Source of the DNA: Gluconobacter japonicus
GTDB lineage: Bacteria; Pseudomonadota; Alphaproteobacteria; Acetobacterales; Acetobacteraceae
Length of the DNA: 48,444 nt
Assembly: GCF_002723975.1 (NCBI RefSeq)
Contig: NZ_BEWO01000017.1
Location: forward strand, 1-48,444
Direction: 5' to 3'
Both the position numbers and the translations under genes were made by a program. This document shows positions 1 through 48,444 of this stretch, one piece after another; positions within the stretch are counted from its first letter, which is position 1; each line of letters starts with the position of its first letter. Below the pieces are notes generated by a model, which saw only the letters and a list, made by a program, of their open reading frames with translations, did no database searches and was not told where the DNA came from.

Positions 1-713
1 ACAGCCTGTGCATTCTTCGCAGCGTCCGGCCAGCCTTCAAGCGTCAGCATCCTGGCAATATACGCCTGATAAGCCTTCTTTTTGTCGGCCAGCTTGGGAT
101 CTGTGTAATAGCTGATATCTGGCAGACCAAGACCGCCGCTGACACCGATGCTCATGCCCTGATCGAGCATCAGCATGTAATGTTCCGGGTCCTTCTGGTC
201 CTGCTCGACGCCAATCTGGAACGTCGAGAACGCCATGGACTTCAGGGACGATCCAAAGGCTTCTGCAAGGCTCTTGGCGTCACTGACCTTACGGATCTTT
301 TCCAGATCGGCCGCCAGCGGTTTGGCACCAAGCGCGTCTACAGCTTTCTGGTTCAGAAAGCTGGCGTAGAACGTGCCAATCTTGCCCATATCGTCAGCCG
401 GTTCTGCCGAGACGTGCTTCTGGGCTTCGCTCAGGATCGCCTTCTGGCGCTCCATGGACAGCTCGTAGAGAATGCGGAACGGCCCGTAGCTGCTCATATC
501 CCCTGGAATTTTCAGGTTCTTGAGGTAGGTGCCGTTGGCGTATTCGAAGAAGTTGTCGCCCGGCTTTACGCTACGATTCATGCCGGCCTCATCAAAGCCC
601 CAGCCTGAATTGTAACCAGCAGCCTGCGCGCTGACAGATGTCAGCCCCATGGCCAGCGCAAGTAAGCTCGCGCCCTGCGTCAGGCGACGTTTAACAGAAA
701 CTGTAGTCTTCAC
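1..713 (-). CDS. M13 family metallopeptidase (neprilysin/PepO-like), N-terminal part
   Basis: Only the first ~237 residues are inside the window; the C-terminus, where the HExxH and ExxxD zinc motifs of M13 peptidases lie, is beyond the left edge. The N-terminus carries basic residues, a hydrophobic stretch (ASLLALAMGLTSV) and an SAQA-type cleavage site, so export to the periplasm is likely. Next comes the typical M13 entry segment: GDNFFEYANGTYLKN, then IPGDMSSYGPF. Family members are zinc endopeptidases cutting small peptides. I chose GTG at 713 because GAGG lies 6 bases upstream; an in-frame ATG at 725 has no such site. The start region lies in an inverted repeat (separate entry). The identification rests on the N-terminal domain only. 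Confidence 0.85.
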   Translation of the reverse strand, partial: MKTTVSVKRRLTQGASLLALAMGLTSVSAQAAGYNSGWGFDEAGMNRSVKPGDNFFEYANGTYLKNLKIPGDMSSYGPFRILYELSMERQKAILSEAQKHVSAEPADDMGKIGTFYASFLNQKAVDALGAKPLAADLEKIRKVSDAKSLAEAFGSSLKSMAFSTFQIGVEQDQKDPEHYMLMLDQGMSIGVSGGLGLPDISYYTDPKLADKKKAYQAYIARMLTLEGWPDAAKNAQA

Positions 714-714
714 A

Positions 715-756
715 TTATGCCTCATGTTCTGGCTGTTGCCGTAGCATGAGGCATAA
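715..756 (-). promoter_or_regulatory. 12-bp perfect inverted repeat over the ribosome-binding site of the M13 peptidase gene
   Basis: TTATGCCTCATG (715-726) and CATGAGGCATAA (745-756) are perfect reverse complements separated by 18 bases. In the leftward transcript the 3' arm contains the GAGG Shine-Dalgarno sequence, and the arm ends 2 bases before the GTG start. Folding would hide the ribosome-binding site; alternatively the DNA palindrome is an operator. The repeat is seen directly, the function is inferred. Confidence 0.5.
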
Positions 757-769
757 AAGATCACGTCGT

Positions 770-802
770 CAAAAAGCCGTCCATACAAATGGAGACTTTT
801 TG
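770..802 (-). terminator. Putative rho-independent terminator after the Dabb gene
   Basis: Immediately after the TAA stop of the leftward gene at 803, CAAAAAG (796-802 on the transcript side) pairs with CTTTTTG (770-776), with an inner stem TCCAT/ATGGA and a TTGT loop. The T-rich 3' arm makes this a plausible terminator, possibly working in both directions. It would separate the Dabb gene from the M13 peptidase gene. Confidence 0.55.
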
Positions 803-1435
803 TTACTTCCCGCTTTTACGGGAAGCCTTGCGGGCCTTTTCTGCCGGAGCTGACACCGCCAGCACGTCATAATCAAAGACCATAACCTTATCGAGATACG
901 GCCCTGCAAACTCCTTGAAGGCTTCATGAGCCGGATCAAAGAAGGCCGGGTCCGTCACAACAGGTTTGCCTACGTAGTAATTGCGATCGCCTTCCGAACG
1001 GAACGTTACAAGGAAAGCCTGCTGTAGACCGCCTTCAACGCCTTCGCCGCTGTTCTGAAAACCTGTCTCCAGGCTCACGACAACGGGGCGTCCATCCGGG
1101 CGACGACTGTCCTGCGCCAGGTGTAGGAAACGGGCTGCAACTTCGGCGCGCTGGGCAGGCGTCGCGTCCTTCTTGTACTTGAACATGACCATGTGACGCA
1201 CCGTGCCAACATGCCAGTCCGCAGCCGTAAACTGGGCGTATCCGACCTGACGTGCCAGTTGCTGGCTCGCCACTGTTGTCCCTGCAGGCGCATCAGTCTT
1301 GATCGGGCCGGAAGTTGCAATCGGGAGGGAGTATGGGTCCGCTTTCGCAGCAAATCCCTGGGATAGACCCACCACGGACATCAGGGCTGCGGCCCCCCAG
1401 ATGAAGCGGCGGGACAGAAGTGAACGGACGTCCAT
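803..1435 (-). CDS. Exported Dabb-family (dimeric alpha-beta barrel) protein
   Basis: 210 residues. The start at 1435 is chosen because GGAG lies 7 bases upstream; a 19-residue longer reading lacks such a site. MDVRSLLSRRFIWGAAALMS followed by QGFAAKADP reads as a signal peptide with twin arginines (SRRFIWG), so Tat export is possible. The mature part has the Dabb core: HMVMFKYKKDATPAQRAEV, an alpha helix, SLETGFQNSGEG, AFLVTFRSEGDRNYYVG, DPAHEAFKEFAGPYLDKVMVFDY. Dabb proteins are small homodimers; family members range from stress proteins to cyclases, so substrate and reaction cannot be predicted. A lysine/arginine-rich tail ends the protein. It probably forms a single transcription unit, closed by the terminator at 770-802. 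Confidence 0.8.
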   Translation of the reverse strand: MDVRSLLSRRFIWGAAALMSVVGLSQGFAAKADPYSLPIATSGPIKTDAPAGTTVASQQLARQVGYAQFTAADWHVGTVRHMVMFKYKKDATPAQRAEVAARFLHLAQDSRRPDGRPVVVSLETGFQNSGEGVEGGLQQAFLVTFRSEGDRNYYVGKPVVTDPAFFDPAHEAFKEFAGPYLDKVMVFDYDVLAVSAPAEKARKASRKSGK

Positions 1436-1529
1436 TCTCAAGCTCCAGTATTCAAGACAGAAAATGCGTCTCTTCATGCCATGAAAACGCATCTGCCGTC
1501 TTGTGAATTTCAGTAAGGTACTCTGTCTG

Positions 1530-2351
1530 TCAGGCCGCGATCTGACGCTGGAATGCCCGCTTGCGCCATTGGATCAGGCGATAAACGCCATTGGCCGCAA
1601 GCTTCTGAAGCTTTGAGTGAGGCGTAAAGCCGATGGTCTTGAAGATCATGGCCGTCACACGATCAATATGCTTCTGCTGATAGAACCCCATAGCCTTGGA
1701 CATATAGGCTGCGATGCAGCGTTTGTGATCGTAAGGGACGTCCTCCCCTTCATTGGTCGTGTGATAGGCAGAGGCGAGTTCGTCGTCCTCACTCTCCGTC
1801 ACACGGCCCAAAGCAATGCGGGTCCGCGCCCAGACACTCAGCTTCTCGCGCTTCAGGTAACGGTGCATGTGATCATAGAACAGCTTGAAGTGCCGGTATT
1901 CGTCGGCCGCGATCTGTTTGCAGATGGCTTTCAGAAGCGGCTCATCCGTCGCATCCGCCAGAGCCGTATAGAACGAGGATGTCCCCGTCTCGACCATGCA
2001 GCGCGCGATCAATTCTCCCGTGCGGGACCCACGAATGGACGCGTCAACGTCTGCATCAATCTTGTAACTTGCCCTGTAGCGGTCAAAGGCTTCTTCATAA
2101 TCCCAGGTCGGGTCCGCCAGCATCGCCCAGCGACCCAGCGCATCACCATGCTGCACTTCTTCCACCGCCCAGTTGGCCGCGGCAGCACTGAAATCAGGAT
2201 CGCCTACAAAGACCCGACGCAAATATTCCGCGTAGTCCAGACCGTTCTTTTCCACGACTGAAGCAGACTTCACCAGAGGAATGATATCCGGGTCCACGCG
2301 GGATGGATCAAAGGAATCCCAGTCCATCTGCTCGATACGCCAGTGTTTCAT
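1530..2351 (-). CDS. Ferritin-like di-iron protein, distantly acyl-ACP desaturase-like
   Basis: 273 residues; ATG at 2351 has GAGG 7 bases upstream. The protein is helical and carries all six expected di-iron ligands: E34 (SVVEKNG), E65xxH68 (EEVQHGD), E121 (MVETGTSSF) and E151xxH154 (DEYRH). The spacing and the EExxHGD motif resemble the soluble plant/actinobacterial acyl-ACP desaturases more than rubrerythrin; no rubredoxin domain is present. A basic C-terminal helix (RLIQWRKRAFQRQ) could contact membrane or acidic partners. Likely an iron-dependent oxidase or desaturase-like enzyme, or a redox/iron protein; the substrate is unknown. It is divergent from bioB, with about 100 bases between them, so the two may share a control region. 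Confidence 0.7.
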   Translation of the reverse strand: MKHWRIEQMDWDSFDPSRVDPDIIPLVKSASVVEKNGLDYAEYLRRVFVGDPDFSAAAANWAVEEVQHGDALGRWAMLADPTWDYEEAFDRYRASYKIDADVDASIRGSRTGELIARCMVETGTSSFYTALADATDEPLLKAICKQIAADEYRHFKLFYDHMHRYLKREKLSVWARTRIALGRVTESEDDELASAYHTTNEGEDVPYDHKRCIAAYMSKAMGFYQQKHIDRVTAMIFKTIGFTPHSKLQKLAANGVYRLIQWRKRAFQRQIAA

Positions 2352-2452
2352 CGCTTTGCCTCGTCCGTTTTCCGGCTCATAATCATGACGATGAGATGAC
2401 ACGCCGGGGCCATTTTGGGTAGGTGTGACGCAACAACGTTGGAGAAAGCCCC

Positions 2453-3493
2453 GTGACGGCTCAGAAAATAACACAGCCAGACGTCCGCCACGACTGGACG
2501 CGAGCTGAGGTTGAAGCGCTGATCAACCTCCCCTTCCCGGACCTGATGTTCCGCGCCCAGGAACTGCACCGTCGTTATTTCGACCCCACAAAAGTGCAGA
2601 TTTCCACGCTTCTTTCGATCAAGACAGGTGGCTGCCCGGAAGACTGCGCCTACTGTCCGCAGAGCGCGCGCCATGAGAAAAGCGTGAAGGCCGAACGCCT
2701 GATGGCGCTCGACAAGGTCATGAAAGAAGCTCGCGCTGCCAAGGCAGCGGGTGCCGGTCGATTCTGCATGGGTGCGGCATGGCGCTCCCCGAAGGACCAT
2801 GATCTCGATTCTGTTTGCGAGATGATCGAAGGCGTCAAATCCCTCGGCCTCGAAACCTGCGTCACACTCGGGATGCTGGATTCCACACAATCCCAGCGCC
2901 TCAAGGATGCCGGGCTGGATTATTACAACCACAATCTCGATACGTCCGAAGAGTTCTACGGCTCCATTATCTCGACCCGTACCTACCAGGAGCGTCTCGA
3001 TACGCTCTCCAACGTGCGAGATGCGGGCATCAATGTCTGCTGTGGCGGTATTGTCGGTATGGGCGAAGACCTGTCTGACCGCGCTGGCCTGTTGATGACA
3101 CTGGCCAATCTGCCGAAGCATCCGGAAAGCGTGCCGATCAATCTGCTGGTGCGCGTCGAAGGTACACCTCTGGGGAACGCCGAAGCCGTCGACCCGATCA
3201 CCTTCGTACGGATGATTGCCACGGCCCGGATCATGATGCCGCAAAGCCATGTCCGTCTTGCTGCTGGCCGTGAGAATATGACGGATGAAGCCCACGCCCT
3301 GTGCTTCCTGGCTGGTGCGAACTCCATCTTCTGCGGTGAAAAGCTTCTGACGACGCCGAACCCCGCAGAACACCGGGACCGTCAGCTTCTGTCGGCTCTG
3401 GGCATGACGCCAATGGTGCAGTCCGAAGCGGAAATGGGCACGCTGCGCCCTGCCGTCCCGGACGTTGCTGCCTGCGAACCTGCTTTATCCTGA
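2453..3493 (+). CDS. bioB: Biotin synthase
   Basis: 346 residues, the usual length. A radical SAM enzyme that inserts sulfur into dethiobiotin, the last step of biotin synthesis. The CxxxCxxC motif for the [4Fe-4S] cluster is C61-C65-C68 ([13 protein letters not shown]). Further conserved segments are [25 protein letters not shown] and RLAAGREN, which include the Cys and Arg ligands of the [2Fe-2S] sulfur donor. It starts at GTG 2453, 8 bases after GGAG. No other biotin genes are nearby; bioB stands alone between a di-iron protein and a flavodoxin. No BioR- or BirA-type operator was recognised upstream. Confidence 0.97.
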
Positions 3494-3501
3494 AAGCAGC
3501 A

Positions 3502-3530
3502 GGAGGTTGCCCGGTTTCCCGGCAACCTCC
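3502..3530. terminator. Strong hairpin between convergent bioB and flavodoxin genes
   Basis: GGAGGTTGCC and GGCAACCTCC form a perfect 10-bp GC-rich stem with a short CGGTTTCCC interior, in the 47 bases between the two stop codons. No clear T-tract follows on either strand, so this is a likely bidirectional transcription end or 3' stabiliser rather than a textbook terminator. Confidence 0.5.
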
Positions 3531-3540
3531 AACCAGTTGA

Positions 3541-4095
3541 TCAGACCTTCAAACGGGCCGCAATATCAGCGATACGCTTGCCATAATGTTCAGCTGTGAT
3601 CAGGTCACCTTTCTGAACACCATCAACGCCCGCATTTGCGGGAGAGCGCGCAAGCAGACCGACTGAACCACCCAGATTATTCGGATCATCCGCTGTTGCT
3701 TCGAGAGTATTCGATGGTGGCATACCAAGGCTGACCCAGATCCCTCCATGCTGGGACGCAAGCGTCTGCAGGGTAATCAGTGTGACCTGCTTGTCTCCAT
3801 TCGGGCTCGCCGAATTAGTAAAGCCGCCGAATACCTTGTCCTGCCATCCACGCGTAAACCAGATTTTGGACGTGGCATCAGCAAACTTCTTAAACTGCCA
3901 GCTCACATTGCCCATATAGGTGGGCGTACCAAAAATAATGGCATCTGCCGCATCGAGCGCTGCCCATTCTGCATCGGTAATTTCACCCTCCGCACTGATG
4001 GCCACCACCTGCGCCTCAGCGCCTTTTGCAACATGTTCGGCAACAACTTTCGTGTGCCCATATCCTGAATGATAGACGACCAAGACTTTCGACAT
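3541..4095 (-). CDS. Flavodoxin-family NAD(P)H:quinone oxidoreductase (WrbA-like)
   Basis: 184 residues. The N-terminus has the flavodoxin FMN phosphate loop, YHSGYGHT (residues 8-15), and the middle has AIIFGTPTYMGNVSWQFKKF, typical of WrbA and related flavin reductases; GGFTNSASPNGDKQ corresponds to the second flavin loop. Such enzymes reduce quinones by two electrons, avoiding semiquinone radicals. The start at 4095 has AAGGG 7 bases upstream. It is divergently transcribed from an HxlR-type regulator whose Cys residues could sense quinones or other electrophiles, the same arrangement as YodB/azoreductase pairs in Bacillus. The regulator therefore probably controls this gene. Substrate is not determinable from sequence. 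Confidence 0.85.
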   Translation of the reverse strand: MSKVLVVYHSGYGHTKVVAEHVAKGAEAQVVAISAEGEITDAEWAALDAADAIIFGTPTYMGNVSWQFKKFADATSKIWFTRGWQDKVFGGFTNSASPNGDKQVTLITLQTLASQHGGIWVSLGMPPSNTLEATADDPNNLGGSVGLLARSPANAGVDGVQKGDLITAEHYGKRIADIAARLKV

Positions 4096-4125
4096 TGTTT
4101 TGCCCTTTCACATAGCAAAAACACA

Positions 4126-4152
4126 TTTTGATACGTGGTTTCTTTTTGATAC
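4126..4152. promoter_or_regulatory. Direct repeat TTTTGATAC x2 in the flavodoxin/HxlR intergenic region
   Basis: TTTTGATAC occurs at 4126-4134 and again at 4144-4152, 18 bp apart from start to start, so both copies lie roughly on the same helical face. The position just upstream of the leftward flavodoxin gene fits a regulator binding site; it might also be a promoter element. The repeats are seen directly, the role is inferred. Confidence 0.35.
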
Positions 4153-4176
4153 CAACGCTCCAGTCGTGGTAGATCG

Positions 4177-4191
4177 TTCAGACATTCTGAA
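4177..4191. promoter_or_regulatory. Perfect 15-bp palindrome, candidate HxlR operator
   Basis: TTCAGACATTCTGAA consists of TTCAGA and TCTGAA around CAT. A further half-site-like TTCAGACA occurs at 4206-4213, touching the HxlR start codon. HxlR proteins bind as dimers to such dyads in divergent promoters, so autoregulation is plausible. Confidence 0.45.
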
Positions 4192-4214
4192 GCAAGAAGG
4201 CACTTTTCAGACAC

Positions 4215-4613
4215 ATGGTCACCTCCGAGAAACCTGCGTCACGCCCCCAATCCCTTTGCTTTAACGTCTATGCCAAGGATTGCCCCACGCGAATGGTCCT
4301 GGATAGGCTGGGAGACAAATGGGCGCTTCTTGTCCTTGACCGACTTCAGAATGATGTTGTGCGTTTCAACGCGCTCAAACGGGATATTCATGGAATTTCC
4401 CAGAAAGTGCTGTCACAGGTTCTGAAAAATCTTGAGCGGGATGGACTGATTTTACGAACAGCCTATCCAACGGTGCCCGTGACAGTGGAGTACAGCCTCA
4501 AACCCTTAGGAACGACGTTGATAGAGGCAGTCTCCAGCCTGACACACTGGGCCGAAACGCACATGTCAGAAATCCAGGCTGCCCAGCACCTCTACGACGC
4601 ATCAAAAGCCTGA
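4215..4613 (+). CDS. HxlR-family winged-helix transcriptional regulator
   Basis: 132 residues, typical for the family. The core reads CPTRMVLDRLGDKWALLVL, then RFNALKRDIHGISQKVLSQVLKNLERDGLI as the winged helix. Two cysteines lie in the N-terminal arm, C15 and C23; C23 is the CP cysteine that many HxlR proteins use for thiol-based sensing of quinones, aldehydes or disulfide stress. The gene is divergent from the flavodoxin-type quinone reductase at 3541-4095, and palindrome 4177-4191 lies between them. No good Shine-Dalgarno sequence precedes ATG 4215 (AGAAGG is about 14 bases away). Role inferred: repressor of the neighbouring reductase. Confidence 0.88.
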   Translation: MVTSEKPASRPQSLCFNVYAKDCPTRMVLDRLGDKWALLVLDRLQNDVVRFNALKRDIHGISQKVLSQVLKNLERDGLILRTAYPTVPVTVEYSLKPLGTTLIEAVSSLTHWAETHMSEIQAAQHLYDASKA

Positions 4614-4728
4614 TCATCCCTGGGAATCTTTCCGCCTCTCCCAGATCGTACTTTATTTTTCTCTTGGCGCGGCTGCCGTTCTTTCCTAAACCCTCGCCCT
4701 TCGCGAATTCGGGACGGGACCAGCCAGC

Positions 4729-6033
4729 ATGACGACGCATTCTTCCACAGCGCCAAAAATTCGCGTCGGCATCGACTTCGGCACGACTAACAGCGTTGTG
4801 GTCATTGCAGATGAGCACGGCACGACGCAGCCTGCCGTCTTCAACTTCATCGACAGCCCGTCTTCCGAAACCTGTCGGACCCTGCTCTGCCTCTGGCTCG
4901 ATCAGGATGGGAAAAAGCGCGTTCTTCAGGACGCCATCGGGCTCGATGCGATCGAAGCCTATCTGGACGATCCGGCGGAAAGCCGCCTCATCATGTCCAT
5001 GAAGACCTATCTCGCTCAGGGCTCCTTCCGCGAAACCCGCGTCTTTTCCACCACCATGACGCTTCAGAACCTGATTGCCCGGTTTCTTCGCTCCCTTCTG
5101 GACAAGGCAGGAATCAGCCCGGATCAGGTCAGCGCCACGATTGGTCGCCCCGTGCGTTTTGCCGGTGAACTTGCAGACGACGAACTGGGCGTAAAACGTC
5201 TCAAGGAAAGCTTTGTCGAAGCCGGCTTTGCCGAACCCAATGTTGTCCTTGAACCGGAAGGTGCGGGATGGCGCTTCATGCAGCGTCTCGATGCCCCCGC
5301 GACTGTTCTGGTGGGAGACTTTGGTGGCGGGACCAGTGACTTCTCCGTCATGCGCTTCGACCCACACGGTTCTCCCCGCACAGTCACGCTTGGGCATTCA
5401 GGCGTTGGCATTGCGGGAGACCAGTTCGACTTCCGCATCATAGACAATGTCATCGCCCCGGCTCTTGGACGGGACACGACCTACCGCGTCATGGGTGGGC
5501 AGCCCCTTCCCGTTCCGATCGAATGGTATGCGAGCCTGGGCCGCTGGCACCGCCTGTCCCTGATGCGCACGCCACAGACCCTCCGCAGCATTGAAGATGT
5601 CGCAAAGACAGCATCCGACCCGCAGAAGCTCCGTAATCTGCTGCGTCTGATCGAGGATCAGGAAGGGCAGAACCTCTATCGAGCCATCGGTCAGGCCAAG
5701 ACCGAACTTTCCCGGCAGGACAGCACCGTTCTGCGCTTTGCACACAAAGATCTTAAAATCGAGCAGACAATCACACGTGCCGATTTCGAAAGCTGGATCA
5801 GCCCGGATCTGGATAAGCTGGCCGCCGCTATCGATGACGCACTCGAGCGAACTGGCCTGGGAACAGCCGGGATCGACCGCGTCTTCTTAACGGGCGGAAC
5901 CTCCTTCGTGCCGGCCGTACGTCAACTGTTTATTGATCGCTTCGGGACAGAACGCGTCGACGGAGGCTCGGAGTTCGTCTCCGTTGCCGAAGGCCTGGCA
6001 ATCATTGAAGTAGAAGCAAGCGCCACGGCCTAA
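4729..6033 (+). CDS. yegD: Hsp70-family protein YegD-like
   Basis: 434 residues, close to the ~450 of E. coli YegD. It consists of an actin/Hsp70 ATPase domain only: phosphate-1 loop GIDFGTTNSVV near the N-terminus, phosphate-2 loop GDFGGGTSDFSVM near residue 196, and adenosine motif FLTGGTSFVPAVRQLF near the C-terminus. The substrate-binding domain of DnaK is absent, so it is not a canonical foldase; the cellular role of YegD proteins is poorly defined. It stands alone: an HxlR gene precedes it by about 115 bases and a convergent lipoprotein gene follows. No DnaJ or GrpE partner is adjacent. Confidence 0.88.
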   Translation: MTTHSSTAPKIRVGIDFGTTNSVVVIADEHGTTQPAVFNFIDSPSSETCRTLLCLWLDQDGKKRVLQDAIGLDAIEAYLDDPAESRLIMSMKTYLAQGSFRETRVFSTTMTLQNLIARFLRSLLDKAGISPDQVSATIGRPVRFAGELADDELGVKRLKESFVEAGFAEPNVVLEPEGAGWRFMQRLDAPATVLVGDFGGGTSDFSVMRFDPHGSPRTVTLGHSGVGIAGDQFDFRIIDNVIAPALGRDTTYRVMGGQPLPVPIEWYASLGRWHRLSLMRTPQTLRSIEDVAKTASDPQKLRNLLRLIEDQEGQNLYRAIGQAKTELSRQDSTVLRFAHKDLKIEQTITRADFESWISPDLDKLAAAIDDALERTGLGTAGIDRVFLTGGTSFVPAVRQLFIDRFGTERVDGGSEFVSVAEGLAIIEVEASATA

Positions 6034-6063
6034 AGGCTACAAAACTGCGTGCCTCTGTTACGA

Positions 6064-6888
6064 TCAGCGAGCAGTGGCGGCGCGGACACTTGTAGTGGAG
6101 ACCGTGATGGAAGCTTTCTCCACATGCCCGGTTTCCTGCACACTGCGGCTCGATAGCTCCTGCTGGCGCAAGGCTGCGGCAGTACTCGTATCTCCCTGTG
6201 CCTCGGCGGCCTGAGCCGCCACGAGAAGGGCGCGCCGCATCCCCTCATAATCCTGCGCATCCCGTCTTTTCTGCGTGAGGGACATGGCCTGACCGAAAGC
6301 AAGGGCTGGAGCATGATTGAGCAGTGCCAAACGGGCCGCGAGATCCTGATGATCCAACATCGCGGCAGTCTCTTTCGAAGGCGCCAATAATGCTTCCATC
6401 CGGGCCAACTGTGTTGCGTCTTTCTGATCGGCCGCGCCAAGACCAGCCAGATAAGCCGCCCGGTTCCGGACCTGCACATCCGGTGATTGAAGCGCAACCA
6501 GAGCAGACGCCTCCGATCCCGTCAGATCATGTTGCCGGTACAGGGCTGCACTTCTGACAAGCTCCAGGTCATTGGTCTGGCTATACTGACGAAGTTTCAG
6601 AGCTTTTTCCGTCCGATCCAAAGCCGTCAAGGCATCCGCAGGTTTGTTTTCCTCCAGCAACGCAGTGGCGAGATTGAACCCCGCATCATGAATCTGAGCA
6701 GCATCATCCCGGATCAAGGCACGATCCATGGCAGTTCGATACTGAATTTCGGACTGATCGGGGTGACCAAGTTCGAAAGCGCTCCGACCGGTTTCCATCG
6801 CATTTTCATAACCCTGATCCGGATCAGGGCCTTTGCTGACTGAGGAACATCCGGCCATCAGCAGACACAGAACCATCATGCGCTTCAT
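6064..6888 (-). CDS. TPR-containing lipoprotein, last gene of the Mla-like operon
   Basis: 274 residues. The start at 6888 overlaps the stop of the mlaD-like gene as ATGA. The N-terminus is a lipoprotein signal, MKRMMVLCLLMAGCSS, with lipobox cysteine C14, so the mature protein is probably outer-membrane anchored. The rest is helical with tetratricopeptide-like repeats: YENAMETGRSAFELG, IQYRTAMDRALIRDDAAQIHDAGFNLATALLEENKPADALTALDR, and further pairs up to about residue 240. Other MCE transport systems also have a lipoprotein (PqiC, or MlaA for Mla), but this one is not similar to those by eye. Inference: the periplasmic or outer-membrane docking partner of the MlaD-like protein. A specific family is not recognised. 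Confidence 0.75.
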   Translation of the reverse strand: MKRMMVLCLLMAGCSSVSKGPDPDQGYENAMETGRSAFELGHPDQSEIQYRTAMDRALIRDDAAQIHDAGFNLATALLEENKPADALTALDRTEKALKLRQYSQTNDLELVRSAALYRQHDLTGSEASALVALQSPDVQVRNRAAYLAGLGAADQKDATQLARMEALLAPSKETAAMLDHQDLAARLALLNHAPALAFGQAMSLTQKRRDAQDYEGMRRALLVAAQAAEAQGDTSTAAALRQQELSSRSVQETGHVEKASITVSTTSVRAATAR

Positions 6889-7838
6889 GGACGGACAGCC
6901 TCCGCTGGCAGACGATGAGACGGCGTTTTCTGTGCACTTCCTCCGAGGAGCCACAGGCCCCGCAACTGATCTGTCAGCTTGCGCAGACTGTTTGCACTCG
7001 CTTCCGCCTGTGAAATCAAAGCCGGGATCTGGGCCGTAGCTGCATTGGTATGGGCGATCGTTTCCTGAACCTGCGGCATGCTCTTTTTCAAGGTTGCAGA
7101 CGCAGACCGGGCGTTTTCCATCGTGCCATCAGCCTTGGTCATAACTCCCCCAAGCTGCTTCTCGATCGGCTGAAGACGCGCAATGACCTCGTTCAGATTT
7201 TCCAACGCCTGATTGGCGCGCTGAAGCGTGTCATCCTTGGACAAAAGACCGCCGACAGTGCCCTTGCCTGCCCGCATATCCGTCAGCATGTCGTTGACCT
7301 GCCTGGTGATGGCCTGAACGCTGTCCATGGCAGGGACCAGCTTGTTCCGAACGTCTGTGACAGTCTGGGTGATAACATCCGCCGGGTTGGCCTCCACAGT
7401 CGCGTTCAGAACGGCATAGCCCCAGTCCATGTCCTCGCCTCTCCCCCGCCCCAGTTCGATATAGCTGGCACCAGCAACAACAAAACGGTGCCGGATGACG
7501 GCGGAACTGTCCTGCTTGATGAAGGGGACAAACTGCGGTTCGATATAGCCTTCTGCGTACATGCGCCCTGTGCTGTTCAGGTCCAGATGACGGATTTCAC
7601 CGGCATGAACGCCCATAATTTCGATATCATCGCCAATCGCGAGGCCAGCAACGCCTGTTTCTGGCAAAACGAAATGGATCTTTTTTTCCGGCGTCAGCCA
7701 CTGCTTGAGGAAACCAGCTTCAGCAACGGCAACAGCAAAAAGAATGATGGTCGCAAGAACAAGCAGCCCAACCCACTCATCCGCATAGCGGTTCTGGAAA
7801 AGCGGGCGGGCAGTGTCGGGGCGGCGTACGCGAAACAT
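6885..7838 (-). CDS. mlaD: MlaD-like MCE-domain substrate-binding protein
   Basis: 317 residues from ATG 7838, which overlaps the upstream stop as TGATG; a TTG three bases earlier is less likely. One transmembrane helix (about residues 22-44) is followed by the MCE domain: KKIHFVLPETGVAGLAIGDD, IEIMGVHAGEIRHLDL, then GASYIELGRGRGEDM. The C-terminal ~170 residues are a predicted helical, partly coiled-coil tail. In Mla systems MlaD forms a periplasmic hexamer that binds phospholipids and sits on the MlaE permease; the upstream genes encode that permease and an ATPase-like protein. The long tail resembles other MCE proteins whose helices bridge the periplasm. Strong identification at family level; the exact lipid and direction of transport are unknown. 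Confidence 0.9.
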   Translation of the reverse strand: MFRVRRPDTARPLFQNRYADEWVGLLVLATIILFAVAVAEAGFLKQWLTPEKKIHFVLPETGVAGLAIGDDIEIMGVHAGEIRHLDLNSTGRMYAEGYIEPQFVPFIKQDSSAVIRHRFVVAGASYIELGRGRGEDMDWGYAVLNATVEANPADVITQTVTDVRNKLVPAMDSVQAITRQVNDMLTDMRAGKGTVGGLLSKDDTLQRANQALENLNEVIARLQPIEKQLGGVMTKADGTMENARSASATLKKSMPQVQETIAHTNAATAQIPALISQAEASANSLRKLTDQLRGLWLLGGSAQKTPSHRLPAEAVRP

Positions 7839-8566
7839 CAAGACCCTCGCATCGAAAACAGTCCATCATCGTAAAGACGCAGGCGTATGCTCGCATCCGT
7901 TTCATAGGCCCGCCAACTGGTGTCATCCGGTGCGAGCCAGACAACCGCACAGCCACGATCCCGCGCATCGGTCAGAGCCGACAGAAAAGCGTTCAGAAGG
8001 GGGGGATTGGCGTCCCCCATCGGGTTCTCAAGCAACAGTAAGGACGGCTCCCCCAGGAAGGCCCGTACACAATCCGCACGACAGCGATCCAGTGGAGATA
8101 ACTTCCCCGGAGAAACGACAGGCAGCCCGGGCAGACCAAACTGCATACCGAGTTGAACCGCCCGCTGCATCAGGTGCTCTTCGGGCACGCGGGTATGATA
8201 CAACTGCGGCCAGAGAATGTTCATGTGCGTGCCGTACAGATCGATCCAGCCACCATTGGCTACCATCCGGCCGATACGCCCACGAAGGGCAGCGGCCCGG
8301 CGTTCATCCAGATCAGACCATTCCAGACCCATGCACCGGGCCAGTCCGTCCTCCAGATCAACCAGGCCAACGCACATATCTGCGAACAGACTGGCCTGCT
8401 GCATATCGCGGCATTCAATCAGGGCACAGTCCCCGGGATTCAGGCGCAGATTGTAGCGCACGGAAGCCAACCCACTCCCGTCAAAACGGGGACGCGCGTC
8501 CACCAGTTCGAGAACCGGATCAAGAATGGTCAGTTCAGTGACGGGTGCTTTGCTTTCGTCTGCCAT
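7838..8566 (-). CDS. Degenerate ABC-transporter ATPase (MlaF-position pseudo-ATPase)
   Basis: 242 residues, the size of an MlaF ATPase, lying between mlaE and mlaD with 1 bp and overlapping junctions. The fold is suggested by the pattern RYNLRLNPGDCALIE ... GLVDLEDGLARCMGLEWSDLDE ... LRGRIGRMVANGGW ... LGEPSLLLLENPMGDA ... DRGCAVVWLAPDD. Each catalytic motif is altered: the Walker A place (about 50-58) reads ECRDMQQAS with no GxxGxGK[ST]; the LSGGQ signature is LSPLD (156-160); Walker B ends LLLLEN instead of DE; and the switch histidine is P213. ATP hydrolysis is therefore unlikely, though the frame is open and the gene tightly coupled. It may be structural, regulatory, or partnered by an ATPase encoded elsewhere. 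Function inferred from position and pattern. Confidence 0.7.
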   Translation of the reverse strand: MADESKAPVTELTILDPVLELVDARPRFDGSGLASVRYNLRLNPGDCALIECRDMQQASLFADMCVGLVDLEDGLARCMGLEWSDLDERRAAALRGRIGRMVANGGWIDLYGTHMNILWPQLYHTRVPEEHLMQRAVQLGMQFGLPGLPVVSPGKLSPLDRCRADCVRAFLGEPSLLLLENPMGDANPPLLNAFLSALTDARDRGCAVVWLAPDDTSWRAYETDASIRLRLYDDGLFSMRGS

Positions 8567-8567
8567 A

Positions 8568-9383
8568 TCAGTCCAGCCAGACGCTTAGAACGACGTTGAT
8601 CGTCATGATGGACAGAATGCCACGTGCAAAACCGCGCGGCAAAAGAGAGGCAAGATCATCTTCCGTTGTGGCGTCCATACCGGACAGGCAGGAACACACA
8701 CCGACAGCAAACCCACTAAAAATGAACTTTGCCGGAATGGCAAAATAGTCCACCGGATGCATACTGCTGACAACCTGATCCAGAAAGGCCCAGACCGGCA
8801 TAGTGATGACGTCTTCAACCCGGCAGACAGCATATCCCACCAGCAAGGCTGTCAAACTGAAGATGATCCCCAGCGTAAAGCCACTGATGGTCATCGCAAG
8901 ACTTCGGGGCAGCAGAAAGGCCACGAACGGGTCAATACCCATCCCTGTCAGTACCCGCATCTGACCACCCGTTGTGAGTGTTCCCAGTTCCGTCAGCATC
9001 AACATCCCGGACCGTCCCAGCAGGATGACACCCACAAGAACCGGCGCAATTTCACGGACCATGACAGTTGAGAGAATGGAGCCGGTCATCTGCGCCATAC
9101 CCGCGAAGCCCAGCCAGTAAACCGCCTGAGCCACAATCCCGAACCCGGTCAGGGCCGCAGTGACCAGAACACTCAGCAATCCGCCACCGGTCGCCTGCTG
9201 GAGCGAATGCCAGAACTCTATTCGCACGGTTCTACGCCAGGATGTCGGCGACAGCCCGAGCCGCAACACTCCCCACGCAGCCCCGATGACCATAAGCGTA
9301 AAGCGCATCTGGGCACGCGTAACCCGTCCCAGAGAAGCCAGTGCATTCTGAATTCGGGAAATACGCTCGAAGCGACTTCTCAT
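8568..9383 (-). CDS. mlaE: MlaE-family lipid ABC transporter permease
   Basis: 271 residues. It has the MlaE (permease family) core: FWHSLQQATGGGLLSVLV, then REIAPVLVGVILLGRSG, ELGTLTTGGQMRVLTGMGIDP and FLLPRSLAMTISGFTLG, with about five to six hydrophobic segments and a C-terminal helix. MlaE is the inner-membrane core that works with MlaF and MlaD in phospholipid trafficking. An amphipathic N-terminal segment (RSRFERISRIQNALASLG) precedes the first membrane helix, as in other MlaE proteins. Its ATG overlaps the stop of the upstream sensor gene as ATGA, and its stop is 1 base from the pseudo-ATPase start. A possible oddity is the Gly-Arg-Ser-Gly loop in place of the common AGRVGA. Identification is firm. 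Confidence 0.92.
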   Translation of the reverse strand: MRSRFERISRIQNALASLGRVTRAQMRFTLMVIGAAWGVLRLGLSPTSWRRTVRIEFWHSLQQATGGGLLSVLVTAALTGFGIVAQAVYWLGFAGMAQMTGSILSTVMVREIAPVLVGVILLGRSGMLMLTELGTLTTGGQMRVLTGMGIDPFVAFLLPRSLAMTISGFTLGIIFSLTALLVGYAVCRVEDVITMPVWAFLDQVVSSMHPVDYFAIPAKFIFSGFAVGVCSCLSGMDATTEDDLASLLPRGFARGILSIMTINVVLSVWLD

Positions 9384-11698
9384 CGCCGCCCCGCCAGAAT
9401 GAAGCTACGCGTTACGCCGCTATTGGGCAGATAAAACATCCCGCGTGCACGAAAAAGAAAATGCTCCCGAAGCTGGAGATAAGCCTGCTCGGAAACCTGA
9501 ATTGTTCCCGCATCCGGTGCACTCGCAGCCAGCAACTCGGCAACATTGATGGCTTCACCCCACAGATTGAAAACGGCAGGATCACGGCCCAGCATGGCCG
9601 CCATTACAGGCCCGACGTCAATGCCCACGCGGAAAACCGGATCAATATCCACCGACGCTAGAAGCGACAGACACGCCTCACGGATAGAGACTGCCGCATC
9701 TGCAAGGCGCAATACGGCGTTCAGGTCCGGCTCCTGTGAGCAACCACCCACCAGCACGAGACGGTTGCTGACAACCTGTACGGAAAAAAGCCCCGTCTCC
9801 CGTGAAATACGCTGGATATCCTCACTGAGCGACGACACCACTTTCATCGCTCGCTCGGCGCTATGACGATCCATGGCATAAGGGTCTGCAAATGAAATGA
9901 CCATGACAGGCACCTGCGGATAAATCCCGCTGGGCACGGCTTCATCCTGAACACCGGATGCCGGCGGCAGAAGAAATCCTTCGTCGTAACGCGTGTCTTG
10001 CAGTTGATGGGTTACGCCTGGGCGGGCATCGGTCTGATGATCGCTCTGATCCAGAGCCTGCGAAAAACGCAAAGCCACAACCGACGAAACAATCGCTACG
10101 ATATGTTCCATCGCATCCGCTCTGGAGGGATTTTCCAGCACGATGGCACCCACAGCCTGATGACCACGCATAACGGGATGAAACACCAGCGATGTGGCTT
10201 CAACGGACCTCATGATGATGCGCTGGAAATTCTGGCTGCGCTCATCCTGTCGCGCGTCGTCAATGGACAGGGAATGTCCTTCAAACAAGGCTTCAAACAG
10301 CAGGGCATTTTCACGCTTCGTAATCTCGATGCCCGTACTGTGAACATCCCGGACAGGATCAAAAGCATCCTCACAGAGCAGCCGCTCTCCATCAGGGAGC
10401 AGTCGCCACAGGCTGGCACGACGCGAATTTGTGCGGGCCGCCAGGGCCTCCGTCAGGATCGGGACGTCGTGAGACGCTTCGAACAGATCCGGCGTGCTGG
10501 CAATCTCGTAAAGCGAAGCATTTTCCGCGCGCATCTGCTCACGACCGATTTCAATGCGCCTGCGAAGGCGTTCGATGCGCCGCCCCTGAATGATCAGTCC
10601 CAAAGCCAGCAATGAAGCAAGCCCGACGACCAGCGCTGAAAACCACATATTCTGCCGACGCGCTGTAATGGCAAAGTCCGAGAAATCGTTCTCGGGAGCA
10701 TTCAGCAACAATACCCATCGGCGATGCACGAACGGCAACGCTGTCGCAATGGTGACGTAATTTTTTCCTCGCGCCGCCACAAGGCCCGGACCGGGACCTT
10801 TCACTTTGAAGGTATTCAGGGCGCGGATGAAAACCGGCTGCGTCTTCGGGTCCAGATGCATATTGGCAGGATCAAAGGTCGGCTGCGTTCCGTCATCACC
10901 CGCTGTCTGACCGGCGATGATCTGACTATGCATATCGACGATGACAGCCTTCCCGCTTCGCCCGACCTGAAGGTTACTCAGGAAGGAGGTCAGTCGATTG
11001 AGGGCAATGTTGGTTGCAAAAACAGCCTGATGGCCGTCGCTCGTCTGGAAGGCCATGGAGGCCGTAATGGTGAATTCCCGAGCGGCCAGATAGGCGTAGG
11101 GATCCGTCCAATAGAGGGCCCCTTCTCCGCGCCCGATCCGTTTGATGGCTCCCCGGAACCATGGCCGGACCGTAACATCATATCCTTCCGCCGGATCAAA
11201 TCCTGTCCCGATGGGTTTGCCGCTTTGGTCAACGTAAGTGTGACGATAGACACCATGGCCATTTTCGATCTGGAAATGGGTCTGCTCGTAATCCTTGCCG
11301 TGCCGGGTAACCATCCAGAACTGCTTCTGATCACTGGCCAGATAGAAACTGTCGACCTGCGGCATGTGCGCCAGCATGGAGCGTCCATAGAGCATGAAAG
11401 CGTCTGGCGAAGCGTCCGTGAGTGGCTCACGGAACATATCCTGCGCGATGGCAGCACTGTCTGAAGCAGGAGAAAGATAATTCCTGACTTCTTCCGTCAC
11501 ATATTTCTGCTGGCTTCGCAGCAGATCGCTGGACAGGGAGATCGCTCCCTGACGGGTGGTCCGGTAATTGTGAAGGCTGATGGTAATAATTGCCGCAATA
11601 ACAAGCAGAACGCCAATAATTGGACCTAGAAACTGCAGGACCTTCTGCCGGCTACTGGCAGGACTCCGCGTAGGGTCAACAATCTCAGCGGCTGACAA
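9380..11698 (-). CDS. Membrane sensor: dCache-GAF-class III cyclase-like domain (degenerate)
   Basis: 772 residues. Order: cytoplasmic N-terminus, TM1 (about 21-43), a periplasmic dCache sensor (about 45-345; RPWFRGAI, WTDPYAYLAAREFTITASM), TM2 (about 351-371), a basic helical linker, a GAF domain (about 390-548) and a class III nucleotide cyclase-type domain (about 595-770; VGIDVGPVMAAMLG, LWGEAINVAELLA). In the cyclase domain the first metal Asp is present (FAD, D605), but the second (GD) is S644-N645 and the transition-state Arg (N718+4) is L722, so catalysis is doubtful. The start is TTG 11698: GGAG lies 9 bases upstream and an in-frame TAA just before it excludes longer forms. It is the first gene of the Mla-like operon, so it probably senses an extracytoplasmic signal for lipid transport; this is inference. 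Confidence 0.85.
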   Translation of the reverse strand: MSAAEIVDPTRSPASSRQKVLQFLGPIIGVLLVIAAIITISLHNYRTTRQGAISLSSDLLRSQQKYVTEEVRNYLSPASDSAAIAQDMFREPLTDASPDAFMLYGRSMLAHMPQVDSFYLASDQKQFWMVTRHGKDYEQTHFQIENGHGVYRHTYVDQSGKPIGTGFDPAEGYDVTVRPWFRGAIKRIGRGEGALYWTDPYAYLAAREFTITASMAFQTSDGHQAVFATNIALNRLTSFLSNLQVGRSGKAVIVDMHSQIIAGQTAGDDGTQPTFDPANMHLDPKTQPVFIRALNTFKVKGPGPGLVAARGKNYVTIATALPFVHRRWVLLLNAPENDFSDFAITARRQNMWFSALVVGLASLLALGLIIQGRRIERLRRRIEIGREQMRAENASLYEIASTPDLFEASHDVPILTEALAARTNSRRASLWRLLPDGERLLCEDAFDPVRDVHSTGIEITKRENALLFEALFEGHSLSIDDARQDERSQNFQRIIMRSVEATSLVFHPVMRGHQAVGAIVLENPSRADAMEHIVAIVSSVVALRFSQALDQSDHQTDARPGVTHQLQDTRYDEGFLLPPASGVQDEAVPSGIYPQVPVMVISFADPYAMDRHSAERAMKVVSSLSEDIQRISRETGLFSVQVVSNRLVLVGGCSQEPDLNAVLRLADAAVSIREACLSLLASVDIDPVFRVGIDVGPVMAAMLGRDPAVFNLWGEAINVAELLAASAPDAGTIQVSEQAYLQLREHFLFRARGMFYLPNSGVTRSFILAGRR

Positions 11699-11976
11699 GG
11701 GCTTTTACTCCGGGACGATGGATACTCTGATGTTATTCCCAACATTCAGTAACATGCCAATATCTCTTGCTCCATGATGGATCGCAACCCGCATGTCGGG
11801 TGACAAACGCATGAGACCACAAAATTTTTACTTTTCGGCAATAAAATTTCGTCAATTCCTGACCCTGTACAGAAAGACTATAATCCGTATCATACCGGTC
11901 CAGTTTCACTGCGTCCCATGTGCCACTCAAGGCCTTCCCCGAGCGTGTCACCCTTCAAGAACTCCGGTGCTTCTCC

Positions 11977-12786
11977 ATGCTTGATCTGCTGTCCTACCGT
12001 TCCGTTCTGGCCTTCACAGGGGCTGATCGCCTTTCCTTCCTGCAAGGATTGATCACGAATGACGTCCAGCTTCTGACATCTGACACGGCTCTTTGGAGTG
12101 CACTTTTGACGCCGCAAGGGCGGTGGCTGAGCGAGTTTTTCCTGTTCAGCATGCCAGACAGCATTCTGATGGATTGCCCGGCGGATCACGCCGACATGCT
12201 GGTTAAAAAGCTGTCCCGCTTCCGCCTGCGCGCTGACGTTAAAATCGAAGCAACGGATTTTAAGGTGATCGTCGACCAAGACAGTCCGGCTCCTGCAGAT
12301 GCCATTTGTGCAGCGAACGACCCACGCTGTGACGGTGCAGGGTGGCGGGCCGTGGTACAACAAACCCCGACAGAGGCAGGGCATGGAGACGTCTGGGTAA
12401 AAAGACGACTTGAAAAAGGCCTCCCCGAAGCTGTCGACTTTGAGAGCGAAAAGACGCTGGCTCTTGAGGCCAATATGGACCTTCTGCACGGTGTATCGTG
12501 GAAAAAGGGTTGCTATATGGGTCAGGAACTGACGGCCAGGACGCATTATCGTGGGCTTCTACGCCGTCGCCTCCTACCCGTTCAGATCCAGGATGGGGCT
12601 TTTCCTGAAGCAGGCGGGACGCTCGTTATGGGCGACAAGGAGGTTGGAGAACTGCGCTCCCGTCAGGGATCGCGCGCCTTGGCTATGCTGCGCCGTGAAG
12701 CATGGTCGTCTCCGGAACTTGCTTTTGAAGGCAAACAGGTCTCCGTTGTCTGGCCTGACTGGTTCCCGCTGGAGATGCGTTCGTGA
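11977..12786 (+). CDS. ygfZ: Folate-binding protein YgfZ (GcvT-like), Fe-S cluster repair factor
   Basis: 269 residues from ATG 11977. The family signature KGCYMGQELTARTHYRG (about residues 175-191) is intact, and the N-terminus (YRSVLAFTGADRLSFLQGLITNDV) aligns with YgfZ and GcvT proteins. YgfZ binds tetrahydrofolate and helps assemble or repair Fe-S clusters; many radical SAM enzymes, such as MiaB, depend on it, and miaB and bioB lie elsewhere in this window. No clear Shine-Dalgarno sequence is seen upstream; ATG 11977 is chosen because it gives the family N-terminus. Its last bases overlap the hisI start as GTGA, so the two genes are co-translated. Confidence 0.9.
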   Translation: MLDLLSYRSVLAFTGADRLSFLQGLITNDVQLLTSDTALWSALLTPQGRWLSEFFLFSMPDSILMDCPADHADMLVKKLSRFRLRADVKIEATDFKVIVDQDSPAPADAICAANDPRCDGAGWRAVVQQTPTEAGHGDVWVKRRLEKGLPEAVDFESEKTLALEANMDLLHGVSWKKGCYMGQELTARTHYRGLLRRRLLPVQIQDGAFPEAGGTLVMGDKEVGELRSRQGSRALAMLRREAWSSPELAFEGKQVSVVWPDWFPLEMRS

Positions 12787-13193
12787 CCTACACCCCGCCT
12801 GCCCCCGCCGTCGTTGATGATATTATCAGCCAGACGAAGTTCGATGCGAATGGCCTGATTTCCGCCATCGCGCAGGACACGAAGGGCGTTATCCTGATGC
12901 TTGCATGGATGAACGCAGATGCCCTGCGGGAAACGCTGCTGACTGGCCGCGTCTGCTACTGGTCCCGCAGCCGCAAATCCCTGTGGCGGAAGGGTGAGAC
13001 GTCAGGCCAGCAACAGCATCTTCTGGAAGCCCGACTGGATTGTGACATGGACGCGGTTCTGATGATCGTGGATCAGACGGGCGTGGCCTGCCATACGGGT
13101 CGTCGAAGCTGCTTCTATCATGGTGTCACTCCGGACGGGCTGCGTGACACCTCGCAGCCCGAAATCAGCGCCGAAGAACTTTACGGACGCTGA
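12783..13193 (+). CDS. hisI: Phosphoribosyl-AMP cyclohydrolase
   Basis: 136 residues. Catalyses the third step of histidine synthesis, opening the adenine ring of phosphoribosyl-AMP. The hallmark motifs are LAWMNADALRETLLTGRVCYWSRSR, RLDCDMDAV (metal-binding Asp/Cys) and CHTGRRSCFY (the zinc cysteines). It is a monofunctional enzyme without the HisE domain. It starts at GTG 12783 overlapping the ygfZ stop, so translation is coupled, an unusual neighbour for a histidine gene. Its 3' end overlaps the convergent RNase T2-like gene by 13 bases. Confidence 0.95.
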   Translation: MTYTPPAPAVVDDIISQTKFDANGLISAIAQDTKGVILMLAWMNADALRETLLTGRVCYWSRSRKSLWRKGETSGQQQHLLEARLDCDMDAVLMIVDQTGVACHTGRRSCFYHGVTPDGLRDTSQPEISAEELYGR

Positions 13194-13960
13194 TCCGTCA
13201 CCGCTGCCTGTGCTCCAGGGAGTGGCCAGCCCGGCATCATGAATGTTGCCGGGCAGTTATCCTGCACCTGCGGAGATGACCGATAAGACCCATTGGCCGG
13301 GAAGGTCGAGAGTTTCTGCGGATCAAGCGTGAACCAGAGTTGCGTCAGAACGACTTTCCCATCATGATCGGGTTCGCACTGGAACTGCAGCGCTCGCTCT
13401 TCCCGCACACCGGTCAGTTGTACGAACATCGCCAGCATGTCGTCTTTCTTCACCTGAAAACCGCTATGCTGCGCCAGCCATTGCCCGTAGGCGGATGACG
13501 CAAAACGATCCCGCAACTGCATGGATGTGACGAAGAACTGGTCTGCATCATATCCAAAGCAGCGGGCGTGCTTGGTATATTCATGCACATGCAGCGGATG
13601 CTTCAGATGGGGAACCACGTTCGCAAGGGCATTTTCCGTCGCAGGCTGGAGCTTGGGCGGTGTGTCATCGTGATCGTAGATGTCACACCCCTTCATCCAC
13701 CACTGCTGAACCGGGACATTCTGCGCTTCAAGAGCATGCGGCTCGGACGCCCAGAGGCCATGCAAACCAATCAGATGACTATGCGGCTGAGTGGCCATAC
13801 AACCCCCGCCACTTGCGCAGAATCCTGGCTGCCAGGTCAGGGCCAGCGTGTCGTGACTAAAATCCGTATGCGTGACGGGTGTCAGGGATGGGCCTACAGG
13901 TGCCTGTGAAGAAACGCATCCTCCGAGAACAAGGAGGGCAGCGACAACCAGGCGCTTCAT
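13181..13960 (-). CDS. RNase T2-family lipoprotein
   Basis: 259 residues with a lipoprotein signal MKRLVVAALLVLGGC (cysteine C15). The two catalytic signatures of RNase T2 are present: LIGLHGLWAS with H67, and HVHEYTKHARC with H126, E127, K130 and H131, where the usual glycine after KH is alanine. Cysteines C48, C54, C92, C134 and others suit a disulfide-bonded periplasmic fold. RNase T2 enzymes are base-nonspecific endoribonucleases. Its start overlaps the stop of the formylglutathione hydrolase gene as ATGA, so it is the last gene of the formaldehyde operon, an odd association. It also overlaps convergent hisI by 13 bases. Activity is inferred from intact histidines. Confidence 0.88.
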   Translation of the reverse strand: MKRLVVAALLVLGGCVSSQAPVGPSLTPVTHTDFSHDTLALTWQPGFCASGGGCMATQPHSHLIGLHGLWASEPHALEAQNVPVQQWWMKGCDIYDHDDTPPKLQPATENALANVVPHLKHPLHVHEYTKHARCFGYDADQFFVTSMQLRDRFASSAYGQWLAQHSGFQVKKDDMLAMFVQLTGVREERALQFQCEPDHDGKVVLTQLWFTLDPQKLSTFPANGSYRSSPQVQDNCPATFMMPGWPLPGAQAAVTDQRP

Positions 13961-14817
13961 GCCTTCAGTCCTTTGGCGTGATGGATCAGATGATCGGCGA
14001 TGAAGGTCTGGATGAACCAGTAGGAATGATCGTAAGCGTCTTGATGGCGCATTTCGAGCGCCTGCCCGCTTTCCTTGGCCGCTTCGACGAGAGCATCCGC
14101 CCGCAGATCGGAGAGGTACTGGTCCTGCAATCCCTGATCCACGAGAATTGTGGACGGGTGCTTGTGGCCGTTCCTGAGCAGCAGGGTTGGATCACATTGA
14201 CGCCATTTCGACGGATCCCCGCCAAAATAGGCGTCAAACGCTTTCTGGCCCCATAGAATGATGCTCGGATGACAGATGGGCGCAAAAGCTGAGACGGTTT
14301 TCCAGAACTCTGGATATTGCAGCGCCTGATTGAGCGCGCCCATCCCGCCCATGGAATGACCCATAATCCCTCTGCGTTGCCCATCCAGCGAAAACAGCGT
14401 TTCCGTCAGGGCTGGCAGTTCATGCCGGATATAGCTTTCCATGCGATAATGCCGACGCCAGGGTTCAGCCGTGGCATCCACATAGAATCCTGCTCCTGAC
14501 CCAAGATCATACGCGTCGTCTTCGCCTGAGGTACCCGTGTCACGTGGGGACGTATCCGGCGCCACCAGAGCAATGCCATGATCTGCAGCAAAACGAATGG
14601 CGTTGGATTTGATGAGGAAAGTTTCATGATTGGCTGTCAGACCAGCCAGAACGTGAAGAACCGGCACCTTTTGGCCGGCCAAAGCCTCCTTGGGTAGGAA
14701 GATCGAGAACGTAGCCGGAACGTCCAGAACTTCTGACTGATGTTTCAGAACCCGCAGGGAGCCGCCACAACAGGCATGTTGCCCTACCGTTTCTACAGCT
14801 GGGTTTTCAGACGACAT
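13957..14817 (-). CDS. fghA: S-formylglutathione hydrolase
   Basis: 286 residues. An esterase-D type alpha/beta hydrolase that hydrolyses S-formylglutathione to formate and glutathione, the last step of glutathione-dependent formaldehyde oxidation. Motifs: KVPVLHVLAGLTANHETFLIKS (oxyanion region), GIALVAPDTSPRD, nucleophile elbow GHSMGGMGAL and DAYDHSYWFIQTFI with the catalytic His. It lies 2 bases downstream of the class III alcohol dehydrogenase gene and overlaps the RNase T2-like gene by ATGA. Cytosolic. Firm assignment. Confidence 0.95.
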   Translation of the reverse strand: MSSENPAVETVGQHACCGGSLRVLKHQSEVLDVPATFSIFLPKEALAGQKVPVLHVLAGLTANHETFLIKSNAIRFAADHGIALVAPDTSPRDTGTSGEDDAYDLGSGAGFYVDATAEPWRRHYRMESYIRHELPALTETLFSLDGQRRGIMGHSMGGMGALNQALQYPEFWKTVSAFAPICHPSIILWGQKAFDAYFGGDPSKWRQCDPTLLLRNGHKHPSTILVDQGLQDQYLSDLRADALVEAAKESGQALEMRHQDAYDHSYWFIQTFIADHLIHHAKGLKA

Positions 14818-14819
14818 AC

Positions 14820-15935
14820 TCAGTACTCCACAACGCTGCGGATACTCTCACCACGTGTCATCAGATCAAAGCCGTGATTGATCTCGGAGAGCTTGAGCTT
14901 GTGGGTAATGAGGGAGTCAATGTCGATCCGCCCCTCCATATACCAGTCGACGATTTTTGGAACATCTGTTCGACCGCGCGCGCCGCCAAACGCTGAACCA
15001 ATCCAGCGACGACCCGTCACAAGCTGGAACGGACGTGTGCTGATTTCCTGACCGGCCCCGGCAACACCAATGACGCAGGACACACCCCAGCCACGATGCG
15101 CGCTTTCCAGAGCCTGCCGCATGAGCGTAACATTGCCTACACATTCGAACGTGTAGTCCGCGCCACCACCCGTCATTTCGATCAGATGGCCGACCAGATC
15201 GCCGTTGGGGCCAAGATCTTTCGGATTCACGAAGTCTGTCATGCCGAACTGACGCGCCATGGCTTCTCGAGCAGGATTAACGTCAATGCCGATGATGCGC
15301 GTTGCGCCCACCATCTTTGCGCCCTGAATTACATTCAGACCAATTCCGCCAAGACCAAAAACAGCCACAGTAGACCCAGGTTCGACCTGAGCCGTAAACA
15401 TCACTGCACCAAGGCCCGTGGTCACGCCGCAACCGATGTAACAGACCTTGTCAAACGGAGCATCCGGACGGATTTTTGCCAGCGAGATTTCTGGCAGAAC
15501 CGTGAAGTTCGCGAAGGTTGAGCAGCCCATGTAGTGATGGATCGGCTGCCCTTTGTAAGAGAAACGTGATGTCCCGTCCGGCATGACCCCCTTGCCCTGC
15601 GTGGACCGGATGGACGTGCACAGATTTGTCTTGCGCGACAGGCAGGACGGACATTCCCGACATTCCGGCGTGTAAAGCGGGATCACATGGTCTCCCGGCT
15701 TCAGATGCTTCACACCGGGCCCGACCTCCCGGACGATACCGGCACCTTCATGCCCCAGAATGGCGGGGAACAGGCCTTCCGGGTCCTGTCCGGACAAGGT
15801 GTACTTATCGGTATGACACAGGCCGGTCGCCTTGATTTCGACCAGAACTTCGCCGTCCTTCGGCCCTTCGAGCTGAACGGTATCGATTTCGAGCGGCTTG
15901 CCCGCTTCAAACGCGATTGCTGCAATGACGTCCAT
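14820..15935 (-). CDS. frmA: S-(hydroxymethyl)glutathione dehydrogenase / class III alcohol dehydrogenase
   Basis: 371 residues, standard length. An NAD-dependent zinc enzyme that oxidises S-hydroxymethylglutathione formed from formaldehyde and glutathione; many members also reduce S-nitrosoglutathione. Zinc ligands: catalytic C-H-T-D ([10 protein letters not shown]), GHEGAG, CGVTTG, and the four structural Cys in [15 protein letters not shown]. The NAD-binding motif is [12 protein letters not shown]. The start ATG 15935 is preceded by AGGGAG at 9 bases; a 10-residue longer frame is rejected. First gene of an operon with fghA and the RNase T2-like gene. A 17-bp palindrome (15958-15974) lies just upstream and is a likely control site. 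No FrmR-type regulator gene is adjacent. Confidence 0.95.
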
Positions 15936-15957
15936 GTGCACTGACTCCCTGATACGT

Positions 15958-15974
15958 TGCGACAAGGTGTCGCA
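15958..15974. promoter_or_regulatory. 17-bp perfect palindrome upstream of the formaldehyde operon
   Basis: TGCGACAAGGTGTCGCA: heptamers TGCGACA/TGTCGCA around AGG. It ends 22 bases before the frmA start codon, so a bound protein would block translation initiation or transcription. The symmetry is seen directly; the identity of any regulator is unknown. Confidence 0.5.
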
Positions 15975-16040
15975 TTCGGGAAACCGGACGCAAGAGGCGC
16001 GTTATGCTTTCCTGCGGCCTCGTGAAACAAAGCTGTTGTG

Positions 16041-16059
16041 CGGGAAAGTTTCTTTCCCG
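16041..16059. promoter_or_regulatory. 19-bp inverted repeat in the frmA/bestrophin intergenic region
   Basis: CGGGAAAG-TTT-CTTTCCCG is followed on the plus strand by TTTTG. No rightward gene ends here, so a terminator role is unlikely unless a small RNA precedes it; an operator or a structure in one of the divergent transcripts is more likely. The divergent start codons are at 15935 (minus) and 16171 (plus). Confidence 0.35.
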
Positions 16060-16170
16060 TTTTGACTGGCAAAACTGCGCAAAACATTAGAAATCTTTTG
16101 GTGTTGGCCGGTCATACTTTTCACGGTTAGTTTCAGAGGTCATACCGCATTCAGGCAAGGAGCCTTCTGC

Positions 16171-17046
16171 TTGATCGTCAATCGCCAACACGGCCTGGCC
16201 ATTCTCTTCAGAGAATCCCTGCCACCTATCCTTCTGCTGGCCCTCTGGGATCTTGTGGTCGTTATCCTTTTCCAGATTTACCATCAGGAATGGATGGACC
16301 AGCCTGCCCTCCCCATTTCCCTGATGGGCTCTGCGCTGGCCATCTTTCTTGGCATGCGTAACAACGCTGCCTATGCACGCTGGTGGGAAGGGCGGACCCT
16401 CTGGGGCTCGATCACCAACAACTGCCGGTCCTTTGGTCGTGAAGCGGCGTCCCTGCTGGGCGGTCGCCCCGATCTTGCACGGTATATGGCTGCCTACCCG
16501 CACGTCCTGCGTGCGGCACTCCGCGGAGATTCAACCGGTGAGGAAGTCGAAAGACTGCTCCCGGCTGACGTGCGCAGCAAGGTTTTTGCCTGTTCCAACA
16601 CAGCGAATGCCCTGCTTTACGAAATCGGCCTTGGAGTGCAGCAGGAAGTAGAACTCAAAGGCATTGACGGTGCCGTTCATGGCACGGTGGATCGTATTCT
16701 TTCGGATATTGCCAACGCACAGGGCGGTCTTGAGCGTATCCGTAACACACCGCTTCCAGTGCAGTATTCCGTCATTCCTGAACTCGCCACGCATCTGTTC
16801 TGCATCATTCTGCCCCTGTCAGCAGTTCAGACACTGGGCTGGATCACGCCGCTTGGCTCCAGTGTGATCGGTCTGCTGTTCCAGATGCTGGATCGCAGTG
16901 GCCGCGACCTTCAGGAACCGTTCATCGCCAGCGTCCATGCCTTGCCAATGCACACCATGGCCCGGACTATTGAGCGGGATCTTCTGCAACCCATTGGAGA
17001 GCCTGCGCCGGCTCCCATCCAGCCTAAGCACGGGGTGCAGGCATGA
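16171..17046 (+). CDS. Bestrophin-family anion channel protein
   Basis: 291 residues. It starts at TTG 16171, 8 bases after AAGGAG. Four hydrophobic segments and the family signatures are present: LFRESLPPILLLALWDLVVV, LGMRNNAAYARWWEGRTLWGSITNNCRSFG (typical bestrophin loop), RIRNTPLPVQYSVI and LPLSAVQTLGWITPLGSSVIGLLFQMLDRSGRDLQEPF. Bacterial bestrophins form pentameric ion channels in the inner membrane; some conduct cations rather than chloride. It is monocistronic or shares a promoter region with the divergent frmA operon. Function by homology pattern only. Confidence 0.9.
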   Translation: MIVNRQHGLAILFRESLPPILLLALWDLVVVILFQIYHQEWMDQPALPISLMGSALAIFLGMRNNAAYARWWEGRTLWGSITNNCRSFGREAASLLGGRPDLARYMAAYPHVLRAALRGDSTGEEVERLLPADVRSKVFACSNTANALLYEIGLGVQQEVELKGIDGAVHGTVDRILSDIANAQGGLERIRNTPLPVQYSVIPELATHLFCIILPLSAVQTLGWITPLGSSVIGLLFQMLDRSGRDLQEPFIASVHALPMHTMARTIERDLLQPIGEPAPAPIQPKHGVQA

Positions 17047-17100
17047 TTCAGATCGGATAATGCAGGACAGGAGGGGGTTTTTCTGGTATTGTCCAGAGCT

Positions 17101-17688
17101 ATGAACACCTTCAAGACCCCCCCGAAGGGCGGCATGACCGACGAAATGGCTCGTGCCGCAGCCAAGAATACCGCCCGTCAGACCGATCCCGAGCACGGTT
17201 CAGATCCGTTCAGCGAGGGTGACTCCATCGTTTACGCAGCGCATGGCGTAGGCCGGGTGGACAAGATCGGTATGGTCGAAGTGGCCGATACCATGATCGA
17301 GATGATCCAGATCTCGTTCCCTGGCAACCAGATGACCCTGCGTATCCCGCTGGCCAAGGCCCGCAAGGCAGGTCTGCGTAAAATCGTAACGCGCGACATC
17401 GTCGACAAGGCAATGACGGTCATCAAGGGCAAGCCGCATGTCAGCAAAGGCATGTGGGCTCGCCGTGCTGTCGCTTATCAGGAAAAGATCAACTCCGGTG
17501 ATCTGATCCAGATTGCAGAAGTGCTGCGCGACCTGCGCCGCAACGTAGACAGCCTTGATGGCAGCTTTTCTGAACGCAAGCTGTTTGAAGCTGCACAGGA
17601 GCGCTTTGTGGCTGAAGTGGCTGTTCTTGAAAACACAGATCCTGCAACGGTTCTCGAGAACCTGACCAAGACCATGAAGGCCGCCTGA
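17101..17688 (+). CDS. carD: CarD/CdnL-family RNA polymerase-binding transcription factor
   Basis: About 195 residues from ATG 17101. Domain order: a flexible N-terminus; the RNA polymerase-interacting Tudor-like domain (FSEGDSIVYAAHGVGRVDKI ... MTLRIPLAKARKAGLRKI); then the helical DNA-binding domain with MWARRAVAYQEKINSGDLIQIAEVLRDLRRN. CarD stabilises open promoter complexes and often controls rRNA transcription. The start is ambiguous: TTG at 17089 lies nearer to the purine-rich GGAGGGGG but is also in frame, adding four residues. A strong stem-loop (17702-17740) follows the stop. Confidence 0.92.
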   Translation: MNTFKTPPKGGMTDEMARAAAKNTARQTDPEHGSDPFSEGDSIVYAAHGVGRVDKIGMVEVADTMIEMIQISFPGNQMTLRIPLAKARKAGLRKIVTRDIVDKAMTVIKGKPHVSKGMWARRAVAYQEKINSGDLIQIAEVLRDLRRNVDSLDGSFSERKLFEAAQERFVAEVAVLENTDPATVLENLTKTMKAA

Positions 17689-17701
17689 GCCTTCCCCAAT
17701 T

Positions 17702-17740
17702 CTGCGATGTTTTCCTTTAATTATGAAAACATCGCAGTTT
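17702..17740 (+). terminator. Terminator-like 13-bp perfect stem-loop after carD
   Basis: CTGCGATGTTTTC (17702-17714) and GAAAACATCGCAG (17725-17737), a 10-base AT loop, then TTT. It begins 14 bases after the carD stop. The short T run weakens it, but position and stem strength support rightward termination. Confidence 0.7.
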
Positions 17741-17742
17741 GA

Positions 17743-17801
17743 AAAGCATCCTTCCCCTTTCTTCCGCGTTGGCGACACGGAAAGCTCTTTCAGGATGCTT
17801 T
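17743..17801 (+). promoter_or_regulatory. Nested inverted repeat in the leader of the SDR gene
   Basis: AAAGCATCCT (17743-17752) and AGGATGCTTT (17792-17801) are perfect 10-bp complements, enclosing a smaller TTCCG/CGGAA pair. This element sits 46 bases before the SDR start and directly after the carD terminator. It may be a leader RNA structure or binding site; no known riboswitch class is recognised. Confidence 0.35.
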
Positions 17802-17847
17802 ACTCCATCATTCAAAATCCCTGACGTTCAAGGAGAGGTGAGGACCT

Positions 17848-18648
17848 ATGCCCGCCCCTTACAGCAATCGTTTCGCCGGAAAAAAAGTACTCGTTACGGG
17901 TGCGTCCCAAGGTATCGGTGAGGCCACAGCCCTTCGTTTTGCAGAAGAAGGCGCTCAGGTCGCACTGAATGGCCGCAAGGAAGACAAGCTGATTGCTGTC
18001 CGCGACAAGCTTCCAAAGGTTTCCGGCGGCGAACACCCGATCGCCACGGGTGACATTTCTAAGGAAGAAGACGTCCGCCGCCTGATGCGCGAGAGCATCG
18101 AAGCCATGGGTGGACTGGATGTTCTGGTCTGCAACGCAGGTTACCAGATCCCGTCTCCGTCCGAAGACATCAAGCTGGAAGACTTTGAAGGCGTGATGGC
18201 CGTCAATGTGACGGGTGTAATGCTGCCCTGCCGCGAAGCCATCAAGTACTGGCTCGAAAACGGCATTCAGGGCGCAATCATTGTGAACTCTTCTGTTCAC
18301 CAGATCATCCCGAAGCCTCATTATCTCGGTTATTCTGCCTCCAAGGGCGCTGTAGGCAATATCGTCCGTACGCTGGCGCTGGAATATGCGAGCCGTGGCA
18401 TCCGAGTAAACGCGGTTGCGCCGGGGGCCATCGTAACGCCAATCAACATGTCGTGGATCAATGATCCAGAGCAGTATAAAGCCGTTTCCGATCACATCCC
18501 GATGAAGCGTCCGGGTGAAAGTCGCGAAATTGCTGATGCCGTCACGTTTCTTGCCGCCGAAGACAGCACCTATATTACGGGTCAGACCCTCTATGTGGAT
18601 GGCGGCCTGACGTTGTATGGTGACTTCGAAAAGAACTGGTCCTCGTAA
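17848..18648 (+). CDS. gdh: SDR-family NAD(P)-dependent glucose 1-dehydrogenase-like enzyme
   Basis: 266 residues. A classical short-chain dehydrogenase: cofactor motif TGASQGIGEATA near residue 18, NAG (VCNAGYQIP), catalytic Ser in VNSSVHQIIP, YSASKGAV (YxxxK), and VAPGAIVTPINMSWINDPEQ. The pattern around the active site, REAIKYWLENGIQGAI, VHxxIPxP and PGAIxTPIN, is that of Bacillus-type glucose 1-dehydrogenases. In acetic acid bacteria a soluble NADP enzyme of this kind oxidises glucose to gluconate and feeds the pentose phosphate pathway. The arginine in NGRKED next to beta-2 suits NADP preference. Purine-rich GTGAGG precedes ATG 17848. A receiver-domain gene follows after 3 bases. Substrate is inferred, not proven. 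Confidence 0.85.
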   Translation: MPAPYSNRFAGKKVLVTGASQGIGEATALRFAEEGAQVALNGRKEDKLIAVRDKLPKVSGGEHPIATGDISKEEDVRRLMRESIEAMGGLDVLVCNAGYQIPSPSEDIKLEDFEGVMAVNVTGVMLPCREAIKYWLENGIQGAIIVNSSVHQIIPKPHYLGYSASKGAVGNIVRTLALEYASRGIRVNAVAPGAIVTPINMSWINDPEQYKAVSDHIPMKRPGESREIADAVTFLAAEDSTYITGQTLYVDGGLTLYGDFEKNWSS

Positions 18649-18651
18649 TCC

Positions 18652-19032
18652 ATGACACCTTCCCTCACTGTTCTCATCATCGAAGATGATTTTCTAATCC
18701 GAACCTGCCTTGTGGAATTCCTGCAGGACAGTGGACTGGATGTGAGGGAAGCAGGAACCTGTGCCGAAGCGACTGCCTGCATCACGTCGGAGCCTCGTCT
18801 TGATGCGTTGGTGGCAAATATGGCGCTTCCTGATGGCGATGGCATGAACCTGAGCCATCAGGCCCGCGAGCGCTGGCCGGATCTTCCGGTCATTTACATC
18901 AGTGGTCATGGTGATCTTCGCCGGAACGAAACATCCGGTGACCCGGCGCGAGACCGCTTTATTTCCAAACCCTACTCGCTGGCTGCCGTTCTGAAAGCTC
19001 TTCACGAGATGGCAGAGCCGGTTTCGGGTTAG
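18652..19032 (+). CDS. Single-domain response regulator without the phospho-acceptor Asp
   Basis: 126 residues, a receiver domain only. The acidic pocket E11-D12-D13 (IIEDDF), S84 (YISGHGD, place of the conserved Thr/Ser) and K106 (ISKPY) are conserved, but the phosphorylation site reads LVANMALPDGDG with N56 (codon AAT) where Asp is expected. It therefore cannot be phosphorylated in the standard way and may be an atypical receiver, constitutively folded in one state. No histidine kinase is nearby. It lies 3 bases after the SDR gene and 10 bases before a TPR-glycosyltransferase, so it is probably cotranscribed with them. No output domain is present, so it must act through protein contacts. 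Confidence 0.85.
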   Translation: MTPSLTVLIIEDDFLIRTCLVEFLQDSGLDVREAGTCAEATACITSEPRLDALVANMALPDGDGMNLSHQARERWPDLPVIYISGHGDLRRNETSGDPARDRFISKPYSLAAVLKALHEMAEPVSG

Positions 19033-19042
19033 GGCCTCCATA

Positions 19043-20626
19043 ATGAACAGTGCCAGTGATCCCAGCACCCCCTCACCGGTCGAGCATCGCCTGAACGAAG
19101 CCGATCAAAGCCTGCGGGCGGGAGATGCTCACAAGGCACTGGCTTTGCTTTCCCCCCTTCCGGGCAGCCCTGCCGTCCATCTGAACAGGGGGCGTGCCTT
19201 TTTTCGTCTGGGCCAGTATCAGGACGCAGCGGCAGAGCTTGAAAAAGCCACCCTTCCCTTTGGTGGGCACGCCGTCGCAGCCATTATTGACGAAGCAGTT
19301 GCCCTGCGTCGCAGAGCCGACCTGTTACATCTGTTCTCGGAAAGCCGAAAAATCGCCCCGTATGATCCCCGCCTTCTGGACGCACAGGGCAGTATCCTCA
19401 TGCATCTGGGACGCTTTGATGAGGCGGAAGTGTGCCTGAGGGAGAGCCTTAAGCGGCGCCCCAATGACAAGGGCACTCTTAATCTTCTGGCCATGAATCT
19501 CACAGAACAGGGACGTTTCGACGAAGCCTTGTCCATTTTAGATGGTCTGCGTCAGCGTGCGCCTGAAGAATGGGGGCCGGGCTGTAACATGGCTGCTATT
19601 CTCAATAATATTGGACGCCTTGAAGACGCGGCAAACATCTATCGAGAGACCATTCCCCTCGCCCCCAACGAAGCTGCGCTCAGGCTGAATCATTCCATCG
19701 CCATGCTTAAAAGCGGTCGCATGGCTCAGGGATGGGCCGAGCACGAATGGCGTTTCGGTATGCCCGGACATACCAACCTGCCGCAGAACCGACTGCTGCC
19801 CAATATCACGCCTTTTCTGAATCTTGAGGGAAAGCGCGTCCTCGTGACGCAGGAGGAAGGTCTGGGCGATACACTGATGTATCTCCGATATATCCCAGCT
19901 CTCGCCCGAACAGGCGCTATTGTTCATATCTGGGGCACGTCCATACTGGCTGGGCTCTGTCGTCGCGTCGAAGGCACAACCATCGTGCAACATGGTGGAG
20001 AGACGCCGGACTATGACTACCACTGCCCCTTCATCAGCCTTCCCCGTGCATTTTCCGCAACGCCTGACGCCATGGGCTCACCCGTTCCCTATCTGAAAGC
20101 CGATCCAGTCAAAGTCCTCCAGTGGAAGAAAATCCTCCATTCTGATCGAAAATTACGTGTCGGCCTGGTTTGGGCGGGCGGTGCGCGCCCTGAAAATACA
20201 GGTGCACAGATGGTGGATCGTCAGCGGTCCATGCCGCTCTCCGCGCTCGCGCCTCTGGCCGACCTAGAAGGCATCAGCTTTTACTCTCTTCAGAAAGACG
20301 AACCTGCCCTGCAACGGCTCGACTTTCCCGGACAACTGATCGACTTCATGCCGCAATGTCTGGATATGGATGATACGGCGGCCCTCGTCTCATGCCTCGA
20401 CCTTGTCGTATCTGTAGATACGTCCATGGTGCATCTGGCAGGAGGGCTTGGGAAACCTGTCATCATGATGGACAGGTTCAACAACTGCTGGCGCTGGCTT
20501 CATGGCCGGGACGACAGTCCGTGGTATCCGAAAATGAAAATCGTCCGCCAGACCCGTTTCCGGGACTGGTCGGACGTTGTGACCCGGGTCAGGTCTTTGC
20601 TTGAAGACGCAGTCAGCGCTCAGTAA
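19043..20626 (+). CDS. TPR-repeat protein with C-terminal glycosyltransferase-like domain
   Basis: 527 residues. The first ~230 residues are tetratricopeptide repeats (for example LNRGRAFFRLGQYQDAAAELEKA, LDAQGSILMHLGRFDEAEVCLRESLKRRP). The second half resembles the family 9/41-like fold: KRVLVTQEEGLGDTLMYLRYIPALA, VGLVWAGG, FYSLQKDE, CLDLVVSVDTSMVHLAGGLGKPVIMM, with the sugar-nucleotide region near VSVDTSMVHLAG. Such TPR-glycosyltransferase fusions occur near flagellar or surface-glycan loci, but none lies here. The acceptor and donor are unknown. Its stop overlaps the convergent tamB gene by 7 bases. Confidence 0.75.
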   Translation: MNSASDPSTPSPVEHRLNEADQSLRAGDAHKALALLSPLPGSPAVHLNRGRAFFRLGQYQDAAAELEKATLPFGGHAVAAIIDEAVALRRRADLLHLFSESRKIAPYDPRLLDAQGSILMHLGRFDEAEVCLRESLKRRPNDKGTLNLLAMNLTEQGRFDEALSILDGLRQRAPEEWGPGCNMAAILNNIGRLEDAANIYRETIPLAPNEAALRLNHSIAMLKSGRMAQGWAEHEWRFGMPGHTNLPQNRLLPNITPFLNLEGKRVLVTQEEGLGDTLMYLRYIPALARTGAIVHIWGTSILAGLCRRVEGTTIVQHGGETPDYDYHCPFISLPRAFSATPDAMGSPVPYLKADPVKVLQWKKILHSDRKLRVGLVWAGGARPENTGAQMVDRQRSMPLSALAPLADLEGISFYSLQKDEPALQRLDFPGQLIDFMPQCLDMDDTAALVSCLDLVVSVDTSMVHLAGGLGKPVIMMDRFNNCWRWLHGRDDSPWYPKMKIVRQTRFRDWSDVVTRVRSLLEDAVSAQ

Positions 20627-23600
20627 TCGAACCCGTAAGACAGACCAACGCTTGAGCCCGGATCGTTTTCCGGAGTTGTAAAGCCAGTCACCTGACCACC
20701 TGTTCCAACCGTTGTATTCAGCTTGAGGCGTTTCGTCAGATCAATCTGAACCTGCGCCTGCGTGCCAGACCCGGATGTGGCCTGTTTCGCGCCAACATAC
20801 ACGCCCTTCATGACGTATTTTCCAGCTTCCACGCTGGTTCCGCCATTATCGACGCCACTTCCGCCACCTACGGCGAGGCGATCAAGCCCAAGCGCATTTC
20901 GCACTTTCCCGAGTGGGTCAAAAGACGAGCCCCCGGCAAGCTGAGCTACAGCAGCAGCAAGTTCCGCGAGTTGTGTCGTGGAAAGGGAATGTGCGTCTGT
21001 CCCGAAGAGCAGAATGGCCAGAACTTCATCGCGTGGCTGTGTCGGCACCGATGCGAAGTCGATCTTGGGTGCGCTGGCATAGCCAGTCACCAGAAGGCTC
21101 GCCAGCGTTCCCTTGGCATTACGATCCGCGCGGAAATCCAGTGTCGGATCAAGCTTGTGGTTCACGCCCGTGCCATTGAATGCAACGCGTCCATGCGTGA
21201 AATTCAGGTTGATCCCGGCAAGGTTGAAGTTACCGCGCTTGAGGTCGAACCCGCCCGTCACAGAGGGCGCGCTGCTGGTACCACCCACATGCAGTTTGCC
21301 CTGCATTTCTGCATCCAGACCATGTCCCTGTACCACAAACTGGCCCGGCGAAATCACATCAATCGCCAGACCAATGATCAGAGCACTGGTTGTATCCGGT
21401 GCCTTCTGGCCAGGACGCACTACATCAAGCTGCGCCACAGAAGCCGGCATGGAATCGGGGATATTGACCGTCACGCTCGGCAGAACGATCTTCCCGTCCA
21501 CATCGACACGGGTGGTGGCCTGTCCATGAATATGCAGGTCCGTGTTGATCGTGGCTGTTACCAGATCACTGGAGATCGGTCGCGCCTTGTTGGAAATAAC
21601 CTTGATATCCACCGGCAGACCCGGTCGGAACACACCGACTGTTCCCGTCAGACCAATCGTTCCCGGACCTGCGTGGGCCAGAACATTCTGAAGCATCAGA
21701 GTGTCACCTGAGGCCACAATCGCACCGTTGATGTCCGTCAGACGGACGCCCTGTGCGTAATGATCGAAAGAGACATTGTGCAGGTCAACCTGCCCGGTTG
21801 CCCGAGGCTGGGTTGCGTTTCCAGCGACATTCAGATTGATCCCGATCTGACCCTTCGTCGCCATGCCGCTCGCACCCAGCACACCGTTGGCAACGGACAG
21901 GTCTACGTGGCCAGTTGTGTTCAGGGCAATCGCGCCATCCTTTGACGTAGGCGCCGTTCCACGAACCGCGAGAGCCACTTTCGGCCCAGCCGCAAGGGTC
22001 GCATTCACCTTTGCCGTTTTTCCGGCCAAGCCGATATTCGCCAGAATTTCCGCCGCTGGGAGCGACGCTGCGGGACCGGTCTGCATTTTCAGACCATGCG
22101 CCGTCAGAGACACGGTTCCGGTCGGTGCATCAAGAGTTCCGCCCAGATTGGCCTTGGCGGAAATGGTGCCGCTGGCTGCCAGATCCGGGGCGAAGGGTTT
22201 GGCAATCGCAGGCGTCAGGCGGTCCACCGTTGCCGTCAAGGCAAGACGTGGCTTGATCGAGCCTGCAACATCAATCGTTGCCGGCGCCACACCCTTTGGG
22301 GCCAACGTCGCACGCAGATGATCCACGCCCATGACATCTCCGAAGGACACATTGGCTGGCCCGCCCAGACGGATATATTCGTCTTTCGCCATCGCCGTCA
22401 GACGATCAATGCGGACGGTCTTCTTCGGCAGGTTGAGCAGAACAGCCGTATCGACATTGGCCGGTGCGCCCATGACATTCTGGAAAGCCCCATTCAGCGT
22501 CAGGGCCATGGCGGACTGCGGCCCTTTGACCGTCGCCCGCGCCTTACCCGTAATGTCCTGCGAACGAACGCCTGCCAGATCGAGCGTCAGATCCGGGGTT
22601 GGATCATCAATCGGATTGGAAATCAGGCCCTTCAATGTCAGGGACTGCACGCTCGCCTGCGCCATGGCCAACGCCCCATCAAGCCCAAGTTTGACCTGCG
22701 GCGGTGCGCCTTGTGGTTCAGTCGTATGAATGGAAAGCGCCAGATGCCCTTTGATAGCCTGGCCGATCAGACGCTGGAAATCCGCAAGGTTCCTGATGCT
22801 GAGATCCAGATCACCCAACGGCACCTTGGCACCGTTAGGTAGCCGAAGTTTGCCCTGCCCGGTGAGACTGTTCCAGCTCAGCTTATTCAGATCGACATGG
22901 AATGCGCCATCATCCGTTTTCTGCACGGCACTATCGAGCACCAATGGTGCATGATCCAGCGTTCCATGAGCCGTCAGTGTACCCTGAGGATGCGAGGGCA
23001 AATGCTGGAAATCAGCATCCAGCGCTACTGGCCCCTTCGCAACATCCTTTGTGCCGAACTCACCTTCCAACCCGGCTTTGACCGCCAGATCATCGGTCGG
23101 CCCGTCCGCCGTGGCCGTCAGGGTCGTATTCCCGAGAAGTGTCGGGCTGACCTGTTTCAGATCAGGCAGTGCCACTGTTGCCTTTGTCTGCATCCGGTTG
23201 CCATGCGCCATATCCACGATGGCCGAGACCAGAACATGGAGCGCCTGACCATCCAGCCCAAAATTCTTCACAGTCAGAACATTGGCCGGGGACTTGCTGA
23301 GTTGCAGGGCCAGATGACCGTCCTTGCCGATCAGGTGCAGAGCCTGCGGCTGGCCACCCGTAATAGAAATCGTGCCTGTGCTCTGGAGCGTCAGGTCATC
23401 ATGATCCGTCACCGGCATTGCAAAATCCGCCGCCAGTGCAGCGTTTCCGCTCAGGTCCGTGCTGCCCATGGCCGCAAGCGGGTGCAGGTCCGGCAATGTA
23501 AGTGTGACGTGACCGGATGCAGCTGGCTTGAGCGTCGTGTTTGCAGCCATCTGGATCAGCGGGTGACTGACTGTCGCCACAACCGGCATGGTTGCCGCGA

Positions 23601-24759
23601 GCGGATGCGCGGTCACATCCAGCGTCAACGGGGCGGACGCTAACAGGGTGGGCTGAGGTCCGGGCACACGCAGACCCGTCAGGGCGGCCTGAAGATGAGC
23701 AACCGTATCTTCAGGCTTGGGGGTTTCATTCCCGTCAAATGTCGCGTGCAGATGCCCGATGGAAGCACCACCAGCGGTCAAAGCGTCAATGTCCAGAAGA
23801 CCCTGCCCTGCAGGAGCCTTCAGCGGTCCGTGCAGATCGGTGTTCAGGGCAATCGCATTCCAGCCAATTCCCGGCTTCAGGGTCATGGCAGGCGCATTGG
23901 CCTTGACGTGCAGGGTGGCAACATTGGTGTAGAGATTGATCTGACCGGTCGAAGACGCCGTAATCGGCCCGGCGCTCAGCCCGAAATCAAGAGCAGCAGC
24001 GGTGCGCGGTCCGGACAGGTTAAGATGCGTGTCCACAGGATCAAGCTGCGGCAGTTGCCCAAGCGTGGTCGCAAACCCGTTGACGCCTTCCTTGTAGGTG
24101 AGCGCCAAAGCTATACGGTCTTTGGGCGTTTCGGCCGCCAGCGTCAGACCGCCCGGCGCATCCAGACGGTTCAGTTGCAGCGCGATATCCATTTTTGGCA
24201 GCGACTGCATTGTCACGCCGTTCAGGAATGGCGCGATTGACGCGATATGCGCGTGACCGTTCAGCGTGAAGGCCGTGGGTTTACCCGTGAAGTCAGGCCC
24301 TATTTCAATACGGCCGACATTCAGGGCATCCAGATCCACTTTGATATTGAGCTTCGACGGACTGGACTTCGTTTGTGTTTCAGTCGTCGCCTGCGTCGTG
24401 TCCGAAACGGGGCTACGGAGTAGCGCCAGACGGCTGGCACTCAGAGCTTTGACGTGCGCATCCATGTGCAGAAAGGAGAGCGGAGACCAGCGAAGCTCAA
24501 AATGATCCAGCTCCAGCCAGACACCCTTGCTGTCCTTCACTCGGAGTTCCGCCAGCGTCAGATGCTGCGGAAGCGCGCCGGACAGCCCGGCGATCTGCAC
24601 CATGCCCCCCGTCAGTGGGCCGACCTTGCTTTCGATTAGCCGCTGCCCTGGCCCGATATTGATGCCGATGAGCACAATCACGAGCGCCAGAACAACCAGT
24701 CCAAGCGGAACGCCGACAACGAGACCAACGATCCAGAGAATGATCCTGCGGGCGCGCAT
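20620..24759 (-). CDS. tamB: Translocation and assembly module subunit TamB
   Basis: 1379 residues from ATG 24759, which overlaps the tamA stop as TGATG; a 12-residue longer reading is rejected. It has one N-terminal membrane helix (RRIILWIVGLVVGVPLGLVVLALVIV), then a very long beta-strand-rich AsmA-like periplasmic region with repeated hydrophobic pairs, and the C-terminal DUF490 domain ending GSSVGLSYGFDY. TamB works with TamA to insert outer-membrane proteins and, as a bridge-like lipid transporter, to move phospholipids across the periplasm. It is the downstream half of a tamA-tamB operon. The C-terminal motif ALIIGLAIDVISPGQFVVQGHGLDAEMQGKL and TVGTGGQVTGFTTPEND are typical of the family. 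Confidence 0.93.
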   Translation of the reverse strand: MRARRIILWIVGLVVGVPLGLVVLALVIVLIGINIGPGQRLIESKVGPLTGGMVQIAGLSGALPQHLTLAELRVKDSKGVWLELDHFELRWSPLSFLHMDAHVKALSASRLALLRSPVSDTTQATTETQTKSSPSKLNIKVDLDALNVGRIEIGPDFTGKPTAFTLNGHAHIASIAPFLNGVTMQSLPKMDIALQLNRLDAPGGLTLAAETPKDRIALALTYKEGVNGFATTLGQLPQLDPVDTHLNLSGPRTAAALDFGLSAGPITASSTGQINLYTNVATLHVKANAPAMTLKPGIGWNAIALNTDLHGPLKAPAGQGLLDIDALTAGGASIGHLHATFDGNETPKPEDTVAHLQAALTGLRVPGPQPTLLASAPLTLDVTAHPLAATMPVVATVSHPLIQMAANTTLKPAASGHVTLTLPDLHPLAAMGSTDLSGNAALAADFAMPVTDHDDLTLQSTGTISITGGQPQALHLIGKDGHLALQLSKSPANVLTVKNFGLDGQALHVLVSAIVDMAHGNRMQTKATVALPDLKQVSPTLLGNTTLTATADGPTDDLAVKAGLEGEFGTKDVAKGPVALDADFQHLPSHPQGTLTAHGTLDHAPLVLDSAVQKTDDGAFHVDLNKLSWNSLTGQGKLRLPNGAKVPLGDLDLSIRNLADFQRLIGQAIKGHLALSIHTTEPQGAPPQVKLGLDGALAMAQASVQSLTLKGLISNPIDDPTPDLTLDLAGVRSQDITGKARATVKGPQSAMALTLNGAFQNVMGAPANVDTAVLLNLPKKTVRIDRLTAMAKDEYIRLGGPANVSFGDVMGVDHLRATLAPKGVAPATIDVAGSIKPRLALTATVDRLTPAIAKPFAPDLAASGTISAKANLGGTLDAPTGTVSLTAHGLKMQTGPAASLPAAEILANIGLAGKTAKVNATLAAGPKVALAVRGTAPTSKDGAIALNTTGHVDLSVANGVLGASGMATKGQIGINLNVAGNATQPRATGQVDLHNVSFDHYAQGVRLTDINGAIVASGDTLMLQNVLAHAGPGTIGLTGTVGVFRPGLPVDIKVISNKARPISSDLVTATINTDLHIHGQATTRVDVDGKIVLPSVTVNIPDSMPASVAQLDVVRPGQKAPDTTSALIIGLAIDVISPGQFVVQGHGLDAEMQGKLHVGGTSSAPSVTGGFDLKRGNFNLAGINLNFTHGRVAFNGTGVNHKLDPTLDFRADRNAKGTLASLLVTGYASAPKIDFASVPTQPRDEVLAILLFGTDAHSLSTTQLAELAAAVAQLAGGSSFDPLGKVRNALGLDRLAVGGGSGVDNGGTSVEAGKYVMKGVYVGAKQATSGSGTQAQVQIDLTKRLKLNTTVGTGGQVTGFTTPENDPGSSVGLSYGFDY

Positions 24760-26858
24760 CAGAAAGTCTCCCCAAGACCGATATAGAGTTCCCATTTGTC
24801 GCCATAAGCCGGGCGGTTCATAGGAAGGGCAACGTCCACACGAATAGGTCCGATCGGCGTGAAGTAACGAACACCCGCGCCATAGCCAACACGAAGCGTG
24901 CCCTGCCCCGGACGGGAGCCAGTCCCGACCTGACCGGCATCGACGAAGGCCGCCATACCCAGATTCATTGGCAGCCGCTGGCGGAACTCGACCGTTCCCG
25001 CATCCAGAGACGTACCGCCAATGGCATATTTCGTTCTGCCATACTGCGGTCCCACACCCTGATACCGGAAGCCACGAACCGTCGCAGGTCCACCCGCGTA
25101 GAGCCGCTGATCCGGCGGGATCTGGTAGGTGGATGCCCCCTGAACCGACCCAACCGTGCCACGCACCGCAATGATGCTCTTACCGGGTTTGGTCAGCCCG
25201 ATCCGGGCAAGGTCAAAGTATGTTGAGACCTGCGCAGACAGGAGGGTGAAGAAGGACGTTCCATTTTCCAAAGATACGGACGGCGTAGCGGACAGGGCGG
25301 CCCGAATACCATGTGTTGCCGGATCGATCGGATTGGAAAGCTGGGTGCTGTCATAGGTCGCGCTCAATGGCGCGGATACAATGAAATAATTCCGTGTATC
25401 GCCAAACTGCTGGATCTGCTCCTGCATCCCCATGAGGCCGCCGGACACGTACCAGAACTTGCCGAGACGCCGACCAATTCCTCCGCGAAGAATGAAGGCC
25501 GTCTGATGATAGGAATACAGAAGCTGCCGCACCGCTTCCACACGCAGGCTCAGGTTCTGGTTTTTATGCAGGAAGTCCGGCTTGCTGAAATCTGCATAAA
25601 CATCGTAGCCCAGACCCTGCTGGGCTGAGCCGCCGAGGCCTGTCAGCAGAGCTGTCAGCTTGAGCTGCTCGGCATTCCCCAGAAGATTATGATGCGTCCA
25701 CGTGACACCGGCACGTCCACCCAGATCGGTCGAGTACCCGGCCTGAACCGCAACGGTGCGCCGCTTGGCTTCCTTGAAATCGAAGTCGATCGGCATGGCC
25801 TGAAAAACTCCAGGCACCAGGGTCTTACCCGGTCCAAGCGTGACGATCGGCGGCGCATTATGAACCTGAACCGACGAAAATACACCCACAGCCGCGAGAT
25901 CCTGCCGAGCCGCCTCAATCTTGGACGGCTGATACAGCTCGCCTTCCTTGATCGTCAGACGGCGGCGAAGGAAAGACTGGTGCACACGTTGCAAGCCATC
26001 CATCCCGACGGGACCAATGACAACCTTCGGACCTCTCCCAACGCGGAAGACAATATCCAGCGTATTGTCATGCGGCTGAAGATAGGCAAGCGGCGTGGAC
26101 ACATCCGCGACCGCATACCCCTCTTCCTGCAATTGGGTGAGAAGATTTCCCTGTGCAGCAAGCACATCGGAAGCCACTGCCGGCTCTCCGGATTTCAGCT
26201 TGAACGCTTTCAGTTCTGCCGCAGTCAGTTCCACGGGTTCACCCTGAGCCGTAGCGTCTCCCGCCGTCTCTGGCGCGCCCATTTTCTCTGCTGTCTGAGC
26301 CTTACTGTTCGCTGGAGCCGCACTTCCTTTTGGAGACGGTGATTTCGCAGCGGCATCAGATGGCTGAACTGCTTTGGGCGGCGGTGTTGTCAGGCTAATC
26401 TTGCCGAGATGGAATTGCGGCCCCATGGCAGCGGAAAGGGTAATGCTGACCTTTCCGCCTTTGGGAAGCGCATTCAGAGCATCCGGCAGTGCAGGATCAC
26501 GCCCGTCCAGTTCCCGATCCCCGACCTTGATACGAATTGTAACTGTCCCCGCATAATAGCCCTGGGACTGCAATGCCGTGTCCACGCGGTCGTAATCCGC
26601 ACGGATACGTCCCGCTAACGCATAAGGCCCAACAGCATGGGTCGTCTTCAGTGTTTGAAGCTGCGACGAGGCCTGGATGGCGGCATCGACCTCCGCATTT
26701 TTAGTCGGCTGAAGGGTAACAGAATACGGAACGGTTTTCTCGGCCTCCTCCCCGCTGGAGGGCGCATCTGCCCATGCTTTCTCAACATGGCAGCAGGATG
26801 CCATGACGCCGAAAGCAAGGGAAAAGGAAACAACTGACGAGCGATGGCCTGGCTTCAC
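24759..26858 (-). CDS. tamA: Outer-membrane assembly protein TamA (BamA/Omp85 family)
   Basis: 699 residues. I take GTG 26858 as start: AGGA lies 6-7 bases upstream, and the first residues form a signal peptide (VKPGHRSSVVSFSLAFGVM ... AWADA). POTRA-like domains occupy about residues 40-320, followed by the Omp85 16-stranded barrel with AVQAGYSTDLGGRAGVTWTH, LRGGIGRRLG, GGPATVRGFRYQGVGPQ (the VRGF/Y motif) and a C-terminal aromatic strand ending LGETF. A low-complexity Pro/Ala/Ser-rich stretch of about 50 residues (near 140-190) interrupts the POTRA region. Together with TamB it builds outer-membrane proteins. It is divergent from plsC. Confidence 0.93.
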   Translation of the reverse strand: MKPGHRSSVVSFSLAFGVMASCCHVEKAWADAPSSGEEAEKTVPYSVTLQPTKNAEVDAAIQASSQLQTLKTTHAVGPYALAGRIRADYDRVDTALQSQGYYAGTVTIRIKVGDRELDGRDPALPDALNALPKGGKVSITLSAAMGPQFHLGKISLTTPPPKAVQPSDAAAKSPSPKGSAAPANSKAQTAEKMGAPETAGDATAQGEPVELTAAELKAFKLKSGEPAVASDVLAAQGNLLTQLQEEGYAVADVSTPLAYLQPHDNTLDIVFRVGRGPKVVIGPVGMDGLQRVHQSFLRRRLTIKEGELYQPSKIEAARQDLAAVGVFSSVQVHNAPPIVTLGPGKTLVPGVFQAMPIDFDFKEAKRRTVAVQAGYSTDLGGRAGVTWTHHNLLGNAEQLKLTALLTGLGGSAQQGLGYDVYADFSKPDFLHKNQNLSLRVEAVRQLLYSYHQTAFILRGGIGRRLGKFWYVSGGLMGMQEQIQQFGDTRNYFIVSAPLSATYDSTQLSNPIDPATHGIRAALSATPSVSLENGTSFFTLLSAQVSTYFDLARIGLTKPGKSIIAVRGTVGSVQGASTYQIPPDQRLYAGGPATVRGFRYQGVGPQYGRTKYAIGGTSLDAGTVEFRQRLPMNLGMAAFVDAGQVGTGSRPGQGTLRVGYGAGVRYFTPIGPIRVDVALPMNRPAYGDKWELYIGLGETF

Positions 26859-27072
26859 CGGAGGTCCTGAAAATCCGTTTTGAGGAGGGATCGAACCGGG
26901 AAGGATCGACCCTTTGGAGCGGATCCGCAAAAGACGGCCGCATACTCTTCTGGCTCTATCCTGAACACGCACGCCAAGTCCACCGAAGACCCTCCCTGTT
27001 ATAGCCGATAGATACGCCTGAAAGACAAACAAGATTGTCTAGGTCTTCTGAAAACCGTATCACTCAGCACCC

Positions 27073-28029
27073 ATGTCCCATCGTGATGCTCCTTCACCGT
27101 CCGGCCGCCGACGCCACAACCGACCGATCATTGATGAAAGTGTCAATTTTCCGGTCAATCAGGCAACAACGCAGTCCTCGCTCTTCAGCCGGCTGAGCTG
27201 TATCGGGCGACTGATAGCCGTTTTGATATGGGCTTTCTGGGCAGGCTGCCTGCAGGCGCTCTTCATACGTCTGCCTGGTCCAGCAAAGATCCGGCTTCCT
27301 CGCGTTTTCTGGTACACGATTGGGCGTATTCTAGGGCTTCAGTTTCGTGTCATCGGGACACCTGCCGGTGGCATCAGAACCGCCAGGGATGTCCAAAATG
27401 GTGAACGCCCGATCGTTTATGTCGCCAACCATTGCTCCTGGCTGGATATCATCGCTGTTGGCGGTGTTCTCCATACGGTGTTCGTCGCTAAAGGCGAAGT
27501 CGGTACCTGGCCACTGATTGGCACCATCTCACGCCTCGGGCGCACGATCTTCGTCAGCCGCAACCGCCAGAACACGGGGAAGGAACTGCATGACATGGCG
27601 GATCGCCTCTGGGACGGAGACGATATCGTACTTTTCCCGGAAGGCACGTCTTCAGATGGCAGCCGCGTCCTGCCCTTCCTGTCGTCTTTCTTTGCCGTGG
27701 CCAAGCCGGGCCGCCTTGAGCAGGCAGGGATGCCAAAGCCTCCTCCGGTCCTCATCCAGCCCGTTTCCATCGTTTATGACAGACTGGAAGGCCTGCCAGT
27801 CGGGCGCAGTCGGCGGTCCGTTTTCTCATGGTATGGGGACATGGACCTGACGCCACATATCTGGTCGTTCGGCCAGTGGCGCTCAATGCGGGCAACCGTT
27901 CTGTTGCATCCACCGTTGAACCCGGAGGATTTCAAATCCCGCAAGGAACTGGCCAACGCAACGTTCAAGGCCGTGCGGGATGGTGCCGCCCAGCTTCGGC
28001 AGGGACTTGTGCCAGACGGACAGAACTAA
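27073..28029 (+). CDS. plsC: 1-acyl-sn-glycerol-3-phosphate acyltransferase
   Basis: 318 residues, an inner-membrane protein making phosphatidic acid from lysophosphatidic acid. The acyltransferase motif I NHCSWLDI (NHx4D), motif II around GTISRLGRTIFVSR and motif III FPEGTSSDGSRV are intact. A ~35-residue hydrophilic N-terminus and one hydrophobic helix (IAVLIWAFWAGCLQALFI) precede the domain. The gene is divergent from tamA, placing lipid synthesis beside outer-membrane assembly. No good Shine-Dalgarno sequence is seen; start ATG 27073 is the longest reading. Confidence 0.95.
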   Translation: MSHRDAPSPSGRRRHNRPIIDESVNFPVNQATTQSSLFSRLSCIGRLIAVLIWAFWAGCLQALFIRLPGPAKIRLPRVFWYTIGRILGLQFRVIGTPAGGIRTARDVQNGERPIVYVANHCSWLDIIAVGGVLHTVFVAKGEVGTWPLIGTISRLGRTIFVSRNRQNTGKELHDMADRLWDGDDIVLFPEGTSSDGSRVLPFLSSFFAVAKPGRLEQAGMPKPPPVLIQPVSIVYDRLEGLPVGRSRRSVFSWYGDMDLTPHIWSFGQWRSMRATVLLHPPLNPEDFKSRKELANATFKAVRDGAAQLRQGLVPDGQN

Positions 28030-28192
28030 GCGCCTTATTCTTCTGCAATTCACAAGGTTTGTCTTGACTTGCCCGCCATCAGCGCGTCACTTTCATAGCC
28101 ATTGATGGGAGCAATCCAGCGTCCGTCCGGAGATGGTGATGCCACTTCAGGCCAGTCTGACATGCCGATACCGCCCCATGTTTGACTTCTCC

Positions 28193-28229
28193 CCTGTCTG
28201 GACAGGCTTGACCGCGCGGTCTCCTGTCC
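28193..28229 (+). promoter_or_regulatory. Competing stem-loops upstream of miaB
   Basis: Three segments compete: CCTGT (28193-28197), ACAGG (28202-28206, within GGACAGG 28200-28206) and CCTGTCC (28223-28229). The first can pair with the second in a tight hairpin; the second can pair instead with the third, closing over the 12-bp palindrome GACCGCGCGGTC (28210-28221). Such mutually exclusive pairs are the design of attenuators; no known riboswitch class is recognised. Confidence 0.35.
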
Positions 28230-28269
28230 CGATGTGTGTGCCTGCTTTTGCCAATCCCGGATTGAGACT

Positions 28270-29694
28270 GTGACCACCGAGACTTCCGCCTCCGCACCTG
28301 TCCCTGCTGATCGTGCCCCGACTGACCGTATGCGTCATGGGCTGCATGTCATTACATGGGGCTGCCAGATGAACGTCTATGACAGCGCCCGCATGGCTGA
28401 TGTCCTGCGTCCGCTTGGCTATGGTCCGGTTGAAACGCCTGAAGAGGCGGACATGGTGATCCTCAACACCTGTCATATCCGGGAACGCGCCACGGAAAAG
28501 GTCTTTTCCGAGCTGGGTCGCCTTCGCAAAATCCGTGACGAGCGGATGGAGAACGGGCGCGAACGCAGTATCATTGCCGTTGCCGGGTGTGTGGCGCAGG
28601 CAGAAGGCGAAGAAATCCTCCGTCGTGCGCCCTATGTTGATCTGGTGCTTGGCCCGCAGACCTATCATCGCCTGCCAGAAATGGTCGCCCGTGCAGCGCG
28701 CGCTGGCGGTGCGGTCATCGAGACGGATTTCCCGGCTGAACAGAAATTCGATTTCCTTCCCAATGAGGCTGCCCCTCAGTCCGCTGGGAATCTCACAGCG
28801 TTTCTGACCATTCAGGAAGGCTGCGACAAGTTCTGCTCCTTCTGTGTCGTACCGTACACACGCGGCGCAGAAAGCAGCCGTTCGGTCGCTTCCGTCATGG
28901 CGGAAGCACGCCGCATGGTGGACGCTGGCGTCCGTGAAATCACGCTGCTGGGCCAGAACGTCAACGCCTATCATGGCGATAATGGCCAGGGTGGCAGTGC
29001 TACACTGGCGGAACTGGCCGAAGAACTGGCACGTCTGCCAGGTCTGGATCGCATCCGCTACATGACGTCCCATCCTCGCGATGTGGATCAGAGCCTGATT
29101 GACGCACACCGCGATAACCACGCCCTGATGCCCTTCCTGCATCTACCAGTTCAGAGCGGTTCAGACCGTATCCTGAAAGCCATGAACCGTGGGCATACCG
29201 CAGACGAGTACCGCGAGAGCGTTCGTCGCTTGCGGGAAGCGCGGCCTGATCTGGCTCTCTCGTCAGACTTCATCGTCGGTCATCCGGGTGAAACGGATGA
29301 AGACTTCGAAGCCACGATGCAGCTTGTGCGCGATATCGGCTTCGCCATGGCTTACAGCTTCAAATATTCCCCACGTCCCGGCACGCCCGCCGCTGGCCAG
29401 CCTTTTCAGGTGGCTGAAGACGTGAAAGACCGCCGCCTCGCCGAGCTTCAGGCGCTCCTGCGTGAACAGCAGGACGCCTTCAATGCGGATATGGTCGGAA
29501 CGGTTCAGGATATTCTCATTACGGGGAAAGGCCGCAAGCCGGGTCAGCTTTCCGGTCGGTCCCCGTATCTCCAGCCTGTTCATTTTGAAGGGCCGGAACA
29601 CCTGATTGGCACCATCGCCAAGGTTGCCATCACAACTCGCATGACCAACTCACTTGGTGGAACCCTCATCCGGGAGACAGCCTCCGCTTGCTGA
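28270..29694 (+). CDS. miaB: tRNA-2-methylthio-N6-dimethylallyladenosine synthase
   Basis: About 474 residues from GTG 28270; other possible starts are GTG 28234 and ATG 28330, and none has a strong Shine-Dalgarno sequence. MiaB is a radical SAM enzyme that methylthiolates i6A37 in tRNAs reading UNN codons. The N-terminal MTTase domain supplies three cluster Cys ([28 protein letters not shown]), the radical SAM CxxxCxxC is CDKFCSFC, and a TRAM domain ends the protein. Its end overlaps the phoH start. The order miaB-phoH-ybeY-corC is conserved among proteobacteria and links tRNA and rRNA maturation. Confidence 0.95.
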
Positions 29695-30881
29695 CAACAC
29701 CCCCGACGCGCTCCGTCGCCACCACTGGTGGCACCGAAGGCAATCGCACCGTCGCATTGCGCTTCAACGACAACATTCTTCTCCAGAGACTTCTGGGAGA
29801 CCACGACCGACATCTCGCCCGACTTGAAGAAGGGTTTGATGTCCGGCTCTCATGCCGTGGCAACAAGATTGCCATCTCGGGAGAGACGGACGCCGTGGGC
29901 CGGGCGCAGGCCGCCATCGTCGCGCTTTACAATCAGCTCGAACAGGGCGGCACCATCGACAGTTCACAGGTTGATGGGGTGATCCGTCTCACGGCCCTCC
30001 CAACGCGTCATCATGAGCGGCAACGCGCTGCCGTTCCGCCACCATCTTCGTCACAGCATTCTCAGAAGCAGCATCCACGCCGGGACAATCAACAGCGGAC
30101 AGATACCCGCTCTCCACAGCAGGTCCCTCCGTCCTCCGCCCCCTTTACAGATCTGCCCGCCATCCGCACCAAGCGGGGCGTAATCGCTCCGCGGTCTCAT
30201 GGTCAGGCGGCGTATATGGAAATGCTGGCCCGCACCGATCTGGTCTTCGGGATTGGACCAGCGGGAACAGGCAAGACTTATCTGGCTGTAGCACAGGGCG
30301 TCGCCATGCTGCTGGCCGGACAGGTTGATCGCATCATTCTCTCCCGTCCGGCAGTGGAAGCGGGCGAACGGCTGGGCTTTCTGCCCGGTGATATGCGGGA
30401 AAAAATCGATCCATACCTCCGCCCGCTCTATGATGCCCTGAATGACATGATGCCGGGCGACCAGGTCGTGCGCCGGATGGGTACGGGCGAGATTGAAGTT
30501 GCGCCGCTGGCCTTCATGCGCGGCAGAACCCTTGCCCACTCTTTCGTCATTCTGGATGAAGCCCAGAATACGACACCAGCCCAGATGAAGATGTTCCTGA
30601 CCCGCATGGGTGAAGGCACACGCATGGCTGTTACAGGCGACCTGAGCCAGATTGATCTGCCCAACGGGGTATCATCTGGGCTAAGGGAAGCCGTCGAGAC
30701 CCTCGAAGGCATCAAGGGAATCGGCATTACACGGTTTACATCCGTCGATGTGGTGCGCCATCCGCTGGTTGCCCGTATCGTCGATGCCTATGAACAGAAA
30801 GCGCCTGCCCCTCTGGATAATTTCAGGGATCGGCCGCGCCGGGAAAACAATGGAACCTCCAAGTCGTCACGCCGGTACTGA
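29688..30881 (+). CDS. ybeZ: PhoH-like ATPase (YbeZ)
   Basis: 397 residues, longer than the usual ~330-350. Starts at TTG 29688, overlapping the miaB stop; GGGAG is about 12 bases upstream. An N-terminal KH-like segment (about 20-105) is followed by a low-complexity Gln/Ser/Pro/His-rich linker (about 106-157), then the P-loop domain with Walker [13 protein letters not shown] (K196, T197) and Walker [23 protein letters not shown]. YbeZ is an ATPase that associates with the RNase YbeY in ribosome and RNA quality control. The linker accounts for most of the extra length. It overlaps ybeY by 32 bases. Confidence 0.93.
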
Positions 30882-31338
30882 CATCATCATCGAGGACGCC
30901 AGATGGCGTTTCTCGGTTCCTGATACAGAGCGCGCGATCCGTCGTGCGCTCACCGCCGTCGCCCGTCAGGGCGGCCCGGATTTCAGCCGGTCTCCTGCGC
31001 CGTCGATTCTTCTTTCGACGGACCGGATCGTAAAGCGGCTCAATGCTCGCTTCCGCAACAAGAACAAGCCCACGAATGTTCTGACATTCGAGCCGGTGTC
31101 CCCCATCCATGGCGGAGACATTATTCTGGGTTACGAGACGGTCCGGAAGGAAGCGGATGCTGCCCATCGCAGCATGCGTGCCCATCTGTCACATCTTGTG
31201 GTTCATGGTGCCCTGCATCTGGCAGGATACGATCATTATCAGCCCGGCGAAGCCCGGGACATGGAAGGCGTGGAAACCCGCACGATGCGTCAGCTTGGCT
31301 TTGGCGATCCGTGGCGACAGGCAGGAAGACGGGCATGA
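30850..31338 (+). CDS. ybeY: Endoribonuclease YbeY (rRNA maturation factor)
   Basis: 162 residues from ATG 30850; a longer frame from 30748 is rejected since it would lie wholly within phoH. The zinc motif is HLVVHGALHLAGYDH with H119, H123 and H129. FRNKNKPTNVLTF and GDIILGYETV are also typical of the family. YbeY is a single-strand specific endoribonuclease required for 16S rRNA 3'-end maturation. It overlaps phoH at the 5' side and corC at the 3' side (ATGA). Confidence 0.95.
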   Translation: MEPPSRHAGTDIIIEDARWRFSVPDTERAIRRALTAVARQGGPDFSRSPAPSILLSTDRIVKRLNARFRNKNKPTNVLTFEPVSPIHGGDIILGYETVRKEADAAHRSMRAHLSHLVVHGALHLAGYDHYQPGEARDMEGVETRTMRQLGFGDPWRQAGRRA

Positions 31339-32273
31339 GCGAAGACATTACTGACCGTTCAGACGACGGTAGGAAGAATTCCCGAGGCCTGTTCGGACTG
31401 TTCGGTCGCCGTGGCCGCGATCAGGGTTTGCGCGAATCCATTGCAACGCTTGTTCAGGAAGCAGCGCAGCCTTTTGAGGAAACGGGCGACGAGCCTGAAC
31501 TCGATCGGCAGGAACGCGCGCTCATTATGAACGTGCTGCGCCTGCGGGACATCACGGCGGATGACGTCATGATCCCGCGCGCAGACATCATTGCCATGCC
31601 GGAAAGCATCTCCTTCAACGATGCTCTGGATCACATGCGGCGGGAAAATCATTCCCGTATGCCAGTCTATCGCGGGCAGCTCGACGATATCGCTGGCATG
31701 ATCCATGTGAAGGATCTGGTGGCTTATGTGGACGACCCCGAAGCGTTCGACATTCGTCCGCTCCTGCGTCAGCCTCTGATGATTGCGCCAACTATTCCGG
31801 TTCTGGATCTGCTTCTGCAGATGCGTCAGCGCCGGATGCATATGGCGCTCGTCATTGACGAATACGGCAGCATTGATGGCCTCGTGACAATCGAAGATCT
31901 GATCGAGACGATCGTGGGCGATATTTCAGACGAACATGATGATCCGGTCACAACACCGTGGGTCGAACGCCCTGACGGCTCCTTCGATATCGATGCCCGC
32001 TTGCCAGTCCGACAGCTTGAGGAGCGGCTCGGCGCTGTTCTGACAGATGCGGAGCGGGAAGCGGAAATTGAAACGGTTGGTGGGCTGGTGTTCCGCATGG
32101 CGGAACATGTTCCAGCCCGCGATGAAGTTTTGACCCATGACAGCGGCCTGGAATTCCGCGTTCTCGACGCCGATGCGCGTCATATCCGTGCCTTGCGGAT
32201 GCGGGTTCCGGAAGGTTGGGAAAAGAAGCCTCTCCCCGATACCGGGCAGCAGGATGATGAGCGCGGGTCTTGA
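31335..32273 (+). CDS. corC: CorC/HlyC-type CBS-domain protein (YbeX)
   Basis: 312 residues; ATG 31335 overlaps the ybeY stop as ATGA. No N-terminal membrane domain is present, so it is the soluble CorC form. Two CBS domains are seen: VMIPRADIIAMPESISFNDALDHMRRENHSRMPVY and AMVIDEYG-type ALVIDEYGSIDGLVTIEDLIETIVGDI. A C-terminal CorC_HlyC domain follows (FDIDARLPVRQLEERLG ... GGLVFRMAEHVPARDEVL). CorC proteins are linked to magnesium/cobalt efflux and, in this locus, to ribosome metabolism. The usual next gene, lnt, is absent here; two DsbA-like genes follow instead. Confidence 0.93.
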   Translation: MSEDITDRSDDGRKNSRGLFGLFGRRGRDQGLRESIATLVQEAAQPFEETGDEPELDRQERALIMNVLRLRDITADDVMIPRADIIAMPESISFNDALDHMRRENHSRMPVYRGQLDDIAGMIHVKDLVAYVDDPEAFDIRPLLRQPLMIAPTIPVLDLLLQMRQRRMHMALVIDEYGSIDGLVTIEDLIETIVGDISDEHDDPVTTPWVERPDGSFDIDARLPVRQLEERLGAVLTDAEREAEIETVGGLVFRMAEHVPARDEVLTHDSGLEFRVLDADARHIRALRMRVPEGWEKKPLPDTGQQDDERGS

Positions 32274-32331
32274 CGCCCGCGTCAGTTCATCGTTCTGAGT
32301 AAGTCAGATTGTCCGTAATGGAGACCCGTCC

Positions 32332-32961
32332 ATGACCCTTGGCCGCCGCGCGTTCCTTATCGCTGGCCCTGCCCTTGCGGCAGTGACCTCCCTGCCTTCT
32401 GCTCTCGCAGAAGACACCAGCCTCCCGGCGGGAGATACCCGCATGGGACCACGGGTTCTCGGATCTCCGGACGCCAAGGTGCAGGTTGACGAATGGTTTT
32501 CCCTCACCTGTTCTCATTGTGCACATTTCGCGCAGACCATCTTCCCGCAGGTGAAGGCGAACCTGATTGATACGGGCAAGATCCGCTATCGCTATCACGA
32601 TTTCCCACTCGATCAGGTGGCGCTTCTGGCCGCCATGCTCGCCCGGTCCCTGCCCGCAGACCGTTATGCCCCTTTTGTGGATGATCTGCTCCGCACGCAG
32701 GATCAGTGGGCATTCGCGCAGAACATCGACCCTGTGCAGGAACTGAAAAAGCGCGCCGCCATGGCGGGTATTTCAGCGGCTGAGTTCGATAAGATCAACG
32801 CTGATAATGCCCTGCGTGAGGCCATCGTGAACCGTCAGGACCGCGATGGCGCTTTCCTTCAGATCCAGGGTACCCCTTATTTCCGCATCAATGACGCTCC
32901 GGCCCCGGACGTCGTTTCCAGCTATGATGCGTTCGCCAAAGCAGTTGCAAAGGCTTCCTGA
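32332..32961 (+). CDS. DsbA-like thiol-disulfide oxidoreductase, first of a tandem pair
   Basis: 209 residues; GGAG lies 8 bases before ATG 32332. The N-terminus MTLGRRAFLIAGPALAAVTS has a twin-arginine motif (GRRAFL) and an ALAE cleavage site, suggesting Tat export. The thioredoxin-like fold has the active site C60-S-H-C63 (SLTCSHCAHF) and a cis-Pro loop QGTPYFRI. It is a periplasmic dithiol oxidase or isomerase-like protein of the DsbA/DsbG group (thioredoxin_4 type). The next gene is a paralogue starting directly at the stop codon (TGAATG). Genes of this family often lie just before smc in alphaproteobacteria; substrate is unknown. Confidence 0.9.
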   Translation: MTLGRRAFLIAGPALAAVTSLPSALAEDTSLPAGDTRMGPRVLGSPDAKVQVDEWFSLTCSHCAHFAQTIFPQVKANLIDTGKIRYRYHDFPLDQVALLAAMLARSLPADRYAPFVDDLLRTQDQWAFAQNIDPVQELKKRAAMAGISAAEFDKINADNALREAIVNRQDRDGAFLQIQGTPYFRINDAPAPDVVSSYDAFAKAVAKAS

Positions 32962-33600
32962 ATGACCCGTCCCATGATGTCCCGCCGTTTCATTCTTTCC
33001 GCAGCCCCGGCTCTTGCCGTGGCCGGTACGGCAGCCCGCGCGGCTGATGCGCCCCCGGCCCTGCCAGCCAACGATCCGCGCATGGGACCGCGCATCATTG
33101 GCAATCCGAACGCCAAAGTGCTGGTGCAGGAATGGTTTTCCCTGACCTGTACGCATTGCGCCCATTTCGGCACGGAAGAATTCCCGAAGATCAAGGAACA
33201 GCTCATTGATACCGGGAAGATTCGCTATCAGTTCCATGATTTCTGCGGAGACCGCGTCGGCCTGACCGCCGCCATGGTGGCCCGTTCCCTGCCGGAAGAC
33301 CGTTACGTACCTTTCATTGGTGCGCTGCTCTCCAGCCAGATGCAGTGGGCTTTTGCTTCCGGCGGAGACCCGATGCAGCGTCTGCAGCAGATGTCAGCTC
33401 TGGCCGGCGTCTCCGCTGCCCAGTTCAAGAGCATCAGCGAAGACACGGCATTCATGCAGGCCATGTTCAACCAGGTGCAGAAGGATGCGGACACCTATAG
33501 CATCCAGGGCACGCCTTATTTCCGCTTCAATAACACGCACTACGATCAGGACCCGGAAACCTACGAAAAGTTTGCCGATCTGGTCGCCAAGGCCTCCTGA
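32962..33600 (+). CDS. DsbA-like thiol-disulfide oxidoreductase, second of a tandem pair
   Basis: 212 residues, clearly related to the preceding protein: both share WFSLTC-HCAHF, LIDTGKIRY, ARSLP-DRY and IQGTPYFR. Here the active site is C63-T-H-C66. The N-terminus MSRRFILSAAPALAVAG again shows a twin-arginine motif (SRRFIL) and an ARAAD cleavage site. An extra cysteine is present in HDFCGDRVG, absent from the first copy. The pair arose by duplication. Probably exported and involved in disulfide chemistry; division of labour between copies is unknown. Confidence 0.9.
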   Translation: MTRPMMSRRFILSAAPALAVAGTAARAADAPPALPANDPRMGPRIIGNPNAKVLVQEWFSLTCTHCAHFGTEEFPKIKEQLIDTGKIRYQFHDFCGDRVGLTAAMVARSLPEDRYVPFIGALLSSQMQWAFASGGDPMQRLQQMSALAGVSAAQFKSISEDTAFMQAMFNQVQKDADTYSIQGTPYFRFNNTHYDQDPETYEKFADLVAKAS

Positions 33601-33628
33601 TCTTTTTCAGGGCGTTTCATAAACACCG

Positions 33629-36600
33629 ATGTCAACGCACACCACGACGATCAGCCGCCTGATGATCGGCGGCTTCAAAAGCTTCGCCGATGAGGTGCGC
33701 GTTGACATTCTTCCGGGCCTGACGGGCATTATCGGTCCAAATGGCTGCGGCAAATCCAATGTCGTCGAAGGCCTGCGCTGGGCCATGGGTGAGACCTCCG
33801 CCCGCGCCCTCCGGGGTGGCGAGCTGGACGACCTGATCTTTGCTGGAACAGGCGCACGTTCGGCCCGGAACATCGCTCAGGTCACGCTTCATCTGACCGG
33901 CGCCAAGGGTCTTGCCCCCGCTCCATTTCAGGACGCTGAAGATCTTGAAATCACGCGTCGTGCCGAGCGTGGCTCCGGCAGCGAATACCGTATCAATGGC
34001 CGCGTCATGCGTGCGCGTGACGTGCAGACGCTTTTTGCCGATCTGGCGTCCGGTGCACGAAGCTCTGCCATCGTCAGCCAGAACCGTGTCGGCCAGCTTA
34101 TCGCGGCCAAGCCCGAAGAGCGCCGCCTTCTGCTGGAAGAGGCCGCTGGCATCACGGGCCTTCATGCCCGCCGCCATGATGCGGAACTGAAACTTCGCCA
34201 GACCGAAACCAACCTTTCCCGCGCCGAAGACCTGCGCCTTCAAATCGAAGAGCGGCTCGGAAGCCTCGAAGAACAGACCGTTCAGGCGCGGAAATATCGT
34301 GAGATCTCTGAAAAGCTGCGTGAAGCCGAGATTCAGCTTCATGCCCTCCTGCACGCCCGCGCCAATCTCGCCGTACAACGCAGCAAAGATGATCTGGCCA
34401 AAGCCCGAGAGGCCCTCCGCAAAGCCGAGCAGGAAGCCGAACACGCGACTATCGCGGAGTTTGAAGCTCGCAAGGCCACACCACAGGCTCGAGAAGAAAC
34501 AGACCGCCTTCGCAGTGCTTTAGAGCGCTTGAAAGTTCAGTCCGAAACAGCCCGAGTGGACGTCACGCGTGCGCGAGAAGCAGAAACCGAAGCACTGGCA
34601 CGCTTCCAACAGGCCGAAGCAGATTTCACCCGAAGCACGGAACGGCTCGCACAGGATCGAGCCGCCCAGACGGCCGCTCTTGCGGATCTGGAAGCGCAGG
34701 AAAAGGAACACGCCCAGCTTCCTGAACAGCGCGCTCAAGCCACCGAAGAACAGAACCGCCTCGCAGCACTTGAGCGAACTCAGGCGGCATCTCTGGAAGA
34801 AGCGGTCCGTCTGCGGGATGCAGAAGCAATCCGTCGTGATGGTCTGAAAAGCGCTCTGGATGCTCTGACAACACGGCTTGACGCTGAAACAGGCGCTCTT
34901 CAGGCCCTTGAAGCAGAACTGACTGCGCTGGAGAAAGACCGACCTGACGATGACGTCCTGGAAAGCCTGCGCCAGCAGGTTGATGTCGCCATCAGTGAGG
35001 CTGAGGACGCCAGACAACTCGAAGCTGCGGCTCTTGCCACGCTTCAGGATGCGCGTCTGGCAATGGAATTGCAGGGCCGTACCCTCGAAGACGGACGGCA
35101 ACGGCTGACGGTGCTGGAAAAAACCGAGACGGATCTGAAGCGTCGCCTTCAAGCGGCGACAGACCGCCTGTCTCAGGACCGCAGCGCTCATACCCAGACG
35201 GCCACTGCTCTTCTGACGGATGCACAGCGCGCCGAGCTTCAGGCTCAGCGGGAAAAGACCCTGCAGGCATTGGAAGATATTTCCGCTCGGGAACGCGCGG
35301 CGCGGCAGGCTCTGGATGAGGCCAATACGGCGTGGCTCGAAGCGCGCGCCAAGGCCGAAGAAGGCGTTCAGCGCCATAGGGGCCTGCTCCGTGCGAAAGA
35401 CAACGCCCAGCACGCCGCCACTCAGGCCGCCCAACGTGCAGAAACGGCTCTTCGGGAACGGGATACTGCCGGGAAAAGCCTCGTACCGGACACTGACGTA
35501 GCAGTCCTCCAAAAAGCTGTTACGGATCTGGAAACGAGACTGGATGCCATTCAGAGCGCTCTTTCCGAAGCCGAGTCAGCCCTTTCTTCTGCGTCCGAAG
35601 CGGAGAGCTCTACCCGCGAGGCTCTGACCCGTACAGAAAGCACGATCCTGCGCCTTCGTTCGGAATGTGAAGGGCTGGAACAGACACTCGCAGCCGTCGC
35701 CGCGCAGCCGGACCCGTTGGAAGACAGGCTTGATATTCCGGCGGATCTGGCACGGGCCGTTGCTGCGGCACTGGCAGATGGACTGGATGCCTCTCTCGCG
35801 CCCACGACCGTGGCCGCTGACCGTCGGTGGCTTGCTCTCACAGCGTTAGCCACCCCACAGATTGATTCCTGCCCGCCTCTCTCGTCTCTGGTTGCGGTGC
35901 CAGACGCTGTGAAACGCTGCCTGGACGCCGTTTTCCTACTGGATGATCCCGGCAAAGGGGCCGCTCTTCAAACGCATCTTCAGCCCGGTCAGGCGCTTGT
36001 CTGCCGGAATGGCGCTCTGTGGCGATGGGACGGTTTCATTCGCTCGGGAGACGCGCCTGATGCCGGAGCCGCCCGTCTGGAGCAGAGACAGCGCCTAACG
36101 CAGGCCCGCGCCCTTCTTACGGAGAAGGAAAAAGATCTTCCGGCCGCACAAAATGCTTTTCAGGAGGCCCAGCGCAGACGGATTGGGGCGGAACAGACCT
36201 TGCAGCGTCTTCGATCGGAGCGTGCGGGACTGGAACCTGAACTGAGCAAAGCCCGCTCCCAGTTTTCAGGACGCGAACAGCAGGCCGCGCTGGCAAAAAG
36301 TCGTTGGGAAGAAGCAGAACGTCGTTTGTCAGACGCAAAAGCCGCTGCGAAAAGCGCACGCTCTGACGCGGACAAAGCAGCTGCCGATTATGACGTCCAT
36401 CCTTCCCCGACAGCCCTGACCAACGCTGCTGAACAGGCGGCTCAGATCGTGGAGGAGGCTCGAACAGCTCTCACAGCATTGACGCGGGATCTCCAGACAG
36501 CCCGGACAGAGGCCGAACAGGCTGATCGCACTTTGGATCAGGCCATTTTGCGCCATGAAACGGCACAGACACGCCTTCAGGAACTGGAAGACGCCCTGAC

Positions 36601-38152
36601 GCGACTGGAGCGGGAGATTGATGCCCTTCAAACTGAACTTGAAGCCACAACAACCGCCACTGACCGGCCGGATCTTCCAGATCTGGAGCATCGTGAAGCC
36701 GTAGCCCGTCAGCAGCATCAGGATGCCCGGCAGAAACTTGAAGCCGCGAGCAAGACCACGAGCGATCTCCGCAAGAAAGCGGATCGCCTTTCTGCCGAAT
36801 TGCAAACCCTGGACCAGTCGGCCACGGCAGCCCTCGCCCGGCGCACAGCACTTGCTCCACGTGCGGCGGAGCTTAAGGCGCTCGTAGAAAAGCTCACGAA
36901 GGACTATCAGGCGCAGGACGCTGCCATTGCAGAGCGTCCAGACCCAGCACGGCTGGAACGAAACGTGCTGGACGGCACTGCGGAACTCGAAGAAACCCGA
37001 ACGGCGCTTCAAACAGTTCGGGAAACCCTGTCTCACCTCGCGCTGGAAGATATGCGCCTGAACGGGAGTATCGCGGCGCTCAGAGGACGACTGTCTGACC
37101 TTGAAGGACAGATTTCTCTCACCGTTCAATCGCACACCGAGCTGGAAGAACGCCGCAACACTCTGGAAAACGCGTGGAACAAGGCGGCCCATAATCCGAT
37201 ACGCCTCGAAGCCGCGCTAAAGCAGCAGGATCTGGATCTCGAAAAGGCTCAGGCAGCCTATGATGAAGCCCGCGCCAGAGACGAGGCCACTGATCAAGCT
37301 GGCCAGGCCGCGCAGGAACGTCGCCGGGAGGCTGATCTGGCGCTGTCATCCGCTCGTGAAGCCATTGCTCGCCATACGGAACGGGCCGAACAGGCCGTGG
37401 CAGCACGTGAGCGGTTGTTGACGGAAAGCGACCCGCCAGAAGGGGGCGTTTATCCTTCTGATCTGTCCGAGCAGGCCGAAACATCCACCCGCCGTAGGCT
37501 CTCCCGTCTCACCCGGGAACGGGATGATCTCGGGGCCGTCAATTTACGCGCCGAGACAGAGTATCAAGAAGCCAAGCAGACCGCCGAAACCATCGCCCGC
37601 GAGCATGAAGAACTGACGGCTGCCATCAACCGGCTGCGCGGCGGCATTGGGACCATCAACCGTGAAGGGCGCGAGAGATTGCTGGCCGTTTTCACGGAAG
37701 TGGACCGACATTTCCAGTCGCTGTTCTCCCGGATGTTCGGGGGGGGGCGTGCGCATCTGGGTATGGTCGGCAGTGATGATCCGCTGGAAGCCGGGCTGGA
37801 AATCTTTGCCCAACCACCGGGGAAAAAGCTTTCCACCCTGTCCCTGCTGTCCGGCGGTGAGCAGGCCCTGACGGCACTGTCCCTCATCTTTGCGACATTC
37901 CGCTGTAACCCGGCGCCAATCTGCGTATTGGATGAAGTGGATGCGCCGCTGGACGACGCCAATGTAGAGCGCTTCTGCTCTCTTCTGGCGGATATGACCA
38001 AGGAAGCGGGCACGCGCTTCCTTGTCGTGACCCATCATCAACTCACCATGGCCCATATGGACAGGCTCTATGGTGTCACAATGCAGGAGCGTGGTGTAAG
38101 CCGGGTTCTGTCGGTTGATCTGGGACGCGCAGCGGCTCTTGTCGAAGGCTGA
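33629..38152 (+). CDS. smc: Chromosome segregation ATPase SMC, unusually long
   Basis: 1507 residues against about 1150-1200 in most bacteria. Order: N-terminal head with Walker A GPNGCGKS (36-43); N-terminal coiled coil about 170-690; hinge about 700-810 (RLDIPADLARAV ... ALVCRNGALWRWDGF); C-terminal coiled coil about 820-1340; C-terminal head with signature LSLLSGGEQAL near 1406 and Walker B VLDEVDAPLDDANV near 1432. Extra length is in the arms, about 500 residues each and Glu/Ala/Arg/Gln-rich, and is symmetric. SMC with ScpA and ScpB organises and segregates chromosomes; scpAB are not in the window. A run of nine G lies in the codons for the conserved FGGG (37739-37747). Confidence 0.95.
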   Translation: MSTHTTTISRLMIGGFKSFADEVRVDILPGLTGIIGPNGCGKSNVVEGLRWAMGETSARALRGGELDDLIFAGTGARSARNIAQVTLHLTGAKGLAPAPFQDAEDLEITRRAERGSGSEYRINGRVMRARDVQTLFADLASGARSSAIVSQNRVGQLIAAKPEERRLLLEEAAGITGLHARRHDAELKLRQTETNLSRAEDLRLQIEERLGSLEEQTVQARKYREISEKLREAEIQLHALLHARANLAVQRSKDDLAKAREALRKAEQEAEHATIAEFEARKATPQAREETDRLRSALERLKVQSETARVDVTRAREAETEALARFQQAEADFTRSTERLAQDRAAQTAALADLEAQEKEHAQLPEQRAQATEEQNRLAALERTQAASLEEAVRLRDAEAIRRDGLKSALDALTTRLDAETGALQALEAELTALEKDRPDDDVLESLRQQVDVAISEAEDARQLEAAALATLQDARLAMELQGRTLEDGRQRLTVLEKTETDLKRRLQAATDRLSQDRSAHTQTATALLTDAQRAELQAQREKTLQALEDISARERAARQALDEANTAWLEARAKAEEGVQRHRGLLRAKDNAQHAATQAAQRAETALRERDTAGKSLVPDTDVAVLQKAVTDLETRLDAIQSALSEAESALSSASEAESSTREALTRTESTILRLRSECEGLEQTLAAVAAQPDPLEDRLDIPADLARAVAAALADGLDASLAPTTVAADRRWLALTALATPQIDSCPPLSSLVAVPDAVKRCLDAVFLLDDPGKGAALQTHLQPGQALVCRNGALWRWDGFIRSGDAPDAGAARLEQRQRLTQARALLTEKEKDLPAAQNAFQEAQRRRIGAEQTLQRLRSERAGLEPELSKARSQFSGREQQAALAKSRWEEAERRLSDAKAAAKSARSDADKAAADYDVHPSPTALTNAAEQAAQIVEEARTALTALTRDLQTARTEAEQADRTLDQAILRHETAQTRLQELEDALTRLEREIDALQTELEATTTATDRPDLPDLEHREAVARQQHQDARQKLEAASKTTSDLRKKADRLSAELQTLDQSATAALARRTALAPRAAELKALVEKLTKDYQAQDAAIAERPDPARLERNVLDGTAELEETRTALQTVRETLSHLALEDMRLNGSIAALRGRLSDLEGQISLTVQSHTELEERRNTLENAWNKAAHNPIRLEAALKQQDLDLEKAQAAYDEARARDEATDQAGQAAQERRREADLALSSAREAIARHTERAEQAVAARERLLTESDPPEGGVYPSDLSEQAETSTRRRLSRLTRERDDLGAVNLRAETEYQEAKQTAETIAREHEELTAAINRLRGGIGTINREGRERLLAVFTEVDRHFQSLFSRMFGGGRAHLGMVGSDDPLEAGLEIFAQPPGKKLSTLSLLSGGEQALTALSLIFATFRCNPAPICVLDEVDAPLDDANVERFCSLLADMTKEAGTRFLVVTHHQLTMAHMDRLYGVTMQERGVSRVLSVDLGRAAALVEG

Positions 38153-38183
38153 CGTCTTTTTTCTTCAATCGAAAATTGACGTT

Positions 38184-38218
38184 AAGGCGTTGAAGCCTTT
38201 TGATAGACAAAACGCCTT
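38184..38218 (+). terminator. Inverted repeat after smc, possible terminator
   Basis: AAGGCGTT (38184-38191) pairs with AACGCCTT (38211-38218); a shorter alternative is AAGGC/GCCTT followed by TT (38184-38201). It lies about 30 bases after the smc stop and ahead of the metallophosphoesterase gene. Either a weak terminator or a processing hairpin. Confidence 0.35.
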
Positions 38219-38265
38219 GAAAGACCGAGCCCATTTTCGTCGAACCACCTCTCCCCGCCCCGATC

Positions 38266-38952
38266 ATGACGCGAATCCGTGAACACGGTGTTCGTGTGGT
38301 GGGAGACGTGCATGGCGACCTGAATGCTTTCCGGCATGCGACCGCCACCGATCGCTTCGTCATACAACTTGGGGACCTTGTAGATCACGGGCCAGACAGT
38401 GCCGGCGTGATGGAGCTGATGCTCGATCTTCTGGAAACACATCGCGGGCTTTTCATTCTTGGCAATCATGATCGCAAACTGGGACGCGCTTTCGAAGGAC
38501 GTCGCCTGAGGCGTGATCCCCCCCTTGAAGAAACGCTCCGGCAGTTTTCCCTGCCGGAATATGAAGGGCTTCAGCAGCGTACCTATGAAGCAATTGCCGC
38601 AGCCCCGACATGGCTCAGACTTGGGCGAGCGCTTTTCGTCCATGGCGGCTTTCATACCGCCATGCTTTCCGAGCCTCCTGTTTCGGGCCTGGGCGAAATG
38701 TCCGCCCCCCTCTCCCGCGCCCTTTTTGGCGAAACCACCGGCCGCATGCAGCCGGATGGATATCCTGAACGCCGCCTGACCTGGATCAACCGTATTCCCG
38801 AGGGAATGACGGTTTATGTCGGCCATGACCGCCGCTCAACTGACGGACGCCCCTGGCGCCGGATGGGGAGGCTTGGCGGTACGGCTGTCTTTACAGATCT
38901 AGGCGCTGGAAAAGGCGGCCACCTTGCATGGATTGACATTAATGACTTCTGA
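38266..38952 (+). CDS. Metallophosphoesterase (calcineurin-like, PPP/ApaH type)
   Basis: 228 residues. Metal-binding signatures in order: GDVHGD (13-18), GDLVDHG, GNHD, and HGG (VHGGFHTAM). This is the set of bacterial PPP-type phosphatases that act on protein phosphoserine/threonine or dinucleoside polyphosphates. The segment before ATG 38266 is pyrimidine-rich (CTCTCCCCGCCCCGATC) and has no Shine-Dalgarno sequence, so the start is less certain. It overlaps the chorismate mutase gene by 11 bases. Substrate cannot be told from sequence. Confidence 0.88.
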   Translation: MTRIREHGVRVVGDVHGDLNAFRHATATDRFVIQLGDLVDHGPDSAGVMELMLDLLETHRGLFILGNHDRKLGRAFEGRRLRRDPPLEETLRQFSLPEYEGLQQRTYEAIAAAPTWLRLGRALFVHGGFHTAMLSEPPVSGLGEMSAPLSRALFGETTGRMQPDGYPERRLTWINRIPEGMTVYVGHDRRSTDGRPWRRMGRLGGTAVFTDLGAGKGGHLAWIDINDF

Positions 38953-39259
38953 CAGCTCTTCCGCCCTCGCAGAACTTGAACGCCTGCGTGCCAGTATCGA
39001 CAATATCGACGCCGCCCTGATTCATATGCTGGCAGAACGGTTCCGGTGCACCAAGGCGGTTGGCGAACTCAAGGCACGGTCCAGCCTTCCCGCCGCAGAT
39101 CCCAATCGTGAGGCCCGTCAGATCGAACGTCTGCGGCAGCTTGCGCGGGATGCGCATCTGGACCCGGACTTTGCCGAGAAGTTTCTGGCTTTCGTCATCC
39201 GTGAAGTTATCCGACATCATGAGGCTATTGCCGCTCAGGCGAATGGTTCTCACGAATGA
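38942..39259 (+). CDS. Chorismate mutase, AroQ class
   Basis: 105 residues, all helical, monofunctional. The sequence LAELERLRASIDNIDAALIHMLAERFRCTKAVGELKA has the AroQ pattern, with Arg/Lys active-site residues and the RIxxLR-like RQIERLRQLA later. It converts chorismate to prephenate, for phenylalanine and tyrosine. The start overlaps the metallophosphoesterase stop, and the stop overlaps the SixA-like gene by ATGA; these three genes are one unit. Confidence 0.9.
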   Translation: MTSDSSSALAELERLRASIDNIDAALIHMLAERFRCTKAVGELKARSSLPAADPNREARQIERLRQLARDAHLDPDFAEKFLAFVIREVIRHHEAIAAQANGSHE

Positions 39260-39771
39260 CGACCCGTTTGCTTCTTGTGCTTCGTCACGCTGAAGCAGGC
39301 CCACATCTCTATTCCGGGGCGGGCGATATTGAACGCCCGTTAACCGAAACCGGCCGCCAACAGGCCGTAAAGATCGGTCAGAAGCTGGCCCAACTGGCTT
39401 TGCCCCAGCCCTTGCAGGTTCTCTGCAGCCCCGCACGACGGACACGGGAAACGGCTGCAGGCGTTCTTTCCGCTCTGCCGGAAACCGTAACGCCAGAACT
39501 TGAGAACGGCCTCTATGGCGCAGACCTCAATACGCTTTACGGCTTTATCCACGGCACTCCAGACCATGTTCAAACGCTGCTTCTGATCGGGCATAATCCG
39601 GCCATTGGTGCACTGACTTACAATCTGGCCGGCAGATCCGTGCAGAATGACGCCTTTGCAGCCCTGAGACACGGGTATCCCCCCGCAACGCTGACAGTCT
39701 TCCAAACACAGGGGGACTGGATCAACATCCGGCCTTCTACCGTACAGGCTCTCCACGTTCTGACACCCTGA
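39256..39771 (+). CDS. SixA-like histidine phosphatase family protein
   Basis: 171 residues. The RHG/RHAEAG motif (R10-H11, VLRHAEAGPH) and LLIGHNPAIGAL with the second catalytic His mark the histidine phosphatase superfamily, short SixA-like branch. Such proteins remove phosphate from phosphohistidine, for example in phosphorelays, or act on small phosphorylated substrates. Its ATG overlaps the chorismate mutase stop. A 130-base gap separates it from gltA. Confidence 0.85.
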   Translation: MTTRLLLVLRHAEAGPHLYSGAGDIERPLTETGRQQAVKIGQKLAQLALPQPLQVLCSPARRTRETAAGVLSALPETVTPELENGLYGADLNTLYGFIHGTPDHVQTLLLIGHNPAIGALTYNLAGRSVQNDAFAALRHGYPPATLTVFQTQGDWINIRPSTVQALHVLTP

Positions 39772-39900
39772 CTGGTCAACCACCTTCAGGCACAGGCGCT
39801 ATTCAGGAGCCCTCTCCCGACCGGTGTCTCTGGACAGGGAAAACTCCTACACCCTAAACTTGGCGCCTTCCCGTAACCCTGTCAGGCAGGCGCTCTTTTC

Positions 39901-41202
39901 ATGCACGATCCCAAGCCCGAAACCGCTACCCTTCAAGCCGGTGAAGCCTCCATGCAGGCTCCTCTTCTGAAGGGGACTATGGGTCCGGACGTCGTGGATC
40001 TGCGTGGCGCCGCCCAAAAGCTTGGGGTCTTTTCCTTTGATCCGGGTCTGGTGGGGACAGCAACCTGCACCAGCGAAATTACCTTCATCGACGGGGATGA
40101 AGGAACGCTGCTGCATCGTGGTTATCCGATTGAAGACCTTGCCCTGAATGCCAGCTTCACCGAGACGGCCTATCTGCTGCTTTACGGACAGCTTCCCACA
40201 ACGCCGCAATATCAGGCTTTTCAGGCCGATATGAATACACATCGGCTGCTGAACGAACAGATCCGCAATTTCTTTAACGGGTTTCGTCGTGATGCTCATC
40301 CCATGGCCATTCTCTGCGGCACGGTGGGGGCACTCTCCGCATTTTATCACGATGGTCTGGACATCTCTCAGGCCAAAGACCGCGATCTTTCAGCACGCCG
40401 CCTGATTGCGAAGGTGCCGACCATCGCAGCCTGGGCCTATAAATATTCCATCGGAGAACCGTTCATTTATCCGGATGAGGAAATGTCCTTCTCCGAGAAC
40501 TTCCTGCACATGCTGTTCGCAAGACCCGGTAATCATTATCGCGTCAATCCGGTGCTGGCCCGCGCAATGGATCGTATTCTGCTTCTCCATGCAGATCATG
40601 AACAGAACGCCTCAACCACAACGGTCCGTCTTGTCGGCTCAACGGGCGCCAATCCCTATGCCTGTATTTCAGCCGGCATTGCGGCGCTGTGGGGACCCGC
40701 TCATGGCGGTGCGAATGAAGCTGCCCTGAATATGCTGGAATCCATCGGTACCCGCGATGGTATTCCGGCGTTCCTTGAGAAGGTGAAGGACCGCAATTCC
40801 GGTGTACGCCTGATGGGCTTCGGTCATCGCGTGTACAAAAACTTTGATCCCCGGGCGAAAATTCTTCAGGCCACCTGCCATGAAGTGATTTCCGAGCTGG
40901 GCTTGGAGCATGATCCGCTACTGGATCTGGCCAAGGAACTTGAGCGCGTCGCGACGGAAGATGATTATTTCGTCAGCCGCAAGCTCTATCCAAATGTGGA
41001 TTTCTATTCCGGCCTGATCCTCAAAGCCCTCGGTATCCCGACGAGCATGTTCACCGTGCTGTTCGCTGTTGCGCGCACTGTTGGCTGGGTTAGCCAGTGG
41101 AAAGAAATGATTGAGGATCCTGCTGGACGGATCACACGTCCACGGCAGCTTTACGTTGGGGAAGCGAAGCGGGACTTTGTCCCTATGAGCGAGCGGGGCT
41201 GA
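39901..41202 (+). CDS. gltA: Citrate synthase
   Basis: 433 residues, the type II (hexameric) length. Signature blocks: [75 protein letters not shown] and [10 protein letters not shown]. It condenses acetyl-CoA and oxaloacetate. In Acetobacter the homologue aarA is tied to acetic acid resistance; in Gluconobacter the citric acid cycle is incomplete, so the enzyme mainly supplies glutamate precursors. A terminator-like hairpin follows the stop. Confidence 0.96.
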
Positions 41203-41217
41203 AAAGCCCCTGCCCTT
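41195..41217 (+). terminator. Hairpin over the gltA stop codon
   Basis: GGGGCT-GAAA-AGCCCC (41195-41210) overlaps the TGA stop and is followed by TGCCCTTT. Short and GC-rich, with a weak T tail; a likely but not certain terminator. Confidence 0.4.
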
Positions 41218-41230
41218 TCAGATCGTCTGA

Positions 41231-41467
41231 TCAGCAATCACAGCCGGGGGTCTGGCCCTCGGCCTTGCGAACAACGTGATGGTCAATCCATTCCGCAACA
41301 AGGCGGCGCGCTTCCGTGATAGACGACTCAGGGTGATGGATACGGTAAAGCGTGGTGCATGCGGCAAAAGCCTGCATGTCCGGCTGACCGACCTCACGCA
41401 GTTCCTGATAGGCTGTTACGACGGCACGTTCGCATTTCCGGCCAATCCGGCTGGTTTCGATGCTCAC
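41231..41467 (-). CDS. Small conserved-looking protein of unknown function
   Basis: 78 residues from GTG 41467 with AGGA 6 bases upstream. Acidic-amphipathic helices: SRIGRKCERAVVTAYQELREV, PDMQAFAACTTLYRIHHPESS, ITEARRLVAEWIDHHVVRK, and a short tail ending TPGCDC. The CxC tail and the earlier Cys residues could bind metal or be redox-active. It resembles no family I recognise. It faces gltA and is divergent from pyrE. The good ribosome-binding site and protein-like composition support it being real. Confidence 0.6.
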   Translation of the reverse strand: MSIETSRIGRKCERAVVTAYQELREVGQPDMQAFAACTTLYRIHHPESSITEARRLVAEWIDHHVVRKAEGQTPGCDC

Positions 41468-41508
41468 TTTTGATCCTGCTTCAGAAGAGGAAAAACGGTC
41501 TTACTCCT

Positions 41509-41553
41509 TAGGGGGAGAGACCTGACTCCGCAAGCATAGATTGGCTCCCCCTA
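41509..41553. promoter_or_regulatory. 9-bp inverted repeat between the small protein gene and pyrE
   Basis: TAGGGGGAG (41509-41517) and CTCCCCCTA (41545-41553), perfect over 9 bp with a 27-base loop, about 90 bases before the pyrE start. It could form a stem in the pyrE leader or serve as an operator. No T-tract, so a pyrimidine-type attenuator is not shown. Confidence 0.35.
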
Positions 41554-41641
41554 TGACAGCAACAAGTGCGGGCGAATTTGGCACTACCCTTCACGCCTTG
41601 TGGCCGGTAAACCACAGAAAACGACGTCAGTGGAGAGCAGC

Positions 41642-42388
41642 ATGACACAGCACGGAGATAGCCCGATCGCAGGCCGCACACAGTGGGATCGGGACGCAGC
41701 CCTGACCACGGCCCGCATCCTTCTTGAGATCAAAGCCGTCAACTTCCGCCCGGAAGAGCCTTACACCCTGACGTCAGGCTGGAAGTCTCCGGTCTATATC
41801 GATTGCCGCAAGATCATCTTCTTCCCACGTGCGCGCACGAAGATCATGGAACTGGCCGTTGAGAAAATCGGCCGCCACATCGGTTATGAAAGCATTGATG
41901 CGGTCGTCGGTGGCGAAACAGCCGGTATTCCGTTCGCTGCATGGATTGCGGATCGCATGATGACGCCGATGGCTTACGTCCGCAAAAAGCCGAAAGGCTT
42001 TGGCCGTAATGCGCAGATCGAAGGTGATGTGCCCGATGGCATGCGCACCCTGCTGGTCGAGGATCTGACGACGGACGGTGCCTCCAAGATCCGATTCGCC
42101 AATGCCCTGCGCGATGCAGGTGCCATCGTGAACCACACCTTCGTTGTGTTCTTCTACGGCGTATTCCCCGGCGCACACAAAACGCTGGCAGACATGGACA
42201 TCTCCCTGCACGCCCTGTGCACCTGGTGGGACGTTCTCGAAGCCTGTGCAGGCGGCGATTACTTCTCCGAGAAAGACAGCGCCGAGGTTCGTCGTTTCCT
42301 TGAAGATCCCTGTGGCTGGTCCCGCAAGCATGGCGGTGTTGGCAGCGCCGAAGAAGCGCTGGCACTCAAGGCCAAAGCAGAAGGCTAA
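41642..42388 (+). CDS. pyrE: Orotate phosphoribosyltransferase
   Basis: 248 residues from ATG 41642 (GGAGAG 6-8 bases upstream). Adds phosphoribose from PRPP to orotate to make OMP in pyrimidine synthesis. The PRPP-binding motif is LLVEDLTTDGASK; YTLTSGWKSPVYIDCRK and VVGGETAGIPFAAWIA are the substrate-binding parts. The protein is slightly longer than the usual ~210 residues, with extra N- and C-terminal segments. murI follows after 5 bases. Confidence 0.95.
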   Translation: MTQHGDSPIAGRTQWDRDAALTTARILLEIKAVNFRPEEPYTLTSGWKSPVYIDCRKIIFFPRARTKIMELAVEKIGRHIGYESIDAVVGGETAGIPFAAWIADRMMTPMAYVRKKPKGFGRNAQIEGDVPDGMRTLLVEDLTTDGASKIRFANALRDAGAIVNHTFVVFFYGVFPGAHKTLADMDISLHALCTWWDVLEACAGGDYFSEKDSAEVRRFLEDPCGWSRKHGGVGSAEEALALKAKAEG

Positions 42389-42393
42389 CGCCC

Positions 42394-43230
42394 GTGGGCT
42401 CACCTGCCCCTTCGTATCGATGCCTTGCCTTTGATTCGGGGATTGGAGGGATGGGTGTCGTGCAGGCTCTGCGCGATACCCTCCCAAATCTCACGATCGA
42501 CTATCTGGCTGATACCGCGCTGTTCCCATACGGCGAGCAGCCTGACGATCTGCTGACCCATCGGATTGTCACTTTGCTTGACGCCGCCTGCCACGAACTC
42601 AGGCCCGATGTGCTCGTCATTGCGTGCAATACAGCAAGCACAATTGCACTGCCCGCCCTTCGGGAACGCCTTTCCATTCCTGTTGTGGGCTGTGTCCCTC
42701 CCATCCGCTGGGCTGGGCGTGTCTCCACCACCCGCACCGTCGGACTACTCTCTACAGCAGCCACAGCACGGCGACCCTATGTTCTGGATCTGCACAGGCA
42801 GTTCGCTTCGGACTGTCGCCTGATTACGCATGGTGCCCGGGGGCTGGCCGATCTGGCGGAGCGTGCTTTTTTAGGCGATGATATCCCGGATGCGGATGTC
42901 GAACAGGAACTGGCTGCGCTTTTCAGTCAGCCCAACGGCGACGAAATTGACACTGTAGGTCTGGGCTGCACCCACTATACTTTCCTGCTGCCTGCCTTCG
43001 AGCGGCTTGCCAGACGCCCTCTGAACTGGCTGGACCCGGCTCCCGCCGTTGCCCGACAGGTCCGCACGGTTCTGGAAACCGCAGTTTCACCACCCGACCC
43101 TGAGATGCCCCCTCCACAACGCCTGCTCATGACCAGCGCACCGTTCAATGCACCGCGCCTGGAACAGGCTGTTAGTCGACTGGGATTCTCGGGATGGTCT
43201 CTTTTCAGGCCCGTTTCCGTTACGGCCTGA
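42394..43230 (+). CDS. murI: Glutamate racemase
   Basis: 278 residues. Makes D-glutamate for peptidoglycan. Two-cysteine active site: ACNTAS and GLGCTHY; also FDSGIGGMGVVQAL at the N-terminus. It starts at GTG 42394, with AAGG 9 bases upstream, immediately after pyrE. The C-terminus has a Pro-rich tail segment (SPPDPEMPPPQRLL). It is convergent with the polyprenyl synthase gene. Confidence 0.94.
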   Translation: MGSPAPSYRCLAFDSGIGGMGVVQALRDTLPNLTIDYLADTALFPYGEQPDDLLTHRIVTLLDAACHELRPDVLVIACNTASTIALPALRERLSIPVVGCVPPIRWAGRVSTTRTVGLLSTAATARRPYVLDLHRQFASDCRLITHGARGLADLAERAFLGDDIPDADVEQELAALFSQPNGDEIDTVGLGCTHYTFLLPAFERLARRPLNWLDPAPAVARQVRTVLETAVSPPDPEMPPPQRLLMTSAPFNAPRLEQAVSRLGFSGWSLFRPVSVTA

Positions 43231-43239
43231 AACAGTCAA

Positions 43240-43281
43240 GTTCTACGTCATCCCGGCATGAAGCACAGGTCGACGTAGAAC
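43240..43281. terminator. 10-bp perfect inverted repeat between convergent murI and ddsA genes
   Basis: GTTCTACGTC (43240-43249) and GACGTAGAAC (43272-43281), with 22 bases between. It fills the gap between the two stop codons, so it is probably a bidirectional transcript end. Confidence 0.45.
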
Positions 43282-43289
43282 AAACCCGC

Positions 43290-44345
43290 TCAGCGCGCCC
43301 GGTTTACCGTGAACTGAACCGTCTCGATCAGGAGGCGACGCAGTTCGCTATCCGGGAAAATGGAAAGAGCCTCGACTGCCGCATCCGCATAGACCTGCGC
43401 CCGGGCGATTGTCGTGTTGATCGCACCTGTCTTTGCAATCAGTTCCAGAGCGTGAGGCAGATCAGCTTCCGTCTGCTCGCCTTCTCCAATAACGCGCTCC
43501 CAGAAAAGCCTGTCTTCCGGTGAGCCAGCCTCGTAGGCGGCTAGGACCGGCAGAGTAATCTTGCCTTCCCGCATGTCATCGCCAACGGTCTTGCCCAGAA
43601 CCTGCTGGTCTGCGGCATAATCAAGGGCGTCATCAACAAGCTGGAACGCCATGCCCAGATTGGTGCCGAACTGTTCCAGAGCATCCTCTTCGGCATCCGG
43701 GCGTTCGGCCACAACAGCACCGACGCGGCAGGCAGCCGCAAACAGCGCAGCGGTTTTGCCGTGAATAACTTCGAGATACCGCTCAACAGGCGTCGTGAGA
43801 TCATTCTGCACAACCATCTGAAGGACTTCACCCTCAGCAATCGTTGCAGACGCATCTGACAGGATCGCCATGACCTTGAGGGAGCCGTCTGCCGTCATAA
43901 GCTGGAACGAGCGGGCGAACAGAAAATCCCCAACCAGCACGGAGGCCTTGTTGCCGAACACGGCATTGGCGGAGGCCAGTCCGCGACGCAACGTGCTTTC
44001 ATCCACGACGTCATCATGCAGCAGGGTCGCGGTGTGAATAAACTCGACGCAGGCAGCGAGACCGACGTGACGCTGATGATCCGGTCCCGGCTGATAACCG
44101 CAAAGACGTGCAGAGGCCAGCGTCAGCAACGGACGAAGGCGCTTGCCTCCAGCGGCGACAAGATGGGCGCCAAGCTGCGGGATCAGGGGAACCGGGCTCT
44201 CCATCCGGGCGATGATCGCACGATTACAGGCCAGCATATCCTCTTCAAGGTAGGCAGAAAGCGCCGACAGCGCACTCTCGCCCCCCGCACCCTGAACCAC
44301 AGCTTTATCAACGGTCACGGCGGCATCCGGTGCGGCAGAATCCAA
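43290..44345 (-). CDS. ddsA: Long-chain polyprenyl diphosphate synthase (probably decaprenyl)
   Basis: 351 residues if the TTG at 44345 is used; other possible starts are GTG 44318 and ATG at about 44237. Builds the ubiquinone side chain from isopentenyl diphosphate. Aspartate-rich motifs: FARM LLHDDVVDE and SARM LVDDALDYAAD, both intact; GKRLRPLLTLASARL is also typical. Gluconobacter makes ubiquinone-10, and its ddsA was cloned in earlier work, so chain length C50 is inferred from the host, not from sequence. It is divergent from the methyltransferase gene and convergent with murI. Confidence 0.9.
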   Translation of the reverse strand: MDSAAPDAAVTVDKAVVQGAGGESALSALSAYLEEDMLACNRAIIARMESPVPLIPQLGAHLVAAGGKRLRPLLTLASARLCGYQPGPDHQRHVGLAACVEFIHTATLLHDDVVDESTLRRGLASANAVFGNKASVLVGDFLFARSFQLMTADGSLKVMAILSDASATIAEGEVLQMVVQNDLTTPVERYLEVIHGKTAALFAAACRVGAVVAERPDAEEDALEQFGTNLGMAFQLVDDALDYAADQQVLGKTVGDDMREGKITLPVLAAYEAGSPEDRLFWERVIGEGEQTEADLPHALELIAKTGAINTTIARAQVYADAAVEALSIFPDSELRRLLIETVQFTVNRAR

Positions 44346-44493
44346 GGGTCTTTACTCCAGTTCCTGCATAACGCCCCGGGACTGCCCAGGACCATGCAGG
44401 CACGATATGATATGGCGCAGTCCCGTTCGTTTTTCCTGCATGGGAAAAGCGACCGGGCCATGTTCACGCCGGACGACAGGTTGGAATGACCAT

Positions 44494-45327
44494 ATGAGCG
44501 GCAGCAGGAAGGCGGTCAACCCATTGCAGCCCCTTAAGACCTCCCTGACCAGCAGTTCTTCCCCTTCTGAAAAAGAAAGGACCGGAACATTACTGGACGG
44601 ACGACTCCGCTACACGCAGTTCCGGCAGGGATATCGCACGGGGCTGGAACCTGTTTTGATGGCTGCGGCCATTCCTGCAAGAGGGGGTGAGACCGTCCTT
44701 GAAGCGGGCTGCGGCGCTGGAGCCGGATTACTCTGCCTTGCAGCTCGTGTAGCGGGTGTCAGCGGCATTGGTCTTGAGGCGGATGGCGACACGGTAGAAC
44801 TCGCTGCTCACAATTTCCTGAACAATCCCTTTCCGGACTCGCGAACACACCTGTCTGTCGTTCAGGCCGTTCTGCCAGACATTCCATCCTCCCTGCGGAC
44901 AAAAGCTCCCACAGCCAATGGCCGCTTCCATCATGTGATGGCCAATCCTCCCTGGCACAGTGCGCACGGCACCCCGTCCCCGGACGAACGACGACGCCTT
45001 GCCCTCAGCACGGCAAACAGCGACCCACAGGCCTGGATTTCAGCCCTGAGCCGCTGGGTTCTCCCCGGCGGGACACTGACGTTCATCATATCCACGGCAA
45101 TCGCAGACAGAGCCTGCCAGACACTTCTGGAAAATGGGTGTGGCTCAATCCAGCTCTACCCCTTCTGGCCTAAACAGGGACGGGAGGCGAAGCTGGTGCT
45201 GGTTCAGGCCATCCATGGTGGAAAGAGTATTTTCCGCCTGAAGCCAGGACTGACCCTGCATGAAGAAGATGGCCGCTTTACCGCTGCGGCCGAACGGGTC
45301 TTAAGACGGGGGGAAGCTCTACCCTGA
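44494..45327 (+). CDS. TrmN6-like N6-adenine tRNA methyltransferase
   Basis: 277 residues from ATG 44494. SAM-binding motif VLEAGCGAGAGLLCL and catalytic NPPW (MANPPWHS), as in tRNA1(Val) A37 N6-methyltransferase. LLDGRLRYTQFRQGYRTGLEPVLMAAA is the substrate-recognition start typical of this family. Start chosen by the TTGGAATGACC purine region ahead of it; a longer frame from 44407 is rejected as it covers the divergent control region. The stop lies 21 bases from the convergent nrdB stop. Confidence 0.88.
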   Translation: MSGSRKAVNPLQPLKTSLTSSSSPSEKERTGTLLDGRLRYTQFRQGYRTGLEPVLMAAAIPARGGETVLEAGCGAGAGLLCLAARVAGVSGIGLEADGDTVELAAHNFLNNPFPDSRTHLSVVQAVLPDIPSSLRTKAPTANGRFHHVMANPPWHSAHGTPSPDERRRLALSTANSDPQAWISALSRWVLPGGTLTFIISTAIADRACQTLLENGCGSIQLYPFWPKQGREAKLVLVQAIHGGKSIFRLKPGLTLHEEDGRFTAAAERVLRRGEALP

Positions 45328-45348
45328 AGCTGGCCTCCCCCAGGGGAA

Positions 45349-46371
45349 TTACTCGAAGACGCTTCCTTCGAAAGCTTCTTCCCATGTGCCAGATGTAGAA
45401 GCCCGGGAATATTCGGTGGAGCGGTTCTCGAAGAAGTTGGCATGCTCAACAGCGTTCAGCATGTCGTCGATCCATGGCAGCGGGTTTTCTTCCACGCCAT
45501 AAACCGGGTCCAGACCAAGCTGTGTCAGACGGCGGTCTGCAATGAACCGGATATATGTTTTCACGTCCGCCGGCGTCATGCCCTCGACTGGCCCCATTTC
45601 GAAGCACAGATCAATGAACGCATCTTCGTGCTCAACGGTCGTCTTGCAGATCTGGGTCAGTTCCTCGCGGAAATCTTCCGTCCATAGTTCCGGGTTTTCA
45701 CGAATGAACGTACGGAACAGGCGGATCATGGACAGGCAGTGCAGCGTTTCATCACGCACCGACCAGGACACGATCTGCCCCATGCCCTTCAGCTTGTTGA
45801 AGCGCGGGAAGTTCAGCAAAATCGCAAAGGAAGCGAAAAGCTGAAGCCCTTCCATGAACGCACCGAAAGCCGCCATGGTCTTGGCGATTTCGCGCTTGTT
45901 CGCGATGTTGAAGGACTGCATGAAATCATACTTGTCCTTCATCTCCTTGTACTTCAGGAACGCGGAATACTCTGTTTCCGGCATCCCGATCGTATCGAGA
46001 AGATGCGAGTACGCCGCGATGTGAACCGTCTCAATGTTCGAAAAGGACGACAGCATCATCAGCACTTCGGTCGGTTTGAAGACCTGGCTGTAGTACTTCA
46101 TGTACGCTGAGTTCACTTCCACGTCCGACTGCGTGAAGAAGCGGAAAATCTGCGTCACGAGATGGCGTTCGGCTTCCGTCAGCGTGCGGTGCCAGTCCTT
46201 CACGTCATCAGCCAGCGGTACTTCTTCCGGCAGCCAGTGAACGCGCTGCTGGGTCAGCCATGCGTCATAGGCCCAAGGATAGCGAAACGGTTTGTAAACC
46301 GGGTTCGCGGTCATCAGGTCATAGTGCTCGGGTGCTGGCGTTTCACCAGCAGTCGGGGTCGGGTTGCTCAT
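45349..46371 (-). CDS. nrdB: Ribonucleotide reductase class Ia beta subunit
   Basis: 340 residues. Supplies the di-iron tyrosyl radical for deoxyribonucleotide synthesis. Ligands are present: D in QSDVEV, E and H in NIETVHIAAY (with the radical Tyr four residues after H), E in AFMEGLQLFAS, E and H in RDETLHCL. The C-terminus EEAFEGSVFE is the acidic tail that docks to NrdA. nrdA is not adjacent in this window, and no NrdR box was found in the upstream 265 bases. A palindrome at 46518-46532 lies upstream. Confidence 0.95.
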   Translation of the reverse strand: MSNPTPTAGETPAPEHYDLMTANPVYKPFRYPWAYDAWLTQQRVHWLPEEVPLADDVKDWHRTLTEAERHLVTQIFRFFTQSDVEVNSAYMKYYSQVFKPTEVLMMLSSFSNIETVHIAAYSHLLDTIGMPETEYSAFLKYKEMKDKYDFMQSFNIANKREIAKTMAAFGAFMEGLQLFASFAILLNFPRFNKLKGMGQIVSWSVRDETLHCLSMIRLFRTFIRENPELWTEDFREELTQICKTTVEHEDAFIDLCFEMGPVEGMTPADVKTYIRFIADRRLTQLGLDPVYGVEENPLPWIDDMLNAVEHANFFENRSTEYSRASTSGTWEEAFEGSVFE

Positions 46372-46517
46372 GACCTTACTTTCCTCAAAGACACGTTCCT
46401 CCTGTGACCAATCGCCCTCTCCAAAAGGAAGGCGGACACATGGAAATCCGTGTTTTTCAATACCTTAGACAGTCTGGAGACCATGATCCGGGTGCAGCTC
46501 TGCTCAACCCCGGTCAT

Positions 46518-46532
46518 CCAGAATCATTCTGG
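46518..46532. promoter_or_regulatory. 15-bp perfect palindrome between nrdB and the YfhO-like gene
   Basis: CCAGAAT-C-ATTCTGG lies about 150 bases before nrdB and 105 before the rightward gene. Not an NrdR box. A dyad of this form is a plausible operator; the regulator is unknown. Confidence 0.4.
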
Positions 46533-46636
46533 GAGGGATCATAACGTCCGACGGGGCATCAGTCGACATTCCATTCTCTTGTGGGACGAAAACACGAAGG
46601 TTATGCAAGCAGTGCAACCCTCCAGGCGGAGCCTCC

Positions 46637-48444
46637 ATGCCCCAGAAACCGCGCTGCTTCTGGCCGCGCTCCCATCTTCTCGCACTCGTCCTTCTGCCCA
46701 TCTGCGTCTATCTGCCCGAATGGCTCGGATTTTTTTCTACCGACCCGATGATGACAACATCCGTGATGGTCACGAACAACGCGGCAGCGTCCAAGGCGCT
46801 CATTCCGGGCAATCCCGGCTGGATTGACGGCTGCGCCGGGGTTTTTGTGGAAGCCCTTGGGCGACTGGTCGCACGGGACTGGGCGCATGGTATTATCCCC
46901 TGGTGGAATCCCTATAGCGGGGTTGGCATGCCGCTGGCTGGCGAATACCAACCCGCCGCGTTTTTTCTTCCTTTCGTGCTGTTTCTGGGCCTTCCGAACG
47001 GCTTACTGATGATGAAGTGCACGCTTCAGATCATCGCCGGACTTTCAACATATGCCCTTCTGAAACAACTCCGCCTTGATGCGCGCGCTGCCCTGATCGG
47101 CGCACTTCTCTATGCCTTCAATGGAACTTACGCCTGGGCTTCAGACGGCCCCTCCGAGCCAATCGCCTTTCTGCCACTCGCGCTTTATGGGGTAGAACGT
47201 GCCCGCACGGGAAACTGGGGCTGGCTGGCTCTGGGGCTGGCCTATCTTCTTCTGGCGGGATTTCCGGAAACGGCTTTTCTTCTTGGACTGATCGCTCTTG
47301 GGCTGGCGGTTCTCCGCTTTTTCCAGACGGGCTCAGGCAAGTTACGCTTTGCCCTGCATATTACCCTTGGCGGCATCACGGCAGGCCTGATTGCCGCCCC
47401 ACAGCTTCTGGCCTTCCTGACTTTTCTGCCTCATGCCGAGGTGGGCTTCCATGCCGGGATCAATGATGATGCGCTCCCTCATCAGGCATGGGCCATGCTG
47501 CTCTTCCCGTACATCAACGGCCCCATATTCTATGGGTCGGAACTCGATGCATGGTATGCCCTAGGGGGATATTGCGGCCTTGTTGTTCCATTTCTGGCCC
47601 TGTGTGCAACAGGGGGGAAGAAAGAACGTGCACTGCGCTTCCTGCTGCTTGGCATCATCATCGCTGTCGTTGGCAAACAGGCTGGCCTTCCCATTCTGAC
47701 CCAGCTTGTGGATCTGATTCCAGGGGTGGGACACACGGTTTTCTACCGCCTGTGCGAACCCATGGTGGAAAGCTGTTTGATCCTGCTGGCGGCTCTTACG
47801 CTGGATGACATGTTTCGAGGCATATGGCGGCGCAATGCACTTGTTTTCTCCGCTTTTACACTCAGTGCCCTGGCTATAGGGGCTTATCTGCTGGACCATC
47901 CGGAACTGGAGCGACTTCGTTCTTTTTCCGCCCCCCCGTTCTCCTCACACATCTATGCAACAGGCTCGCTGATTTTTGGACTGCTTTGCCTCATTGCCGC
48001 TCTGGCACTCTCGTGGCGCAGAAAATCTCCCATAGCCTTGGGACTTGTGGCTCTTTGCGAAGGCCTTGCCCTGTTCGGTTTTCCTCTTCTCAGCACCTAC
48101 CCGGAAGCCCCTCGGCCCGATCAGTCCCTCATCACCGCCCTTCGAGCAGAAACCGGACTTCAACGCTTCGTCACCATAGGCCCAGTCGAACCAAATTATG
48201 GTGCGTATCTTGGCATCGCCTCCATCAACCACAATGCCATCCCGACGCCGAAAACATGGATCCAGCGGCTGAGACAGGATTTTGGTTCCAAAGTTGACTC
48301 CGTTACTTTCAACGGGTCCTACCCATTTACCGAGAACGGCGATGCTTTTCTGGAAACATTTCTGACGCAGCGTCCAGAGCTCTTTTCCAGACTAGGGGTG
48401 TCGGCTCTTCTGGTCATGCCAGGACACGGCCTGCCCAGTCTTAC
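46637..48444 (+). CDS. YfhO-like multi-spanning membrane protein, C-terminal part cut off
   Basis: 602 codons are visible before the right edge, with no stop. ATG 46637 has GGAG 5 bases upstream. About 12 hydrophobic segments. The early loop WWNPYSGVGMPLAGEYQPAAFFLP matches the YfhO pattern, and GFPETAFLLGLIALGLAVLRF and YALGGYCGLVVPFLAL are further helices; a soluble C-terminal part begins near residue 480. YfhO proteins are GT-C-like membrane enzymes; one Gram-positive member glycosylates lipoteichoic acid. The role in an acetic acid bacterium is unknown, perhaps surface glycan modification. Confidence 0.8.
   Translation, partial: MPQKPRCFWPRSHLLALVLLPICVYLPEWLGFFSTDPMMTTSVMVTNNAAASKALIPGNPGWIDGCAGVFVEALGRLVARDWAHGIIPWWNPYSGVGMPLAGEYQPAAFFLPFVLFLGLPNGLLMMKCTLQIIAGLSTYALLKQLRLDARAALIGALLYAFNGTYAWASDGPSEPIAFLPLALYGVERARTGNWGWLALGLAYLLLAGFPETAFLLGLIALGLAVLRFFQTGSGKLRFALHITLGGITAGLIAAPQLLAFLTFLPHAEVGFHAGINDDALPHQAWAMLLFPYINGPIFYGSELDAWYALGGYCGLVVPFLALCATGGKKERALRFLLLGIIIAVVGKQAGLPILTQLVDLIPGVGHTVFYRLCEPMVESCLILLAALTLDDMFRGIWRRNALVFSAFTLSALAIGAYLLDHPELERLRSFSAPPFSSHIYATGSLIFGLLCLIAALALSWRRKSPIALGLVALCEGLALFGFPLLSTYPEAPRPDQSLITALRAETGLQRFVTIGPVEPNYGAYLGIASINHNAIPTPKTWIQRLRQDFGSKVDSVTFNGSYPFTENGDAFLETFLTQRPELFSRLGVSALLVMPGHGLPSL

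Follow-up and report, generated by a model that had tools for sequence, protein, structure and literature searches.

The direction and the energy source of lipid transport by MCE systems are debated. LetAB is an MCE system without an ABC ATPase, actinobacterial Mce operons lack an NBD gene, and, to our knowledge, ABC transporter operons without any working NBD site are rare. PqiABC, as described, likewise pairs an MCE protein with an outer-membrane lipoprotein and does without an ABC ATPase (PMC10897342), and the Mpc system of the Hyphomicrobiales is portrayed as a chimeric Mla-Pqi system believed to span the two membranes (PMC12436622). In the Mla system (MlaFEDB), a coupling helix of the permease MlaE is reported to contact the ATPase MlaF; one account places this helix between TM2 and TM3 (PMC7790496) and another between TM3 and TM4 (PMC8241846).

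The window analyzed here, a 48,444-nucleotide stretch of DNA from Gluconobacter japonicus, carries five head-to-tail genes on the minus strand, flanked by a divergent frame that starts at position 11920 and a convergent frame that ends at position 6033. They encode, in order, a dCache-GAF-cyclase-like protein, an MlaE-like permease, a degenerate ABC ATPase (the pseudo-NBD), an MCE protein, and a TPR lipoprotein (Table 1). Because adjacent frames overlap by at most 4 bases or lie 1 base apart, the arrangement resembles a translationally coupled operon. As in Mla, the permease and the MCE protein score above their Pfam cut-offs (MlaE, 128.8 bits against 22.5; MlaD, 32.1 bits against 25.1) and an NBD homologous to MlaF is encoded between them. 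The first-pass annotation of the window was right to speak of a pseudo-ATPase in the MlaF position. The operon differs from Mla in that its NBD lacks the catalytic motifs, its permease has another coupling-helix segment, and it includes an extra cyclase-like sensor and a TPR lipoprotein. A Pfam search of the five operon proteins gave no match to a STAS domain such as that of MlaB.

Table 1. Positions of the operon genes and of their altered segments in the window
Feature	Position	Strand	Basis
dCache sensor, GAF, and class III cyclase-like protein (operon gene 1), 772 aa, predicted pseudo-cyclase	9380..11698	-	Pfam, PDB homology
MlaE-like permease, 271 aa	8568..9383	-	Pfam MlaE, PDB MlaE chains
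Segment GGQMRVLTG of the permease (residues 139-147), presumed coupling helix	8943..8969	-	Alignment and inference
Degenerate ABC ATPase at the MlaF position (pseudo-NBD), 242 aa	7838..8566	-	Homology, motif loss
Residues 52-59, CRDMQQAS, in place of canonical Walker A GGSGSGKS	8390..8413	-	Alignment
Former signature, residues 156-160, LSPLD	8087..8101	-	Alignment
Former Walker B, residues 176-181, LLLLEN	8024..8041	-	Alignment
Former H-loop His, now Pro213	7928..7930	-	Alignment
MCE (MlaD-domain) protein, long C-terminal region with weak coiled-coil-type matches	6885..7841	-	Pfam
TPR lipoprotein, predicted helical solenoid, lipobox Cys14	6064..6888	-	Model; lipobox by eye

With PqiABC and LetAB the operon shares an MCE protein, and with Pqi also a lipoprotein, but its inner-membrane part is MlaE-like rather than PqiA- or LetA-like and its lipoprotein is predicted to be a TPR solenoid (pLDDT 85.8). 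The start codon of the lipoprotein gene was our choice and its lipobox Cys was judged by eye; the predicted fold resembles TPR proteins such as PilF and NlpI, a resemblance that does not decide the transport mechanism. The actinobacterial Mce loci, whose ATPase is MceG (PMC9947336), also have MlaE-like permeases with no working ATPase encoded alongside, whereas here an NBD has been kept and conserved and yet appears dead. Mpc, which we liken to the operon by description only, is alphaproteobacterial and homologous to Mla and Pqi components as well, but it comes from another order and its abstract is silent on a dead ATPase. Among the open-literature matches listed, a set with few subscription papers and with preprints outside its scope, none described a dead MlaF or the five-gene operon, and an MCE-ABC system with a clade-wide pseudoenzyme NBD appears to be new.

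All five genes occur in the same order and on the same strand in 66 of 70 loci for which flanking sequence was available (20 of the 70 being from Gluconobacter), and matches to MlaE, the NBD, and the MCE protein were present in 70/70, that to the permease being partial in one locus (L042). Two of the exceptions to the five-gene order (L042 and L092) lie on contigs that are short. In two loci from a single genus (L085 and L086), there was no recognizable cyclase gene within ~4 kb upstream, and the other four genes were present. By pseudo-NBD identity, the nearest named loci are those of Gluconobacter frateurii (94%) and of Gluconobacter thailandicus and Gluconobacter cerinus (both 91%). A scan for promoters and terminators found sites no more numerous than in shuffled sequences, and an Rfam search gave no match.

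The pseudo-NBD gene encodes its protein without an internal stop. A Pfam search did not detect an ABC domain in the product, and its NCBIfam matches (among them FtsE, YbbA, LolD, and MlaF) were weak and far under their cut-offs, the score with the MlaF equivalog model being 18.5 bits against a cut-off of 441. Its PDB matches were mostly ABC NBDs, including MlaF, and a profile of 46 orthologues matched NBDs in the PDB with E values down to 1.9e-20. When profiles of the pseudo-NBD family and of canonical MlaF, built independently from separate alignments, were compared with hhalign, they aligned over 201 columns with a probability of 99, an E value of 2.1e-18, and the motifs in register. With the profiles matching in register, the window protein is an ABC NBD by descent, and its catalytic motifs are truly gone. 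In the PDB ranking, NBDs of the DppD type and those of MacB and LolD scored above MlaF; the comparison indicates homology to MlaF, and the ancestor may have been MlaF or another ABC NBD. The predicted structure, modeled from the window and related loci that were all from Gluconobacter, had a pLDDT of 37.8, and its secondary structure was set aside as evidence. The Pfam ABC_tran model reached 24 of the 46 orthologues at an E value of 0.01 and missed the window protein, so automatic annotation may overlook the family.

An alignment of 72 distinct orthologues with 2 MlaF proteins located the losses. Compared with an intact MlaF encoded in its own genome, the pseudo-NBD has CRDMQQAS for GGSGSGKS, LSPLD for LSGGM, LLLLENP for ILFFDEP, and LAPD for ITHD, and it also lacks the Asp of the D-loop and the Gln of the Q-loop. 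The position of the Walker A Lys is occupied by Ala58, that of the Walker B Asp by Glu180, and that of the catalytic Glu by Asn181. From the letters of the window, the first-pass annotation had proposed the loss of Walker A at about residues 50-58, the replacement of LSGGQ by LSPLD, a Walker B motif ending in LLLLEN with loss of its acidic pair, and a Pro213 in place of the switch His. The alignment bore out the replacement of the signature (residues 156-160) and of the His. Walker A is indeed lost, but its equivalent is residues 52-59, 1 to 2 residues from where it had been placed; LLLLEN does correspond to Walker B (residues 176-181), but within the lost acidic pair the Asp has been replaced by another acid and the catalytic Glu by Asn. 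Since E. coli MlaF with the Walker A or Walker B mutation K47A or E170Q is reported to fail to complement (PMC7367683), residues lost from the pseudo-NBD are essential in the canonical system. Judged from its motifs, the pseudo-NBD has very probably lost ATP hydrolysis.

The losses are clade-wide. Neither the Walker A Lys, the Walker B Asp-Glu pair, nor the signature SGG is present in any of 82 distinct orthologues (0/82 for each); the D-loop Asp survives in 1/82, the H-loop His in 1/82 (L087), and the Q-loop Gln in 16/82. The P-loop pattern GxxxxGK[ST] was absent from all 82, realignment recovered no intact P-loop, and none of the 82 provided an intact relative of the operon that could be an evolutionary intermediate. 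The simplest reading of these sequences is that the motif loss is older than the sampled clade.

Some of the replacing residues are themselves conserved. The last position of the signature, Gln or Met in canonical proteins, is Asp in 78/82 orthologues, the Walker B Asp position is Glu in 79/82, the first Gly position of Walker A is Cys in 45/82, and the former P-loop reads ECRD without exception in 21 Gluconobacter sequences. The near-fixed acids in the former Walker B and signature motifs, together with the invariant ECRD and the frequent Cys, would fit an altered pocket that binds nucleotide or some other ligand as a switch and not as fuel. However, no known nucleotide motif is present, five other Gluconobacter sequences (L008 and L024-L027) have ESKD or ECPD at this site, and from one genus to another the stretch differs widely; we regard such a ligand switch as quite improbable.

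We estimated selection on the operon from Gluconobacter pairs by the Nei-Gojobori method, counting pairs with dS between 0.05 and 1. The median dN/dS of the pseudo-NBD was 0.070 (range, 0.006 to 0.110; 70 of 276 pairs), compared with 0.044 for intact MlaF of the same genomes (102 of 276 pairs). For the other genes of the operon, the medians were 0.032 (permease; 63 of 253 pairs), 0.040 (MCE protein; 80 of 276), 0.053 (cyclase-like protein; 61 of 253), and 0.131 (lipoprotein; 62 of 210), the last two genes being clipped at the ends of loci. Constraint on the pseudo-NBD is somewhat weaker than on MlaF, but the gene is far from neutral, and a value indicative of purifying rather than neutral evolution, together with the uninterrupted frame and the conserved operon, sustains the earlier judgment that the intact frame is not a pseudogene. 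We therefore rejected a decaying pseudogene, a sequencing error or frameshift, or a misaligned intact P-loop as explanations for the motif losses. Nothing about the window gene favors them, the one truncated copy found elsewhere being that of genome G021; with a dN/dS of 0.07, the same losses shared by 82 orthologues, and profiles in register, they are almost certainly wrong.

We took the segment TDQIDALTT of canonical MlaE as the coupling helix, its placement resting on alignment and inference, and compared it with the corresponding segment of the pseudo-operon permeases, leaving out permeases shorter than 200 aa. The canonical set comprised 32 MlaE proteins, 2 from the window genome and the best match from each of 30 genomes, and is thus biased to strong matches. 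At segment position 2, these proteins have Asp (24), Glu (5), or Asn (3), an acidic residue in 29/32, and at position 5 they have Asp in 31/32. Because two solved MlaE proteins carry Ser at position 5, only the acid at position 2 can be called general. The window permease reads GGQMRVLTG where a canonical MlaE of the same genome reads TDQIDALTT, so that it has GGQMR instead of TDQID and none of the acidic residues of the presumed coupling segment. The difference recurs across the operon: among 70 pseudo-operon permeases, position 2 is Gly in 67 and position 5 is Arg or Lys in 63. The altered segment is itself conserved, which hints at a partner different from canonical MlaF, the simplest candidate being the pseudo-NBD.

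Such a segment speaks against a simple borrowing of canonical MlaF, and this bears on the possibility that canonical MlaF powers the permease in trans, the pseudo-NBD being an assembly factor or an inhibitor that competes for the coupling helix. A search of the window genome for further intact MlaF proteins, which the first-pass annotation had suggested as a check, did find two, each adjoining a further MlaE. Canonical-grade MlaE was present in 384 of the 385 genomes surveyed from the order (here, as in the surveys of the pseudo-NBD described below, at most seven first-look candidates were scored per genome, so that distant members may escape), and in 177 of 178 pseudo-NBD carriers (178 of 179, G766 having been left out). 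The sole exception, G021, carries its pseudo-NBD and permease in truncated form too, which counts in favor of powering in trans, and MceG, reported as one ATPase serving both Mce1 and Mce4 (PMC9947336), offers a precedent. On the other side, the presumed docking segment has lost its acid (67/70) and gained a positive charge (63/70), as expected if MlaF misfits, MlaF adjoins canonical MlaE in 31 of the 32 canonical loci, where we checked for it, and G021 is one case of gene loss only. In all 31 of these MlaF proteins, Walker A, the signature, and Walker B are intact. We found no carrier without any canonical Mla among the 178, G021 holding only fragments of MlaE; because nearly all carriers hold canonical MlaE, co-occurrence cannot separate a self-sufficient complex from MlaF borrowing. 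Weighing these points, we consider that powering in trans is unlikely.

The genome of G021 is 2.0 Mb, and its pseudo-NBD and permease are present only as fragments. Its canonical MlaE is split into two pieces, and both MlaE systems look eroded together (G021:C1:301923-302637, near L199, and G021:C1:1491819-1492364).

A further way to retain ATP hydrolysis would be a mixed dimer, in which the pseudo-NBD and an active MlaF sit together on the permease as in asymmetric ABC transporters. Asymmetric transporters in which one site has degenerated are a familiar class, and there too selection keeps an NBD without catalytic residues. In those transporters, however, one composite site stays canonical; to form such a site, Walker A and Walker B from one NBD must combine with the signature from its partner. 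Both halves are gone from the pseudo-NBDs (the Lys and the Walker B pair as well as the SGG, 0/82 in each case) and their operon has no active NBD, so that a mixed dimer would be left without a canonical site. We therefore hold the mixed dimer to be very unlikely and favor a dedicated complex with the pseudo-NBD as its clamp or regulator.

The first gene of the operon gives dCache_1, GAF, and Guanylate_cyc matches that are all above the Pfam cut-offs, and its cyclase domain shows homology to adenylate cyclases of known structure. We aligned 67 cyclase-like sequences, leaving out proteins shorter than 600 aa, and located by alignment with solved cyclases the residues that we take to be the two metal-binding Asp residues, the transition-state Asn and Arg, and the substrate-binding Asp. 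The full set of both metal Asp residues, Asn, and Arg occurred in 0/67. The Arg was retained in 2/67, the second metal Asp in 4/67, the Asn in 21/67, and the first metal Asp in 46/67, and the substrate-binding Asp was retained in none. Gene 1 would thus be a second predicted pseudoenzyme of the operon, with a cyclase domain that looks dead, and because full catalytic sets are missing from the NBD as well as from the cyclase, both nucleotide enzymes of the operon look dead. The clade-wide extent of the losses, the altered permease segment, and the dead-looking cyclase, all read from the sequences, go beyond what the first-pass annotation had noted.

On balance, we think it probable that the conserved pseudo-ATPase serves a dedicated MCE lipid-transport complex as a non-hydrolyzing subunit with a structural or regulatory role. 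The pseudo-NBD would dock on its own permease and hold or gate the channel, and the transporter would not be run on ATP hydrolyzed by the pseudo-NBD. The dCache-GAF-pseudocyclase protein, as a membrane sensor, may set the open or closed state, and lipid might flow along its gradient through the MCE tunnel or be driven by some other force, as in MCE systems such as PqiABC that do without an ABC ATPase. The three options offered by the first-pass annotation (another energy source, a trans-acting ATPase, or passive lipid flow) are each compatible with the sequences. A bolder form of this proposal, which we put forward tentatively and hold to be possible but rather doubtful, is that ABC-type MCE transporters have abandoned ATP throughout a whole clade and that the dead NBD and the dead cyclase make up a sensor-controlled clamp on the MlaE channel, allowing lipid to pass from membrane to membrane with no ATP hydrolyzed by the complex.

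In acetic acid bacteria, then, a Mla-type transporter whose apparently dead motor is kept intact under selection, beside an apparently dead signaling enzyme, probably works in some other way. A MlaE-MCE operon that is under selection and has no ATPase sites offers a natural test of whether a MlaE channel can work without ATP, and it could reveal which residues of the NBD and of the coupling helix are needed only for coupling to ATP. The genus Gluconobacter is used industrially and is amenable to culture and modification.

Profile searches found the pseudo-NBD in 179 of 395 genomes and 34 of 84 genera of its order, which we take to be the Acetobacterales, and carriers include genomes of merely 1.5 to 2 Mb. 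Outside the order, it was found in a small number of genomes from two further alphaproteobacterial families. A sample of the class yielded it in 2 of 380 genomes outside its own family; around these outside carriers its distribution is patchy (5/17 genomes of the order of f37 and 3/39 of the family of f60). In a sample of the phylum, 6 of 398 genomes carried it, all of them carriers found previously.

A tree of 66 pseudo-NBDs and 31 canonical MlaF proteins, from which 16 near-duplicates had been removed and in which MlaF was the only other ABC family, placed the pseudo-NBDs in one clade on a long branch with an ultrafast bootstrap of 100. In this tree, the pseudo-NBDs of the two other families nest within the diversity of the home order. 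Transfer is therefore likely.
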